Virus record (IMG/VR): IMGVR_UViG_3300030090_004264
Coordinates: 1-41,870 of that record
Length of the DNA stretch: 41,870 bases
Source: a virus
Reading direction: 5' to 3' (one strand)
Below the pieces are notes generated by a model, which did no database searches, was not told where the DNA came from, and saw only the letters and a list, made by a program, of their open reading frames with translations. Both the position numbers and the translations under genes were made by a program. Below are positions 1 to 41,870 of this stretch, one piece after another (positions within the stretch are counted from its first letter, which is position 1; the number at the start of each line of letters is the position of its first letter).

Positions 1-205
1 CGTTATTTTGAACTGCTCCACCGATACCGACCTTACATATATCTGAATTTGAATTGGGCAGAACTGGTGCATTTGCTGTTGGAGGCGTATTGTTAACCAC
101 TGTGCTGGACACGGTATTATCGCCCGCCCATGAATTTTGTATTGAAAAAAACATGAATATTATTGTAGCGACAGCACACAATAAATAAAAATAAGCTTTA
201 AACAT
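1..205 (-). CDS. Secreted/membrane-anchored phage protein (C-terminus cut off by window edge)
   Basis: The first 68 residues are visible and the reading frame runs off the window edge. The start is an ATG at 205, directly after the stop of the basic protein gene upstream, with GGAGA about 9 bases before it. Residues 1-27 form a typical Sec signal peptide: a lysine, a hydrophobic core rich in L, F, I and M, then NSWAG, which suits cleavage near A27. A Thr/Asn/Pro-rich linker (NTPPTANAP) follows, then a segment with SDICKVG. I recall similar short signal-peptide proteins in marine podovirus-like phages but know no function. It probably acts in the host envelope, or is exported during lysis or superinfection control; that role is inferred. 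Confidence 0.7.
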   Translation of the reverse strand, partial: MFKAYFYLLCAVATIIFMFFSIQNSWAGDNTVSSTVVNNTPPTANAPVLPNSNSDICKVGIGGAVQNN

Positions 206-481
206 TTAACATCTCCATCTTTTTCTAGCTTGTCTTAACCTTGAATTAGGGTCCTTTGCGGCTTTTGGAAACTTTTTCATTTGTCCCGCACTTCTAGCAC
301 AGAACGACTTTCTTCTTTTCGCTGCTTTAGAACCAGGCTTTACTTTACCTGTCACAGCTGTTTTTAACTTAGAGCCGGGGTTGTCACGTCTATATTTAGC
401 AACACCTGCCTTAGTCATTCCCGCCCCTTTTTTAGTGGGGCGGAAATATTTTTTTGTTCTTGGTGGCTGTTTGTCTGCCAT
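206..481 (-). CDS. Small basic phage protein (DUF6321-like)
   Basis: A 91-residue protein rich in Lys and Arg. The central segment around residues 36-70 (GSKLKTAVTGKVKPGSKAAK, then RRKSFCARSAGQM) matches from memory a small basic family common in marine phages and cyanophages, annotated as DUF6321. The function is unknown; high positive charge suggests nucleic-acid contact in the capsid or nucleoid. Its start touches the stop of the upstream 90-aa gene, so the two are translationally coupled at the end of the structural operon. The family name is a recollection, not a search result. Confidence 0.75.
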   Translation of the reverse strand: MADKQPPRTKKYFRPTKKGAGMTKAGVAKYRRDNPGSKLKTAVTGKVKPGSKAAKRRKSFCARSAGQMKKFPKAAKDPNSRLRQARKRWRC

Positions 482-753
482 TATGCAAATATGCAGGTCA
501 ATGAAGTTACGTTAGTTAATGTGGCATGTATTCTATCTTGAAATCTAATACCACTATCACCTATGTAAGTTTCAATCACTGCTGTAGCTGAACCTGGAGT
601 ATCGAGGTCTAACAAAGTTGACCCTCCGCTTCCGTCTTTTAAAACAATACTACCAGCAGATCCACCACATACAGCATGAACAGCTATCAGTCTTGCAGGT
701 CCTGTTCCTACATTACCTGTTGCAGTAACTTTGGCCGATCTATAGTTAATCAT
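481..753 (-). CDS. Small beta-rich structural protein
   Basis: A 90-residue protein with alternating Thr/Gly/Val/Ile segments, as expected for an all-beta small virion protein, and no signal peptide or membrane segment. The start has AGGAG about 8 bases upstream. It lies just downstream of a putative head-fibre/decoration gene in the capsid operon, so a minor capsid or tail role is likely but inferred. A comparable small beta-rich protein (118 aa) lies at the right end of the window (40968-41324) among virion genes. Confidence 0.65.
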   Translation of the reverse strand: MINYRSAKVTATGNVGTGPARLIAVHAVCGGSAGSIVLKDGSGGSTLLDLDTPGSATAVIETYIGDSGIRFQDRIHATLTNVTSLTCIFA

Positions 754-762
754 TGTTTACTC

Positions 763-1509
763 CTATTCGTAACTAACAGCTCTGTCTTGAGCAGCCATTA
801 TGTAGTCAAGAGTTGTTACCTTAGTACCAGTTGCGTCACCTGACAAACTCATAGCGGCTAATTTTAGATTTGCTGTTGGAACGTTTGTTTGTGAAGTTCC
901 TACTTTTTTTCTATTTATGTAGAAATCTACAATATCAGTTGATGTGCCTTTAATAGCTTTGAAACCCAAAGTAATAAAGGTGTCATCAGCTAATGTTGCT
1001 TTTGTTGTATCATCAAATGTTACAGTGGTTGCAGTTCCACCTGATTCAGTGACACCTGAGATTACTGCACTACCATCAGCTAACAAAAATCCAATAATGT
1101 TGTCTGATGCTAAAGCGTTTTCAGGGTTGGTTGCAAATGTTTCTGTTAAACCAACAAGAATATCCATTTGATCTGCATCAGATGTTTTAATTCTTGTTTC
1201 GAACCATATTGCATCACCTGCTGTTGTAGGTAGAGAAAAGATCTCATGCTTACCTTGAATTGAAGCACCATCATTTTCTGTAGTTGCTGTAGATGTTAGG
1301 GCAATCTCACCACCAGTAGCATCTGCCACAATAGCAGCACTAGCTCCTGAGTCTTTAACGATTGTCCATCTTAATGTTGTGTCAACAGCACCTTCATAGA
1401 AATCATCCATGTAGGTGAATTGATCAGGCCACATTGATTGTTTTAAATTCTCAAGGCTACCTCTAGCTGATGAGAATAATAGTGGGCCTTTAAAGTGTGT
1501 TCCAGCCAT
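763..1509 (-). CDS. Putative head decoration/fibre protein, LamG-like fold
   Basis: This 248-residue protein has a short N-terminal region followed by a beta-sandwich-like pattern. Features such as WFETRIKTSDAD, VGLTET, DNIIGFLL and VDFYINRKKVG resemble concanavalin/LamG-type jelly-roll proteins that decorate phage heads. The start has a strong AAGGAGG about 8 bases upstream. It lies after the major capsid gene but is separated from it by a terminator-like hairpin, so its expression may be lower than or independent of capsid. Surface attachment to heads is inferred from fold pattern and position; a tail-associated role is possible. Confidence 0.6.
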   Translation of the reverse strand: MAGTHFKGPLLFSSARGSLENLKQSMWPDQFTYMDDFYEGAVDTTLRWTIVKDSGASAAIVADATGGEIALTSTATTENDGASIQGKHEIFSLPTTAGDAIWFETRIKTSDADQMDILVGLTETFATNPENALASDNIIGFLLADGSAVISGVTESGGTATTVTFDDTTKATLADDTFITLGFKAIKGTSTDIVDFYINRKKVGTSQTNVPTANLKLAAMSLSGDATGTKVTTLDYIMAAQDRAVSYE

Positions 1510-1607
1510 AATAAACCTCCTTGGTTGTATAGACCTTAACCATACAGTCTCTATACCGTCTGCTAGCTCAGTGGTGTATGGTCGTTATGCTAGACTTTCA
1601 ATATGGC

Positions 1608-1642
1608 ATAAAAAAAGGGCGCAGTCAAAGACATACGCCCTT
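1608..1642 (-). terminator. Rho-independent terminator after the major capsid gene
   Basis: Leftward RNA folds a 7-bp stem (AAGGGCG at 1636-1642 with CGCCCTT at 1615-1621, 14-base loop) followed by an unbroken run of seven U (1610-1616). It starts 18 bases after the capsid stop codon. This fits partial termination that keeps capsid mRNA abundant relative to the distal 248-aa gene. Confidence 0.8.
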
Positions 1643-1659
1643 CAGTATTAATTATAGTA

Positions 1660-2583
1660 TTATGCACCTGATGTACCGAAGACACATCTAGGATCGGAGA
1701 AACCAAATGAGTATCTCTCTCTAGCTTTGTATCTTACGTTACCTGTATCAAAGTCACCTTCCATAGATGTTCTGATTGGTGAACGGTTAAACATTTTGAA
1801 ACCGTTCGGCACGTCAGTTTTGATAAAGAATGCGTTAACGTCACTTAAGAAATGGTTAACTACATAACCCTCAGGGATCATACCCATGTTCTTAATTGCG
1901 TTAATGTCATTATCAGCTGTGCCTGTTCTTAATGCAGAAGCCATTAGTCTGTCAGCAGTAAACTGTAATTCTTTTGGAATAATTAGTTTTCTACCTTGAG
2001 CAGCGATCTTTAATCCACGCTCGTCTACGAATGCAGCGATGTCAATTAATGATTGCTCTAATGAAGTTTCATTAAGATCAGCGTCAGTTGCAAGTCTGTT
2101 GGATAGTGTTCCACCTTGTGCTAATGGGTGCTCTGTATTAATAAGTGACACACCATCACCACCAGGATTAGTTCCTGCGGCACCTGCAGCTGCAAAAGCG
2201 TTGTTTAAAACATCAATAGCTTTTACTTGTTTTGTGTTTGCCATTGATCTTGCAAGAGCTCTTGTGTATCTAGCAGCGAGTCTATCGTAAAGGTTATCTT
2301 CGATAGCTTCTTCTGTGATTGCAAAAGCTAATGCAATTGTTTCATGTGTATAACGGGCTGTAAACGCTTCGGTTGCTGTATCAAATGATACACCAGCACC
2401 TTCTGCTTTTGTTGGTGCGGAACCGAATCCAGCTAACATTACCTCTTCTTCGAACGCACGATCTGAAGTTTCTTCATCGAAAATTTCAGCGTGTTCGTTT
2501 TCGTACCTACTGTACTCCAAGCCAAACAGAGCGTTTAGACCTGGCTCTAACTCTTTAACGAGTTGACTTCTAGATATAGCCAT
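1660..2583 (-). CDS. Major capsid protein (HK97 fold, Mu gpT-like)
   Basis: A 307-residue protein forming the icosahedral shell. The N-terminal half has the features of Mu gpT/HK97-fold shells in this phage type: a short helix (SQLVKELEPGLNALFGL), an E-loop-like acidic stretch with EIFDEETSDRAFEEEV, then TARYTHETIALAFAITEEAIEDNLYD. The C-terminal half carries GRKLIIPKEL and ends with RYSFGFSDPRCVFGTSGA, the usual conserved tail. No N-terminal prohead-protease region is evident; assembly probably uses the scaffold gene upstream. Good Shine-Dalgarno (AGGAGG) before the ATG. Length and operon position (portal, scaffold, decoration, capsid) support the call. Confidence 0.9.
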   Translation of the reverse strand: MAISRSQLVKELEPGLNALFGLEYSRYENEHAEIFDEETSDRAFEEEVMLAGFGSAPTKAEGAGVSFDTATEAFTARYTHETIALAFAITEEAIEDNLYDRLAARYTRALARSMANTKQVKAIDVLNNAFAAAGAAGTNPGGDGVSLINTEHPLAQGGTLSNRLATDADLNETSLEQSLIDIAAFVDERGLKIAAQGRKLIIPKELQFTADRLMASALRTGTADNDINAIKNMGMIPEGYVVNHFLSDVNAFFIKTDVPNGFKMFNRSPIRTSMEGDFDTGNVRYKARERYSFGFSDPRCVFGTSGA

Positions 2584-2594
2584 AGTTTAACCTC

Positions 2595-3173
2595 CTATAC
2601 GCCTGTTGTATCAGTGTACTGATGCTTATTAATTCTAACAAGAATGTTAGCGTTAGCAGCAGTATAGTCACTGTTATCTGGGTCTGTTGATAAGTCATAC
2701 ACAGCGAAGTTTGATGCATTACTAGTTGCGAATGTATCGCCGTCTAGTGCTACGTTTGAAATACCTGATTTGGTATTCCCTGCGCTGTATGTTGCAATAT
2801 TAGCTGTAGAGCCAACTTGTGCTCTACCACCATTAGTATCATCTACTTTGACTTCAAATATTACATTTGGGTCACTGATAACGTTTGCAACTATGTCGTC
2901 AGCTACAATCGCACCTGGGTAATGGTTTTGAAATGTTGGTTTTTGTGTTGTTGGATCTGTGTAGAAACAACCGTTGAAAATACCAACAAGCTCAGCACCG
3001 GCAGATGATCCTCTTGAGATTGATCCGTTTGCATTCAGCACGACTGGATCTCCCATAAAGATGGAGTTTGTCTCGTTGCTAGCGATAGTCATTTGTTGTT
3101 GACCTTGTCCGTTATAAGCGGAACCCATCATTAGCACTGGACGAAATCCAAAATTACCGTTTTGATTTGCCAT
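2595..3173 (-). CDS. Putative capsid decoration/stabilising protein
   Basis: A 192-residue protein starting MANQNGNFGFRPV, with hydrophobic beta strands, GDPVVLNANGSI and VGIFNGCFY segments. Many small marine phages have a gene of this kind immediately before the major capsid gene, usually annotated only as a structural protein; the pattern resembles DUF2190/decoration-type small beta barrels. AAGGAG precedes the ATG. It is 11 bases from the capsid start, implying similarly high expression. Exact role is unproven; decoration or head stabilisation is the best inference. Confidence 0.6.
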   Translation of the reverse strand: MANQNGNFGFRPVLMMGSAYNGQGQQQMTIASNETNSIFMGDPVVLNANGSISRGSSAGAELVGIFNGCFYTDPTTQKPTFQNHYPGAIVADDIVANVISDPNVIFEVKVDDTNGGRAQVGSTANIATYSAGNTKSGISNVALDGDTFATSNASNFAVYDLSTDPDNSDYTAANANILVRINKHQYTDTTGV

Positions 3174-3231
3174 TGTTTTACTCCTTAAAAGTAAAGTTAA
3201 TAAATGTAACTAACAATGGCTTGTAAAAAAC

Positions 3232-3690
3232 TTATTCAGTCTTTTGTGAGCCACCGAAAGTCACCCTGCTTTGCCTATCAGGTTTGCTGATTGGCATACT
3301 GGGGTGAGCATCCTTTAGTAGATCATTATCAACTGCTTTTATCTGATCTTGAGTAAGACCTGAATAATAAGCATCTCGTTGCTTAATGAGCTCTTCAGGA
3401 ATGCGAGCCAGCAATAAGCCACCTACTCCAATGACCCCTGCGTGTTTACCATCTTCAATTGTTGGTAATTGCCAGTCAGGATATTCGTCTGCTCTTACTA
3501 GCTCATAGCCCTCACGTAAACGACTAATCACGTTCTTAGTGTCCTGGTATCCCTGAACTTCTGCTCTTATCCAACGATGGATATAACCATCTGGCGCAGG
3601 CGGTGCATCAAGTGATGACGGTCTCTGCCAAACACGTTTACGTTGAGTTTTTACCCGCGTGTCAGCAGATCTTGAGGTTTTAGTTGTCAT
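3232..3690 (-). CDS. Conserved phage head-module protein, function unknown
   Basis: A 152-residue soluble protein. It has a basic N-terminus, then YIHRWIRAEVQGYQDTKNV, REGYELVRADEYPDWQLP and a hydrophobic GVIGVGGLLLARIP followed by a helical charged segment. I recall proteins with this order between scaffold and capsid genes in marine podovirus-like phages but no assigned role. Its start overlaps the scaffold stop by 4 bases, so it is translationally coupled. It may be an assembly factor or minor head protein. Confidence 0.6.
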   Translation of the reverse strand: MTTKTSRSADTRVKTQRKRVWQRPSSLDAPPAPDGYIHRWIRAEVQGYQDTKNVISRLREGYELVRADEYPDWQLPTIEDGKHAGVIGVGGLLLARIPEELIKQRDAYYSGLTQDQIKAVDNDLLKDAHPSMPISKPDRQSRVTFGGSQKTE

Positions 3691-4619
3691 GCTTGACCTC
3701 CTTGTTTAACGTACTTTGCGTACTCTGTTAGTGGCACACCGAGTTTCTTAGCAATAGCGACTTGTGAGGGTGTGAGTCTCACGGTCTTGCTGCGTGCATT
3801 TTTAGAAGATGAACGATTTGCGCTTGCTACAGCCTGCACGGGTCTGTCATCAGCAGAAGTATCGTTCGCTTCAGCCTCGAACTTATGAGGAAATTCATTT
3901 TTCATGCGTTTATCAATCTCACTATAGTATTCTTCTGACTTCGGGTCAAATCCTTCTTGTCCCACAAGTTTTTTGTGAATTGATATGGCTGTGTAAGTCA
4001 TGGCCTCGTCATTACCAAACCATGTATTATCATTAGCCCATTTTTCTGCACGTGGATCAGGTGGAGCTGCAGGAGCTTTAGGAGCGTCTGGTGTTTTAAC
4101 CTCTGTCCCCTCTTCTGCTTTTGCACTGTTTCTAGCTTCACTTGCCCTTAGACGCTCTGCGTCTATTGTTAACTTAGTGAGCTCTTCTTGTGCTTCAACC
4201 TGAGCCTTAACATCGTTATCAGCAACAGCTTTTTGATATCTATCTTGTAAAGCTGCTTTTGAAATCTCTACTCTGTTTTTAAATTCATTTAAATAACCAG
4301 TGTCTAGATCTTTATATTTTTTATCTAAATCTGTGTATTGTTTTTTGATTCCATCTGCATATTCAATAGCAGCTTTTTCACGTCTTTCAGCTTCCCGCAT
4401 TTTAGCAGTCAACTTATCAATACGTTTTTTTACGCTATCAGAATATTCGTTAAGATCTTCTTCGTTTGATTGTTCTTCCTTTTGCTCGGCTTTTACCTCA
4501 CGAACGGAAGTATCCTGTTCTTGTTCTTGAACTTCGACTTCGTCTTGCTTCTGTTCTTCTTTTATATCTACATCAACAGGATTGCCTGATGTATCTATAT
4601 CTACCATTTTTTCCGGCAT
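3687..4619 (-). CDS. Capsid scaffolding protein
   Basis: A 310-residue, highly charged protein. Residues about 10-60 are very acidic and Gln/Glu rich; residues about 60-165 form a long predicted coiled coil (KKRIDKLTAKMREAERREKA, then a heptad-like region to about 165). After a Pro/Ala linker, the C-terminus is basic with LTPSQVAIAKKLGVPLTEYA, a capsid-binding type tail often found in phage scaffolds. It lies between the portal/holin block and the capsid gene, the usual place. No protease domain is seen. It should template prohead assembly and then leave the head. Confidence 0.82.
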   Translation of the reverse strand: MPEKMVDIDTSGNPVDVDIKEEQKQDEVEVQEQEQDTSVREVKAEQKEEQSNEEDLNEYSDSVKKRIDKLTAKMREAERREKAAIEYADGIKKQYTDLDKKYKDLDTGYLNEFKNRVEISKAALQDRYQKAVADNDVKAQVEAQEELTKLTIDAERLRASEARNSAKAEEGTEVKTPDAPKAPAAPPDPRAEKWANDNTWFGNDEAMTYTAISIHKKLVGQEGFDPKSEEYYSEIDKRMKNEFPHKFEAEANDTSADDRPVQAVASANRSSSKNARSKTVRLTPSQVAIAKKLGVPLTEYAKYVKQGGQA

Positions 4620-4639
4620 GGGCCATGACCTCCATGAGT

Positions 4640-5047
4640 CTATTTATATGTTGCATGTAATATGTCTTCCGGATCATCAATCACTGCTAAGACCTCATCA
4701 TCGTTCAAAAGTCTTAACTCCCCACCATCTATTTTAATCCTTGAGCCTGCGTACTTAGCAAAAAGAACCCAATCTTTTTCTTTGCACCAAGGGCCTTCAG
4801 GAAACCTTTCTTTATCTTTATATGCATCTGGACCAATTTTCAAGACTAATCCTACATTAGTTGTAAGTTGAATTTCTTCTTGAGCCTTGTCTGTAAGATG
4901 CACACCTCCCTTTGTTTTTCTCACACCAGTATGTGGCATGATTAACATGCGCCAACCAGTTGGCTTTGGAAGCTTTTGCATGTCTGTCATTTCTTTAGCT
5001 TTCTCTTCTTTTTTAGCTAAATAATCAGGTAATATTAGTTTACTCAT
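4640..5047 (-). CDS. groES: Phage co-chaperonin, GroES/Cpn10 (gp31-like)
   Basis: A 135-residue protein with a Cpn10 core at about 28-128. KPTGWRMLIMPH is the first core strand, a mobile-loop equivalent contains TKGGVHLTDKAQ (Gly47-Gly48-Val-His-Leu, the position of the GGIVL GroEL-binding tripeptide of GroES), then VGLVLKIGPDAY, WVLFAKYAGSRIKIDG and LRLLNDDEVLAVI, the roof and final strands. A 27-residue charged N-terminal extension is unusual for GroES. It should cap the host GroEL chamber to fold phage proteins, most likely the capsid subunit, as T4 gp31 does. Immediately upstream of scaffold and capsid genes, which fits. Confidence in family is high; client is inferred. Confidence 0.88.
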   Translation of the reverse strand: MSKLILPDYLAKKEEKAKEMTDMQKLPKPTGWRMLIMPHTGVRKTKGGVHLTDKAQEEIQLTTNVGLVLKIGPDAYKDKERFPEGPWCKEKDWVLFAKYAGSRIKIDGGELRLLNDDEVLAVIDDPEDILHATYK

Positions 5048-5231
5048 TTTCTTCGAACCTCTTCATTGTTTCTTGCATTTCTGATTTTGTTGATCTTAGT
5101 GCTTCTAGCTTGCCTGTCAAATATTTATATTCGTCCCAATCCTTTACACCAGAGGTTAACATCTCCAATAGATCAGCTTCTCGTTCTTCAATTTGTTTTT
5201 TGAAGGTAGTGAATAATTGAAATATATCCAC
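5040..5231 (-). CDS. Small helical protein, unknown
   Basis: A 63-residue protein predicted as two helices: a charged helix with KKQIEEREADLLEML, the turn GVKDWDEYKYLTG, then a second helix KLEALRSTKSEMQETMKRF. No membrane segment. It overlaps the groES start by 8 bases and its ATG abuts the holin stop, so it is translated with holin and co-chaperonin. Short helical-hairpin proteins of this type are common in marine phages; function unknown. Confidence 0.65.
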   Translation of the reverse strand: MDIFQLFTTFKKQIEEREADLLEMLTSGVKDWDEYKYLTGKLEALRSTKSEMQETMKRFEENE

Positions 5232-5626
5232 TATTTCTTTTTAGTGATAAGGCCCATAGCACCTTTTGCTCCCTTGATGCCAAAGCTCGCACTACAGGCG
5301 ATGTATAAGAGGTGCTTATAGTAATCAGGGAGTGAGTGTAAGGCTTCAAAACCAGCTTTTATATGTGGTGTCCATCCGGGTATGAAGACTGCCACCGCCG
5401 GAACCAACAGGCATATTAAAATTAGCTCGTCTTTCCAGCTCCCTTTCATTTGGTCAACAGCAGAAGCCTCCCAGCCAATTTTTCCGGCGATCTGCTGTTC
5501 TTTGAGAGACTTCTGTGCTTTGATTTCTGTTAATGCTAATTCAGCTTTTGCCTTTTTAGTCTCGACAAAACCTTTGACCGCATTACCAACTAAGTTTGAT
5601 AGGGGACCTACTAAGAGATTAAACAT
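5231..5626 (-). CDS. Holin (3-TM type)
   Basis: A 131-residue protein. After an N-terminal amphipathic helix and a charged helix (about 20-60) come hydrophobic spans at about 68-87 (ELILICLLVPAVAVFIPGW) and about 103-118 (YYKHLLYIACSASFGIKGAK), ending in a basic GLITKKK tail. This pattern and length fit the 3-TM holin family (Pfam PF11351 in my memory). It would perforate the inner membrane so that the lysozyme encoded at 31122-31583 reaches the peptidoglycan. It is unlinked to that lysozyme and sits instead between the basic microproteins and the head genes. Confidence 0.75.
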   Translation of the reverse strand: MFNLLVGPLSNLVGNAVKGFVETKKAKAELALTEIKAQKSLKEQQIAGKIGWEASAVDQMKGSWKDELILICLLVPAVAVFIPGWTPHIKAGFEALHSLPDYYKHLLYIACSASFGIKGAKGAMGLITKKK

Positions 5627-5732
5627 TAGTGACTATTAAGTAGATAACAACAACAGCTGCTCCACCAACTAACATCTTTCCTTTTTTATTTAAGTTGTCC
5701 CATTTAGTTTTTAGGGATTTAATCATTTCCAT
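5619..5732 (-). CDS. 37-aa single-span membrane microprotein
   Basis: A short gene with a good Shine-Dalgarno (AGGAG, 8 bases before the ATG). The product starts MEMIKSLKTKWDNLNKKGK and continues with one hydrophobic segment (MLVGGAAVVVIYLIV) ending in TNV. N-in/C-out topology is likely from the basic N-terminal half. It overlaps the holin start by 8 bases, so it is coupled to the holin, and may be a holin partner or a spanin-like/antiholin peptide; this role is inference from position and membrane span. Confidence 0.6.
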   Translation of the reverse strand: MEMIKSLKTKWDNLNKKGKMLVGGAAVVVIYLIVTNV

Positions 5733-5875
5733 TAGAATACTCCTTTAAATGGTTTCTTCTTTACTTGCACTGCTTTTTGACCTTGAGTCTTAGACTTTGC
5801 AGGGTCAACCACAGGTGACTTGTAAGGAACTTTTTTACCGTCAATAACAGTATTATTATCTGTAGCTTTGTCCAT
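5732..5875 (-). CDS. 47-aa basic microprotein
   Basis: The stop shares one base with the start of the next microprotein (TAATG), and the ATG is preceded by a purine-rich GGAAGGGG. The product begins MDKATDNNTVIDGKKVPYKS and ends with a run of Lys, then PFKGVF. It is one of a series of tiny Lys-rich proteins between portal and holin. No domain recognised; possibly a minor virion or DNA-binding protein. Confidence 0.55.
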   Translation of the reverse strand: MDKATDNNTVIDGKKVPYKSPVVDPAKSKTQGQKAVQVKKKPFKGVF

Positions 5876-6015
5876 TACTTTTTCCCCTTCCTTACTGTTT
5901 GTGCTGCTCTTCTAAAGTTAGCTGCAGTAGGTGCACCCTTGGCACCTTTCTTACGCATCTTACCACCACGTTTTCTTTTAGCATGTATGTTTGCGTATAA
6001 ACCTGGTCTAGCCAT
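5875..6015 (-). CDS. 46-aa conserved basic phage protein (MARPGLYANIHAKRKR type)
   Basis: The product starts MARPGLYANIHAKRKRGGKM and continues with RKKGAKGAPTAANFRRAAQT. This N-terminal signature is one I recognise from many marine phages, including cyanophages, always as a very short basic protein of unknown function. The gene overlaps the next one at TAATG. The conservation of such a short sequence across phages argues that it is translated; a DNA- or RNA-binding virion role is only a guess. Confidence 0.7.
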   Translation of the reverse strand: MARPGLYANIHAKRKRGGKMRKKGAKGAPTAANFRRAAQTVRKGKK

Positions 6016-6017
6016 AA

Positions 6018-6272
6018 TTATCTCTTTTTAATTATTTTACTTGTGCCCTTCATTTGCATACCGACTTTAGCTTTCCTAATGACTCCGCCTCTTTTTTTTA
6101 ACTTTAAAGACTTGGGATTTCTATTTGGCATCATTTTTTTCATAGCTTCATCAAACTGTGTTTTTAGGTCATTCATATCAAGATCACGTATTGCTTGCTC
6201 AACTTTAGGGTCTTTCAAACTCCCTGGCACTGATATCATGACTCCACTTCTTGTTTTAAAAGTTACCATCAT
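6018..6272 (-). CDS. 84-aa basic protein with KVGMQMKGTS tail
   Basis: Residues 1-60 look like a small folded alpha/beta unit (VTFKTRSGVMISVPGSLKD, VEQAIRDLD). The C-terminus, VIRKAKVGMQMKGTSKIIKK, is nearly identical to the C-terminus of the next gene upstream (6269-6661). The shared tail is also visible as a similar stretch of about 48 bp in the DNA. The start overlaps the upstream stop by 4 bases. Strong Shine-Dalgarno AAGGAGG. Function unknown; the tail may be a capsid- or assembly-targeting tag. Confidence 0.65.
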   Translation of the reverse strand: MMVTFKTRSGVMISVPGSLKDPKVEQAIRDLDMNDLKTQFDEAMKKMMPNRNPKSLKLKKRGGVIRKAKVGMQMKGTSKIIKKR

Positions 6273-6661
6273 TTCCTCCTTTTAATCAAAGGACTTGTGC
6301 CCTTCATTTGCATTCCTACTTTAGCTTTTTTAATGACACCACGACCAATGAGAATATCCTTCATTGTTACTTTGCCGTCTTTATTTAAATCTGGAAAACT
6401 TTTCTTTTTCTTCTTTTTTACTTGCTTACCTTTTTTTAAACCCTGTGCTTTTAGTTTAGCAGTGGCCTCTGAGAGTCCACCGTCTTTGAGAAGTTTCATC
6501 TGTTTGGCTTGTGACATATCCTCTGAGCCACCCATGATCGCTCTAACTGCTCTATCATAAGCAGGTTTTGGTAAAGTTTTGTTGTCTAATGATCTTTTAA
6601 GAGCGTCAAGAATCATTGATTGCATTCCTGATCCGCCAAGTTTTTTTAAATTATCTGCCAT
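6269..6661 (-). CDS. 130-aa basic protein with EF-hand-like loop and shared C-terminal tag
   Basis: Helical N-terminal region (about 1-75), a Lys-rich spacer with six consecutive Lys (about 83-88), then DLNKDGKVTMKD at 91-102. This fits the 12-residue EF-hand/dockerin calcium loop: Asp91, Asn93, Asp95-Gly96, Thr99 and Asp102 at positions 1, 3, 5, 6, 9 and 12. The C-terminal tag KKAKVGMQMKGTSPLIKRRK matches that of the 84-aa neighbour. It lies in the portal-to-holin interval with other basic proteins. Calcium binding is inferred from the loop alone; no paired second EF-hand is visible. Confidence 0.65.
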   Translation of the reverse strand: MADNLKKLGGSGMQSMILDALKRSLDNKTLPKPAYDRAVRAIMGGSEDMSQAKQMKLLKDGGLSEATAKLKAQGLKKGKQVKKKKKKSFPDLNKDGKVTMKDILIGRGVIKKAKVGMQMKGTSPLIKRRK

Positions 6662-6686
6662 GTAAAAAAATTACATTATTTTTATC

Positions 6687-7010
6687 TTAATGCAAGTCTC
6701 CCCTTTTAAAGTTTGGATCCATGTTCATCTTTGCCCACTCGAATAATGCATCAGCTTCATCTTTGTTCAAGTACAACATGTAAAGTTGTCGGACTATTGA
6801 CAGGTATGCACTAGCAACGATCAGCGGATCGAACTCTTCTGTGATGTATTGAAGGCTATTGTTAGTTTGATCACGAATAACGGTCTGCAAATCCTCCATT
6901 TGCTCCGGTGTAATCGCCTTTAATTGATGTTTAAGTCCTTTTGGAACGAGTTTTTCCTGCTTTGGAGAGGGCGATTGCAACTTTTTGTTTTTGTGCTCTT
7001 TTTTTGCCAT
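6687..7010 (-). CDS. 107-aa protein of the portal-holin interval, unknown
   Basis: N-terminal basic segment (about 1-30), then a helical acidic-neutral part with QLKAITPEQMEDLQTVIRDQ and SAYLSIVRQLYMLYLNKDEADALFEWAK. The body looks like a compact helical domain. The start at 7010 overlaps the 3' end of the 99-aa gene by 80 bases in another frame and has no obvious Shine-Dalgarno; an internal start at Met38 would remove the overlap but lose the basic segment. No family recognised. Confidence 0.6.
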   Translation of the reverse strand: MAKKEHKNKKLQSPSPKQEKLVPKGLKHQLKAITPEQMEDLQTVIRDQTNNSLQYITEEFDPLIVASAYLSIVRQLYMLYLNKDEADALFEWAKMNMDPNFKRGDLH

Positions 7011-7230
7011 GTTTTTTTGCTGTTTTCTTTAAAATTTTAGGTGGATTGTCTTTAAGTTCTTTAAAAGCTTTCTCAACGGACATTTTTCCCCCATTTGCCC
7101 TCATTTGTACGACATTTTTCATTAAACTGCTCATGTAATTCGCAGGTGTAAGCCTTTTTTTACGACTTTGTTTTTTTACAAGCTGTTGTAGCTGTTGAAT
7201 TTGTTGTCTTGTGAGCTTTTGTTGTACCAT
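6931..7230 (-). CDS. 99-aa Lys/Gln-rich protein, unknown
   Basis: Begins with a Gln-rich helix (RQQIQQLQQLVKKQ) and ends in a very basic tail (KKTAKKHGKKRAQKQKVAIA). The central part has SSLMKNVVQMRANGGKMSVE. Its ATG shares one base with the portal stop (TAATG), so it is translated by coupling with portal. Position next to portal and a Lys-rich tail suggest a head-interior or DNA-binding protein; nothing more can be said. Confidence 0.6.
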   Translation of the reverse strand: MVQQKLTRQQIQQLQQLVKKQSRKKRLTPANYMSSLMKNVVQMRANGGKMSVEKAFKELKDNPPKILKKTAKKHGKKRAQKQKVAIALSKAGKTRSKRT

Positions 7231-9608
7231 TACCCCTGTCTCCTCTTTAATTGATCACGTGTTATTGCCATTTTTTGCCTGTATTCAGTCATGTCTTCGC
7301 TCGATTGTATCTTTTTTTCTGTCAAGTCTCTATCTTGTTTTAATTTTTCCTGATCTAACTGAAATTGCATCATTGACTCTTGTGCTTTACGTTGTATTTC
7401 TGCACCGCGAAGCTCAAGTTCTTTATTTTTAAGTTCAACAATAGGGTCTTGACCTTGTTGCGTTAATCCTTCTTGTTCCTCTTGCACCATTTTATTTGTT
7501 AAAACCGCAATAATTTGTGCAATTTGATTTTCAGCTTCATTTTGAATTTGTTGTAATATTTGTGGTGGGACCTGACCACCCATTTGTTGTGCAATTTGCA
7601 TCAACTGTTGTTGAACAACTGCTTGTATCTGAGCTCTTGCAGCAAGTGCAATATGTTCTGACACATGACCTTGTAGTATTGCAAGGATCGCTACTTGTGA
7701 TTTAACTAAAACAGATGAGGCGAAAGATCTATGTGCCTCAATGTGAGCATCATGATTTTGTTGAATGAAAGCTTGTAGCTGTGCTCCTTTCAGTGCCTTT
7801 GCGTTTTCTACACCAGGGTCTTCTGGCATTGGTTGACCAGGAACTGGTAATATGTTTTCAATCTGTTGAACACCTAAAGCCTCATACATTCTTCGATACG
7901 CTTCATAAATGTTATGTATCTCAGGTTTACTTTGAGCTAATTGTAACTGCATTTGTGCCATCGTTACCCTTTGTGAAACTGAAAAGATATTTGGATCTGA
8001 AACAGGTAACACATCAACTTTTTGATCAAAGTCCATTGCTTTGACAAAAGCGTCTCCGCCTGCAACATTGTATGGATACATAGGTGGTAAGTAAGTTGCA
8101 AAAACTTTCGATAATAATTTAAATTCTATTCTTTGAGCATAATGTAATCTTTTATGAATCGCTGACATGACCTTGGTGCCACGCTCTAATAATGCCATAG
8201 TTGTACCAACAGGCATTTCTGTAGAACCACCCTCTGCTATTTTCATGTCTGCTATGGAGGCAAATCTTCGACCTGCGTCGACGCAGAATCCTAAAAGATT
8301 AAATAGTGTTGCAGAAGGCTCCTTGTAAGGAAGAGGTAATAATGAATCTCTTAATATTCCGTTAGGCGCATCAACATCTCTAAACTCTCCTGGTTGTAGA
8401 GGTTGATCATCGTCCCTTATTCTGAAACCACGAGACTTGAACCCAGCAGGTAAATTTGACAATGTTCCTGAATCAAGCAATTGACGAAGAGCAGCAGTTG
8501 CAGTTCGTGTAAGACCACCCAACATGTGAATAAGACCAAAGCCATAGAAACCAAGACCGGGTAAGAATTTGTAATGAACGAAATATTGAATTTTTTTCTT
8601 AAGCGGATCAGACTTATTATAATTTCTATAAATAGATAATATTTTTCCAGAACCTTCATCGATAGTGACAATATACGGTACTTTAATGCCTGACTCTTCT
8701 TCAAAACCTTTTAAGTCTAACAAGACGTGCATCTCTAATAAAGTATAATCTTGATAAGTTTCTTCTTTTTTTGTTCCCTCTAAATCATCATACTTTTCTT
8801 GAATGTCATCCTCAGCGTCATAAGGGTTGATTGAAACGTCTCTATAAAATCCAGACACTTGTTGTTTCTTAACTTCATTCTCTGTCATTTTAACAACATG
8901 AGTTACTCGCTCTGCGGATTCAAGATCTGATGTCATGTACGGAACTACGAGATCTTCAGCAGCTATAAACTTTGAAACAGCCCTAGCCATGCCTCCGTCA
9001 TAATAAATTTTTTTAAATGCAGATCCTGCTAATGGTAAATGAAATAACATTTGATCTAACTCAGGATCGTATTCCTCCATTACATCAGAAATGTAATAGT
9101 TCATAAAATCTTTTACTCGCTCTGATTGTGCTTCTATTTGTGGAGTGCTTGCTCCGATAATTTGAGTTTTTACTGGGCCACCGGCAGGTAATAATTCTTT
9201 ATAAGACTGCGCTTGAAATTGAACAACGGACTCTGATAACAATGGATGATAAACTCCACTGGCTCCAGCAAAAGGTCTGGTTCTTTCTTCATACTTAAAT
9301 CCAAGTAAGTCTAAACCCTTAGTATATCCTGTCTCCCATTCTTCACGAGAACTTTTGTCAGTGTTGTAGTCTGATTGCAAATCGTTTGACAAATTTTCTA
9401 AATCATTGTCATCTAAAAATTCTGCTAAGTTTGCACCAAAAGAAAGACTCTCTTGTGCTTCCTCCTCTGGATTAACTACGACGCTTCCGTCATCCTCTTC
9501 TAAAAATTTTCCATCAGGATTCTCTCCTTGTAAATTTATTTCTTGTCCAACTTTTTCTATTTGTAATTCTTCAGCTGGATTAATCGCTTTGTCTATATTA
9601 TCAACCAT
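7230..9608 (-). CDS. Portal protein (head-tail connector)
   Basis: A 792-residue protein. The acidic N-terminus (1-85) is followed by the portal body from about 90: RTRPFAGASGVYHPLLSESV, FHLPLAGSAFKKIYYD, INPYDAEDD, FLPGLGFYGFGLIHMLGGL, a crown/stem-like region with LLDSGTLSNLPAGFKS, and MPVGTTMALLERGTKVMSAI. The last 170 residues are a long Gln-rich coiled-coil barrel-like tail (AQIQAVVQQQLMQIAQQMGG and on), as in P22-type and marine podovirus portals. It forms the dodecameric ring for DNA entry and exit. The start overlaps the 891-aa gene by 8 bases. Gene order terL, 891-aa, portal, scaffold, capsid supports it. Confidence 0.9.
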   Translation of the reverse strand: MVDNIDKAINPAEELQIEKVGQEINLQGENPDGKFLEEDDGSVVVNPEEEAQESLSFGANLAEFLDDNDLENLSNDLQSDYNTDKSSREEWETGYTKGLDLLGFKYEERTRPFAGASGVYHPLLSESVVQFQAQSYKELLPAGGPVKTQIIGASTPQIEAQSERVKDFMNYYISDVMEEYDPELDQMLFHLPLAGSAFKKIYYDGGMARAVSKFIAAEDLVVPYMTSDLESAERVTHVVKMTENEVKKQQVSGFYRDVSINPYDAEDDIQEKYDDLEGTKKEETYQDYTLLEMHVLLDLKGFEEESGIKVPYIVTIDEGSGKILSIYRNYNKSDPLKKKIQYFVHYKFLPGLGFYGFGLIHMLGGLTRTATAALRQLLDSGTLSNLPAGFKSRGFRIRDDDQPLQPGEFRDVDAPNGILRDSLLPLPYKEPSATLFNLLGFCVDAGRRFASIADMKIAEGGSTEMPVGTTMALLERGTKVMSAIHKRLHYAQRIEFKLLSKVFATYLPPMYPYNVAGGDAFVKAMDFDQKVDVLPVSDPNIFSVSQRVTMAQMQLQLAQSKPEIHNIYEAYRRMYEALGVQQIENILPVPGQPMPEDPGVENAKALKGAQLQAFIQQNHDAHIEAHRSFASSVLVKSQVAILAILQGHVSEHIALAARAQIQAVVQQQLMQIAQQMGGQVPPQILQQIQNEAENQIAQIIAVLTNKMVQEEQEGLTQQGQDPIVELKNKELELRGAEIQRKAQESMMQFQLDQEKLKQDRDLTEKKIQSSEDMTEYRQKMAITRDQLKRRQG

Positions 9609-12276
9609 TTATGACCTCATCTAACGAAACTAAACTAGAGCTCCATACTTGTCCACCACTTTTACGTTCGACGTAATTTGATAGAATGTTCTCTATGATT
9701 TCTTCTTTGTTATCTCCTTGGATAGAGTCTATCATAGGTTTAAGATCAATAAACCCCCAGCCCTCTCTTATTCCAGGATTAGCTCTGTCAAATCTTCTGC
9801 CCTCCTCAGGAAAATAAGAATTATCAATAGGAGATAAAAATCTATCATTCTCATCTTTTGCACCTTGCTCATAAAGAACAGGAGCTACAAAATCCTCTCC
9901 ATAAATCATGTTACCTAGTTTACTTATCTTATCAACAACGACCTCTGCAGCTCGGTACATATGGTTTTCTTTAGTTTGTTTTGAGCTTCCGTAAAAATCA
10001 AACATACCTTGAGTTTGCTGTGGTGAGTGATGTGTTGCAAGAGCGCTATCATGATCTGCATAATTTGCTGGATCACTTTCTCTAGCGAATTGTATCTGTG
10101 TGCTAACCTCTCCAGGCACCCATGATACTTTATCAACTCCTTGCCTCACTGAATCAAATATAAATTCATAGATAGCTTTTTCAGCATACTCTTGAGGACT
10201 ACCTACATAGGGTGTTACTCTACTACTTGCACCCTCTACATTTTCAGTTCGTATTCTATCACCTTTAAATAAATTCTCTCTAAACTCATTTAATTTTTTA
10301 ACATATTTTAAAAGTTCATCTGATCTTGTGTTTTTTTCTAAATATCGTTCAACATTAGCTGCTGGAATATTGTCAGTCATTATTGCATCCCCGCCAAAGT
10401 AAACATCTAAAAAAGCTTTCATCACAGGGCTACCTCCTGCAATAAATTCTGTGTCTTTAGCGTTTCGATATATTTTATATTGTGATGAATCAATTGTGGC
10501 AGGGTTAATAGTGCCACCAGCAGAGTTTTGATACTCTCCGTCAGGAGTTCTGACATAAACGAGTGAAGGATTGTCTTTATCTTGAAAAGCAAAATCAGTT
10601 CCTGCTCTCTCTTCGTCATAGCGCATCATTGAAAAAATTTGATCTAACATATCTTTTTCACCATCATTCAATTTAAAAAAGTTTTGTAAGTTAGGGAGTT
10701 TCTCGTTTGCAAATTTTAAATTTTTCTCTGTCAACTCTTCTCCCTTTAATGCTAAAGAAGGATCGTAGTATTTATTTGATTTTCTTATGTTCTCTTCATG
10801 ATCAGATTGAACTTCGATAAAATAATTAATTGGACCATTGTCACCGTTAAGTTGACCTGTGCGATAGTGAAAAGCATCTGTCATGTTAGGTAAAATAAGA
10901 TCACCCCTGTAATGTGTTCCGCCTGGAAGTTTTTCTTCAAGAGCTTCTCGTGGCAGACCTACCACACCTTGAACGTCATAGTTGGTTGTTCCTATAACTG
11001 CCATATTAGAATATGTCGGCTCTCTTTCTCCAGTAGGAATCGACATTCCTGTTTGCTCCACTGGGACAAGAGCGGTCATAACATTGCTGTTAAGGTTTCT
11101 AATTATTTCATTAGCTAGAGCTAAGTAATTAGCTCTTTGTTCTGGTATGCCCTGTTCTATACTATACTCGGGACTAGGAGCGTCTGCTCTTATTTGATCA
11201 AAGACAGTCTGTAATCTATTTTGAAACTCCCTACCCATAGCAGCTTGAAACTCTATTCTATCATTAACTGATATGTCCCCCTCATCTCGTTCCGATAAAA
11301 TTATAGAGTCTTTGAGATCTAAGAGATATTGATTAAGCTCAGGAAAATATTTACCAGTAAACTGGTTAGTTGAATAAGGTGCTAACTGTTCAATAGCCTC
11401 CTCCACTTGACTTAACAATGTTCCATAATTTGATTTAGCACCGCCAGTGCCTCTATCATATCTAGTTTTTCTTGTGTTAGGATCTAAAGCACCCCCCTCT
11501 TCAATTAATCCTAAGAGGTCTGTTTTAGTTATGGGTACGTCTGGGTTTTGTTTGTTCGCTCTTAACAATATAAATTCAAGACCTGAGGTTCTCAAACTTG
11601 CAGGGTCATAAAAATCTGCAAAGGGTGTGTTAGGGTGATTTTTTTTCATCTGCCTTAGATCATTGTAAACTTGTGTAGGTAGCTTGGCATAATCATCTGG
11701 CAACAAACTGATAAAAGCTTTTAAGTTACTGACACCTCCCCGGTTCTTATCAATGTTGTATAACTTGTCTTCATGAAATTGTTGAAGCTCTGATAGATTT
11801 CTTTTACCTGCTTCAAGATAATCTTGGTCACTGTAGACGGTGCCCATAAACTCAAATTGATTTCCTACCTTAGTTTCTGGATCGTCAAGTCCTGCTATGA
11901 ATTTAGTGGCTATCTCTTGTACGGTGGGGCCGTACGTTTGAATAGCTTTCTTTAACAAAAAATCTTTAACCACTCCAACAGGGTTTAGTCTTGTAAATTT
12001 TTTAAAAAGAGCTTTGTCTTTATTGATTTGTTCTGCGTTCTTTTTTCGAAACTCATTTATATTTTTTTGATCAGAGTTTAAAAAGTCACGAATAGTATCT
12101 AAGAAATTGCTTGCCTCTTCATCCGTGACTCCTTCTAAACGAGACTCTGCTATATCTCTTGCTGTTTTTTCTGCCTCTGAAAGTTCCTCACCTATCTGTT
12201 CTTGTTCCGGTGTCCGTGATTCAGGCCTAGAGTCTAAGAAGCTGACGATGTCTTTTAGTCTGTCAAAGATTGACAT
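9601..12276 (-). CDS. Large protein with polyvalent-protein (EIQSDWHQ-type) domain
   Basis: An 891-residue protein. A helical N-terminal 100 residues and a helical middle (about 150-400) precede a region matching the conserved core of phage large polyvalent proteins: AFHYRTGQLNG (469-477) and FIEVQSD (486-492), where family members have a vLfieEIQSDWHQ motif, then AEKAIYEFIFDSVRQGVDKVSWVPG (698-722; elsewhere ...aWtpG..Q.eRY), and GWGFIDLKPMI near 840-850. The Trp-His after QSD is replaced by His-Glu. No transmembrane part. Its place between TerL and portal and its size suggest a virion protein ejected into the cell. Family match is from memory of motifs; enzymatic activity is not known to me. 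Confidence 0.6.
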   Translation of the reverse strand: MSIFDRLKDIVSFLDSRPESRTPEQEQIGEELSEAEKTARDIAESRLEGVTDEEASNFLDTIRDFLNSDQKNINEFRKKNAEQINKDKALFKKFTRLNPVGVVKDFLLKKAIQTYGPTVQEIATKFIAGLDDPETKVGNQFEFMGTVYSDQDYLEAGKRNLSELQQFHEDKLYNIDKNRGGVSNLKAFISLLPDDYAKLPTQVYNDLRQMKKNHPNTPFADFYDPASLRTSGLEFILLRANKQNPDVPITKTDLLGLIEEGGALDPNTRKTRYDRGTGGAKSNYGTLLSQVEEAIEQLAPYSTNQFTGKYFPELNQYLLDLKDSIILSERDEGDISVNDRIEFQAAMGREFQNRLQTVFDQIRADAPSPEYSIEQGIPEQRANYLALANEIIRNLNSNVMTALVPVEQTGMSIPTGEREPTYSNMAVIGTTNYDVQGVVGLPREALEEKLPGGTHYRGDLILPNMTDAFHYRTGQLNGDNGPINYFIEVQSDHEENIRKSNKYYDPSLALKGEELTEKNLKFANEKLPNLQNFFKLNDGEKDMLDQIFSMMRYDEERAGTDFAFQDKDNPSLVYVRTPDGEYQNSAGGTINPATIDSSQYKIYRNAKDTEFIAGGSPVMKAFLDVYFGGDAIMTDNIPAANVERYLEKNTRSDELLKYVKKLNEFRENLFKGDRIRTENVEGASSRVTPYVGSPQEYAEKAIYEFIFDSVRQGVDKVSWVPGEVSTQIQFARESDPANYADHDSALATHHSPQQTQGMFDFYGSSKQTKENHMYRAAEVVVDKISKLGNMIYGEDFVAPVLYEQGAKDENDRFLSPIDNSYFPEEGRRFDRANPGIREGWGFIDLKPMIDSIQGDNKEEIIENILSNYVERKSGGQVWSSSLVSLDEVING

Positions 12277-13739
12277 TAATAATATTCCTCAGAGCTGTGG
12301 TTAACTGGTTCATCCTCAAAGTCATCAGCTAGCTCAATCCAACGACCCTGTCTAAATCTCATCAATGCTTGTGTCATGGAGTCAACTAAATCGTCGTGCT
12401 CACCGTAAGGAAAGGCAGCGCACTCTTCGATTACTTCTTCTGCCCAGACTTCATCTGGGGCCCATACTACACCAGACTGAAATAGTGGTGCTACAGCATT
12501 AACTCTGCTCAACTTATCATTGCCTTTAGAAGGTGTAAAGTTGATAACAGGAATACCACGCATACGAAGTTCTTGCGTTAACGGCATACCTGTGGCTTTT
12601 GCTTCAATGACCACGGACTCCGGTTCCCAATACTTGTAGCTGTCATATGCAATCTCTTTCATCTCAGGAAAGTCCCACCTGCCTTTTTTCATATCAAGCA
12701 AAATTATATTAGGTGTTTTTTCGTCAGGCATAAAGATACCCCATGTAGTGATAGCGGAATAGTCCGCCGTTTCTTTTTTACTAAATGCAGTATCATAAGA
12801 TTGTATCACGTGCATCAGACCAGGCATCTGTGACTTCTCCCACGTTTGCCACCACTCTCTTTTGATGATAGCTCCTTCTTCTGCTGTAGGATTTTGTTGC
12901 CACTGTGCATTCCATTTTGCAACAGAGATAGATGCTTTGACAGATTCTAATTCTTCTTTTTGCCAATACTCTGGCCACACAGGTTTATCGGAGGGTAAGA
13001 TCGCCGGAAACTCTATAATCTCCCATTGGTCCGCTTTCGGTTGTCCTTGAGCCTTGATCAGTTCTCCGGTGATGTCTTTTGTATTCCAACGAGTCATAAC
13101 AATCACAATAGCACCACCTGGCTGTAAACGCTGACGAGGACCAGAAGAATACCACTCCCACGCATTCTCTAACGCTGTAGCACTAAGTGCATCTTGTTCG
13201 GAGTGTGGGTCGTCGATAATTAATAGATCAGCACCACGACCGGTTATTGCTCCACCGACACCGGCAGAGAAGTATTCACCTCCGGCGTTTGTTTCCCAAC
13301 GACCTGCTGCCTTGGAGTCCGCCGATAATTCCATGCCTGGAAAAACGTTTTGATAATCTTGTGTGTCGATTAAGTTTCTGACTTTACGGCCAAAGCGTTG
13401 TGCTAATTCTGCCGTGTGTGATGTTTGAATGATCTTGAGTCGTGGTTCACGGCCCATCATCCATGCTGGAAATAAGAAAGACGCAAATTCAGATTTAGTG
13501 TGTCGTGGTGGCATATTAACAATAAGTCTCTTGATTTTCTTGGAAGCGATAGCTTCGAATTTTTTTGCAATAATTTTGTGGTGATTACCAGCAATAAACT
13601 CTGGCCATACAGTTCTAACAAACAATAAGAAATCCTCTTTCTGTTTGCCTTGTAACTCTAAAATTTTTTTTCTAAGTACGAGTTTCTTTAGGGCCTCTTC
13701 TTGTTCAAAAGGGGTTAGGCCCTCAATTTGCATTCCCAT
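12276..13739 (-). CDS. terL: Terminase large subunit
   Basis: A 487-residue DNA-packaging motor. ATPase: variant Walker A NMPPRHTKS (75-83), Walker B LLIIDD (172-177), coupling motif MTRWNTKD (215-222). RNase H-like nuclease: Asp316 in QSYDTAF, Asp326, Glu379 in VVIEA, and Asp449/450 in GEHDDLVDSM. This is the classical large-terminase layout at normal length. The ATG shares one base with the upstream side of the 891-aa stop region. No TerS is next to it: a good small-terminase candidate lies 2.7 kb upstream at 16430-16969, with nucleases, promoter repeats and two unknown genes between them. Confidence 0.95.
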   Translation of the reverse strand: MGMQIEGLTPFEQEEALKKLVLRKKILELQGKQKEDFLLFVRTVWPEFIAGNHHKIIAKKFEAIASKKIKRLIVNMPPRHTKSEFASFLFPAWMMGREPRLKIIQTSHTAELAQRFGRKVRNLIDTQDYQNVFPGMELSADSKAAGRWETNAGGEYFSAGVGGAITGRGADLLIIDDPHSEQDALSATALENAWEWYSSGPRQRLQPGGAIVIVMTRWNTKDITGELIKAQGQPKADQWEIIEFPAILPSDKPVWPEYWQKEELESVKASISVAKWNAQWQQNPTAEEGAIIKREWWQTWEKSQMPGLMHVIQSYDTAFSKKETADYSAITTWGIFMPDEKTPNIILLDMKKGRWDFPEMKEIAYDSYKYWEPESVVIEAKATGMPLTQELRMRGIPVINFTPSKGNDKLSRVNAVAPLFQSGVVWAPDEVWAEEVIEECAAFPYGEHDDLVDSMTQALMRFRQGRWIELADDFEDEPVNHSSEEYY

Positions 13740-13954
13740 TGAGTTTTTATATCAGATTGGGTCCCCTATTCAAAAGTATTTTGTGGAGGTTGTGTATGTG
13801 CAAATCTTGACTTCATGTTGCATTATAAAGCAACCGCGCAACACAAGGGGGTGCTGGGGGGAGATTTTAGATGGTCGAGTTTCGGAAATTTTTGGGACTA
13901 CTAGATATAGTATGTAGAAGTATAGCGAGGCACAAGATTGTGTGGGCTGGGCAT
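13740..13954 (-). other. Leader region upstream of terL
   Basis: No convincing gene. In the leftward direction it holds a TATAAT (plus-strand 13822-13827) flanked by GTTGC/GCAAC arms that would form an 18-bp dyad over the -10 position. No good -35 is seen. The dyad might be an operator on a terL promoter. The distal part near terL is GGGGACCC-containing but does not match the spaced promoter family at 14.9-15.7 kb. Confidence 0.35.
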
Positions 13955-13988
13955 AAAAAAACCACCACCTGTAAGAACAGGTGGTGGT
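13955..13988 (-). terminator. Strong Rho-independent terminator between the 97-aa gene and terL
   Basis: Leftward RNA forms a 12-bp perfect stem (ACCACCACCTGT at 13961-13972 pairs with 13977-13988) with a 4-base loop, followed by seven U. It begins 14 bases after the 97-aa gene stop. This should isolate the two-gene unit 14003-14700 from terL and the structural operon. Confidence 0.9.
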
Positions 13989-14002
13989 CACAGGTGCTGA
14001 TG

Positions 14003-14296
14003 CTACTGGCTATTTATTAAACTGTTTAGTTTTTCAATAACCCTAGATGAAACATCAGTTTGTTGATTAGTTGGTTTATTAGCCAAGACTGAAACCAAAA
14101 CCCTAGCCAAGTCTTGCTTTGACATTTGGTTATTGGTTAGCCAAGTTAATAGAACACTCTCAAGAGTATTAGAATAAACCCAACCAAGCAAATCACTTTG
14201 CCAATTAACATTAGTGTTATCATTTTGATTATCCATTTCTGTATTAGCATTTTGAGTTGGTAGGTTTAAGAGTTGTAATAAATTGTCGTTTGGCAT
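14003..14296 (-). CDS. 97-aa Asn/Gln-rich protein, unknown
   Basis: Asn- and Gln-rich N-terminal third (about 1-35) followed by a helical part: DLLGWVYSNTLESVLLTWLT and SKQDLARVLVSVLANK. The start overlaps the stop of the 134-aa gene (shared base). The pair lies between the spaced promoter repeats and a strong terminator, thus forms its own transcription unit. No homologue recognised. Base composition is unremarkable for this genome. Confidence 0.6.
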   Translation of the reverse strand: MPNDNLLQLLNLPTQNANTEMDNQNDNTNVNWQSDLLGWVYSNTLESVLLTWLTNNQMSKQDLARVLVSVLANKPTNQQTDVSSRVIEKLNSLINSQ

Positions 14297-14700
14297 TACA
14301 ACACCACCTTATCTTGATAGTTTGGTATTAAGTTCATAACATTAGAACGCAAGATTGAGTCTTTGCATTTTTTCTGTTGCTTAATACTTGAGATTAAAGG
14401 CTTTGGTGTAAACACATTAATAGTCTGTTCACTACCAAACATTTCTTTCATTTGGTCATCAGTAAAACCAAACTTCTCTTTAATGAAAGTAGTCATCTTA
14501 CTTTGAGATAAACCACCTTGTCTTTTCTTATGGGAAAACTGAAACTCATCACCCAATAAGAAACCATGATACTTGCCACTCATAAAGGCAAGTTCTTTAC
14601 GACAGCTTTCCTGCCATTCCTTAACAAAAATAGATTTAAGAATTGACAACCTTGCGTAGTCATCAATCTTATTTCTATCTTCTTTACTTATATTCTGCAT
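14296..14700 (-). CDS. 134-aa protein, unknown
   Basis: A soluble, mostly helical protein: SKEDRNKIDDYARLSILKSI and FVKEWQESCRKELAFMSG, then KYHGFLLGDEFQFSHKKRQG and TTFIKEKFGFTDDQMKEMFG. The basic, Gln-rich C-terminus (ISSIKQQKKCKD) might touch nucleic acid. First gene after the triple promoter repeats 14.90-15.11 kb, hence likely the direct target of that promoter type. A second packaging-related factor or a regulator are both possible; I do not recognise it. Confidence 0.6.
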   Translation of the reverse strand: MQNISKEDRNKIDDYARLSILKSIFVKEWQESCRKELAFMSGKYHGFLLGDEFQFSHKKRQGGLSQSKMTTFIKEKFGFTDDQMKEMFGSEQTINVFTPKPLISSIKQQKKCKDSILRSNVMNLIPNYQDKVVL

Positions 14701-14890
14701 ATTAGCATTCTCTCTTTCTATACTATTTAAAGTATGTTTCCATTATGCATATATCCTAACTAATTGGAACATTTAAATATAAGAAAAAAATCTTTTCTGT
14801 GGATAACTTTTTTTTAAAAAACAAGTTGTGCGAAGCACCCAAAATTTTTTTTTCTTGGTTTATAAAAAAGTTTTCCGCGCTCGCGGCTTT
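14701..14890. other. AT-rich non-coding leader with DnaA box
   Basis: The 190 bases upstream of the 134-aa gene contain no supportable gene. They are very AT-rich (T and A tracts at 14780-14870) and include a perfect DnaA-type 9-mer and two short GC-rich hairpins: GTGC-GAA-GCAC near 14828-14838, and CCGCG-CT-CGCGG at 14876-14887. The second would be at the 5' end of RNA made from the nearest promoter repeat. Confidence 0.5.
14798..14806 (-). promoter_or_regulatory. Consensus DnaA box
   Basis: The plus strand reads TGTGGATAA, the reverse complement of TTATCCACA, a perfect match to the bacterial DnaA box, in an extremely AT-rich tract. A single site, so it may be an origin element, a host-factor regulatory site, or chance. 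Confidence 0.4.
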
Positions 14891-14898
14891 CTTCTCCT

Positions 14899-14942
14899 AT
14901 ATTATAAGCAAAGCAAAGCGTGGGGTCAGACCTCTCGGATTT
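14899..14942 (-). promoter_or_regulatory. Spaced phage promoter-like repeat, copy 1
   Basis: Leftward element: AAATCC (14937-14942), 9 bases, GACCCC (14922-14927), exactly 17 bases, TAATAT (14899-14904). A TATAAT also overlaps the -10 in this copy. A short GC-rich hairpin (CCGCG-AG-CGCGG) lies about 11 bases downstream. It faces the 134-aa gene. One of five copies. Confidence 0.7.
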
Positions 14943-14990
14943 ATAAAGGATCTTTGATTCAGGAAAACCTGGGCTGCGAGCTCCCACCTT

Positions 14991-15034
14991 ACATTATAAA
15001 AATGGCGAATCGTGGGGTCAAACCAAGAGGATTT
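14991..15034 (-). promoter_or_regulatory. Spaced phage promoter-like repeat, copy 2
   Basis: Leftward: AAATCC (15029-15034), 9 bases, GACCCC (15014-15019), 17 bases, TAATGT (14991-14996), with TATAAT overlapping. Lies 92 bp upstream of copy 1 in the transcription direction. Confidence 0.68.
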
Positions 15035-15068
15035 AACCCAACTCCCGCTCGCGCCGGGAAAGATCTTT

Positions 15069-15112
15069 ATATTAATAGATTTGATTGACCTGGGGTCTGA
15101 CCTCAGGGATTT
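15069..15112 (-). promoter_or_regulatory. Spaced phage promoter-like repeat, copy 3
   Basis: Leftward: AAATCC (15107-15112), 9 bases, GACCCC (15092-15097), 17 bases, TAATAT (15069-15074), then AAAGATCTTT and a GC-rich inverted segment. Lies 78 bp upstream of copy 2. Confidence 0.7.
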
Positions 15113-15241
15113 CCAAGGATTTGACAGCGTCCGCCGCCTCATTGCCTAAGTAGAACAGGCAAAACAAAACAAAGACTGTCACCGCCTGGGGCCTGCTAGC
15201 CCCAAGCAACCAAAAAATTGCAGTAAATAAAAAAGCTTGGA

Positions 15242-15472
15242 TCAGCATTCTCGTCCCACTATTCCATCCGCTATGGTCTGCCGGATTCCATGACCGTGCC
15301 AGGGCTCCTGTTCAACCCTGAAACAGATATCACCTGTGGCATGGTCCTCCCACAAACGCACCTTTATGCACCCTTCCCAACTGGCTGCAGTTGTTCCGAT
15401 GCTGTGATGGCCTCTGGCCGTGGGCACTGTTCTTCGTGCTGATTCGTTAATTGTTCCGTAAAATTTGCTCAT
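15242..15472 (-). CDS. 76-aa conserved marine-phage protein, unknown
   Basis: The product has GRAPH-like segments MSKFYGTINESARRT, TTAASWEGCIKVRLWED and FRVEQEPWHGHG. The AASW-GC-V and EPWHG signature is one I recall in small proteins from many marine phages, always unannotated. It lies directly downstream of promoter repeats 4 and 5 and is flanked by copy 3. Neighbours are packaging and nuclease genes, but this does not define a role. GC-richer than the surrounding DNA. Confidence 0.65.
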   Translation of the reverse strand: MSKFYGTINESARRTVPTARGHHSIGTTAASWEGCIKVRLWEDHATGDICFRVEQEPWHGHGIRQTIADGIVGREC

Positions 15473-15576
15473 TTTTCTACCTTTCTATGTATATATATAG
15501 TCCCAACATTACCCAATGTCAAGAGCTAATGTCCAGAAAAATTCTTGGATGACCGCGAGCGCCGGGGAACTTCTTT

Positions 15577-15621
15577 ATATTAACGAGCCGGCAAACAGTG
15601 GGGTCCAAATCCTAGGGATTT
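15577..15621 (-). promoter_or_regulatory. Spaced phage promoter-like repeat, copy 4
   Basis: Leftward: AAATCC (15616-15621), 10 bases, GACCCC (15600-15605), 17 bases, TAATAT (15577-15582), AAAG, then a GC-rich inverted segment (CCGGCGCTCGCGG). It points at the 76-aa gene and overlaps the stop of the upstream nuclease gene. Confidence 0.7.
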
Positions 15622-16133
15622 ATCTCGGATCTGCCTGGAGCTGCGGGCCCGGTGAACAACTTACCGTAACCAGCGTGCACCAACGTGGGGTCCAGCATCA
15701 GGGATTTTTGAATTTCGGTCCACGGTAAAGGATCATTGAAGCATGCCAGGTGAGCCTGGGACTTGTATCCATCCTTAACACAATCATGGACCACGTGTCC
15801 TGGAAAAATCTTAAGGGATCTCTTAGAGAGGCTTCTCACAAGTATATAATTGGGTATGTTATACTCAGATAGCTTGAGATTTATAGCAACTTGCACTGGA
15901 GACAGTCCAATCTTGTTAATCTTTGTACACTTCAATTCTGCCCAGAATGTACCAGGCAAACCCGTCTCTTCATGTTCATAAAGACCATATAAATCAGGTA
16001 AACCTGGTGTCGACCAAGAGTCTATTTTTAAGAAGTGTATTTTGTTACAATTTGATCTTAGTGTTGTAGTAAATCTACCTTCAGGTTTCCTCATCTGTTC
16101 CTTTAAATCTACCTTTCTCATCTCTGTTTCCAT
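15612..16133 (-). CDS. PD-(D/E)xK nuclease-like protein (VRR-NUC type)
   Basis: A 173-residue protein with a compact nuclease core at about 25-105: SWSTPGLPDLYGL with Asp47, then FWAELKC with Glu66 and Lys68, and SPVQVAINLKL with Gln81. The G-x-PD...E-x-K...Q pattern is that of VRR-NUC/Holliday-junction-resolvase-like restriction folds. The C-terminal 60 residues run through promoter repeat copy 5 and end at copy 4, so this tail may be partly repeat-derived. It overlaps the 126-aa nuclease gene by 53 bases. Role may be packaging or recombination branch cleavage. Confidence 0.7.
   Translation of the reverse strand: METEMRKVDLKEQMRKPEGRFTTTLRSNCNKIHFLKIDSWSTPGLPDLYGLYEHEETGLPGTFWAELKCTKINKIGLSPVQVAINLKLSEYNIPNYILVRSLSKRSLKIFPGHVVHDCVKDGYKSQAHLACFNDPLPWTEIQKSLMLDPTLVHAGYGKLFTGPAAPGRSEINP
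15664..15707 (-). promoter_or_regulatory. Spaced promoter-like repeat, copy 5 (degenerate -10)
   Basis: Leftward: AAATCC (15702-15707), 9 bases, GACCCC (15687-15692), 17 bases, then TTACGG instead of TAATAT. It lies inside the nuclease coding sequence, 87 bp upstream of copy 4. A CGGGCCCG palindrome follows. The -10 is probably inactive or weak. Confidence 0.5.
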
Positions 16134-16461
16134 CCTGCTTTTTTAACCAAGCAGCTCTATCTAATTGAACTCTGCAGTCTCCGTTATCAAAAACATATAA
16201 CAGTTTTACACCTAACTCTTTTTGCTCTGCTGTCAATACTCTGTTGATCATTTGCTTGGAGCCCAGAGTGTCTTTGTTGTTTCTAAATCCTGCAAGCTTC
16301 ACATCAAATAATTCCACATGTCCCAAATCATCAATGGCAACAAGATCGATAGGACCTGTGCCAAAAACATTGCTATAAACATAGTAGCCTTTCTCGGATA
16401 ACCAAAGTATTGCTCGTTGATGTGCCCAATTACCCTTGAGATGTTTGTCGTTCGTTACCAT
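16081..16461 (-). CDS. PD-(D/E)xK endonuclease-like protein (resolvase type)
   Basis: A 126-residue protein in which almost the whole length fits a small endonuclease: GNWAHQRAILWLSEKGYYVY, FGTGPIDLVAIDD with Asp39, LFDVKLAG with Asp53 and Lys55. This corresponds to G..AE...L...Gy.v...G..DlV......+..DVK in PDDEXK_5/archaeal-resolvase-like enzymes. The C-terminal tail (about 108-126) is charged. Its start overlaps the terS stop by 32 bases; its stop overlaps the next nuclease by 53. Substrate could be branched DNA before packaging. Two different such folds in adjacent genes are unusual. Confidence 0.72.
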   Translation of the reverse strand: MVTNDKHLKGNWAHQRAILWLSEKGYYVYSNVFGTGPIDLVAIDDLGHVELFDVKLAGFRNNKDTLGSKQMINRVLTAEQKELGVKLLYVFDNGDCRVQLDRAAWLKKQDGNRDEKGRFKGTDEET

Positions 16462-16969
16462 CGATTATCACCGGTTTAGCCGTTTCACCTGATAATCTTT
16501 TTTCAAGCTCATTAATTTTTGCATCGACTTCCTCCATACTCATACTATCAATAGTTCCATACTTTATTTCTTTCTTGTCGATGTAAAGTCCTGCCACCTG
16601 ACCTCTATTCTTTTCAGCTACAACTGCTGCGTTCCAGTTACCTGCCTCTTCTGCTTTTGCAGACAACTCATACATTCTCTTTAAATGCTTGTCATAGCTT
16701 ACTTCATATTTTCTGTAAAACTGCACTCTGTAATGATTAATAGCGTCAACAACCTTTGGAAACATTTTAGGGTTTTGCATATTACTAGCCTGTTGTCTTG
16801 CGGTCTTCTCAGAAAAACCACACTCAATAGCTATTTGTGTTGCTGTCTTTCTACCTTCATACAAGACTATCAATTGTGCAAACTTAGCTTGTTTTGGGGA
16901 TAGTCCAGGAAAGTGATCAAACCTTTCTTGTAAAGTGGTTGTAACGTCTGTAACGTCTGTTCTTGTCAT
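16430..16969 (-). CDS. terS: Terminase small subunit
   Basis: A 179-residue protein. GLSPKQAKFAQLIVLYEGRK leads to a helix-turn-helix (about 39-60: ATQIAIECGFSEKTARQQAS), then PKVVDAINHYRVQFYRKYEV and a C-terminal oligomerisation part with GNWNAAVVAEKNRGQVAGLY, followed by an acidic coiled coil. These are the hallmarks of a terminase_2-type TerS. It should recognise the pac or cos site and activate TerL. The start lies close to the ACGTTAC/GTAACGT site cluster; two GTAACGT copies are within its first codons. Confidence 0.85.
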   Translation of the reverse strand: MTRTDVTDVTTTLQERFDHFPGLSPKQAKFAQLIVLYEGRKTATQIAIECGFSEKTARQQASNMQNPKMFPKVVDAINHYRVQFYRKYEVSYDKHLKRMYELSAKAEEAGNWNAAVVAEKNRGQVAGLYIDKKEIKYGTIDSMSMEEVDAKINELEKRLSGETAKPVIIDGNERQTSQG

Positions 16970-17181
16970 TGCAATACACTTTAGGCTAAAATTAAGCTAT
17001 TTCAATACTCAAAATATCCCAACGTAACGTTACGTTAGGACTCCACGTTACACTCACGTTACACCTTAAAACCCTGATAAATAATACTAATAGTAATATA
17101 TTAATAATGTTACGTAACATTTCTGCTAATTTATTTTTTTATTTTTGTATTTATATTTATAATACTATATGCACACGTTAC
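16941..17181. repeat. Cluster of ACGTTAC/GTAACGT sites with two palindromes upstream of terS
   Basis: Eight or so copies of the heptamer ACGTTAC or its complement in 240 bp: 16941-16947, 16950-16956, 17027-17033 (inside a perfect 14-bp palindrome ACGTAACGTTACGT, 17022-17035), 17045-17051, 17056-17062, 17109-17119 (inside the 16-bp palindrome AATGTTACGTAACATT, 17106-17121) and 17175-17181. The rest of 16970-17504 is strongly AT-rich. Between divergent units terS and the methyltransferase, it might be an operator, iterons, or a packaging site. Confidence 0.65.
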
Positions 17182-17330
17182 AGCTTTGAAGCACAGAAAC
17201 TTGACATGTAAATATTGCCTGCTGGTTCTAAATCTTTCCACAGATAATGAGCTCTATATTGACAATCAATCAGTTTCTCATATGGTTCCTGGTCCATGGT
17301 CAATTGTTGGCATCTATTTTTTAACTCCAT
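17178..17330 (-). CDS. Possible 50-aa protein
   Basis: An open frame of 50 residues beginning MELKNRCQQLTMDQEPYEKL and continuing with DCQYRAHYLWKDLEPAGNIY. The composition looks protein-like, but no Shine-Dalgarno is evident at this ATG or at the internal one (MDQEP). It would lie alone between terS and the rightward methyltransferase. Keep as doubtful. Confidence 0.25.
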   Translation of the reverse strand: MELKNRCQQLTMDQEPYEKLIDCQYRAHYLWKDLEPAGNIYMSSFCASKL

Positions 17331-17504
17331 GCTTGGATCGTTGATACATATCCAAACTATTAAGAAATATTTCATACTTTCAATATGCAATTTATCCTAT
17401 ATTATTGCAACGAGATTCGTGGACGCAGTTCCTCCTATTTTCTTCAAGTGTCTCCGCAAAGATACAGACAGCTTGTTCACGAGTCTCAAGAAAATGAGAG
17501 AATT

Positions 17505-18140
17505 ATGAATCATAAATATTTTACAATACCAGGCTGGTTCAACATGCATGAAGCATATGACCTGCTACTTCATCACTGTGAAGACGGAGATGAAATTTTA
17601 GAGATAGGACCCTTCATGGGTAGATCCACATCTTACCTGGCAACTAATATTATTAACTCAGGTAAAAAAGTTCATGTTTATGCATTAGATACATTTACCG
17701 GTAGCTCTGAACATGTAAATTTAAACATAGGCTTAAAAGGATACTACGATATATTTTTAAAAAACTGTCAAGAATATATTGACAAAGGCATACTAACTCC
17801 TATTCAAAGCAGATCGGACGACGTTAATACTTTAGCAAGATTTGCTGATAAACATTTTCAAGGTATTATCATAGACGGTGCGCATGAATATGAAGCAGTG
17901 ATGGATGACATACTTAACTGGTGGCCCAAACTTAAAGACGGCGGGTCCATGGTCGGTGATGACATGTCCTTACCTTCTGTACAACAAGCTGTAAAAGATA
18001 CACTCAACTCAGGCAAATGTGATGATGCCAGTGGTACAGATTACATCATTGGTCGTGAACAATGGTTTAGTGTTTCAAAGAAAGTGGAGAACCCTATATG
18101 TTCCAAGCTGGTGCCTGGACAGAATACTTTAGTGAAATGA
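17505..18140 (+). CDS. SAM-dependent methyltransferase (class I, Methyltransf_24-like)
   Basis: From the ATG at 17505 the product has 211 residues. I chose this start because a GAGAG precedes it and the homologous part begins there; an upstream in-frame ATG at 17385 would add 40 residues without a clear ribosome site. Motif I is EILEIGPFMGRSTSYLA; motif II-like VYALDTFTG with acidic end; then GIIIDGAHEYEAVMDDILNW and LKDGGSMVGDDM. This matches small methyltransferase_24/CmcI-like enzymes, whose substrates are often sugars or small metabolites; DNA is not excluded. First of three rightward genes; the next gene overlaps by ATGA. Confidence 0.75.
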   Translation: MNHKYFTIPGWFNMHEAYDLLLHHCEDGDEILEIGPFMGRSTSYLATNIINSGKKVHVYALDTFTGSSEHVNLNIGLKGYYDIFLKNCQEYIDKGILTPIQSRSDDVNTLARFADKHFQGIIIDGAHEYEAVMDDILNWWPKLKDGGSMVGDDMSLPSVQQAVKDTLNSGKCDDASGTDYIIGREQWFSVSKKVENPICSKLVPGQNTLVK

Positions 18141-18418
18141 AATTTAACCTGAAGACTTGTCCGATTGTGATAGTCCGATGGAAAGACGCAACCGAGCCTT
18201 TTTCTGGCTGGGTAGAATTTAAAGACATAATAAAGAAGACGGCAGCCGGTTGTTTTTCAATTGGTTGGCTTGTCAAAGACACAGACGAAGAGATGTCATT
18301 GATGGCTGACTGGTGTGACGATGATTCTCAAGAGGGAGGAAGGGTTGCAATTATTCCCAAAGGTATGGTAAAAGAAGTAAAGTATTTAAAATACCATGAT
18401 GCTAAAAGATATAATTAA
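18137..18418 (+). CDS. Small conserved phage protein, unknown
   Basis: 93 residues from an ATG that overlaps the methyltransferase stop (ATGA). CPIVIVRWKDATEPFSGWVE, CFSIGWLVKD and AIIPKGMVKEVKYL form the pattern of a small conserved phage family I recall in many podovirus and siphovirus genomes, with WxD, SxGWL and IPKG motifs. It has no assigned role. An in-frame ATG further upstream (18098) would overlap the methyltransferase heavily and is not preferred. Confidence 0.65.
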   Translation: MKFNLKTCPIVIVRWKDATEPFSGWVEFKDIIKKTAAGCFSIGWLVKDTDEEMSLMADWCDDDSQEGGRVAIIPKGMVKEVKYLKYHDAKRYN

Positions 18419-18611
18419 GCAGTTAAGGGTGTTTGAACAGAGGACTGACTCAGGTGGTCATGACATGGTCTACGAAGTAGAATACAAAGATGGTTCAACA
18501 GAAAGATTTAACCATCGAGAGTGGAATACTATTGTAGCGAATGGAAAACAATTTTGGGACAGACACCTGAAGAATAAATACTTTGAACAGGGACACGAAG
18601 GCCTATATTAG
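18396..18611 (+). CDS. 71-aa protein, unknown
   Basis: A small charged protein (KDIIKQLRVFEQRTDSGGHD, YEVEYKDGSTERFN, KQFWDRHLKNKYF). It overlaps the preceding gene by 23 bases and its end meets the leftward 43-aa gene (18608-18739) tail to tail. No strong Shine-Dalgarno, so it probably relies on coupling. No domain recognised. Confidence 0.5.
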   Translation: MMLKDIIKQLRVFEQRTDSGGHDMVYEVEYKDGSTERFNHREWNTIVANGKQFWDRHLKNKYFEQGHEGLY

Positions 18612-18739
18612 GCCCCGTTATCCTCTTCAGATTCCTCTGTATCATCCTCGCATTGACAGTGCTTTACAGCTAGTAATTCATTGTGTAGGTAAGCTATCGC
18701 TGCTAATGCCCCCTCATATTTCTCTTGTAATTCTTCCAT
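18608..18739 (-). CDS. 43-aa acidic microprotein
   Basis: A strong AAGGAGGT lies 6 bases before the ATG, the best ribosome site of the small genes here. The product begins MEELQEKYEGALAAIAYLHN and ends in a Cys-containing, very acidic tail (HCQCEDDTEESEEDNGA). A CXC pair may bind metal. Probably the last gene of the early leftward operon. Acidic tails of this type can mimic DNA or bind host basic proteins; that is speculation. Confidence 0.6.
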   Translation of the reverse strand: MEELQEKYEGALAAIAYLHNELLAVKHCQCEDDTEESEEDNGA

Positions 18740-18817
18740 TTTGACCTCCTTTTTTGACGAAAAGCCAATATATAAAATTACAATCCTAACAGCAAATAAT
18801 CTTTGCTATTGACATGA

Positions 18818-19009
18818 TCAGTGTTTCGTGATCCGTGCGTCGTCTTCCTTAATCATCTCTTTCAACCAGTCCGGAGCCTGCTTTCGTATTGCTACTTCTA
18901 TTAAATTTTTTAGTTTCATTTTTTCTATTTCATCTCCGTTCGTGGCTTTATCTACCCTGTCCGATCGTAGAAATTTTTCTATCGTCTCGTTGATTTCTTT
19001 TTTAGTCAT
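18818..19009 (-). CDS. 63-aa helical protein, unknown
   Basis: All-helical by pattern: KEINETIEKFLRSDRVDKA, EKMKLKNLIEVAIRKQA, DWLKEMIKEDDARITKH. AAAGG lies about 8 bases before the ATG. Between the 47-aa and 43-aa genes on the minus strand. No family recognised. Confidence 0.55.
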   Translation of the reverse strand: MTKKEINETIEKFLRSDRVDKATNGDEIEKMKLKNLIEVAIRKQAPDWLKEMIKEDDARITKH

Positions 19010-19132
19010 TGTGCTACCTTTCTTTATGATGTCTCTCCATCAGTCACACCACATACCTGTGTTACGAGGCTACAGACCAGGTGTCGACCCTTTGGATTAG
19101 GGTGGGATTGATAATCCGATGACAAGACTATC

Positions 19133-19276
19133 TCACTTCACACTCTTTTCCAAACTTTTTATATATTTTTCTAACGCAAGAACCGCCTCGGTCACATTGC
19201 TGTGAGCGATATCTTTCGTTATGTAGTCCTTGACAATTTGCATTGCCTGGCTACCGGTCATGAGCATTTTGAACAT
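19133..19276 (-). CDS. 47-aa helical microprotein
   Basis: AAAGGAGAG lies 6 bases before the ATG. The product starts MFKMLMTGSQAMQIVKDYIT and finishes with an amphipathic helix (TEAVLALEKYIKSLEKS). It is the first gene after the pentanucleotide array in the leftward direction, so its mRNA would carry the array as 5' untranslated sequence. Unknown role. Confidence 0.6.
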   Translation of the reverse strand: MFKMLMTGSQAMQIVKDYITKDIAHSNVTEAVLALEKYIKSLEKSVK

Positions 19277-19285
19277 GTTCTCTCC

Positions 19286-19689
19286 TTTCCGGCCTCGCCA
19301 ATCCACGCCTCACAACACCATACCCCAATCTACCGCAATCGTAACCCAACGAACCACAACTCGCCACACCTGCCAAAATAAGCCTCTCCTCGCCATCTAC
19401 ATCCACTGCTCACCTGAACGCACCTCACCCCGCCCGCCTTACCTAACCCGTCCGGATCATAACAAACCTGGGCATACCTGGCCTGCCATAAAAATACCAC
19501 TCCTGAACTAAGCTCACCTCAACGTAACTCACCTAACCTCGCCTGCCTTGACACAACTTGCTACCACCAGAACGTACCCGACCTCACCACGCCTGCCGCA
19601 ACAAAACCGACCATACCTCGCTCAAACTTACCACGCCTGCCTCAACGCTCCACAACGCACCTTACCCCGCAATACCTGACCGTACCTGC
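19286..19689. repeat. Degenerate pentanucleotide repeat array (NACCN plus / NNGGT minus), about 400 bp
   Basis: The 400 bases between the 74-aa and 47-aa genes have no gene. The plus strand is nearly free of runs of G and consists of 5-base units of the type N-A-C-C-N with frequent NAACN and NGCCN variants; at 19515-19529 three successive units are CACCT, CAACG, TAACT. The phase holds for long stretches with occasional one-base slips. On the leftward transcript it reads as GGU triplets spaced by two bases. It begins at the 74-aa stop codon and ends just before the ribosome site of the 47-aa gene. Confidence 0.8.
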
Positions 19690-19914
19690 CTAAACAGGTT
19701 CCGGGTCGTCATGCTCTAAATCATCAACGGTAGCGAGCACGTCCTCTATCTGTAATATAATAGAACCCATCTCATCTACATCGTCTTTAGTTACATGACG
19801 TATCCCTTTAGATCTAGTGGCATTGTTCATAGCTATCAAAGCGTCTTCAAGTAAGCCGTAAAGTTCTCTGACTTCATCTACCCACTCTTGATAAAACACA
19901 TCACTACTTGCCAT
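19690..19914 (-). CDS. 74-aa acidic protein, unknown
   Basis: AAGGAGA stands 8 bases before the ATG. Helical and acidic: FYQEWVDEVRELYGLLEDAL, TKDDVDEMGSIILQIEDVLA, ending DLEHDDPEPV. Starts directly after the 30-aa gene stop and ends where the pentanucleotide array begins. No domain recognised; an early host-directed protein is plausible from operon position. Confidence 0.65.
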   Translation of the reverse strand: MASSDVFYQEWVDEVRELYGLLEDALIAMNNATRSKGIRHVTKDDVDEMGSIILQIEDVLATVDDLEHDDPEPV

Positions 19915-20007
19915 TTAATCTCCTTTCCTTATATACAATGGAACTCTAATCCATCCTTTTTTCTCTAACAATATTTTTATTATATGGTTATAATTATATT
20001 TTTTCAT
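19915..20007 (-). CDS. 30-aa basic microprotein
   Basis: Strong AAAGGAG 6 bases before the ATG. The product begins MKKYNYNHIIKILLEKKGWI and ends RVPLYIRKGD. The stop abuts the ATG of the 74-aa gene, and its last codons contain that gene's ribosome site, an arrangement typical of translational coupling. Its main purpose may be that coupling. Confidence 0.5.
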   Translation of the reverse strand: MKKYNYNHIIKILLEKKGWIRVPLYIRKGD

Positions 20008-20026
20008 AGTTCTCCTTTCTCTATAT

Positions 20027-20052
20027 GCGGTGCTGCTAAACAACAGCACCGC
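20027..20052 (-). other. GC-rich hairpin between early genes
   Basis: A perfect 9-bp stem (GCGGTGCTG with CAGCACCGC) with an 8-base loop lies between the 169-aa stop and the ribosome site of the 30-aa gene. No U run follows, so it is not a normal terminator; it may stabilise or process the early mRNA. Confidence 0.5.
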
Positions 20053-20069
20053 TGCATCGAGTATGCCTG

Positions 20070-20579
20070 TTACGCTGCATACTTATCGATGATGCGTTGA
20101 GCCTCAGAGAAAAACTTATGAAGTTCTTGTAGTTCTCCATATTTCTTCCTCCATGTGTTCAAATCTCTAGCAGCCTGTTCCAATATCTGCCTTCGATAAT
20201 CCTCATTGTCCAACGCTATATCCAGTGGAACGTAACTGCGCTCGGCGTTGTCGTCATCACCGTCTGACGTAGTTACTTTTACACTATGAAAAGCACGAAC
20301 CGGTTCGTCTACATGCTGCGTGACGACCATGACTGAACCGATTAGCATCCTAGCTTCGTGCAATCGATGCTTCTCCGCAGCTGAAGCATCATCCCACGTG
20401 AAGCACGAGTGAAGTGGCGAACTCTTTCTTTCTGCCGCCTTCACAACTACATGTGGATTGAGGGTCCCGTGCTTATTAGATATCGCTTCAAGTTCTTCTC
20501 CAACAACTTGAGCGTCCACTGAATATTTTGTTTTACCGTTGTTCCTAAATTCATAGGACTGTATTATTCTTCTACGCAA
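20070..20579 (-). CDS. 169-aa protein paired with the 208-aa gene, unknown
   Basis: Alpha/beta N-terminal half (NGKTKYSVDAQVVGEELEAI, LNPHVVVKAAERKSSPLHSC) and a helical C-terminal half (RRQILEQAARDLNTWRKKYG, ELQELHKFFSEAQRI) that looks like a coiled-coil tail. It overlaps the 208-aa gene by 8 bases. I recall similar two-gene pairs in phage replication or early regions, without a role. Could form a complex with its partner. Confidence 0.6.
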   Translation of the reverse strand: MRRRIIQSYEFRNNGKTKYSVDAQVVGEELEAISNKHGTLNPHVVVKAAERKSSPLHSCFTWDDASAAEKHRLHEARMLIGSVMVVTQHVDEPVRAFHSVKVTTSDGDDDNAERSYVPLDIALDNEDYRRQILEQAARDLNTWRKKYGELQELHKFFSEAQRIIDKYAA

Positions 20580-21198
20580 CTTTAACCTCCTTCTTTCTTT
20601 CGATCTTTGTTACGTTGGTTACTTTAAACATACCAAAGTTACCATTCTTTTGCGGTCTCCATTCTCCGACACCAGATGCAAACCCCGCTACATTAAACAC
20701 GTTGATCAACTGTTCAATTGACCAGGCATTAGCATTGTATCGAACAGGAACGTCTGCCTGCCATTCTGTAAACTCACCTCTATATCTGAGGTCAGCTGCA
20801 CCCATACCAACACGCACCATGTCTTCTCTCATCACAGGCTTACCTTGAATCTTAATTAAGTCACATGGAATGTGGAATGATCCACGAGCTGAGACTTTTG
20901 TAAGACCCTCAATGTGAGAGCAAGCGTTAACAGCTGCTGCCTTAAACGCAATAGCAGGGAAGCCATAGTCTTTACCGTTCGGCATCTGATATAAAGAATC
21001 TCTAAAACATTTTTCAGGATCCTTTGCTTCTCTACCAGCAGCTTTAGCTATCTTCATCTGCTTATCTCTTATTTCTTGTTTAGCCTTCTCAGACCATTTG
21101 TTACATATCAAAGGTGAGTCACCTTTTAATGTTATAATACAGTCCTGTAATACTACGCCTGGGACTGTGATGTTATCAGGCTCTTTTTTCTTGGTCAT
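20572..21198 (-). CDS. 208-aa conserved phage protein, possible RAMP-like fold
   Basis: Recurrent family features: LKGDSPLICNKWSEKAKQEI near the N-terminus, AKDPEKCFRDSLY, YGFPAIAFKAAAVNAC, then VSARGSFHIPC, MRYRG-like DLRYRGEFTEW and the end GVGEWRPQKNGNFGMFKV. The G-x-G-E-x-R-P-x-K..G-x-F end loosely resembles Cas7/RAMP-type folds, but this is an impression, not a match. It overlaps the upstream RHH gene by 23 bases. Early expression is implied by the promoter at 21.5 kb. No catalytic residues seen. Confidence 0.65.
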   Translation of the reverse strand: MTKKKEPDNITVPGVVLQDCIITLKGDSPLICNKWSEKAKQEIRDKQMKIAKAAGREAKDPEKCFRDSLYQMPNGKDYGFPAIAFKAAAVNACSHIEGLTKVSARGSFHIPCDLIKIQGKPVMREDMVRVGMGAADLRYRGEFTEWQADVPVRYNANAWSIEQLINVFNVAGFASGVGEWRPQKNGNFGMFKVTNVTKIERKKEVKVA

Positions 21199-21352
21199 TT
21201 TTATTACCTCTTATTCTTTCTTCTGATTCTTTATCAACCAGATATTCTATGAAACCAGCAACAGATCTGTAATCTCGATCGGCCATGGTCTTTAGTTTTT
21301 TGTAGCTTTCTTTCTTGATAGCCACAGACTTATATCTTGATACATCTGTCAT
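21176..21352 (-). CDS. Ribbon-helix-helix-like regulator (58 aa)
   Basis: I chose the ATG at 21352 because it overlaps the stop of a 21-codon gene as TAATG; the product then begins MTDVSRYKSVAIKKESYKKL and continues KTMADRDYRSVAGFIEYLVD. A basic strand (SRYKSVAIK), then two short helices with a turn (MADRDYRSVAGFIE) is the Arc/CopG pattern. It could repress its own operon, or act at the palindromes near 17.0-17.1 kb; both are inferred. A longer in-frame start exists at 21397 but would overlap the upstream small genes. Confidence 0.6.
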   Translation of the reverse strand: MTDVSRYKSVAIKKESYKKLKTMADRDYRSVAGFIEYLVDKESEERIRGNKNDQEKRA

Positions 21353-21417
21353 TACACCCACCCTAAGTGATGAACGAGCATAATGGCTATAATGCATCCT
21401 ATGATTATACTAATCAT
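21352..21417 (-). CDS. 21-aa transmembrane microprotein
   Basis: The ATG overlaps the upstream stop as ATGA and the stop overlaps the next ATG as TAATG, so this tiny frame is locked between two coupled genes. The product, MISIIIGCIIAIMLVHHLGW plus a final Val, is a single hydrophobic helix. It resembles other short phage or toxin membrane peptides in nature only. Whether it is biologically expressed can only be inferred from the coupling and from the strong promoter upstream. Confidence 0.5.
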   Translation of the reverse strand: MISIIIGCIIAIMLVHHLGWV

Positions 21418-21488
21418 TTCTCATCATCGTTCCTTTCCTCTTGTTCATACAAGATTAATTCAACCCATCCGGGTATTACATATTCCAT
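21414..21488 (-). CDS. 24-aa microprotein at the head of the early operon
   Basis: First small frame after the consensus promoter at 21.52 kb, with AGG about 6 bases before its ATG. The product begins MEYVIPGWVELILYEQEERN and ends DDEK. Coupled at ATGA to the 21-aa gene. It may be a leader peptide rather than a functional protein. Confidence 0.4.
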   Translation of the reverse strand: MEYVIPGWVELILYEQEERNDDEK

Positions 21489-21517
21489 AATAACCTCATT
21501 TCTATATTTCTTAACTA

Positions 21518-21547
21518 ATTATATAATATCTCAAACTATATTGTCAA
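21518..21547 (-). promoter_or_regulatory. Consensus sigma70 early promoter
   Basis: Leftward TTGACA (21542-21547), 18-base spacer, TATAAT (21518-21523): both hexamers match the consensus perfectly. It reads into the 24-aa, 21-aa, RHH, 208-aa and 169-aa genes and on through the pentanucleotide array. This is the strongest host-type promoter I see in the window. Confidence 0.85.
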
Positions 21548-21572
21548 GTCCTAAAAAAATATTATTTATTGG

Positions 21573-21858
21573 TTGAAAAAAAAATTATTATATCCATATA
21601 TATTATACCAGGTTATTGAATATGATCAGTTCAATATTGTGGCGGAATAATGGTTTTAACAGAGCCATAACGCACGGGGCGAAGTAGCTGACGGACAAGT
21701 GTTTGAGGCTATCAGCTTTGGTTCGAGTAGAATGTCAGGATGTCTATCTGTGTTTCGAAAGTTAAGGGTGAAACAACTAATCCCTTCAAATTACCTGGAT
21801 CCAATCATACACGAGCATATCTAGAACACCCTTGTATGGTCATTTAAACAGGTTTTTT
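21573..21858 (+). other. Non-coding region, candidate structured RNA or origin
   Basis: About 300 bases between the early promoter and the polymerase stop, without a convincing gene. An AT-rich part (21548-21610) includes a weak rightward TTGAAA-18-TATATA pair (21573-21602). Then a less AT-rich stretch has several possible hairpins: ATTGAA/TTCAAT (21615-21635), AGCTGA/TCAGCT (21686-21717), TTCGA/TCGAA (about 21722-21759) and TTAAGGG/CCCTTCAA (about 21762-21789). It ends in GG plus eight T (21853-21860), as a rightward terminator would. No tRNA or known RNA recognised. Confidence 0.4.
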
Positions 21859-23775
21859 TTACTTAATTTCCCCCCAATTTGCACCAATTTCACAATCTAC
21901 CTTAATTGGCACTTTGAGATCGACACACTCTACCATTTGCTTTTCAATCTTCTTTGCCTGGATCTCAGACTCAAAAGAGCAATCTAATTCGTCATGAACT
22001 TGTATGTGTGGGACTACTCCTTCTTTGTATAAATCTAATATAGCTTTCTTTGTCATGTCTGCTGCCGAGCCTTGTATTAATCTATTCAACGCTTTGTATG
22101 TAAACGCACGTTTAATATTTTTTCCGTGTTCCCTGGTCGCTTGTTCACGAGGCAATGGCTTATGTACGCCAAAGCTAGCAGGTTCCCATAAATCAAAACG
22201 ACACTTACGTCCAAGTAAAGTTCTTACAAAACCATTCTCTTGTGCGGACTTAGAGGCCTGGTCCATGAGCTGTTTTACAAAAGGAACTCTACTATGATAA
22301 GTCTTAAATAGTTCATCAGCTTGTTCGTCATTCAAGCCCAACTGACTTTTCAACTTACCTTTACCCATACCATAGAACAAACCTAAGTTAACAGTTTTAG
22401 CTATCTTACGATCAATGTTAGCCATCTCTGCAACTGTCCCGTGAAAGTCCAAGTCATTGTTATAACCATCAATGACTTTATCAGCACCATCCAAACCATT
22501 CCTGGTTATAGCGGCGTAATGAGCAACTAGCCGTGGTTCTTGCTGATTGTAGTCGAAACAACCCCACGTGGCTCCTTCTTCAGGTATAAATAAACTTCTA
22601 ATCATTGGTCCTATCTTTTCATGCCTAGCAGGTATCTGCTGGAGATTAGGATTAGACATAGAGAAACGACCGGTGACAGTGCCACCCTGATCTGATCTCA
22701 TCTGATGTATTTCAGCATGTATCCTACCTTTGTGTTGATGCTTCATGATAGTATCAATAAAAGTTGTCCTGGCCTTGTTTATCTCACGAGCCTGAACAAC
22801 TAACTTAGCCAGCTTGCTAGGATGTGTGCCTAAAAAATTTTTATCAAACTTAGGCTCCTTTGCTTTTGCTGTCTTCTCATAAGGTATGTCCATGGAGTCA
22901 AAAGCTTTTGCAATTGAACGTGCTGCCCACAAGTCAACAGAAACCCCTGAGATGTTTTGGATAGAGGAAACAAGAAGATTCTCTTCTTGTAAGAGTTTCT
23001 CTTTTATCTGAGCAGCACGGTCGGTGTCTATGCGGACACCTCTCCACTTCATCTCGATTAAAGCCGGAAGTATATTCGTCTCTAATGAGAATATGGAAAC
23101 TAAATCTTGTTTGTATATCTCTGATTCTAGGCGACCCCAAAGCTTAAGCGTGAGCTCTGCATCTTGTTCAGCATATGGACCAACGAACTGAGCGGGGAGC
23201 TTATACATCTCACCTTTAGGATCTACACCCCATTCTTTTGCAGCCTCATATAATAAAGCCTCTGACTTCTTTTCACCCAGGTAATCTTTAGCCACAGCAT
23301 TCAATGAATAACCCATACGGTTCTCGTCTATTATTTGTGCAGCTATCATTGTATCAATCAAAGTTCCGTTAACTGGTATGTCCTGGTGCTTAAGCCAACC
23401 AACATCATACATAGCATTATGAAAAATCTTTCTGTTTGGCAGCGCCATCATTTTTTTAAATTTTCTAAAAAATATTTTTTCATCAAAATTACCACCGCCA
23501 GGATGTCGTAAAGGAAAGTAACCTTTCCAACCTTCAACAGCAATTGCAACGCCTATGATTGCACCATTACCCGTAGCCCAACCAGGTCCTTTTGTTTTTA
23601 TATCAGGATCCATTGTCTCTAAGTCGATAGCTATTTCTTTAGCGTCATCTAAATCAGGAATGTTTTCTGGCGGCAACCACTCACTCGGTGGTTGAAACAT
23701 TGGTATTTGATTACTCATGTAAGCTTCTATTTTCCCTTCTTTGTATTCTGGTAGTATCCAACTATGATCTTTCAT
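21859..23775 (-). CDS. DNA polymerase, family A, with 3'-5' exonuclease
   Basis: A 638-residue replicative polymerase. Exonuclease: DLET (51-54), N120-AMYD (to 124), YAEQD (201-205). Polymerase: motif A CFDYNQQE (406-413, Asp408), motif B from Arg456 and Lys460 to Tyr468 (LFYG 466-469), motif C VHDE (593-596). The position of E. coli pol I Phe762 is Leu464, four residues after Lys460: the Leu762 type, which has been linked to less lytic marine phages. No 5' nuclease domain. Start overlaps the helicase stop by 4 bases. Last gene of the replication operon. Confidence 0.95.
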   Translation of the reverse strand: MKDHSWILPEYKEGKIEAYMSNQIPMFQPPSEWLPPENIPDLDDAKEIAIDLETMDPDIKTKGPGWATGNGAIIGVAIAVEGWKGYFPLRHPGGGNFDEKIFFRKFKKMMALPNRKIFHNAMYDVGWLKHQDIPVNGTLIDTMIAAQIIDENRMGYSLNAVAKDYLGEKKSEALLYEAAKEWGVDPKGEMYKLPAQFVGPYAEQDAELTLKLWGRLESEIYKQDLVSIFSLETNILPALIEMKWRGVRIDTDRAAQIKEKLLQEENLLVSSIQNISGVSVDLWAARSIAKAFDSMDIPYEKTAKAKEPKFDKNFLGTHPSKLAKLVVQAREINKARTTFIDTIMKHQHKGRIHAEIHQMRSDQGGTVTGRFSMSNPNLQQIPARHEKIGPMIRSLFIPEEGATWGCFDYNQQEPRLVAHYAAITRNGLDGADKVIDGYNNDLDFHGTVAEMANIDRKIAKTVNLGLFYGMGKGKLKSQLGLNDEQADELFKTYHSRVPFVKQLMDQASKSAQENGFVRTLLGRKCRFDLWEPASFGVHKPLPREQATREHGKNIKRAFTYKALNRLIQGSAADMTKKAILDLYKEGVVPHIQVHDELDCSFESEIQAKKIEKQMVECVDLKVPIKVDCEIGANWGEIK

Positions 23776-25292
23776 CTAAAAATTTCTGAGAATTCTAAAT
23801 TACTTTGACTAGCCACAAGATGCAAGGACTGTTTTGCTCTGGTCGCTCCAACGTAAAACACTCTTCTTTCATCATCAGGGTTAATAAGATAACCCTGCTC
23901 AACTCTTTTTGTAATATCTGTTAACAACATAACGTTGTCTGCTTCACCGCCTTTAGCACCGTGTATTGTCGATACTTTTATTCTAGGTTTTAAATCAATC
24001 TCCTCATTGTTTCTAAGTAAAGACAAAACATAAACTTTCATAGTCTCTGATACTTGACTTAATGCGTAATGCCATGGTGTCTGCTGCTCAACCTTTAGTC
24101 CATGTTCCATGCCCAGTGTTGCAATGTTAAACATTTTCTTTTCATCTACACCAGTCATGCCTTTATGACCTCGAGCTACATCTTTATCTAATTTAAAATA
24201 AGAATATAAATTTTTAACTTGATTGTAGTTTATCTCTTCTCCTCTTTGTAAACTCTCCCAGGTCCTAATAGCCTCCACTAATTTTTTAGACACAGAAGGG
24301 TTATCAAACTTTTCATAATACACACCCATACTTCTTAACTCATCAACTAACTGTTCAGCAACATAGTTAGTTCTACCCAACAAGAGCCATGATCCGTGTT
24401 TCAAGTCTACAGAATCAAATCGATGTATGTGTTTTTCAAGAAAACCAGATGCAGTTTTAGGCCTGTAGTCCTTTGGCACTCTGTTTTCTATTCTGTTTAC
24501 TAATTTATTTGCTACACCATGCACCGCAATAGGCACACGATACGATTGATTTAATATCTCTCGTTTACCCGGTAAATCTATTAAGAACTCAGGTTGTGCA
24601 CCTGACCATTTAAATATTGCCTGGTCATCATCACCTGCAATATAGACTCTTTCAACTACGCTTTGCATGTGCTTAACCATCTCCCACTGTATGTAAGACA
24701 AGTCTTGAGCTTCATCTACAATCAAAACATCTAAATTAGGATTAGGTGTTTGTTTATTATATTCAATCAACATGTCAGTATAATCAAATAAATTTCTTTC
24801 TTGCTTGTAAGCTTTCACAGCCCTGTCAACATAGTCTAGTTTTAACCACCCGCCAGGCACGTGACCAAACTCATGAAACACTTTTTGTAATGACTCATTC
24901 TTAACCTTAGCTAGATTTATCAACTGCATGTAAATATCATCAGCCACAAAAGCACCATAAGTATTTATTGTTGAGTCAGGATTAGTTAACCTAAGCTGCA
25001 ATATGTTTTCTAAATCCTTGTAATGTTCATCTTTCATCACATTTGTTTTATCAAGTTTTAATGCACGATACGCCAGGCTATGCAAAGTTCTAAAATTAGA
25101 AAACTCTTTTCTATCCACACTAAACTTAGAGCAGGCTCTGTTGACGGCTTCTTGTGATGCCTTACGAGTAAAAGCAAAGTATCCTATGCGGTCGGGTGGT
25201 GTTCCACGTTCCAACTCCTCCTCAACAATACGCAACAACCTGGTTGTTTTGCCTGTTCCCGGTGGTCCAAATATAATTGTTGTGTTATCCAT
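23772..25292 (-). CDS. SF1A DNA helicase, UvrD/Rep-like
   Basis: A 506-residue helicase. Motif I GPPGTGKT (9-16), motif Ia GYFAFTRKASQEAVNRA (37-53), motif II VDEAQD (192-197), motif III AGDDDQAIFKWSGA (219-232), motif IV LNQSYR, motif V VSTIHGAKGGEADNVML and motif VI VFYVGATRA. Shorter than UvrD because the 2B insert is small. It probably unwinds DNA ahead of the family-A polymerase or acts in recombination-dependent replication. It lies between primase and polymerase with single-base or 4-base overlaps, so the three form one replication unit. Confidence 0.92.
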   Translation of the reverse strand: MDNTTIIFGPPGTGKTTRLLRIVEEELERGTPPDRIGYFAFTRKASQEAVNRACSKFSVDRKEFSNFRTLHSLAYRALKLDKTNVMKDEHYKDLENILQLRLTNPDSTINTYGAFVADDIYMQLINLAKVKNESLQKVFHEFGHVPGGWLKLDYVDRAVKAYKQERNLFDYTDMLIEYNKQTPNPNLDVLIVDEAQDLSYIQWEMVKHMQSVVERVYIAGDDDQAIFKWSGAQPEFLIDLPGKREILNQSYRVPIAVHGVANKLVNRIENRVPKDYRPKTASGFLEKHIHRFDSVDLKHGSWLLLGRTNYVAEQLVDELRSMGVYYEKFDNPSVSKKLVEAIRTWESLQRGEEINYNQVKNLYSYFKLDKDVARGHKGMTGVDEKKMFNIATLGMEHGLKVEQQTPWHYALSQVSETMKVYVLSLLRNNEEIDLKPRIKVSTIHGAKGGEADNVMLLTDITKRVEQGYLINPDDERRVFYVGATRAKQSLHLVASQSNLEFSEIFR

Positions 25293-26794
25293 TAGAACGG
25301 CAGCTCCTCTTTCATACTAGGTAGATCTAAGTTAATATCATCAACACTTTGATCTGGCACAAACCACATGTAAACAACTTTACCTCTAACTCTTTTACGT
25401 GTGTCTCCACCACCTATTTGTTTTATTCTTGCTCCCATTTGTGTCGTAGTAAACTCTGTAAATCTTTTCTTTTGTAAATACTCTTCTAACGAGGACATCT
25501 TAAAAAATATCTTACCCTCTTCTGCCCAGGCCTTACCAATCAGTATCTCTTCTATGTTCATAGCTTTACCTTGATCGTTGATAAAATTATCAAGGTGTTG
25601 CTCAAAGCGACCCTCTTTTCTAACCTCTTTAGGCATCTCAATTATTTCTACACCCTGTAGCAATTGTTGTATTCTTGCTGTCCAGTCCCTTGTGTTCATA
25701 GGATTAGGTAAAACGTTTAGGTTATCCATACAAGCTTTTCTAAATTTAGACTGATCAAACAGTTGATCTGTTGTGAGCTCGAGTCTTTGCCCATCTACAT
25801 TTAAAAACCATACAGACTCATCTGATTGATACTTTGTTAAGTCACCAAACTTATGCTCATAGTCAGGACCTACACCATGTATTCTTTGTCTACACAAGTT
25901 TGAATTACAATGTGAACACATAGGTTGGTCTTTACACTTGTATGCGTATTCTTTTTTCTCATGTTGTTTTATTGTTTTGTTTACCTGAGCAATAGATAGA
26001 GAAGGGTCCATATACTTATGATTGAACTCAGATATTTTATCTTGCCAATGGTCAGGAAAAGCTTTCTTCGCATACACTGCGTATTGATACAAAGCATTAT
26101 CTCTGGTGCCTTCAGGAAACCCCTCTGCCATTAAAGTTTCAAGGCACGGTGGTCCGTCTTTCAATTCACGTGACTCATCAGCCACACTAATCTCTTTTAA
26201 TTCTTTTGGTGTCAACACTATGTCATCGTAATGTTTATAAAACTCTTCAACGGTTAAAGACTTGCCCTCATCATTCATGGCGTATCTCATACTCTCATCA
26301 CCGCCGTGATAAGGTAAATTTAAAAAGTTACCTGTGTCTCCTCTGTCTGCTTTAATCTCTGTTTGTTTAGGAAATATTTCACAGTCAGCATAACCTAAGT
26401 AAGCTGCAATCTCATAGAGCTTGTTTCTCATTATTGTTGCAGACACGGATTGTTTGGTGAATAAAAACAAATGTGCCCCGCCACTCTTAGAACGGCACAC
26501 ACTCATAGGAATCTTTTTTAATTTAAGTTTTTTTATTATTGCTACAAAATCAAGTGGATACTTATCAATATCACAGCAACCCCAAAAACAATTACTATCG
26601 TCCATGATAGGCACAACACCCAGCGACGGGTCCTGTCCTTCCAAGTGGTTCTTATAGTATTCTTCTAATAGAGGTTCTTTTTTTATATAAGCTTTGCCGG
26701 ATAGTTTACCATTCTCTTTAGTTTCTCCTTTATAGTAAACACCATAGGCTCTATCTAAACCTCTGAATATCTCTCTAAATTTCTTGTAATCCAA
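25292..26794 (-). CDS. Archaeo-eukaryotic-type primase (AEP) with Cys cluster
   Basis: A 500-residue protein. AEP catalytic core: DID at 75-77, SGGAH with His108, and EIFPKQ (139-144), followed by GN-LNLPYHGG (155-164). A helical PriCT-like segment with EGTRDNALYQYAVYAKKAFP follows (about 228-247). Then comes a Cys cluster Cys287-X5-Cys293-X2-Cys296-X4-Cys301, likely zinc or Fe-S, and a winged-helix-like C-terminus. The last residues, KEELPF, look like an SSB-type acidic tip. It should make primers for the polymerase. No helicase domain is fused, unlike many phage primase-helicases; the UvrD-type helicase is the next gene. Confidence 0.85.
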   Translation of the reverse strand: MDYKKFREIFRGLDRAYGVYYKGETKENGKLSGKAYIKKEPLLEEYYKNHLEGQDPSLGVVPIMDDSNCFWGCCDIDKYPLDFVAIIKKLKLKKIPMSVCRSKSGGAHLFLFTKQSVSATIMRNKLYEIAAYLGYADCEIFPKQTEIKADRGDTGNFLNLPYHGGDESMRYAMNDEGKSLTVEEFYKHYDDIVLTPKELKEISVADESRELKDGPPCLETLMAEGFPEGTRDNALYQYAVYAKKAFPDHWQDKISEFNHKYMDPSLSIAQVNKTIKQHEKKEYAYKCKDQPMCSHCNSNLCRQRIHGVGPDYEHKFGDLTKYQSDESVWFLNVDGQRLELTTDQLFDQSKFRKACMDNLNVLPNPMNTRDWTARIQQLLQGVEIIEMPKEVRKEGRFEQHLDNFINDQGKAMNIEEILIGKAWAEEGKIFFKMSSLEEYLQKKRFTEFTTTQMGARIKQIGGGDTRKRVRGKVVYMWFVPDQSVDDINLDLPSMKEELPF

Positions 26795-26803
26795 AACATC
26801 TCC

Positions 26804-26832
26804 TAAATAAGGAAGGGGGCCGAAGCCCCCTT
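26804..26832 (-). terminator. UUCG hairpin between ssb-like gene and primase
   Basis: Leftward RNA forms an 8-bp stem AAGGGGGC with GCCCCCTT closed by a UUCG tetraloop (26813-26832), then UCC and U-rich UUAUUU. The U tract is broken, so read-through to the primase is probable. It would lower primase expression relative to the upstream protein. Confidence 0.6.
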
Positions 26833-26836
26833 ATAA

Positions 26837-27673
26837 TTAAAATGGTATGTCTTCGTTAGCTTTATCTGAAGATGCTTCACTCTCCTCATAAGAAACGTTT
26901 CTCTCACCTTTACGGCAACTCTCTTCAAAGTCTTTTGCCATTTGTAAGATTTCAGCACTGTTATCTAAGTCAGTGATGACTGCTTCTTTAGTTGGACCGT
27001 TCCAACCATACCAGGTGCCTTTGTCATTAGACTCTTTCATTGTTGACCACTTATAGACGTGAGCAAAAGAGGGAGCAGCAAACAAAGTTCCGTTGGCATT
27101 CTTTAAGAACTGTCTCTTCATCATAGTGTTCCAACGTTTACTGTGCTTCAACTGTGTTGATTTAAACGTAATCACAGCAGGTGAAGGCACGCCAGTCTTA
27201 TCCATAACTAAAACAAAATGATTGTGGCAGGTATCAATGTAGTTACCACTATCTAATCTGTCTTTGTTCTGATCATCTCTTTTTGTTTTCATTAAGATGT
27301 CAGAGCTAGCATCATAGACATTTACAGGTGCACTACTGCCCTGACCACGATCAGTCCATTCAACATACTGTAATTGAAAATAACAAGGTATAACCTTAAT
27401 CCCTTCATCAGTCTTAAACAGTTCTTGAGTTACAGTATTGTAAATCATTCCTGCTTTTGCACCCTCAATTTCTTCTAACTCAGGTGACAACTGCATCAAG
27501 ATTTTTATCCTTGGTGTAGCCATTGTGTCAGTAGAAACATTTTGTAAACCTCTACCTGACAATGCTTCAAGACTTGACAGCGTCACCGCTGCTACGTCTG
27601 TGTTTTGTTTTTTATCAACTGCTTTAGCAGTAGACATTTTCTTCTTGTTTTTAGTTTTTCTAGTTTTACGCAT
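26837..27673 (-). CDS. Putative phage single-stranded DNA-binding protein
   Basis: A 278-residue protein with a basic N-terminus (RKTRKTKNKKK), a conserved body (TPRIKILMQLSPELEE, AGMIYNTVTQELF, IKVIPCYFQLQYVEW, FVLVMDKTGVPSPAVITFKS) and a disordered acidic tail ending NEDIPF. Such an acidic C-terminus with DIPF is the classic SSB tip that recruits replication proteins in bacteria. The body resembles proteins from marine phages often annotated as SSB-like, but no OB fold is certain from sequence alone. Strong AAGGAGATAAT before the ATG. It is immediately upstream of the primase. Confidence 0.65.
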   Translation of the reverse strand: MRKTRKTKNKKKMSTAKAVDKKQNTDVAAVTLSSLEALSGRGLQNVSTDTMATPRIKILMQLSPELEEIEGAKAGMIYNTVTQELFKTDEGIKVIPCYFQLQYVEWTDRGQGSSAPVNVYDASSDILMKTKRDDQNKDRLDSGNYIDTCHNHFVLVMDKTGVPSPAVITFKSTQLKHSKRWNTMMKRQFLKNANGTLFAAPSFAHVYKWSTMKESNDKGTWYGWNGPTKEAVITDLDNSAEILQMAKDFEESCRKGERNVSYEESEASSDKANEDIPF

Positions 27674-27674
27674 A

Positions 27675-28241
27675 TTATCTCCTTATCTTTATTTCATTCA
27701 AAACATGTACCCCGAAAAGATCTAAAGGTATTTCAGCTGGGTTGCCTTTATCTAGCTGCTCTTTAAAAAAAGCTTTAAGAGTGCTTGGATGTATTGATGC
27801 ATTATCCACCGGCTGTAATCCTTGCTCTTCGATCGCATGAATGAATTCTTGCGCTTTAGAGTCTTCGCCTTTAGCGAAGCTTGCTTTTACCTCACGTTTG
27901 ATTAAGTCACCGAATCCTTTATTTCGTAACACCTCAAAGGCATCTTCTTGTAGATCCTTTTTAATGTGTGCTACTACTTTTTCAGATGCAGTAACTTTTG
28001 ATCCATTCGCAAGGGTTAGTGATGTTAGATTCTTTGATCGTAAAAGATCTGCGGTCTCATCGTACAACTTTTGTAGCTTAGAATTTAAGTCTTTTTTGTG
28101 TAACTCAATATTACTAATCTCAGCCATAGTTGATTCGATTTCTTGACACTTCGATCCTAAAGAGGACAAAGATCCGTCATCTAACTTACTAAGGTCCTTA
28201 GATGATTGTTCTAAAGAACTTAGCACTGATGCGTTGTTCAT
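27675..28241 (-). CDS. 188-aa replication-operon protein, unknown
   Basis: N-terminal helices with coiled-coil character (residues about 1-70, SLGSKCQEIESTMAEISNIE and KKDLNSKLQKLYDETADLLR), a beta-hairpin TSLTLANGSKVTASEKV, and a C-terminal segment with KALK-like helices, IHPSTLKAFFKEQL. I recall similar proteins next to ssDNA-binding genes in podoviruses, without a firm role. Likely a replication or recombination accessory factor. The ATG overlaps the 105-aa stop. Confidence 0.6.
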   Translation of the reverse strand: MNNASVLSSLEQSSKDLSKLDDGSLSSLGSKCQEIESTMAEISNIELHKKDLNSKLQKLYDETADLLRSKNLTSLTLANGSKVTASEKVVAHIKKDLQEDAFEVLRNKGFGDLIKREVKASFAKGEDSKAQEFIHAIEEQGLQPVDNASIHPSTLKAFFKEQLDKGNPAEIPLDLFGVHVLNEIKIRR

Positions 28242-28558
28242 TAAGTTCTCCTATTCAAATCTATTTCTATGGGATAATACTTTTGATGTCTTTTATCCCA
28301 CTTCAATAAATTAAATTTACCCCTATTTATATCTGCACAATGAGCACATACAATGCCTATGAGTGAAGGATCACCAAGACAAAGAATGTAATCATCGTCA
28401 GTATACTCTTTGATTACCTTCTTAATTTTGGCAACTGCAGGTCCAGGTGATAAAACAACCTGAAAACCAGGGGGCATGACTGGAACTAACTTACCATACT
28501 TATCAGCAGATAAGATGTCCCGACCAGGCATCTCTTGTACTATATATACTATGCTCAT
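28241..28558 (-). CDS. 105-aa conserved marine-phage protein, first gene of replication operon
   Basis: MSIVYIVQEMPGRDILSADK, VVLSPGPAVAKIKKVIKE, DDYILCLGDPSLIGIVCAHC, then LKWDKRHQKYYPIEIDLN. The pattern DDY-L-LGDP...G-....N.G....LKWDK recurs in phage genomes next to replication genes. Function unknown. AGAAGGA precedes the ATG. The divergent promoter upstream is a strong one. Confidence 0.65.
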   Translation of the reverse strand: MSIVYIVQEMPGRDILSADKYGKLVPVMPPGFQVVLSPGPAVAKIKKVIKEYTDDDYILCLGDPSLIGIVCAHCADINRGKFNLLKWDKRHQKYYPIEIDLNRRT

Positions 28559-28580
28559 ATTTCCTTCTTTCTCAATGCGT

Positions 28581-28610
28581 ATTATATAATAGTTGCAATC
28601 GTAATTTCAA
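28581..28610 (-). promoter_or_regulatory. Sigma70-type promoter for the replication operon
   Basis: Leftward TTGAAA (28605-28610), 18-base spacer, TATAAT (28581-28586), close to the consensus. It shares the 18-base spacer and a TATTATATAAT -10 context with the early promoter at 21.52 kb. Overlaps the rightward helicase promoter. Confidence 0.75.
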
Positions 28611-28620
28611 GCACTATATT
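28593..28620 (+). promoter_or_regulatory. Rightward promoter candidate for the SNF2-type helicase
   Basis: TTGCAA (28593-28598), 16-base spacer, TATATT (28615-28620). Weaker than the leftward promoter that overlaps it; the two should compete. Confidence 0.45.
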
Positions 28621-28634
28621 TATTTTTAGAAAGA

Positions 28635-30077
28635 ATGAATAAAATACAGGACTATCCGTTTAAGACTGAGCCTTTTGCTCATCAGCTAGCTGCACTAGGT
28701 GCTGCTTTAGATAAGGATAATTTTGCCTGGTTTATGGAGATGGGTACAGGAAAAACACTTGTGGCTATTTACAATGCTAGTTATCTATACGACAATGGAC
28801 ACATAGAAAGCCTGTGCGTTATAGCACCAAAAACTGTTTACAAAAATTGGATTAGAGAACTTACGAATCACTTACCTGATCACATAGTGCCTGACATATT
28901 TGTTTGGGGCTCTGATAACAAAGCAGAGGAAAGAAAAAAATTAGACAAGATATTTTTACCAAACGATAGTTTTAAAATATTCTTAATGAACGTTGAGGCT
29001 TTCAGCACAAAAAAAGGCGTAGACTTTGCAAAGAAATTTTTTCTTTCACATAAAGCCATGGTCGCAATTGATGAGAGCACCACCATTAAAAATCCTACAG
29101 CAGCAAGAACAAAAAGTATTTTAAAACTTGCACCTTTAATTAAATACAAAAGAATAATGACAGGCTCACCTGTCACCAGGTCTCCAATAGATCTGTATTC
29201 ACAGTGTGCTTTTCTTGACGAAGACTTGTTAGGCTTCAGTTCTTTCTGGGCTTTTAAAAACAGATATTGTGTTATGGTTAGAAGAAACATGCCTACGCAT
29301 AATTTTAACATGGTTGTTAGATATCAAAGGTTAGATGAGCTTGCTGAGAAGATAGAAAACTTTTCTTATCGTGTGCTTAAAGATGAGTGCCTTGATTTAC
29401 CAGAAAAAATATATCAGGTACGTAATGTGTCAATGACCACAAAACAATTAGAAATGTATATGACTATGAAAAGAATGGCCATAGCAGAACTAGGGGGACA
29501 AAGATTGACAGCGCTATCAGCGTTAACACAAATATTAAGGCTACACCAGATAGTTTGTGGCCATGTAAAGCTAGATAACGGAGAAGTAAAAGCAGTAGAG
29601 AATAACAGGATAAAAGAATTAATGAATATATTAGAAGAGACATCAGGCAAAGTTTTAATATGGGCTAATTATAGACATGATATACAATCTATTGCAAAAG
29701 AAATAGCCAAGGTCCATGGTCCGAGTTCCGTTGCTACCTTTTATGGTGACACGTCTAATGAAGAAAGACAAAGAATTATTGATGAGTTTCAAAACGAAGA
29801 AGAGTTAAGATATTTCGTAGCGAATCCAAAAACAGGGGGCTATGGTTTAACTTTAACCAGGAGTCACACTGTGATATACTACAGCAACTCTTATGACTTA
29901 GAAGTCCGGTTACAATCGGAGGATAGAGTGCACCGCATAGGACAAACATCAAAAGTCACTTATGTTGACTTAGTAACTGAAGGCACTGTAGATGATAAGA
30001 TTGTACAAAGTCTGAGAAATAAGATTAACATAGCGACACAAGTCATGGGAGAGGAGTTAAAGCAATGGCTGATTTAA
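28635..30077 (+). CDS. SNF2-family SF2 helicase
   Basis: A 480-residue helicase with the full SNF2 set: HQ-L-LGAAL Q motif (16-25), MGTGKT (36-41), CVIAPKTVYKNW, motif II DEST (146-149, an atypical DExH-box replacement), MTGSPV (175-180), and in the second lobe IWANYRHD, ANPKTGGYGLTL and RVHRIGQ (431-437). No chromatin or RING domain, size is minimal. It probably translocates on duplex DNA as a replication or repair remodeler, as in other phage SNF2 proteins. AGAAAG precedes the ATG. It overlaps the PP-loop gene by 13 bases. Confidence 0.9.
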   Translation: MNKIQDYPFKTEPFAHQLAALGAALDKDNFAWFMEMGTGKTLVAIYNASYLYDNGHIESLCVIAPKTVYKNWIRELTNHLPDHIVPDIFVWGSDNKAEERKKLDKIFLPNDSFKIFLMNVEAFSTKKGVDFAKKFFLSHKAMVAIDESTTIKNPTAARTKSILKLAPLIKYKRIMTGSPVTRSPIDLYSQCAFLDEDLLGFSSFWAFKNRYCVMVRRNMPTHNFNMVVRYQRLDELAEKIENFSYRVLKDECLDLPEKIYQVRNVSMTTKQLEMYMTMKRMAIAELGGQRLTALSALTQILRLHQIVCGHVKLDNGEVKAVENNRIKELMNILEETSGKVLIWANYRHDIQSIAKEIAKVHGPSSVATFYGDTSNEERQRIIDEFQNEEELRYFVANPKTGGYGLTLTRSHTVIYYSNSYDLEVRLQSEDRVHRIGQTSKVTYVDLVTEGTVDDKIVQSLRNKINIATQVMGEELKQWLI

Positions 30078-30907
30078 GCGTATTATCTTTAGGAGCGGGA
30101 GTGCAATCAAGCACGCTGGCTTTTATGTATGAGTATGGTGAGGTGGGACCAATGCCTGACTTCGCTGTGTTCGCAGACACTATGGCGGAACCAAAAGAAG
30201 TTTATGACTGGTTTGATTGGATGAAGGCTAAAATAAAAAACTATCCAATTCATGTAATTAGCGCTGGTAACATTGAAACAGATTCACTTGAGGCGGCAGA
30301 AGGTTTACATACTTCAAGAACCCCACCTTTCTTTACAAAAGATCCAAAGAAAAACAGCATGGGTATCTTGACCAGGCAGTGCACAGGTCATTATAAGATA
30401 GAACCTATTCACAAGTTTATTAGAGAGCACATGGGATATCAGAAAGGACAACGTGTTAAGAAAGGCACTGTTGTTGATATGATCATGGGTATATCTCGTG
30501 ATGAGATGTATCGTGTTAAAGAGGCTAGAAAGCCTTGGATTAGAAACGTATATCCCTTAGTAGATAGAAATATTACCAGAGCGATGTGTAAGAAATGGTT
30601 TGATGATCATGCCATGCCTAAACCACCAAGATCAGCTTGTACTTTTTGTCCTTATAAAACATGGAAAGAGTGGAAGTATTTAAAAGATAATTCACCCGAA
30701 GAGTTTCAACACGTTATTGAGTTTGAAAAGAAAATCAATGGTGGGTTTAAAGGTATGCGTGAAGGTTACACTGTATTTGTTACTAAAGAGGGCAAGCCCT
30801 TGAGTGAAATAGATATAGATAAAAAAGCAGAAGACAAACAGATTAATATGTTTGATGAACTTGGTGGCGTTGCCATTAACGATTGTGAAGGGATGTGTGG
30901 AGTATGA
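30065..30907 (+). CDS. PP-loop sulfotransferase/PAPS-reductase-like protein with Cys clusters
   Basis: A 280-residue protein. SLGAGVQSST (8-17) is the PP-loop of the adenine nucleotide alpha-hydrolase fold, followed by DFAVFADTM. Cys106 is in QCTGHYK, then Cys192 and Cys195 in SACTFCPYK, and a C-terminal pair Cys274/Cys278 in DCEGMCGV. This family is common in phages and annotated as PAPS reductase-like; relatives include tRNA thiolation, queuosine-type and DndC-like enzymes. The Cys clusters suggest Fe-S. Substrate unknown: nucleic-acid sulfur or base modification is plausible. Its stop overlaps the next gene (ATGA). Confidence 0.8.
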   Translation: MADLSVLSLGAGVQSSTLAFMYEYGEVGPMPDFAVFADTMAEPKEVYDWFDWMKAKIKNYPIHVISAGNIETDSLEAAEGLHTSRTPPFFTKDPKKNSMGILTRQCTGHYKIEPIHKFIREHMGYQKGQRVKKGTVVDMIMGISRDEMYRVKEARKPWIRNVYPLVDRNITRAMCKKWFDDHAMPKPPRSACTFCPYKTWKEWKYLKDNSPEEFQHVIEFEKKINGGFKGMREGYTVFVTKEGKPLSEIDIDKKAEDKQINMFDELGGVAINDCEGMCGV

Positions 30908-31119
30908 GAATAATGTATCAAAACGGTGAGGTCTTTTTAAGTCTTACAAGAGATGAAGTTGACCACATATATGAGAATAAGGGGCAGCCTGTTGCTTTAG
31001 GAATTAGAACTTTAAAAGTTTTACACGAGGATGTGTCAAAGGCTGTGTTACATCATTGGTCAAACGTTGAAGTATGGGATGCTATCGAAGAACACCTAGA
31101 ATCTCACAAAAGTAAATAA
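30904..31119 (+). CDS. 71-aa protein of the SNF2/PP-loop island
   Basis: Start chosen at 30904 because it overlaps the PP-loop stop as ATGA. Small soluble alpha/beta protein: MRIMYQNGEVFLSLTRDEVD, TLKVLHEDVSKAVLHHWSNV. No domain recognised. It ends 3 bases before the stop of the leftward lysozyme; no terminator separates the converging units. Confidence 0.6.
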   Translation: MRIMYQNGEVFLSLTRDEVDHIYENKGQPVALGIRTLKVLHEDVSKAVLHHWSNVEVWDAIEEHLESHKSK

Positions 31120-31121
31120 TA

Positions 31122-31583
31122 TTAATAATTAGGCCCAGAGTTAGCTACGATTTCAGCTAGTGATTCACAGCGTTTTGGTGTCTGCGAGTGCCACCTAGAA
31201 TCTTTCATTTCTTCGGCTGCTGTTTTCCAATCTTTAACTCGCATTGCTTTCCACATTTTTTTAAATTTTCTAACACCGTTTGTTCCTAATTGAAACACCA
31301 TCTCAAGAATTACTTCAGATACATGTTGTGGTAAATCGTGTCCAATGCACTCGTCTATAAGATGGTCAGCCCCCGCAGCTGCTTTATTTAAATCTAATTC
31401 AAATAATTCATTTACTTCATCCATGGAGATCTCTACGCCTTCCGCATATCTTTCTCGTTCGTGGGGCTGAATAAGGTGGCCTATACCGATCGTGGCCTTT
31501 CCTAAACTATCGAGGTACATGGTTGTGCGCAGGCCTTCATGGTCCTGCACTCTTGCCTTCAAGGCATCTGTAAGTTTAATCAT
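31122..31583 (-). CDS. Endolysin, T4-type lysozyme (GH24)
   Basis: A 153-residue muramidase that cuts the MurNAc-GlcNAc bond. The catalytic spacing is that of T4 lysozyme exactly: Glu16 in HEGL, Asp25 in YLDSLG, Thr31 in TIGIGHL (T4 Glu11, Asp20, Thr26). C-terminal lobe: EMVFQLGTNGVRKFKKMWKA, WHSQTPKR. No signal sequence, so it needs the holin, which is 25 kb away at 5231-5626. It ends the long leftward virion operon, and may instead be virion-associated. Confidence 0.92.
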   Translation of the reverse strand: MIKLTDALKARVQDHEGLRTTMYLDSLGKATIGIGHLIQPHERERYAEGVEISMDEVNELFELDLNKAAAGADHLIDECIGHDLPQHVSEVILEMVFQLGTNGVRKFKKMWKAMRVKDWKTAAEEMKDSRWHSQTPKRCESLAEIVANSGPNY

Positions 31584-31601
31584 AAGTGGTATTATAACAT
31601 C

Positions 31602-32378
31602 TTAATAATCAAACCCAAGACCAAATCTTAAATTGCCAGAGGGGTCTATCCCTATGTTATAATCAACTGGAGTTTGATTAAACATAAAGGTATCTTCAAA
31701 ATCTATGCCTCTATTAGGATTGAGAGGGTCAAACTTAAACCTGTCTAAACCCATGTCAGTGCCGAAGTTTCTTATTTTGTTAACATTTTGTAATATTCCA
31801 TCCAGTACAGTATTGTCTGCCATTAACGTGGAGGGGTCCATTTCACTTACTCTAATAGGATCAAAAACTTGTCGGTTAAAAAGTGGATTGATAGAGGCCT
31901 GTATATTATTACTTTGTAAAATACCGTCTATATCTTCTGGAGCTACACCTCTAGGCTCATCTTTTCCTGTTATTTTTCTATTTAAAGATCTCAAAAGATC
32001 TAGTCCGACACCTCCACTCAAAGCTCTCTCACCAACAGCACCGAGCGTGTCTCCAGTTGCTTTTGCAAAATCTCCAACAACTTCAGAGGGGGTAGGGCCA
32101 TACATTTTTGCTAATCTTTCTGTCTCCTCTCGTAAACTCCGAGGAGCATCTTGTGTCATCTGCAATAATGTGCCTCCGGTTCCCGGAACCTGTTTAGTAA
32201 ATTTATTTTTAAAATCAGTTAATCTTTGTTCTTGAAAAGCTCGTCTAGCTAATCTCTCAACAGGCACATCATCCCTACCGCCAAAAAAAGCATCTCTTGT
32301 CGCTTCTCTGATTGCCGGACCTGAGCCTCTGTTGAAGGCTACCATGCTTTTCTGTAAATCTTTAAACGACTTTGACAC
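31602..32378 (-). CDS. 258-aa virion-block protein, unknown
   Basis: Charged N-terminus (KSFKDLQKSMVAFNRGSGPA, DAFFGGRDDVPVERLARRAF), a helical middle with RSLREETERLAKMYGP, and an Asp/Asn/Pro-rich C-terminal third (VSEMDPSTLMADN, FDPLNPNRGIDFEDTFMFNQ) ending LRFGLGFDY, which may be disordered or tail-like. Its start abuts the 931-aa stop. Probably a minor virion protein. No family recognised. Confidence 0.6.
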   Translation of the reverse strand: MSKSFKDLQKSMVAFNRGSGPAIREATRDAFFGGRDDVPVERLARRAFQEQRLTDFKNKFTKQVPGTGGTLLQMTQDAPRSLREETERLAKMYGPTPSEVVGDFAKATGDTLGAVGERALSGGVGLDLLRSLNRKITGKDEPRGVAPEDIDGILQSNNIQASINPLFNRQVFDPIRVSEMDPSTLMADNTVLDGILQNVNKIRNFGTDMGLDRFKFDPLNPNRGIDFEDTFMFNQTPVDYNIGIDPSGNLRFGLGFDY

Positions 32379-35173
32379 TATGCTCTCCTCTTTAATGATG
32401 CCTGTAATAATTCATCTTGCGGGAATAAAACCTCAGCTCTTTCTGCTGACAAAGGCCTGTTGATTACTTCGTTTATATCAGGGACCGGTGGTCTGGCTAC
32501 CTGAGTTAGATCAGGAACCTTAACTTGCGTTTCTGCTTGTTGAGCTTGATTTGAATCTGCTGGCACTGTTTCTGGTTTTACAACTTCTGTTTGTTGTGTT
32601 TCAGGTAATAGTTTTTCTTTTATTGAATCTACAAACTTACCTGTGTTCATGTTGTTAGCGATCGTTACATCTTTTAATCCACCAAACTCACTATAAGAAT
32701 CTTCAGCAGATTCTATTAAACCAAGTTGAGTAAAGTCGTTTTCTAATGACTCAAGTAAGGCCTGGTCATTATCAAAAAATCTTTCCAAAGCTCTTCCTAA
32801 ACTAACAAGATTGCTTGGGTTTTTTAAATACTTACCGGTAGACAGATCTTTCATTGCCTCTGTCATTGGCTTTAAAACAAAAGGTTGAGACATCAAACGA
32901 GCAGAGTATTTGGATAACAAAATAGCAGCTATTGTTCCAAGAGGACCCACGGTTAAAGTGCTTGCTCCCACTAGACCAGCACCAGTAACACCTCTTAAGA
33001 AAGAACGCACACCACCGATTTGAGCTCTTCTAGCCAAGAAGGTAGAAAGATTAAAGTTTTTATTATTAAAGAAAATAGCAGAAGCATCTGCAAATTCTTT
33101 TAAAGTGTCTACGGTTAACGTCTTTCCATTTATGTCTTTCAATTTTGCAAGATTTAAAGCCTCTGAAAGCCCTCGCATTTTACCATCATCTAATTTACCA
33201 AACTGATCAAGTCCTAAACCCATTTTATATTTGTTAACATCAAAGGTCATCTTACCTAAGTCGTCTGCGAGTCCTGTGCTTCCTTTACTTGTCGTTGTAA
33301 AAGCTTCTTGAAAAGCTCGTCCTAGTTTAAAAGTTAAGGCTTCTCTAAAAGCATCCTCACCTGTCCCTGTAATACCAGCCGCTCTTAAGTCTTCTACTTT
33401 TGCATTTTTAAAAATCTTATGAATTGTTCTTGCACCTTGAGGAGTTTCTAAGGCAAAAGCTCTGTCAAAAAGAGTGTCTAAAAAACTACCTCCCATTAAA
33501 ACCTTATCTTCAAAATAAAAACGACCAGCACCTTTAAAGTTTTTCTTTTGATCACCCATCAGTATTGAATACATATCATACTCCAGGTCGGCTTTATTTA
33601 AATTGTCTAAATATGCTTTTTTTAATTTACTAAAAGCTTCATCGGTGACGTTTGCAGGTTTTATAGGGTTACCCAAAATCCTTTCCAAAATATCTTGAGC
33701 GCCCATTAAATCATCTACAGATGCTTTACCAACTCTACCTGTGCCTTTTTCTGATAGCTCTCCAATGGTTGTTTGTATGATGTCTCTAGTATATTTTATT
33801 CTATCATAATCTACAAAACGACCTGCATTCGCTGCATTTTTAGGTTCTAATATTTCTTGAAATATATCTGAAACCGCTTTTAAATCTCCTGATGCTTTAC
33901 CAAAATCAGTTCCAGCAGTTAACCTATTTAACATTTGTGCTGAATAGGTTCTTAAACTTTCTATATCAAAAGCTTTATTGAGTAATCTGCCAGACTCATC
34001 ACGAAGTCGATATTTTTTTAAAATATCTTGCATCATTTTTTTATCACCAGATAAAAAAGCCTCTCTAACATTGTATCCCATTTTAGCCATCACTGTTGAT
34101 GGTCCTGCTTTCGCAGCTTCAACGAGTTCTTTAAATCCAGGCACAGTGCCTTCACCTTTTTTAATAAACTTACCAACGTTTTTAGCGTAAGCTTTTTCAA
34201 ACTCAGGACCAAAAAAAGGAACACGACCTAACACATTAGGTAAAGAGCTAATGATTGGAATGTTAGATACCTCTGCTCTACCAGGCTCTACACCAATGTT
34301 TTTTAATCTATTGTAGACAGCCTCGTTTGGAGCTAATAATTTTGTGCCGCCTGCTTTAAACAAACTCATAACAGGACGAACGGCAGTTAAACCACCACCT
34401 AACATTAAATCAAACTGAGCTTCTTTTTTTAAATAATCAACTAATTGATCTCTAGTTGGTCTATTAATGCCTGTTTCAAAACCAATCATCTCTCCGTATT
34501 CATCAAAGGTCGGACTATACAAAACTCCTTTTGAGTTTAAGTGAGTCAACAAACCTTCATATCCTGCAAGAGAAGAAATATATGCTGCAGTTCCACCTAA
34601 AATAGCTCCTACTGCTGCGCCAGGTATACCAAAAAATTTACCTATGTTTGCTCCTATTCTGGCTCCCGCTATCGTCCCTCCTAAAGAGGAAGAGAGGCTT
34701 GTTAATAATTTTAGACCAGGTAAAGGGTTGGGTCTGTCTGTAAAATATTGAAACTTGTCATCTAGTTCATTTAAATCATAAGTTTCTGGGTACATCATTC
34801 TATCAGTGTATCCATATTGGTTCATGAAATACTCAATGCTATTAATTATTTCTTGTTCTGGTAAACCTTTTTTCATTCCCTCAGTGGTTACCTTTTGAAT
34901 AATCTCTTTCATTCCCTCTAAAGGAATTTTAGCGGATGCAAACTTACCAGCTGTTTCATACTTAGATGCGGCTTGTTCAAAACCAAGAACTTTAGGTAAC
35001 TCAGCGCCTTTTTCTAGATCAGGTTTGTCATCTTCTTTTTCTACTAAATCACCCTCAACAAACTGTTTAACGTCTTGCACAGTAATACCGTCTGTAACTT
35101 CTGGATTATCAGTTTTTTGTAGAAACTGAAGTCTAGCTAGATAAAGATCATCAAGTGTTAAATAATTTTTCAT
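32378..35173 (-). CDS. Internal virion/DNA-ejection protein (931 aa) with glycine zipper
   Basis: N-terminal helical part, then a glycine-zipper membrane-like segment at about 151-206 (LGGTIAGARIGANIGKFFGI and GAAVGAILGGTAAYISSL), a long alpha-helical body to about 720, a second hydrophobic/Gly-rich stretch with GAGLVGASTLTVGPLGTIAA near 735-765, and a disordered Pro/Gln-rich tail. Such an arrangement is usual for podovirus internal core proteins that enter the host envelope during ejection (T7 gp15/gp16 analogues). Assignment is by architecture; sequence identity to T7 proteins is not claimed. Confidence 0.65.
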   Translation of the reverse strand: MKNYLTLDDLYLARLQFLQKTDNPEVTDGITVQDVKQFVEGDLVEKEDDKPDLEKGAELPKVLGFEQAASKYETAGKFASAKIPLEGMKEIIQKVTTEGMKKGLPEQEIINSIEYFMNQYGYTDRMMYPETYDLNELDDKFQYFTDRPNPLPGLKLLTSLSSSLGGTIAGARIGANIGKFFGIPGAAVGAILGGTAAYISSLAGYEGLLTHLNSKGVLYSPTFDEYGEMIGFETGINRPTRDQLVDYLKKEAQFDLMLGGGLTAVRPVMSLFKAGGTKLLAPNEAVYNRLKNIGVEPGRAEVSNIPIISSLPNVLGRVPFFGPEFEKAYAKNVGKFIKKGEGTVPGFKELVEAAKAGPSTVMAKMGYNVREAFLSGDKKMMQDILKKYRLRDESGRLLNKAFDIESLRTYSAQMLNRLTAGTDFGKASGDLKAVSDIFQEILEPKNAANAGRFVDYDRIKYTRDIIQTTIGELSEKGTGRVGKASVDDLMGAQDILERILGNPIKPANVTDEAFSKLKKAYLDNLNKADLEYDMYSILMGDQKKNFKGAGRFYFEDKVLMGGSFLDTLFDRAFALETPQGARTIHKIFKNAKVEDLRAAGITGTGEDAFREALTFKLGRAFQEAFTTTSKGSTGLADDLGKMTFDVNKYKMGLGLDQFGKLDDGKMRGLSEALNLAKLKDINGKTLTVDTLKEFADASAIFFNNKNFNLSTFLARRAQIGGVRSFLRGVTGAGLVGASTLTVGPLGTIAAILLSKYSARLMSQPFVLKPMTEAMKDLSTGKYLKNPSNLVSLGRALERFFDNDQALLESLENDFTQLGLIESAEDSYSEFGGLKDVTIANNMNTGKFVDSIKEKLLPETQQTEVVKPETVPADSNQAQQAETQVKVPDLTQVARPPVPDINEVINRPLSAERAEVLFPQDELLQASLKRRA

Positions 35174-37902
35174 TAGTACCTTATATCGTATTTATCTAAG
35201 ATCGACATCAAATCGTAATACTTAACTTTTTGATTATGATTCTGTCCGGTTGATTGTAAATCATTCTCCTGAATTTTTTCAGAGGGCACGGTTGTTTGTG
35301 CATTAATTTGACCATTTACTGAAGCGACAGGAACTCCGTTTTGTATGGGTGTTTTGAAAACAGAGACTTTGTTTGGTTGCCATTTATAAAGATCAAACAC
35401 ACCCTCCGCCTCTGTTTGAAAGTTTTCCTGTACTAAACTATTATATTGTCTAATGCTACCTTCTTTAAACTCTTGTAGTTTAGAGTTTAGTTCTTGCGGA
35501 CCTGTGAGTATGCTACTGAAACTAAACTCACCGATAGATGATTCAATTGTGTCTTTCAACAGTCTTTGTTCTGGTTGCTGAAAACGTGCAAACATAATAC
35601 CCAATATTTTAGACTTCAGCCCTAATTGAAACACTTTAGGGTTAACACTGAATTGTTTTCCAGCGATTGTAAAAGTATATTTTTCCAAATCAGTTGGCTC
35701 TGGTCTAACAAATTTTCCATCTACAAACTCAATACCCTCTTCTGCTGCTGCTTGTACAAGAAAGTTAAATGTATCTTGAGCGTCTTTTTTAATGTCTCCA
35801 ATTGGAACCATTGTTTCTACTCCAAATTGATTAGAAACCGGTAAGGTGCTAGATGCGGTTAAACCCTTTTGCTTCATGTATTCATCAACTGCACCAGGAT
35901 TAGTAAGTATGTCGTTTATTGAAAAACCTTCGAAAGCGTTTGCGGTATATAATTCTTGGTTCAAAGCATTAATGAGCTCACCATCAAGATCAATCCCTTG
36001 TGACTGAAACAATAAATTTTGTTTCATTTTTATTTTTACATCTTCGTCACCACCAGTGTCTAACATATCAATCTCAGAAAAAGCTAATGCAAAATCTGCA
36101 GCTTGTTGTTTTGAAAAAAGTTGTTTTGTATCAACATTATTTGTTAAGGCAGATATAAAATCTGCACCTTTAGCTAAACTTAAACTAAGTAATGCTTTTG
36201 GACCCACAAGAGCTGCGCCGGTCTCTTGATCCACTATATCCTCGCCTTGAATCGCTGTGATAAAATTAATTGTTCTCAAATGTCTGTTCATAACAGGAAG
36301 GGCTTCTTTAAAAAAAGTTTCTTGATTACGAACACCATAGTAAAAAGGTGTAGCACTCTGATCATCAAACATAGCAAACGGACGTGCCATGATTACTTGA
36401 CCATTTTCCAATTCAATGGGTTGAATTGCATTTAGTTTTTCAAATTCTTCTAAACTATCTACAGCTACAAAATCAGGAGAATAACTTAAAATAGCACCAT
36501 TAGGTGCAAAATTCTTTTTTCTTAAATATTTAGTTGTGTTGAAGTTTTCATTTAACTTAGCTTGATTTGCAGCAACAGTAGCCGCTCTATCTAATAAATC
36601 TTTTTCTTTTTCAAAAGCCATGGACACAGCAGTAGCGCCGATCTCTTTCTCTAATGCATTTCTATCCTGAGCTAACTTTACAGCACTATCAAGAACAGGT
36701 CCGCTTGCCTGACCTAACACGTCTAAGAAACCAGCAAAACCTTTTTCATTAGTTCTACCTGACACTAAATTAGATGCTAATTGTAATAGAAGTAAAGCAG
36801 GAGTTGTTGTATCTTTAACATCGGTAGATTCTCTTAAAATATCTTTGAAGCGTTCTACCTCTTTTTCAAAATCAAATGCACCCTCTTCTGCTGCAGCTAT
36901 ATTGTTTTGTTTTTCATTTTTATTTGCAAAATTAGCTTCACTTCCTGCACCGTCACCAGCAGTTTCAGAATCTAAAACTTCTTTTTTCTCACCGTCAACT
37001 ACCTCTTCATTAGTCTGACCCTCACCCCCGCCTAACAAATTAATTAAATCTTTTGTCCTTTTGTCTACTCTGAACGGACTCTCACTGCCTCTTTTTAAAT
37101 CTAATTGTGGTTGAGGAAATGGACCTTCTTTTGCGATGCTTTCCATCAAAGATAGATCACCTGTCTTTACGTCTTTAAATGGTTCATCTAACTTTAGCTC
37201 TTCTTCAGGAAAGTCGTAAACTGGTTTGACCTTTTCAGGATCAAATCCTCTTTCTGTTAAGAGATCAGGATCAAGTCCTCTTTCTCTAGCTTCATTAAAC
37301 TTATTTACTCTATAGTTTTCAGCAGCCTTAATCTCAGCTGCGGTGACTCCTATGGTGGCTAAGTCTCTTTGAAAGTTTGGTCTTAAGGTTGCTTGAAGTA
37401 AAAAATCTAATCTTTCTTGCGAACCAGGAGGAAAGTTTTCACGGAAAAATTCTGCTGGGTTTGTTCCAAGTTGTGATGGAAAACCATAAGGATTGTTCTC
37501 AGTCCTAAATCTAGGGAAACTACCAAACTCTGTATTAACTTTACCTCTATCCAACCCAAAGAAAGCTGTTCCAAATTCTGTACCAATCACTTTACTTGCC
37601 TCTCCAAAAGGAGCTAACAAATAATTAAACATGTCTCCATAGTAATCAGGAGATGCACGGAAGGTATTTTTGAACTGATCCATAATACCTAAGGCAGCAT
37701 ATGGAGTGGTTCCTTTTTTAAACTCGTCTCTTGATGTCGTGTAACCCGAAGTTACACCACTAAGAAAATCAAAACCTAAAATAGGTTTAAAAGGATTTGA
37801 GTCGTAAACACTAGTGGGTCCAGCACCACGAGGTTCAGATCTTATTGAAGAGCCTCCTTTAAAACCCTTAACAAACATTTTTCTGTTATATACATCATTC
37901 AT
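35173..37902 (-). CDS. Large virion-block protein (909 aa)
   Basis: Low-complexity Ser/Gly N-terminus, an acidic disordered part at about 225-350, then a helical segment with PALLLLQLASNLVSGRTNEK and GFLDVLGQASGPVLDSAVKL around 365-415, followed by a long helical coiled region (IGATAVSMAFEKEKDLLDRA) and a mixed C-terminal half. It is between the two other large core-like genes, so an internal or ejection protein is likely. No enzymatic motif seen. Confidence 0.6.
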   Translation of the reverse strand: MNDVYNRKMFVKGFKGGSSIRSEPRGAGPTSVYDSNPFKPILGFDFLSGVTSGYTTSRDEFKKGTTPYAALGIMDQFKNTFRASPDYYGDMFNYLLAPFGEASKVIGTEFGTAFFGLDRGKVNTEFGSFPRFRTENNPYGFPSQLGTNPAEFFRENFPPGSQERLDFLLQATLRPNFQRDLATIGVTAAEIKAAENYRVNKFNEARERGLDPDLLTERGFDPEKVKPVYDFPEEELKLDEPFKDVKTGDLSLMESIAKEGPFPQPQLDLKRGSESPFRVDKRTKDLINLLGGGEGQTNEEVVDGEKKEVLDSETAGDGAGSEANFANKNEKQNNIAAAEEGAFDFEKEVERFKDILRESTDVKDTTTPALLLLQLASNLVSGRTNEKGFAGFLDVLGQASGPVLDSAVKLAQDRNALEKEIGATAVSMAFEKEKDLLDRAATVAANQAKLNENFNTTKYLRKKNFAPNGAILSYSPDFVAVDSLEEFEKLNAIQPIELENGQVIMARPFAMFDDQSATPFYYGVRNQETFFKEALPVMNRHLRTINFITAIQGEDIVDQETGAALVGPKALLSLSLAKGADFISALTNNVDTKQLFSKQQAADFALAFSEIDMLDTGGDEDVKIKMKQNLLFQSQGIDLDGELINALNQELYTANAFEGFSINDILTNPGAVDEYMKQKGLTASSTLPVSNQFGVETMVPIGDIKKDAQDTFNFLVQAAAEEGIEFVDGKFVRPEPTDLEKYTFTIAGKQFSVNPKVFQLGLKSKILGIMFARFQQPEQRLLKDTIESSIGEFSFSSILTGPQELNSKLQEFKEGSIRQYNSLVQENFQTEAEGVFDLYKWQPNKVSVFKTPIQNGVPVASVNGQINAQTTVPSEKIQENDLQSTGQNHNQKVKYYDLMSILDKYDIRY

Positions 37903-38855
37903 TATAAGCTAAATCCGCCTTGGTTTAATAAAGAACTAATCCCGGCTAAACCGACACCAGCACCAAGTAATTGACTAAATGGTGAAGGAGAGGGTTGAGT
38001 TACGAAAGTTTGTTGACCAGAAGGAACTCCTCTTAAAATATCAGAAGCAAACTGTAATCGACCAAAAGGTTCTCTTTGTGTTTCTAAAATATTTTGACGA
38101 GCCACGTCTCTTTGCATTTGATCTTGCCTTTGTTGCAATGATCCTAGTCCTAATAATTGTTGTATGTCTGCAAAACCTGACTGTTGTGCTCTAGAACCGA
38201 GAGCTCCTATTTGTTCACCTAAACCTTGTTGAGCAATACCTCCAGCTAATGTTTGTTGACCTAATTGACCAAGAGTTGCTGCTGATCGTAACTGTTGCTG
38301 TTGAGCTTGTAAAAAGTTTCTCTGCAGATCCTCTGCTATTCTTCTTGATTTAATATCTTGTAAGTTTCTATCGAGTTCAGCTCTTTGCACACCTTCACGA
38401 CCACCACCAAAAGCACCTGCTGCAACAGCCTGCGCTGCTGCCGTGTTTCTGGCCATGTTTGCCTGTCTGTCAATCTCTGCTAAAGCTTGTTGAGTAACTT
38501 GTTGTTGATAAGGGTCCATGAACTGTTGAACTCCTGACGGACCAACCATACCGACACCTTGACCAATAGTGCCTATGCCTGCACCAAGAGTAGTTCCCGC
38601 TGCTCCTAATTGCTGAGTGGCAGAGCTTAAGAAAGGTTGAAAAGCTCCTATGCCGGATGTTACACCTGTATTTGCAGCTGTTTGAGCAGCAGTAAAAGCA
38701 GTATTTTGTAAAGGTTGAAATTGAGCAACACTAGCAGCAGGTATTGTTTGAGCGACATTAGCAACTCCAGTAGGTCCAAAAACAGACTCAAGAAGTTGCT
38801 CTGCTCTTTTTTCAATAAACTCTGGTTGTCTAATTAGTTGTTCTTGAACTGCCAT
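37902..38855 (-). CDS. Gln/Ala/Gly-rich virion protein (317 aa)
   Basis: Helical, Gln- and Ala-rich throughout: FMDPYQQQVTQQALAEIDRQ, ARNTAAAQAVAAGAFGGGRE, GVQRAELDRNLQDIKSRRIA, NFLQAQQQQLRSAATLGQLG. The FMDPY..., then AAQA-AAGAFGGGRE motif is one I recall from many marine phage virion/ejection proteins. Coiled-coil and C-terminal Gly-rich hydrophobic end. It likely belongs to the internal ejection set with its neighbours, with overlaps of one base at both ends. Confidence 0.65.
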   Translation of the reverse strand: MAVQEQLIRQPEFIEKRAEQLLESVFGPTGVANVAQTIPAASVAQFQPLQNTAFTAAQTAANTGVTSGIGAFQPFLSSATQQLGAAGTTLGAGIGTIGQGVGMVGPSGVQQFMDPYQQQVTQQALAEIDRQANMARNTAAAQAVAAGAFGGGREGVQRAELDRNLQDIKSRRIAEDLQRNFLQAQQQQLRSAATLGQLGQQTLAGGIAQQGLGEQIGALGSRAQQSGFADIQQLLGLGSLQQRQDQMQRDVARQNILETQREPFGRLQFASDILRGVPSGQQTFVTQPSPSPFSQLLGAGVGLAGISSLLNQGGFSL

Positions 38856-40138
38856 TATGCCATACCTACCATATTACCTAATATACCTTTTTTCTGTGCG
38901 TCCTGTAAGCCGTAAAAGAAAGAACCACCCATCTCTTTTGCTTGATCTAAATTTTTTGCACCCATACCATAACCTATATCAGCTACAGTGTCAGCATTAA
39001 CTACAAACTCACCGTCAGCTAGTTTTGCAAATACAGTGTCCTTGTCCGGTGATCCACGGTCATCGGATATTGGACCGTCTCTTTCTAAAAATAAATCTCT
39101 TCTTGGACTGTTTTCTTGAAAGCTTGCTATGTTACCTTCTTTCATTTTGTTAATCAGAATACCATCTGCTGCTTCAAGCACTGGTCTACCCATCATATCA
39201 AACTTTGGCTTGAACTGTTCTTCTTTCATCTGCTTATCTCTCAGCTTATTCATCATATCTTCCATCATTTTGTTCAGGAGATAATCATCCATGAAATTTC
39301 TTTCTTCCTCAGTTAACGGTCGTTTAACACGTTTACCCTCTTGTGCTCTCATGATACCGCCATCTTTTGTTGGAAAAGTATATGTGCCATCAGGATTTAA
39401 AACAGGATTAATTAATCGTGCAAGTCCTGTATTTAAAGAACCTTGGCTACCAATAGTTGGACTATCTGGTAAATCATCTAATTCACCTTCATCAAAGAAA
39501 CCTAATTGTTTTGCTAATATACCTCCGCCTATCACTAACTCTGGGTTAGTTTTTGCAAAATCTAAAACTTGACTCACGATACCACTATCACCACCAGCAT
39601 CACCGCTCAAAACATTTTTTCGAGCCATGTCCAATAATTCATTTTCAGATGTGCCTGTGCCTAATCCCTTTAACCTGTTAAACTCTTTTAATGTATCTCC
39701 ACTAATTGTTTGTCCTTCGCTACCAAGACTCGTTAAACGTGGATCATCTGGACCACCACCGCCTATTGTCATGGACTCACCCGCTTGACCTGGTAGGTAC
39801 TTGTCACCAAATCCAAAACCTCTCATAGTTGGAGAAAAATTACGTTCACTAAATGCTTTTAATATTCCTGTGTCACCACCGACAACACCAGGTATTCTTC
39901 CTTTTGCAAAAAATTGTCCGATCGGACCCTCACCACCAGATAAGAAACGTTGACCACCAGCGCCGATAGAGCCAGCAAGTAATGCGTTTTGAAAAGCCTC
40001 TTGACCAGGGTCTCCCCTAACAAGAGAACCTAAACCAGAACCTATAGCAGCACCTGCCGGACCTGCTATTGCATATCCAAGCGTACCACCAATTGCTGGT
40101 AAAACGTCTTTAACACCTTCTATAAATTTTTTTAGCAT
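38855..40138 (-). CDS. Glycine-zipper virion protein with GEFVVNADTV motif (427 aa)
   Basis: N-terminal glycine-zipper (AIGGTLGYAIAGPAGAAIGS, residues about 16-40), then Gly/Asp-rich linkers and a charged helical stretch (LLNKMMEDMMNKLRDKQMKE). The C-terminus carries DTVFAKLADGEFVVNADTVA and GYGMGAKNLDQAKEMGG, a motif that recurs in marine phage structural proteins. The zipper suggests membrane insertion or packing of the ejection core. Function as an ejection/adhesion protein is inferred. Confidence 0.65.
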   Translation of the reverse strand: MLKKFIEGVKDVLPAIGGTLGYAIAGPAGAAIGSGLGSLVRGDPGQEAFQNALLAGSIGAGGQRFLSGGEGPIGQFFAKGRIPGVVGGDTGILKAFSERNFSPTMRGFGFGDKYLPGQAGESMTIGGGGPDDPRLTSLGSEGQTISGDTLKEFNRLKGLGTGTSENELLDMARKNVLSGDAGGDSGIVSQVLDFAKTNPELVIGGGILAKQLGFFDEGELDDLPDSPTIGSQGSLNTGLARLINPVLNPDGTYTFPTKDGGIMRAQEGKRVKRPLTEEERNFMDDYLLNKMMEDMMNKLRDKQMKEEQFKPKFDMMGRPVLEAADGILINKMKEGNIASFQENSPRRDLFLERDGPISDDRGSPDKDTVFAKLADGEFVVNADTVADIGYGMGAKNLDQAKEMGGSFFYGLQDAQKKGILGNMVGMA

Positions 40139-40141
40139 CTA

Positions 40142-40390
40142 TCATTCCCCTGTTGCTGCGCCCCCAAATAAATTAGGTGCGGTAACGTGCACGTCTCTAC
40201 GTATGTCTTCTTCTTTAGTATCTGTTGCAGGGTCGGCGATATCAGCTTCTACTTCTTCATGAGAGCTATATTCATGTCCTGTTTTTGTATTTGTAACCGT
40301 TGTTTCGACCTTAGCACTATAAACAGGTATTTGTTTACCCTCTATTGTGTCATATCGTAGAAGCACTGGTTCGTCTACAATCTTTGCCAT
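40142..40390 (-). CDS. 82-aa small virion-block protein
   Basis: Soluble, acidic: PVLLRYDTIEGKQIPVYSAK, HEYSSHEEVEADIADPATD, ending VTAPNLFGGAATGE. Two-stranded beta N-terminal part with an acidic tail. It is 3 bases from the 427-aa start. Unknown function. Confidence 0.6.
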   Translation of the reverse strand: MAKIVDEPVLLRYDTIEGKQIPVYSAKVETTVTNTKTGHEYSSHEEVEADIADPATDTKEEDIRRDVHVTAPNLFGGAATGE

Positions 40391-40434
40391 AATATAGTTT
40401 TATAGGCTTAAAACTAGGAAATCAATAGGTTATT

Positions 40435-40968
40435 CTACTCAAAATTCATATATAAGTTCCCTGCTATGGATATAGCGTCACTAGTTTTTTTAACAAAATG
40501 TTCTAAATATGACGGAAATAGAATTATTTGATTTTCTCTACATTGAGGTCTAAAGCTATATCCACCAAATAAATTGATTTTACTTTCGTCATCATAGTAA
40601 TATGACTCTATAGCTGTGGCATTAGGATTAGAAAATACAACATTGGATTTGTCAATTTTTTTATAAATAATAAAAGATAAATGCGTACCCGCATGAGCGT
40701 GTTGCTCTTGATAATCTGAGTCTCTATAATGATTAACCCAAATATGCTCTAGGTCTAATTTATATCTAGGTAAAACCTCTTTACTTAAAAGTTTAACGAC
40801 CACAGAATACAAATACTCTAGGGACTCGGGTTCTATATTACCATCACTTATAACAGATGTTTTTAACTTAGAGGCAAAACTTTCTTGTAAATTTTCCTCA
40901 TTTATTATTATTTTTTGTGCATCTATATTGCCTATCCATATAGGTATAGAGAATAAATTAAGTTTCAT
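40435..40968 (-). CDS. 2-oxoglutarate/Fe(II) oxygenase-like protein
   Basis: A 177-residue protein matching the small 2OG-FeII_Oxy_5-like pattern: IWVNHYRDSDYQEQHAHAG with His90 and His92, THLSFIIYKK, a variable strand, FRP...NQIILFPSYLEHFVK with His157, and SIAGNLYMNF at the end. These are the metal and double-stranded beta-helix features of the family; the usual HxD/E is replaced by HxH here, as I remember for this subgroup. Substrate unknown; phage relatives are often near structural genes. Might modify virion or host proteins. ATG abuts the 118-aa stop. Confidence 0.65.
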   Translation of the reverse strand: MKLNLFSIPIWIGNIDAQKIIINEENLQESFASKLKTSVISDGNIEPESLEYLYSVVVKLLSKEVLPRYKLDLEHIWVNHYRDSDYQEQHAHAGTHLSFIIYKKIDKSNVVFSNPNATAIESYYYDDESKINLFGGYSFRPQCRENQIILFPSYLEHFVKKTSDAISIAGNLYMNFE

Positions 40969-41324
40969 TACTGTTGTTGTTTAATCTCCAATACAGAAAC
41001 TTCAACCATAGCTCTTGACGCAGCATTTGCTTGAACCTTAAAAGAGTCACCTTCTTGATATACCATGCTACTATTGATGGTATTAGTATTCGAAGCCGAT
41101 ACATCAATTTGAAAAACTTGTAAATCAGCACTACCATTATTATGGTCAACATCTACAGTGACCGCATTCGAGCCATCATAGTTGTGCGTGTTGATTGTTT
41201 TAACAATAAAAGTAGATACAGGAACTGGTGGGGTGGCTGCAACATTAGCAGTAGGCACTGTAAACACGGTCGTCAAATCAGTTGTTGTTAGATTTGCGAT
41301 AAATCTTCTAAATACATCAGCCAT
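40968..41324 (-). CDS. Small beta-rich virion protein (118 aa)
   Basis: TTTDLTTVFTVPTANVAATP, SKF-like STFIVKTINTHNYDGSNAVT, QVFQIDVSASNTNTINSSMV, EGDSFKVQANAASRAMVEVS and ending LEIKQQQ. The TVFTVP...sI.vtN...V-vDv pattern is that of small beta-barrel proteins common in marine phages, often of tail or neck. It is coupled to the 56-aa gene by 8-base overlap. Structural role is inferred from neighbours. Confidence 0.65.
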   Translation of the reverse strand: MADVFRRFIANLTTTDLTTVFTVPTANVAATPPVPVSTFIVKTINTHNYDGSNAVTVDVDHNNGSADLQVFQIDVSASNTNTINSSMVYQEGDSFKVQANAASRAMVEVSVLEIKQQQ

Positions 41325-41487
41325 TTAAAAAAAATGCCCTTCTTGTAGACTCTTCTTGTGTGTCTTGTGTATACTGTGTGTTTAATTGTAAAATCAACTC
41401 TTCAAGTAATCTTATTAATTCAGCAGACTGTTGTTGATCATATTCAGACCTAGGATCAGGAAATCTTGTTATTGTTAACTTAGCCAT
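41317..41487 (-). CDS. 56-aa conserved phage protein (FPDPRSEYD type)
   Basis: The product begins MAKLTITRFPDPRSEYDQQQ, then a helix (SAELIRLLEELILQLNTQYT) and ends QEESTRRAFFLNG. The ITRFPdPRSEYD...N-QYT signature is one I recall in many marine phages and pelagiphages as a short protein of unknown role between structural genes. It overlaps both neighbours (8 and 13 bases), a sign of a real translated gene. Confidence 0.7.
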   Translation of the reverse strand: MAKLTITRFPDPRSEYDQQQSAELIRLLEELILQLNTQYTQDTQEESTRRAFFLNG

Positions 41488-41813
41488 TTTTCATTATCTC
41501 CAGGCACACCGTTTTTAACATGTAATTTAAATTCATTTTCTTCATCTGATATTAGTGATTCTATAAGAGTATAATATATCACATTATGCGTCTCATTACA
41601 TAGTGTTACATCACCTTCTATTTTTATATTTTCTTTTTTCCAATGTCCGGGCTTTTTCAATATTAAATGTAAAAAACCGGGTGATAAACCTATTTGTGTT
41701 TTAGGTTTCATTCTAATATATTTTTGATCATCATAAAAAATATGTATGTTATCATAATTAGACTTCATGTAAGGTTTTTGTTTCCAAATTTTTAGTTCCT
41801 CCAAAGGTTCCAT
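41475..41813 (-). CDS. 112-aa protein, unknown
   Basis: Mixed alpha/beta: LEELKIWKQKPYMKSNYDNI, YIRMKPKTQIGLSPGFLHLI, WKKENIKIEGDVTLC, YYTLIESLISDEENEF. Strand-rich middle suggests a small beta domain. The ATG shares one base with the stop of the gene cut by the right edge, so it belongs to the same operon. No family recognised; structural or host-directed. Confidence 0.55.
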   Translation of the reverse strand: MEPLEELKIWKQKPYMKSNYDNIHIFYDDQKYIRMKPKTQIGLSPGFLHLILKKPGHWKKENIKIEGDVTLCNETHNVIYYTLIESLISDEENEFKLHVKNGVPGDNEKWLS

Positions 41814-41870
41814 TATCTTCTACCATCAGGCTGTATATCAAATCTTTGTGTGCCTAATCTCCATGCGGTG
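41813..41870 (-). CDS. C-terminal end of a gene cut by the right edge
   Basis: The last 18 codons, reading TAWRLGTQRFDIQPDGRR before a TAA that shares a base with the 112-aa ATG. Too short for identification; by place it is a virion protein. Its frame does not join that of the partial gene at the left edge. Confidence 0.55.
   Translation of the reverse strand, partial: TAWRLGTQRFDIQPDGRR

Follow-up and report, generated by a model that had tools for sequence, protein, structure and literature searches.

The CII-type activator promoters and the Q-dependent late promoters of phage lambda offer two features relevant here, repeated boxes around the -35 position and a terminator between promoter and late genes. 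The middle and late promoters of phages phiEco32 and 7-11 are served by phage sigma factors gp36 and gp47, the consensus being tAATGTAtA in phiEco32 and a bipartite GTAAtg-16-aCTA at corresponding genome positions in the related phage 7-11 (PMC8948821). In T4 middle promoters, a MotA box replaces the -35 element and AsiA remodels region 4 of sigma (PMC7403470).

The locus described here resembles each of these systems and departs from each. As in phiEco32 and 7-11, its elements would be phage-specific promoters for the host core RNA polymerase whose specificity is switched between relatives, and tAATGTAtA resembles the TAATRTAR core found here; those phages, however, encode a sigma homologue and have their promoters at positions throughout the genome, whereas here a tandem array occupies a single locus and no sigma factor is recognisable. 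As in T4, a phage box would stand at the -35 position above a sigma70-like -10; unlike T4, there are two boxes rather than one and the copies are arrayed in tandem at a single place. Comparing a set of small proteins with Pfam and PHROG brought up no MotA or AsiA homologue, regulators of a kind that diverges fast. A terminator separates the array from the late genes as at lambda Q-dependent promoters (in type A only, see below), but there are 3-6 tandem copies, the boxes change between sister lineages, and neither CII nor Q homologues were found, Q-type antiterminators, which are diverse, giving no family match among the small proteins. Phage-specific promoters are an already known kind of element, and the array would be a variant of it rather than a new category; a literature search on tandem or lineage-specific phage promoters, of partial coverage and with narrow terms, returned no paper.

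Among the closest cultured relatives by terL (61-66%) are the Pelagibacter phages HTVC027P and HTVC023P, which share the same neighbourhood of terS, nuclease-like gene and terL; an array of this type was not found in them, only other repeats, and the HTVC027P transcriptome paper does not mention promoters (PMC12753301). Almost nothing is known of how the abundant uncultured relatives of pelagiphages regulate their genes, and the array provides a compact, testable promoter signature.

The window, that is, the whole stretch of DNA analysed, is a 41,870-bp IMG/VR virus record from a marine phage. The array spans positions 14,899-15,707 and points leftward at the genes of a 134-aa and a 97-aa protein, followed by an intrinsic terminator, terL, the portal gene and head genes. 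The features of the region are the following:

15612..16133, minus strand: nuclease-like ORF, VRR-NUC/PDDEXK-like by eye
15664..15707, minus strand: copy 1, AAATCC at 15707-15702, GACCCC at 15692-15687, degenerate -10 GGTTACGGTAAG
15577..15621, minus strand: copy 2, AAATCC, N10, GACCCC at 15605-15600, N17, TAATAT at 15582-15577
15494..15522, minus strand: predicted host-type promoter of a 76-aa gene, TTGACA, 17 bp, TATATA, read directly from the sequence
15069..15112, minus strand: copy 3, AAATCC, N9, GACCCC at 15097-15092, N17, TAATAT at 15074-15069
14991..15034, minus strand: copy 4, AAATCC, N9, GACCCC at 15019-15014, N17, TAATGT
14899..14942, minus strand: copy 5, AAATCC, N9, GACCCC at 14927-14922, N17, TAATAT
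14740..14890, minus strand: leader after the array, with an A/T-tract, a small hairpin, a DnaA-box sequence, an AT-rich stretch and a weak sigma70-like site
14296..14700, minus strand: gene of the 134-aa protein, which is basic (pI 9.4) and matches no known family
14003..14296, minus strand: gene of the 97-aa protein, acidic, pI 4.3, second gene of the unit
13960..13989, minus strand: intrinsic terminator, 13-bp stem, 4-nt loop and T run, between the 97-aa gene and terL

The first-pass annotation had described five leftward AAATCC/GACCCC elements with a gap of 9-10 bp, and all of them are present. A search of the whole window for AAATCC-N8..11-GACCCC finds the exact pattern five times, always on the minus strand (14922-14942, 15014-15034, 15092-15112, 15600-15621 and 15687-15707), compared with 0 matches in 100 dinucleotide-preserving shuffles; the gap measures 10 bp in copy 2 and 9 bp in each of the others, and the record holds no further exact copy of the module. 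The accompanying description of a -10-like box at an invariant 17 bp, degenerate in one copy, holds too: in four copies GACCCC-N17-TAATRT occurs with 0 mismatches (starts at 14899, 14991, 15069 and 15577), and copy 1 has no usable -10. The two leftmost copies can also be read as TATAAT 17 bp from NNGACC, copy 4 being the array's best sigma70 match (TTGACC-17-TATAAT, 11/12) and copy 5 also reaching 10/12 (CTGACC-17-TATAAT). The TAATRT register of the first-pass annotation is the more general one, because the core conserved across relatives is TARTRTAR at +17.

Scanning IMG/VR with the full pattern returned 28 contigs, about 21 of them with arrays, six sharing one unrelated match and one (L009) having a single match. 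A second scan, with the 134-aa protein as query, returned 23 contigs (24 loci, two of which are halves of one contig) and added four that were absent from earlier scans; overall, about 27 IMG/VR contigs besides this record carry the module. The single-copy matches in L007/8/18/22/27/29 and L345/347/354/355 were set aside as unrelated matches rather than arrays. Every contig with the 134-aa gene carries 3-6 copies directly upstream of it on one strand, the last copy sitting 237-308 bp before the ATG of that gene in these contigs, here called type A. The suggestion that the module is phage-specific is borne out by this recurrence at one place and by the 257 Gb of bacterial and archaeal genomes scanned, which hold only 8 scattered single matches; no array of the repeated motif occurs in any sampled bacterial genome. 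The further expectation of a promoter class spread over the genome did not survive, as the record and its larger relatives, whole genomes and large contigs included, have the motif at this locus only, in one array.

The strongest evidence for a promoter reading is the fixed spacing of the putative -10. Among 64 distinct type-A copies, which do not amount to 64 independent events since several contigs may be near-copies of one population, TARTRTA lies at exactly +17 in 51 and at +16 in 3, against a background of 1 per 5,120 positions elsewhere in the same stretches. Information content over 53 distinct cores peaks at AAATCCCTGA, GACCCC, TAATATAR and a downstream GC-rich stretch, the spacer and outer flanks being only weakly conserved. 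The segment after the -10 has a GC content of 73%, compared with about 39% for the genome; a conserved RNA hairpin after the start site was considered and rejected, since the segment folds no better than its shuffles (mean z about 0), and Rfam and tRNA searches gave no match.

The array is also found in sister groups, with other boxes. In type B, represented by G001 (terL 92% identical) and also by L157, L195 and L209, the same place is occupied by AAAATCCGAAG-N-GTCTCCCC-N15-TATAATA, and G001 has no GACCCC motif. In type C, the L053-type viruses (terL 70% identical; also L267, L277, L290, L303, L308 and L323), the array reads AAAATACGCTGA-N-TTCGCC-N16-TATAGAT, the -10 assignment of TATAGAT being less certain. 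The type-C viruses carry 3-4 copies each. Layout, copy number, strand and -10 are common to the groups; both boxes vary by group and agree within each genome, from which we infer one reading factor for both, differing by lineage. The hexamer at the -35 position in types B and C is GTCTCC or TTTCGC, and host -35 recognition is therefore not what is conserved. A host factor is an unlikely reader, since none of the sampled bacterial genomes contains the motif as a repeat. The explanation that best fits the parallel change of the boxes is a factor specific to the phage lineage, either an activator or a sigma-like protein, that would replace host -35 recognition. The change thereby supports the earlier proposal of a phage activator or alternative sigma, which is now the likely reader. 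More broadly, the same layout with a different signal in close relatives suggests a virus-made transcription factor changing together with its target sites. A matched series of box changes would allow co-variation to find that factor and would give orthogonal promoter-factor pairs.

The preferred reading, to which we assign a probability of roughly 0.6, is a tandem array of phage-specific promoters for the host RNA polymerase, with boxes read by a phage-lineage-specific factor. The TAATRTAR/TATAAT box would act as the -10, and GACCCC, with AAATCC about 15 bp further upstream, would replace the host -35 and be bound by a DNA-binding factor particular to the phage lineage. That factor would most likely be an activator taking the place of, or supplementing, the contacts made by sigma region 4; a phage sigma is less likely. 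Transcription from every copy would run leftward into the 134-aa/97-aa unit that lies just before terL, and read-through or antitermination might extend it into the long late operon. Copy number would grow through tandem duplication, and both boxes would change together when the reading factor changes. What the data show directly is the sequence, copy number, strand, fixed spacing and phage specificity of the module and the parallel change of its boxes in sister groups; from these we infer promoter function, reading by a phage protein, the identity of that protein and the timing. Against the preferred reading stand the absence of any recognisable sigma or activator and the conserved terminator, which argues against simple late-operon promoters.

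It is tempting to go further and to regard the array as a cassette in which both boxes switch together from one sister phage to another, with geometry and -10 fixed, driven by co-change with a phage transcription factor of a kind not yet described. That factor might be the 134-aa protein, working together with the 97-aa protein on host RNA polymerase and exerting positive feedback on its own unit; we put all of this forward only tentatively. The 134-aa protein is a candidate reader for type A only: it is encoded in every type-A genome that covers the stretch and is absent from the type-B sister G001, and for that reason it cannot be the shared regulator. It matches no family and no convincing solved relative, its AlphaFold model (pLDDT 51) is of low confidence and too poor for a fold search, and the co-variation screen for a regulator gave no obvious type-B-specific replacement. 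The 97-aa protein has a 45% homologue in the type-B sister, and a small ORF occupies the same place in type C.

Other candidate readers were sought among known families. Sigma region 2 (PF04542) had no match in seven genomes, 11 of 14 control genomes being positive, and a weak match to sigma region 4 (PF08281) proved to be the TerS helix-turn-helix rather than a phage sigma. For a T7-type RNA polymerase, PF00940 gave no match, with controls equally silent, and no polymerase was found among the large proteins scanned. A small Arc-like ribbon-helix-helix protein is encoded at 21176-21397 on the minus strand (PHROG 3180, E 5e-4), behind a consensus sigma70 promoter at 21.5 kb. It was rejected as the reader because types A and B and also L079 share its putative DNA-contacting strand, KSVA, which so fails to follow the box change. 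A side observation concerns G003 (contig L123, 13701-14070), in which the 134-aa gene is split into two frames with residues 73-87 lost, which may be a real loss or an artefact of assembly.

Recognition by the host machinery alone is a possibility, given how many copies lie near the sigma70 consensus. In that case the copies would be ordinary sigma70 promoters with a good -10 and an imperfect -35 (NNGACC), and the flanking repeats would be leftovers of tandem duplication, with no phage factor involved. The 11/12 and 10/12 matches of copies 4 and 5 and the failure to find a phage sigma or known activator speak for it. Nonetheless, we consider it unlikely: the two bases preceding GACC, where this reading calls for TT, are far less conserved in type A than AAATCC and GACCCC, the initial TA of TATAAT is missing from many type-A copies, and types B and C hold GTCTCC or TTTCGC at -35 yet conserve both boxes. 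A -10 near TATAAT is present in most type-A copies, counting TATAAT itself in two copies of the window, but a -35 near TTGACA is not, GAC alone being constant in type A and essentially nothing in types B and C. The earlier description of a sigma70-like geometry, a strong -10 at 17 bp with a non-host box at the -35 position, fits these data.

The relation of the array to late genes is less direct. G001 (58 kb) has a same-strand run of about 39 kb from the array to a lysozyme homologue, which places the array at the head of the late region. Its place before terL makes a "late" class plausible for the array, but a strong, conserved terminator separates the array's unit from terL, and supply of the late genes would therefore need read-through or antitermination. 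The array would directly serve the 134-aa and 97-aa genes, and possibly the late operon as well. One way around the terminator would be late promoters with built-in antiterminator loading, by lambda Q/qut logic, the boxes recruiting a phage protein to RNA polymerase that then passes the terminator before terL. The layout agrees with this, the promoter array being followed by two small genes, the conserved terminator, terL and then the long same-strand late operon, as does the terminator of type A, whose structure is kept despite sequence change (window versus L033 and L378). Even so, this explanation appears quite doubtful, considering that a Q-like protein was not found among the small proteins, that the hairpin at the terminator site lacks a T run in types B and C, and that conserved, possibly promoter-bearing DNA also lies between the terminator and terL. 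The pairing of the two rightmost copies with the 76-aa gene, proposed in the first-pass annotation, has to be dropped: this gene, located between copies 2 and 3, does not account for the array, because it has its own promoter-like TTGACA-17-TATATA and is missing from several array-bearing genomes.

Origins opened by promoters are known from the T7 primary origin and T4 oriF/oriG. A replication origin of this kind, in which tandem promoters open the adjacent AT-rich, DnaA-box DNA, or a packaging site with TerS-binding repeats is very improbable here, even though the repeats lie between terS and terL and most type-A genomes have TTATCCACA or its reverse complement near A/T tracts, 106-116 bp upstream of the ATG of the 134-aa gene, since the DnaA box is missing from type B and some type-A genomes, packaging or iteron repeats are not expected to hold a TATA box at exactly +17, and the block conserved between types sits directly before terL instead.

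In the window, the DnaA-box sequence is at 14798-14806 on the minus strand, beside A/T tracts. The leader also holds a weak conserved sigma70-like site before the 134-aa gene, TTCCAA-16-CATAAT at 14769-14742, a putative promoter read by eye from the alignment. Types A and B share the conserved noncoding block immediately ahead of terL, at about 13740-13915 on the minus strand (ACTATATCTAGTAGTCCCA; AAGTTTTGCACATACACAACC; GGGGACCCAAT); the block is partly kept in distant relatives (TTTTRCACAWAC) and is a candidate cos/pac site or late promoter.

Copy 1 is of separate interest. In most relatives a homologue of the nuclease-like ORF lies upstream of terL; the ORF itself gave no database match, and the array starts inside its 3' end. 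In the window, copy 1 (15664-15692) overlaps its C-terminal codons, and GGTTACGG stands where the -10 would be expected, in a region that encodes Gly-Tyr-Gly-Lys. In L006, L010 and L031, the -10 of copy 1 is perfect (TATAATATAAG), and in L006 the stop of the nuclease ORF falls a few bases upstream of it. This pattern fits a promoter box that is kept or gained only where coding permits, because the -10 is perfect where the ORF ends early and degenerate where coding continues through it.

Repeats of other kinds were noted between terS and terL in two phages: 33- to 58-nt repeats (CAAATCTTGAGAATACATACCGAAAATTTTTTG and relatives) in the cultured pelagiphage HTVC023P (L115, 3236-3334 and 5685-5856), not of the array type, and five GC-rich repeats with GGGCCCACCC in phage 023Pt_psg01 (L113, 5386-7824), without an obvious -10 box. 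Elsewhere in the window, positions 19300-19690, between small leftward ORFs, are strongly C-rich and apparently noncoding (GC skew -0.40 for 19001-20000) and are full of CCTGCC/CACCTC-like words.

What the first reader, a model, noticed from the sequence alone, without database searches (positions are those of the whole stretch)
19286..19689. A 400-bp degenerate 5-nucleotide repeat array of NNGGT units
Between two small early genes the plus strand is a long chain of pentamers of the form NACCN (minus strand NNGGT), with NAACN and NGCCN variants. The 5-nt phase can be followed for long stretches with few one-base slips; about 80 units would fill the interval. It is non-coding in every sensible way, because a 5-nt period rotates the codon frame. 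The minus strand is the transcribed one, so the RNA would present GGU triplets spaced by 2 nt, an arrangement like the (G/U)AG arrays bound by TRAP, or a sponge for a G-rich-motif protein. At DNA level, 5-nt steps put sites on both helix faces and could nucleate a filament or G-rich two-tier quadruplexes. I do not know this element from described phages.
Basis: partly seen in the sequence, partly recalled or inferred. Interest (0 to 1): 0.88.

Follow-up and report, generated by a model that had tools for sequence, protein, structure and literature searches.

The report
Phage RNA-guide array (VIPR system)
The odd 5-base repeat in this marine virus is a bank of RNA guides for VIPR, a CRISPR-like system described only in 2026, and one guide can be read letter by letter as a stretch of another gene (a HIT-family enzyme).

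Summary
Window 19288-19689 is a 5-nt periodic, G-rich (minus strand) non-coding array of about 82 units, consensus NNG(G/T)(Y/A). A nearby gene (20572-21198, P0002) is a RAMP/Cas7-fold protein matching the solved SUSP1 Vipr protein (E 4e-14; hhalign 98.8%). The next gene (20070-20579) is a conserved partner, a likely vap. The array is therefore a guide (vrRNA) array of a VIPR system (bioRxiv 2026.04.26.720920), not a TRAP-like sponge or a quadruplex.

New here: the array holds 7 guide cassettes of 8-15 NN dinucleotides with no 3' tails. They are separated only by a 4-nt junction, GGC-A-GGC. The same grammar occurs in dozens of viral contigs and in four isolated phages found through the protein. 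Cassettes are shuffled between related phages, and NN positions change less than the last two connector bases. Decoding guide 5 (19436-19480) with the published 1-nt skip rule spells H-I-H-L-I-P-R-Y-K, the HIT-enzyme motif. Both exact viral hits and 78 of 80 genome hits read are in frame at that motif, with the skipped base at the wobble position. Targets of the other guides are uncertain. Expression, processing and the natural target are untested.

The parts
19288..19689 (-). VIPR guide (vrRNA) array: about 82 NNG(G/T)Y units in 7 cassettes
   Evidence: Period-5 autocorrelation and HMM; parse and coordinates
19639..19683 (-). Guide cassette 1: AC CA AT GG AA GC GT GC GA
   Evidence: Parse; shared with relatives
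19595..19634 (-). Guide cassette 2: GT AA TG GA AT CG TT GC; NN string present in arrays of 12 related contigs
   Evidence: viral scan gives no convincing target
19545..19590 (-). Guide cassette 3: GT GA CG AC CT GG AA GT AA, reads V[DE]RTLG[KN]V[KN]; candidate target SPFH/Band_7 gene
   Evidence: one full 18/18 match, L241
19485..19540 (-). Guide cassette 4: GA TA GA AC GA GA TA CA GT AT AT
   Evidence: target unresolved
19436..19480 (-). Guide cassette 5: CA AT CA TT AT CC CG TA AA, reads HIHLIPRYK, the HIT-family motif
   Evidence: Exact matches in two viral HIT genes and 78 of 80 genome loci
19372..19431 (-). Guide cassette 6: GG GA GC CA GA ... GA GA TT TT
   Evidence: Parse; target unknown
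19292..19367 (-). Guide cassette 7 (longest, 15 NN): GT GA GT TC GG AC GC AG GG AT GT GA GT TT GA
   Evidence: Parse; scan of its 3' half inconclusive
20572..21198 (-). vipr: RAMP/Cas7-fold protein, 208 aa (phrog_4652)
   Evidence: PDB 36pp E 4e-14; hhalign to SUSP1 Vipr 98.8% E 1e-16; AlphaFold pLDDT 91, Foldseek to Csm3 E 6e-6
20070..20579 (-). Candidate vap (accessory protein), 169 aa (phrog_15946)
   Evidence: Family found in most array loci together with vipr; pLDDT 89 model without significant PDB match
19690..19914 (-). Small 74-aa gene; its TAG stop is the first unit of the array
   Evidence: homologue near the array in 22 other loci

Best explanation
The array is the guide-RNA part of a VIPR (Viral Interference Programmable Repeat) system carried by a marine tailed phage. 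It would be transcribed on the minus strand, probably with the neighbouring genes (inferred). Vipr subunits, which have a CRISPR-RAMP fold, would line up along each cassette, perhaps one per pentamer, holding the G(G/T)Y triplets and exposing the NN pairs (inferred from the published SUSP1 system). The NN pairs read with a one-base skip match a DNA target (shown here for guide 5 by sequence: a HIT-family gene). Binding then represses or blocks that gene in a competing phage or other mobile element (inferred from the preprint). The GGC-A-GGC junctions separate one guide from the next (inferred from their regular placement and from cassette shuffling).
For: Vipr homology by profile, PDB sequence and fold. 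Array in the vipr neighbourhood and on the same strand in 85 of 86 array/locus pairs; the one exception has no G skew. Four isolated phages found through the protein alone all carry an array beside vipr with the same junctions. Between related phages, substitutions at N1 N2 are 6.0% and 2.9%, against 13.1% and 11.0% at the second G and the Y. Guide 5 decoded by the published rule gives 2 of 2 viral hits and 78 of 80 genome hits in frame in the HIT motif, skip at wobble. Published mechanism: PMC13142463.
Against: No transcription or binding data for this phage. The first G of the connector is as conserved as the NN (3.3%), so the substitution test separates only two of three connector positions; its 110 pairs are not independent. 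63 guides gave no excess of matches over shuffled guides in the first 2 Mb of loci, and most cassettes have no convincing target. Connectors are looser here (GTT, GCC, GGA, GAT) than GGY. The candidate vap is not related to SUSP1 vap1.
Confidence: 0.92

Rival explanations
1. A VIPR array whose targets are host (cellular) genes rather than rival phages, so the phage reprograms its host.
For: The HIT motif matched by guide 5 is common in bacterial genomes (more than 120 stretches), and SPFH/Band_7, the candidate target of guide 3, is also a cellular family.
Against: Exact matches occur in viral contigs, L220 (with UvsX-like, gp32-like and helicase genes) and a 360-kb contig L221. The preprint finds that most decoded targets in the two clades studied are mobile elements.
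Confidence: 0.25
2. A TRAP-like or CsrA-like RNA sponge or attenuator in which the GGU triplets are the binding code.
For: TRAP targets also have 5-nt spacing (own knowledge), and the RNA does carry regularly spaced G(G/U)U triplets.
Against: Two of three connector bases vary more than the N bases between orthologous cassettes; the linked protein is a RAMP; guide 5 spells a protein motif.
Confidence: 0.03
3. A DNA-level element (R-loop or G-quadruplex former, origin, filament nucleation site).
For: Strong G skew of the transcribed-sense strand.
Against: Coupled to the vipr/vap pair across unrelated phages with very different GC and in either gene order; NN conservation and decoding need a sequence-reading function.
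Confidence: 0.02

Closest known systems
VIPR system of Escherichia phage SUSP1 (type II; PMC13142463, PDB 36pp)
   Same: RAMP-fold Vipr, adjacent small second gene, GGY/NN tandem-repeat RNA on the same strand, 1-nt skip reading of targets.
   Different: SUSP1 has separate ~100-nt vrRNAs with a conserved 3' tail. Here the guides are fused end to end with only a 4-nt GGC-A-GGC junction, no tail, looser connectors and an unrelated accessory protein.
[quoted passage not shown] S18 of the same preprint)
   Same: Possibly the same architecture as the contiguous array here.
Class 1 CRISPR arrays with Cas7/Csm3 RAMPs
   Same: RAMP fold, RNA guide, periodic interruption of pairing.
   Different: No direct repeats with long spacers, no cas genes recognised beside it, non-contiguous 2-of-3 target reading.
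TRAP (GAG/UAG)n RNA sites
   Same: 5-nt spacing of a conserved triplet.
   Different: Triplet is GGU/GUU; the information is between the triplets; the partner is a RAMP.

Membership tests
VIPR system | Vipr protein: single RRM-type RAMP with G-rich loop | tested here: met
   conserved GVGEWRP...G-F loop in the 43-sequence alignment
VIPR system | Tandem RNA of alternating GGY/NN motifs next to vipr, same strand | tested here: met
   connector relaxed to G(G/T)(Y/A), 8-15 units per guide
VIPR system | 1-nt skip decoding finds real targets, skip at codon wobble | tested here: met
   Guide 5 only. Other guides inconclusive
VIPR system | Accessory vap gene beside vipr | tested here: met
   Conserved second gene family in most loci; function not tested
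VIPR system | RNA is expressed and co-purifies with Vipr; RNP binds double-stranded DNA | not testable with these tools
   Needs experiment
VIPR type II (SUSP1 clade) | Separate vrRNAs with conserved structured 3' tail, and vap1 | tested here: not met
   No tail between cassettes; vap unrelated to SUSP1 vap1, hhalign probability 0.1%
CRISPR array | Near-identical direct repeats separated by unique spacers | tested here: not met
   Tandem Repeats Finder gives only one short low-score row inside the array
TRAP binding site | (G/U)AG triplets every 5 nt | tested here: not met
   Consensus triplet is GGT/GTT
Described Rfam RNA families | Match above gathering score | tested here: not met
   0 matches in the window

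The most novel reading that the evidence does not exclude
This is a separate VIPR array type, widespread in phages: a contiguous, tail-less guide bank with a 4-nt GGC-A-GGC register break. Phages gain, lose and reorder cassettes by recombination, and in some relatives a tRNA-Cys placed directly before the array could free its 5' end.
Probability: 0.35. Interest if true: 0.7.

Novelty: new member of a known kind. Interest (0 to 1): 0.62.

Why it matters
VIPR is so new that independent evidence is scarce. This locus was noticed from raw sequence alone, and it leads to the same protein and the same code. It adds a large group of environmental phages, isolated mycobacteriophage, Gordonia phage and cyanophage relatives that can be tested in the laboratory, a junction grammar that lets guides be cut out of contiguous arrays by computer, and a guide that spells a known enzyme motif. 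With that grammar, natural targets of phage-phage conflict can be decoded from metagenomes at scale.

Tried and rejected
RNA structure of the array: no better than shuffles. Rfam: nothing. polA relatives at about 60% identity (L002, L009, L006): no array at that place; the weak L009 period-5 score is AT-rich sequence. Nucleotide searches against isolated phages: no match. Scanning 63 guides in the first 2 Mb of loci under 0-3 nt skips: no excess over shuffled guides. Scans for guides 2, 3, 4 and 7: hit numbers are near what I estimate for chance (about 10 for 16 fixed bases, below 1 for 18; the collection size is inferred from these same scans). The in-frame hits for guides 2, 4 and 7 (ANRISQFT..., EYDTDDYH..., GIVDVLD...) are not claimed as targets. 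Guide 3 to SPFH genes is a lead only (two SPFH hits of seven, one 18/18). A later scan of whole candidate records looks enriched over shuffled guides, but those records were chosen because they matched, so it is circular. The GGC-AGGC junction count over pattern-recruited loci is biased by the recruiting pattern; the unbiased support is the four isolated phages. Vap fold: no significant PDB match. Promoter scan: not above shuffles.

Full report
Observation. The interval 19286-19689 has clear 5-nt periodicity: z = 5.3, 6.6, 5.0 and 5.5 at lags 5, 10, 15 and 20 against dinucleotide shuffles, and a cyclic HMM strongly prefers period 5. Read on the minus strand the unit is N N G (G/T) (T/C/A), about 82 units. 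It begins inside the TAG stop codon of the 74-aa gene 19690-19914 and ends at the ribosome-binding site of the next minus-strand gene. It has no unusual folding energy, no Rfam match and no detectable promoter or terminator of its own above chance.

The slips are signal. Most of the 4-nt units are preceded by GGC and read AGGC or AGGT, giving the junction GGC-A-GGC. In the window these junctions start at 19687, 19638, 19594, 19544, 19484, 19435 (here GGGC) and 19371 and divide the array into seven cassettes of 8 to 15 units.

Relatives. A motif-free period-5 score found such arrays in 95 of the 220 sources then held, about 170-1770 nt long and in genomes of very different GC. The vipr-family gene P0002 (20572-21198) and its neighbour P0003 recur with these arrays: 80 ORFs in the P0002 family and 77 in the P0003 family. 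Array and P0002 are on the same strand in 85 of 86 cases; the exception, in L120, lacks G skew and is probably something else. Loci without P0002 are mostly cut at a contig end; L113 is the clearest exception. Gene order is P0002-array-P0003 or P0002-P0003-array, with a few other orders.

Identity. The P0002 alignment (A1) matches PDB 36pp, 'SUSP1 Vipr protein', at E 4e-14 and SUSP1 Vipr by hhalign at 98.8% and E 1e-16. The AlphaFold model (pLDDT 91) matches Csm3-type RAMPs of type III CRISPR complexes. The one paper found is a preprint (PMC13142463). It describes VIPR: a RAMP protein, an accessory Vap, and vrRNAs of alternating GGY/NN whose NN pairs are read with a one-base skip on the DNA target. 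In the two clades studied most decoded targets are mobile elements. Its supplement was not available to me.

Comparison. I fetched the SUSP1 locus and parsed it with the same HMM: guides of about 13 units, each followed by a constant tail. Our array has no tails. P0003 is not related to SUSP1 vap1 and has no significant structural match, so calling it a vap rests on its constant company with vipr. Searching isolated phages with P0002 alone found mycobacteriophages, Gordonia phages and cyanophage Cy-LDV1. The four I opened (Saal, Ecliptus, Pipp, Cy-LDV1) all have an array beside the vipr homologue with the same GGC-A-GGC junctions, which shows the grammar without the bias of the recruiting pattern.

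Cassettes behave as guides. In contigs close to the window the same cassettes recur in different order and combination. Between orthologous cassettes the NN positions change less (6.0%, 2.9%) than the second G (13.1%) and the Y (11.0%); the first G is at 3.3%. The pairs are not independent, so I treat this as supporting evidence only.

Decoding. Guide 5 (19436-19480) has NN = CA AT CA TT AT CC CG TA AA. With one skipped base this is CANATNCANTTNATNCCNCGNTANAA, in codons [HQ][IM][HQ][FL][IM]-P-R-Y-[KN]. In viral contigs there are exactly two matches, both in frame in HIT-domain genes (Pfam E 1e-22 and 1e-21) at HIHLIPRYK. Of the 80 loci returned, 78 are in frame at the HIT motif. So the guide spells the HIT motif with the skipped base at the wobble position, as the preprint reports for other VIPRs. 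Which HIT gene is the natural target is not settled. The viral carriers are L220, a 6-kb contig with UvsX-like, helicase-like and gp32-like genes (by my reading of the ORFs; UvsX), and a 360-kb contig (L221).

Other guides. Guide 3 reads V[DE]RTLG[KN]V[KN] and has one full 18/18 match, in an SPFH/Band_7 gene, plus a second SPFH-like gene among seven 16-base hits: a lead. Guides 2, 4 and 7 gave hit numbers near the chance level I estimate and are unresolved.

Mechanism, with status. Shown by sequence: array, vipr homology and fold, linkage, junctions, cassette turnover, HIT decoding. Inferred from the published system: RNA expression, Vipr assembly on each cassette, DNA binding, repression of rivals. 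Not known: whether the contiguous RNA is cut at the junctions, what the accessory protein does, and whether the fig. S18 'staggered' arrays are this type.

Verdict. A new member of the newly described VIPR kind, possibly of an array type not yet detailed, with one guide decoded.

Noticed in passing
L202:11511-11584, L205:3299-3372, L208:3092-3165, L161:1615-1688, L211:11753-11824: In several close relatives a tRNA-Cys(GCA) gene ends directly at the start of the array; tRNA processing could free the 5' end of the guide RNA.
   Followed up: partly
L113:11334-11612: A solitary regular guide of 13 units between two GGCAGG junctions, with no vipr homologue found in 11 kb on one side or 1.7 kb on the other: possibly an orphan guide.
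   Followed up: no
L273, L274, L275, L276: Mycobacteriophage Saal gp51, Gordonia phage Ecliptus gp19, Gordonia phage Pipp gp42 and cyanophage Cy-LDV1 g34, all annotated hypothetical, are Vipr homologues with arrays beside them; they are laboratory-testable.
   Followed up: partly
window 20027-20060: Inverted repeat (GCGGTGCTG...CAGCACCGC) just after the candidate vap gene, not followed by a T run on the minus strand; possible processing or stability hairpin.
   Followed up: no
window 21176-21397: Small ribbon-helix-helix (Arc/CopG-like, weak match) gene overlapping the start of vipr; possible regulator of the locus.
   Followed up: no
L127:2486-3860: Two vipr-family genes in tandem before a 1.8-kb array in a 73% GC locus.
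   Followed up: no
L002:7620-7760 and L009:6850-6970: A similar non-coding stretch (AGAGTTGGGATAGAGG...GGTTCGGG.CCTC) shared by two polA relatives of this phage; function unknown.
   Followed up: no
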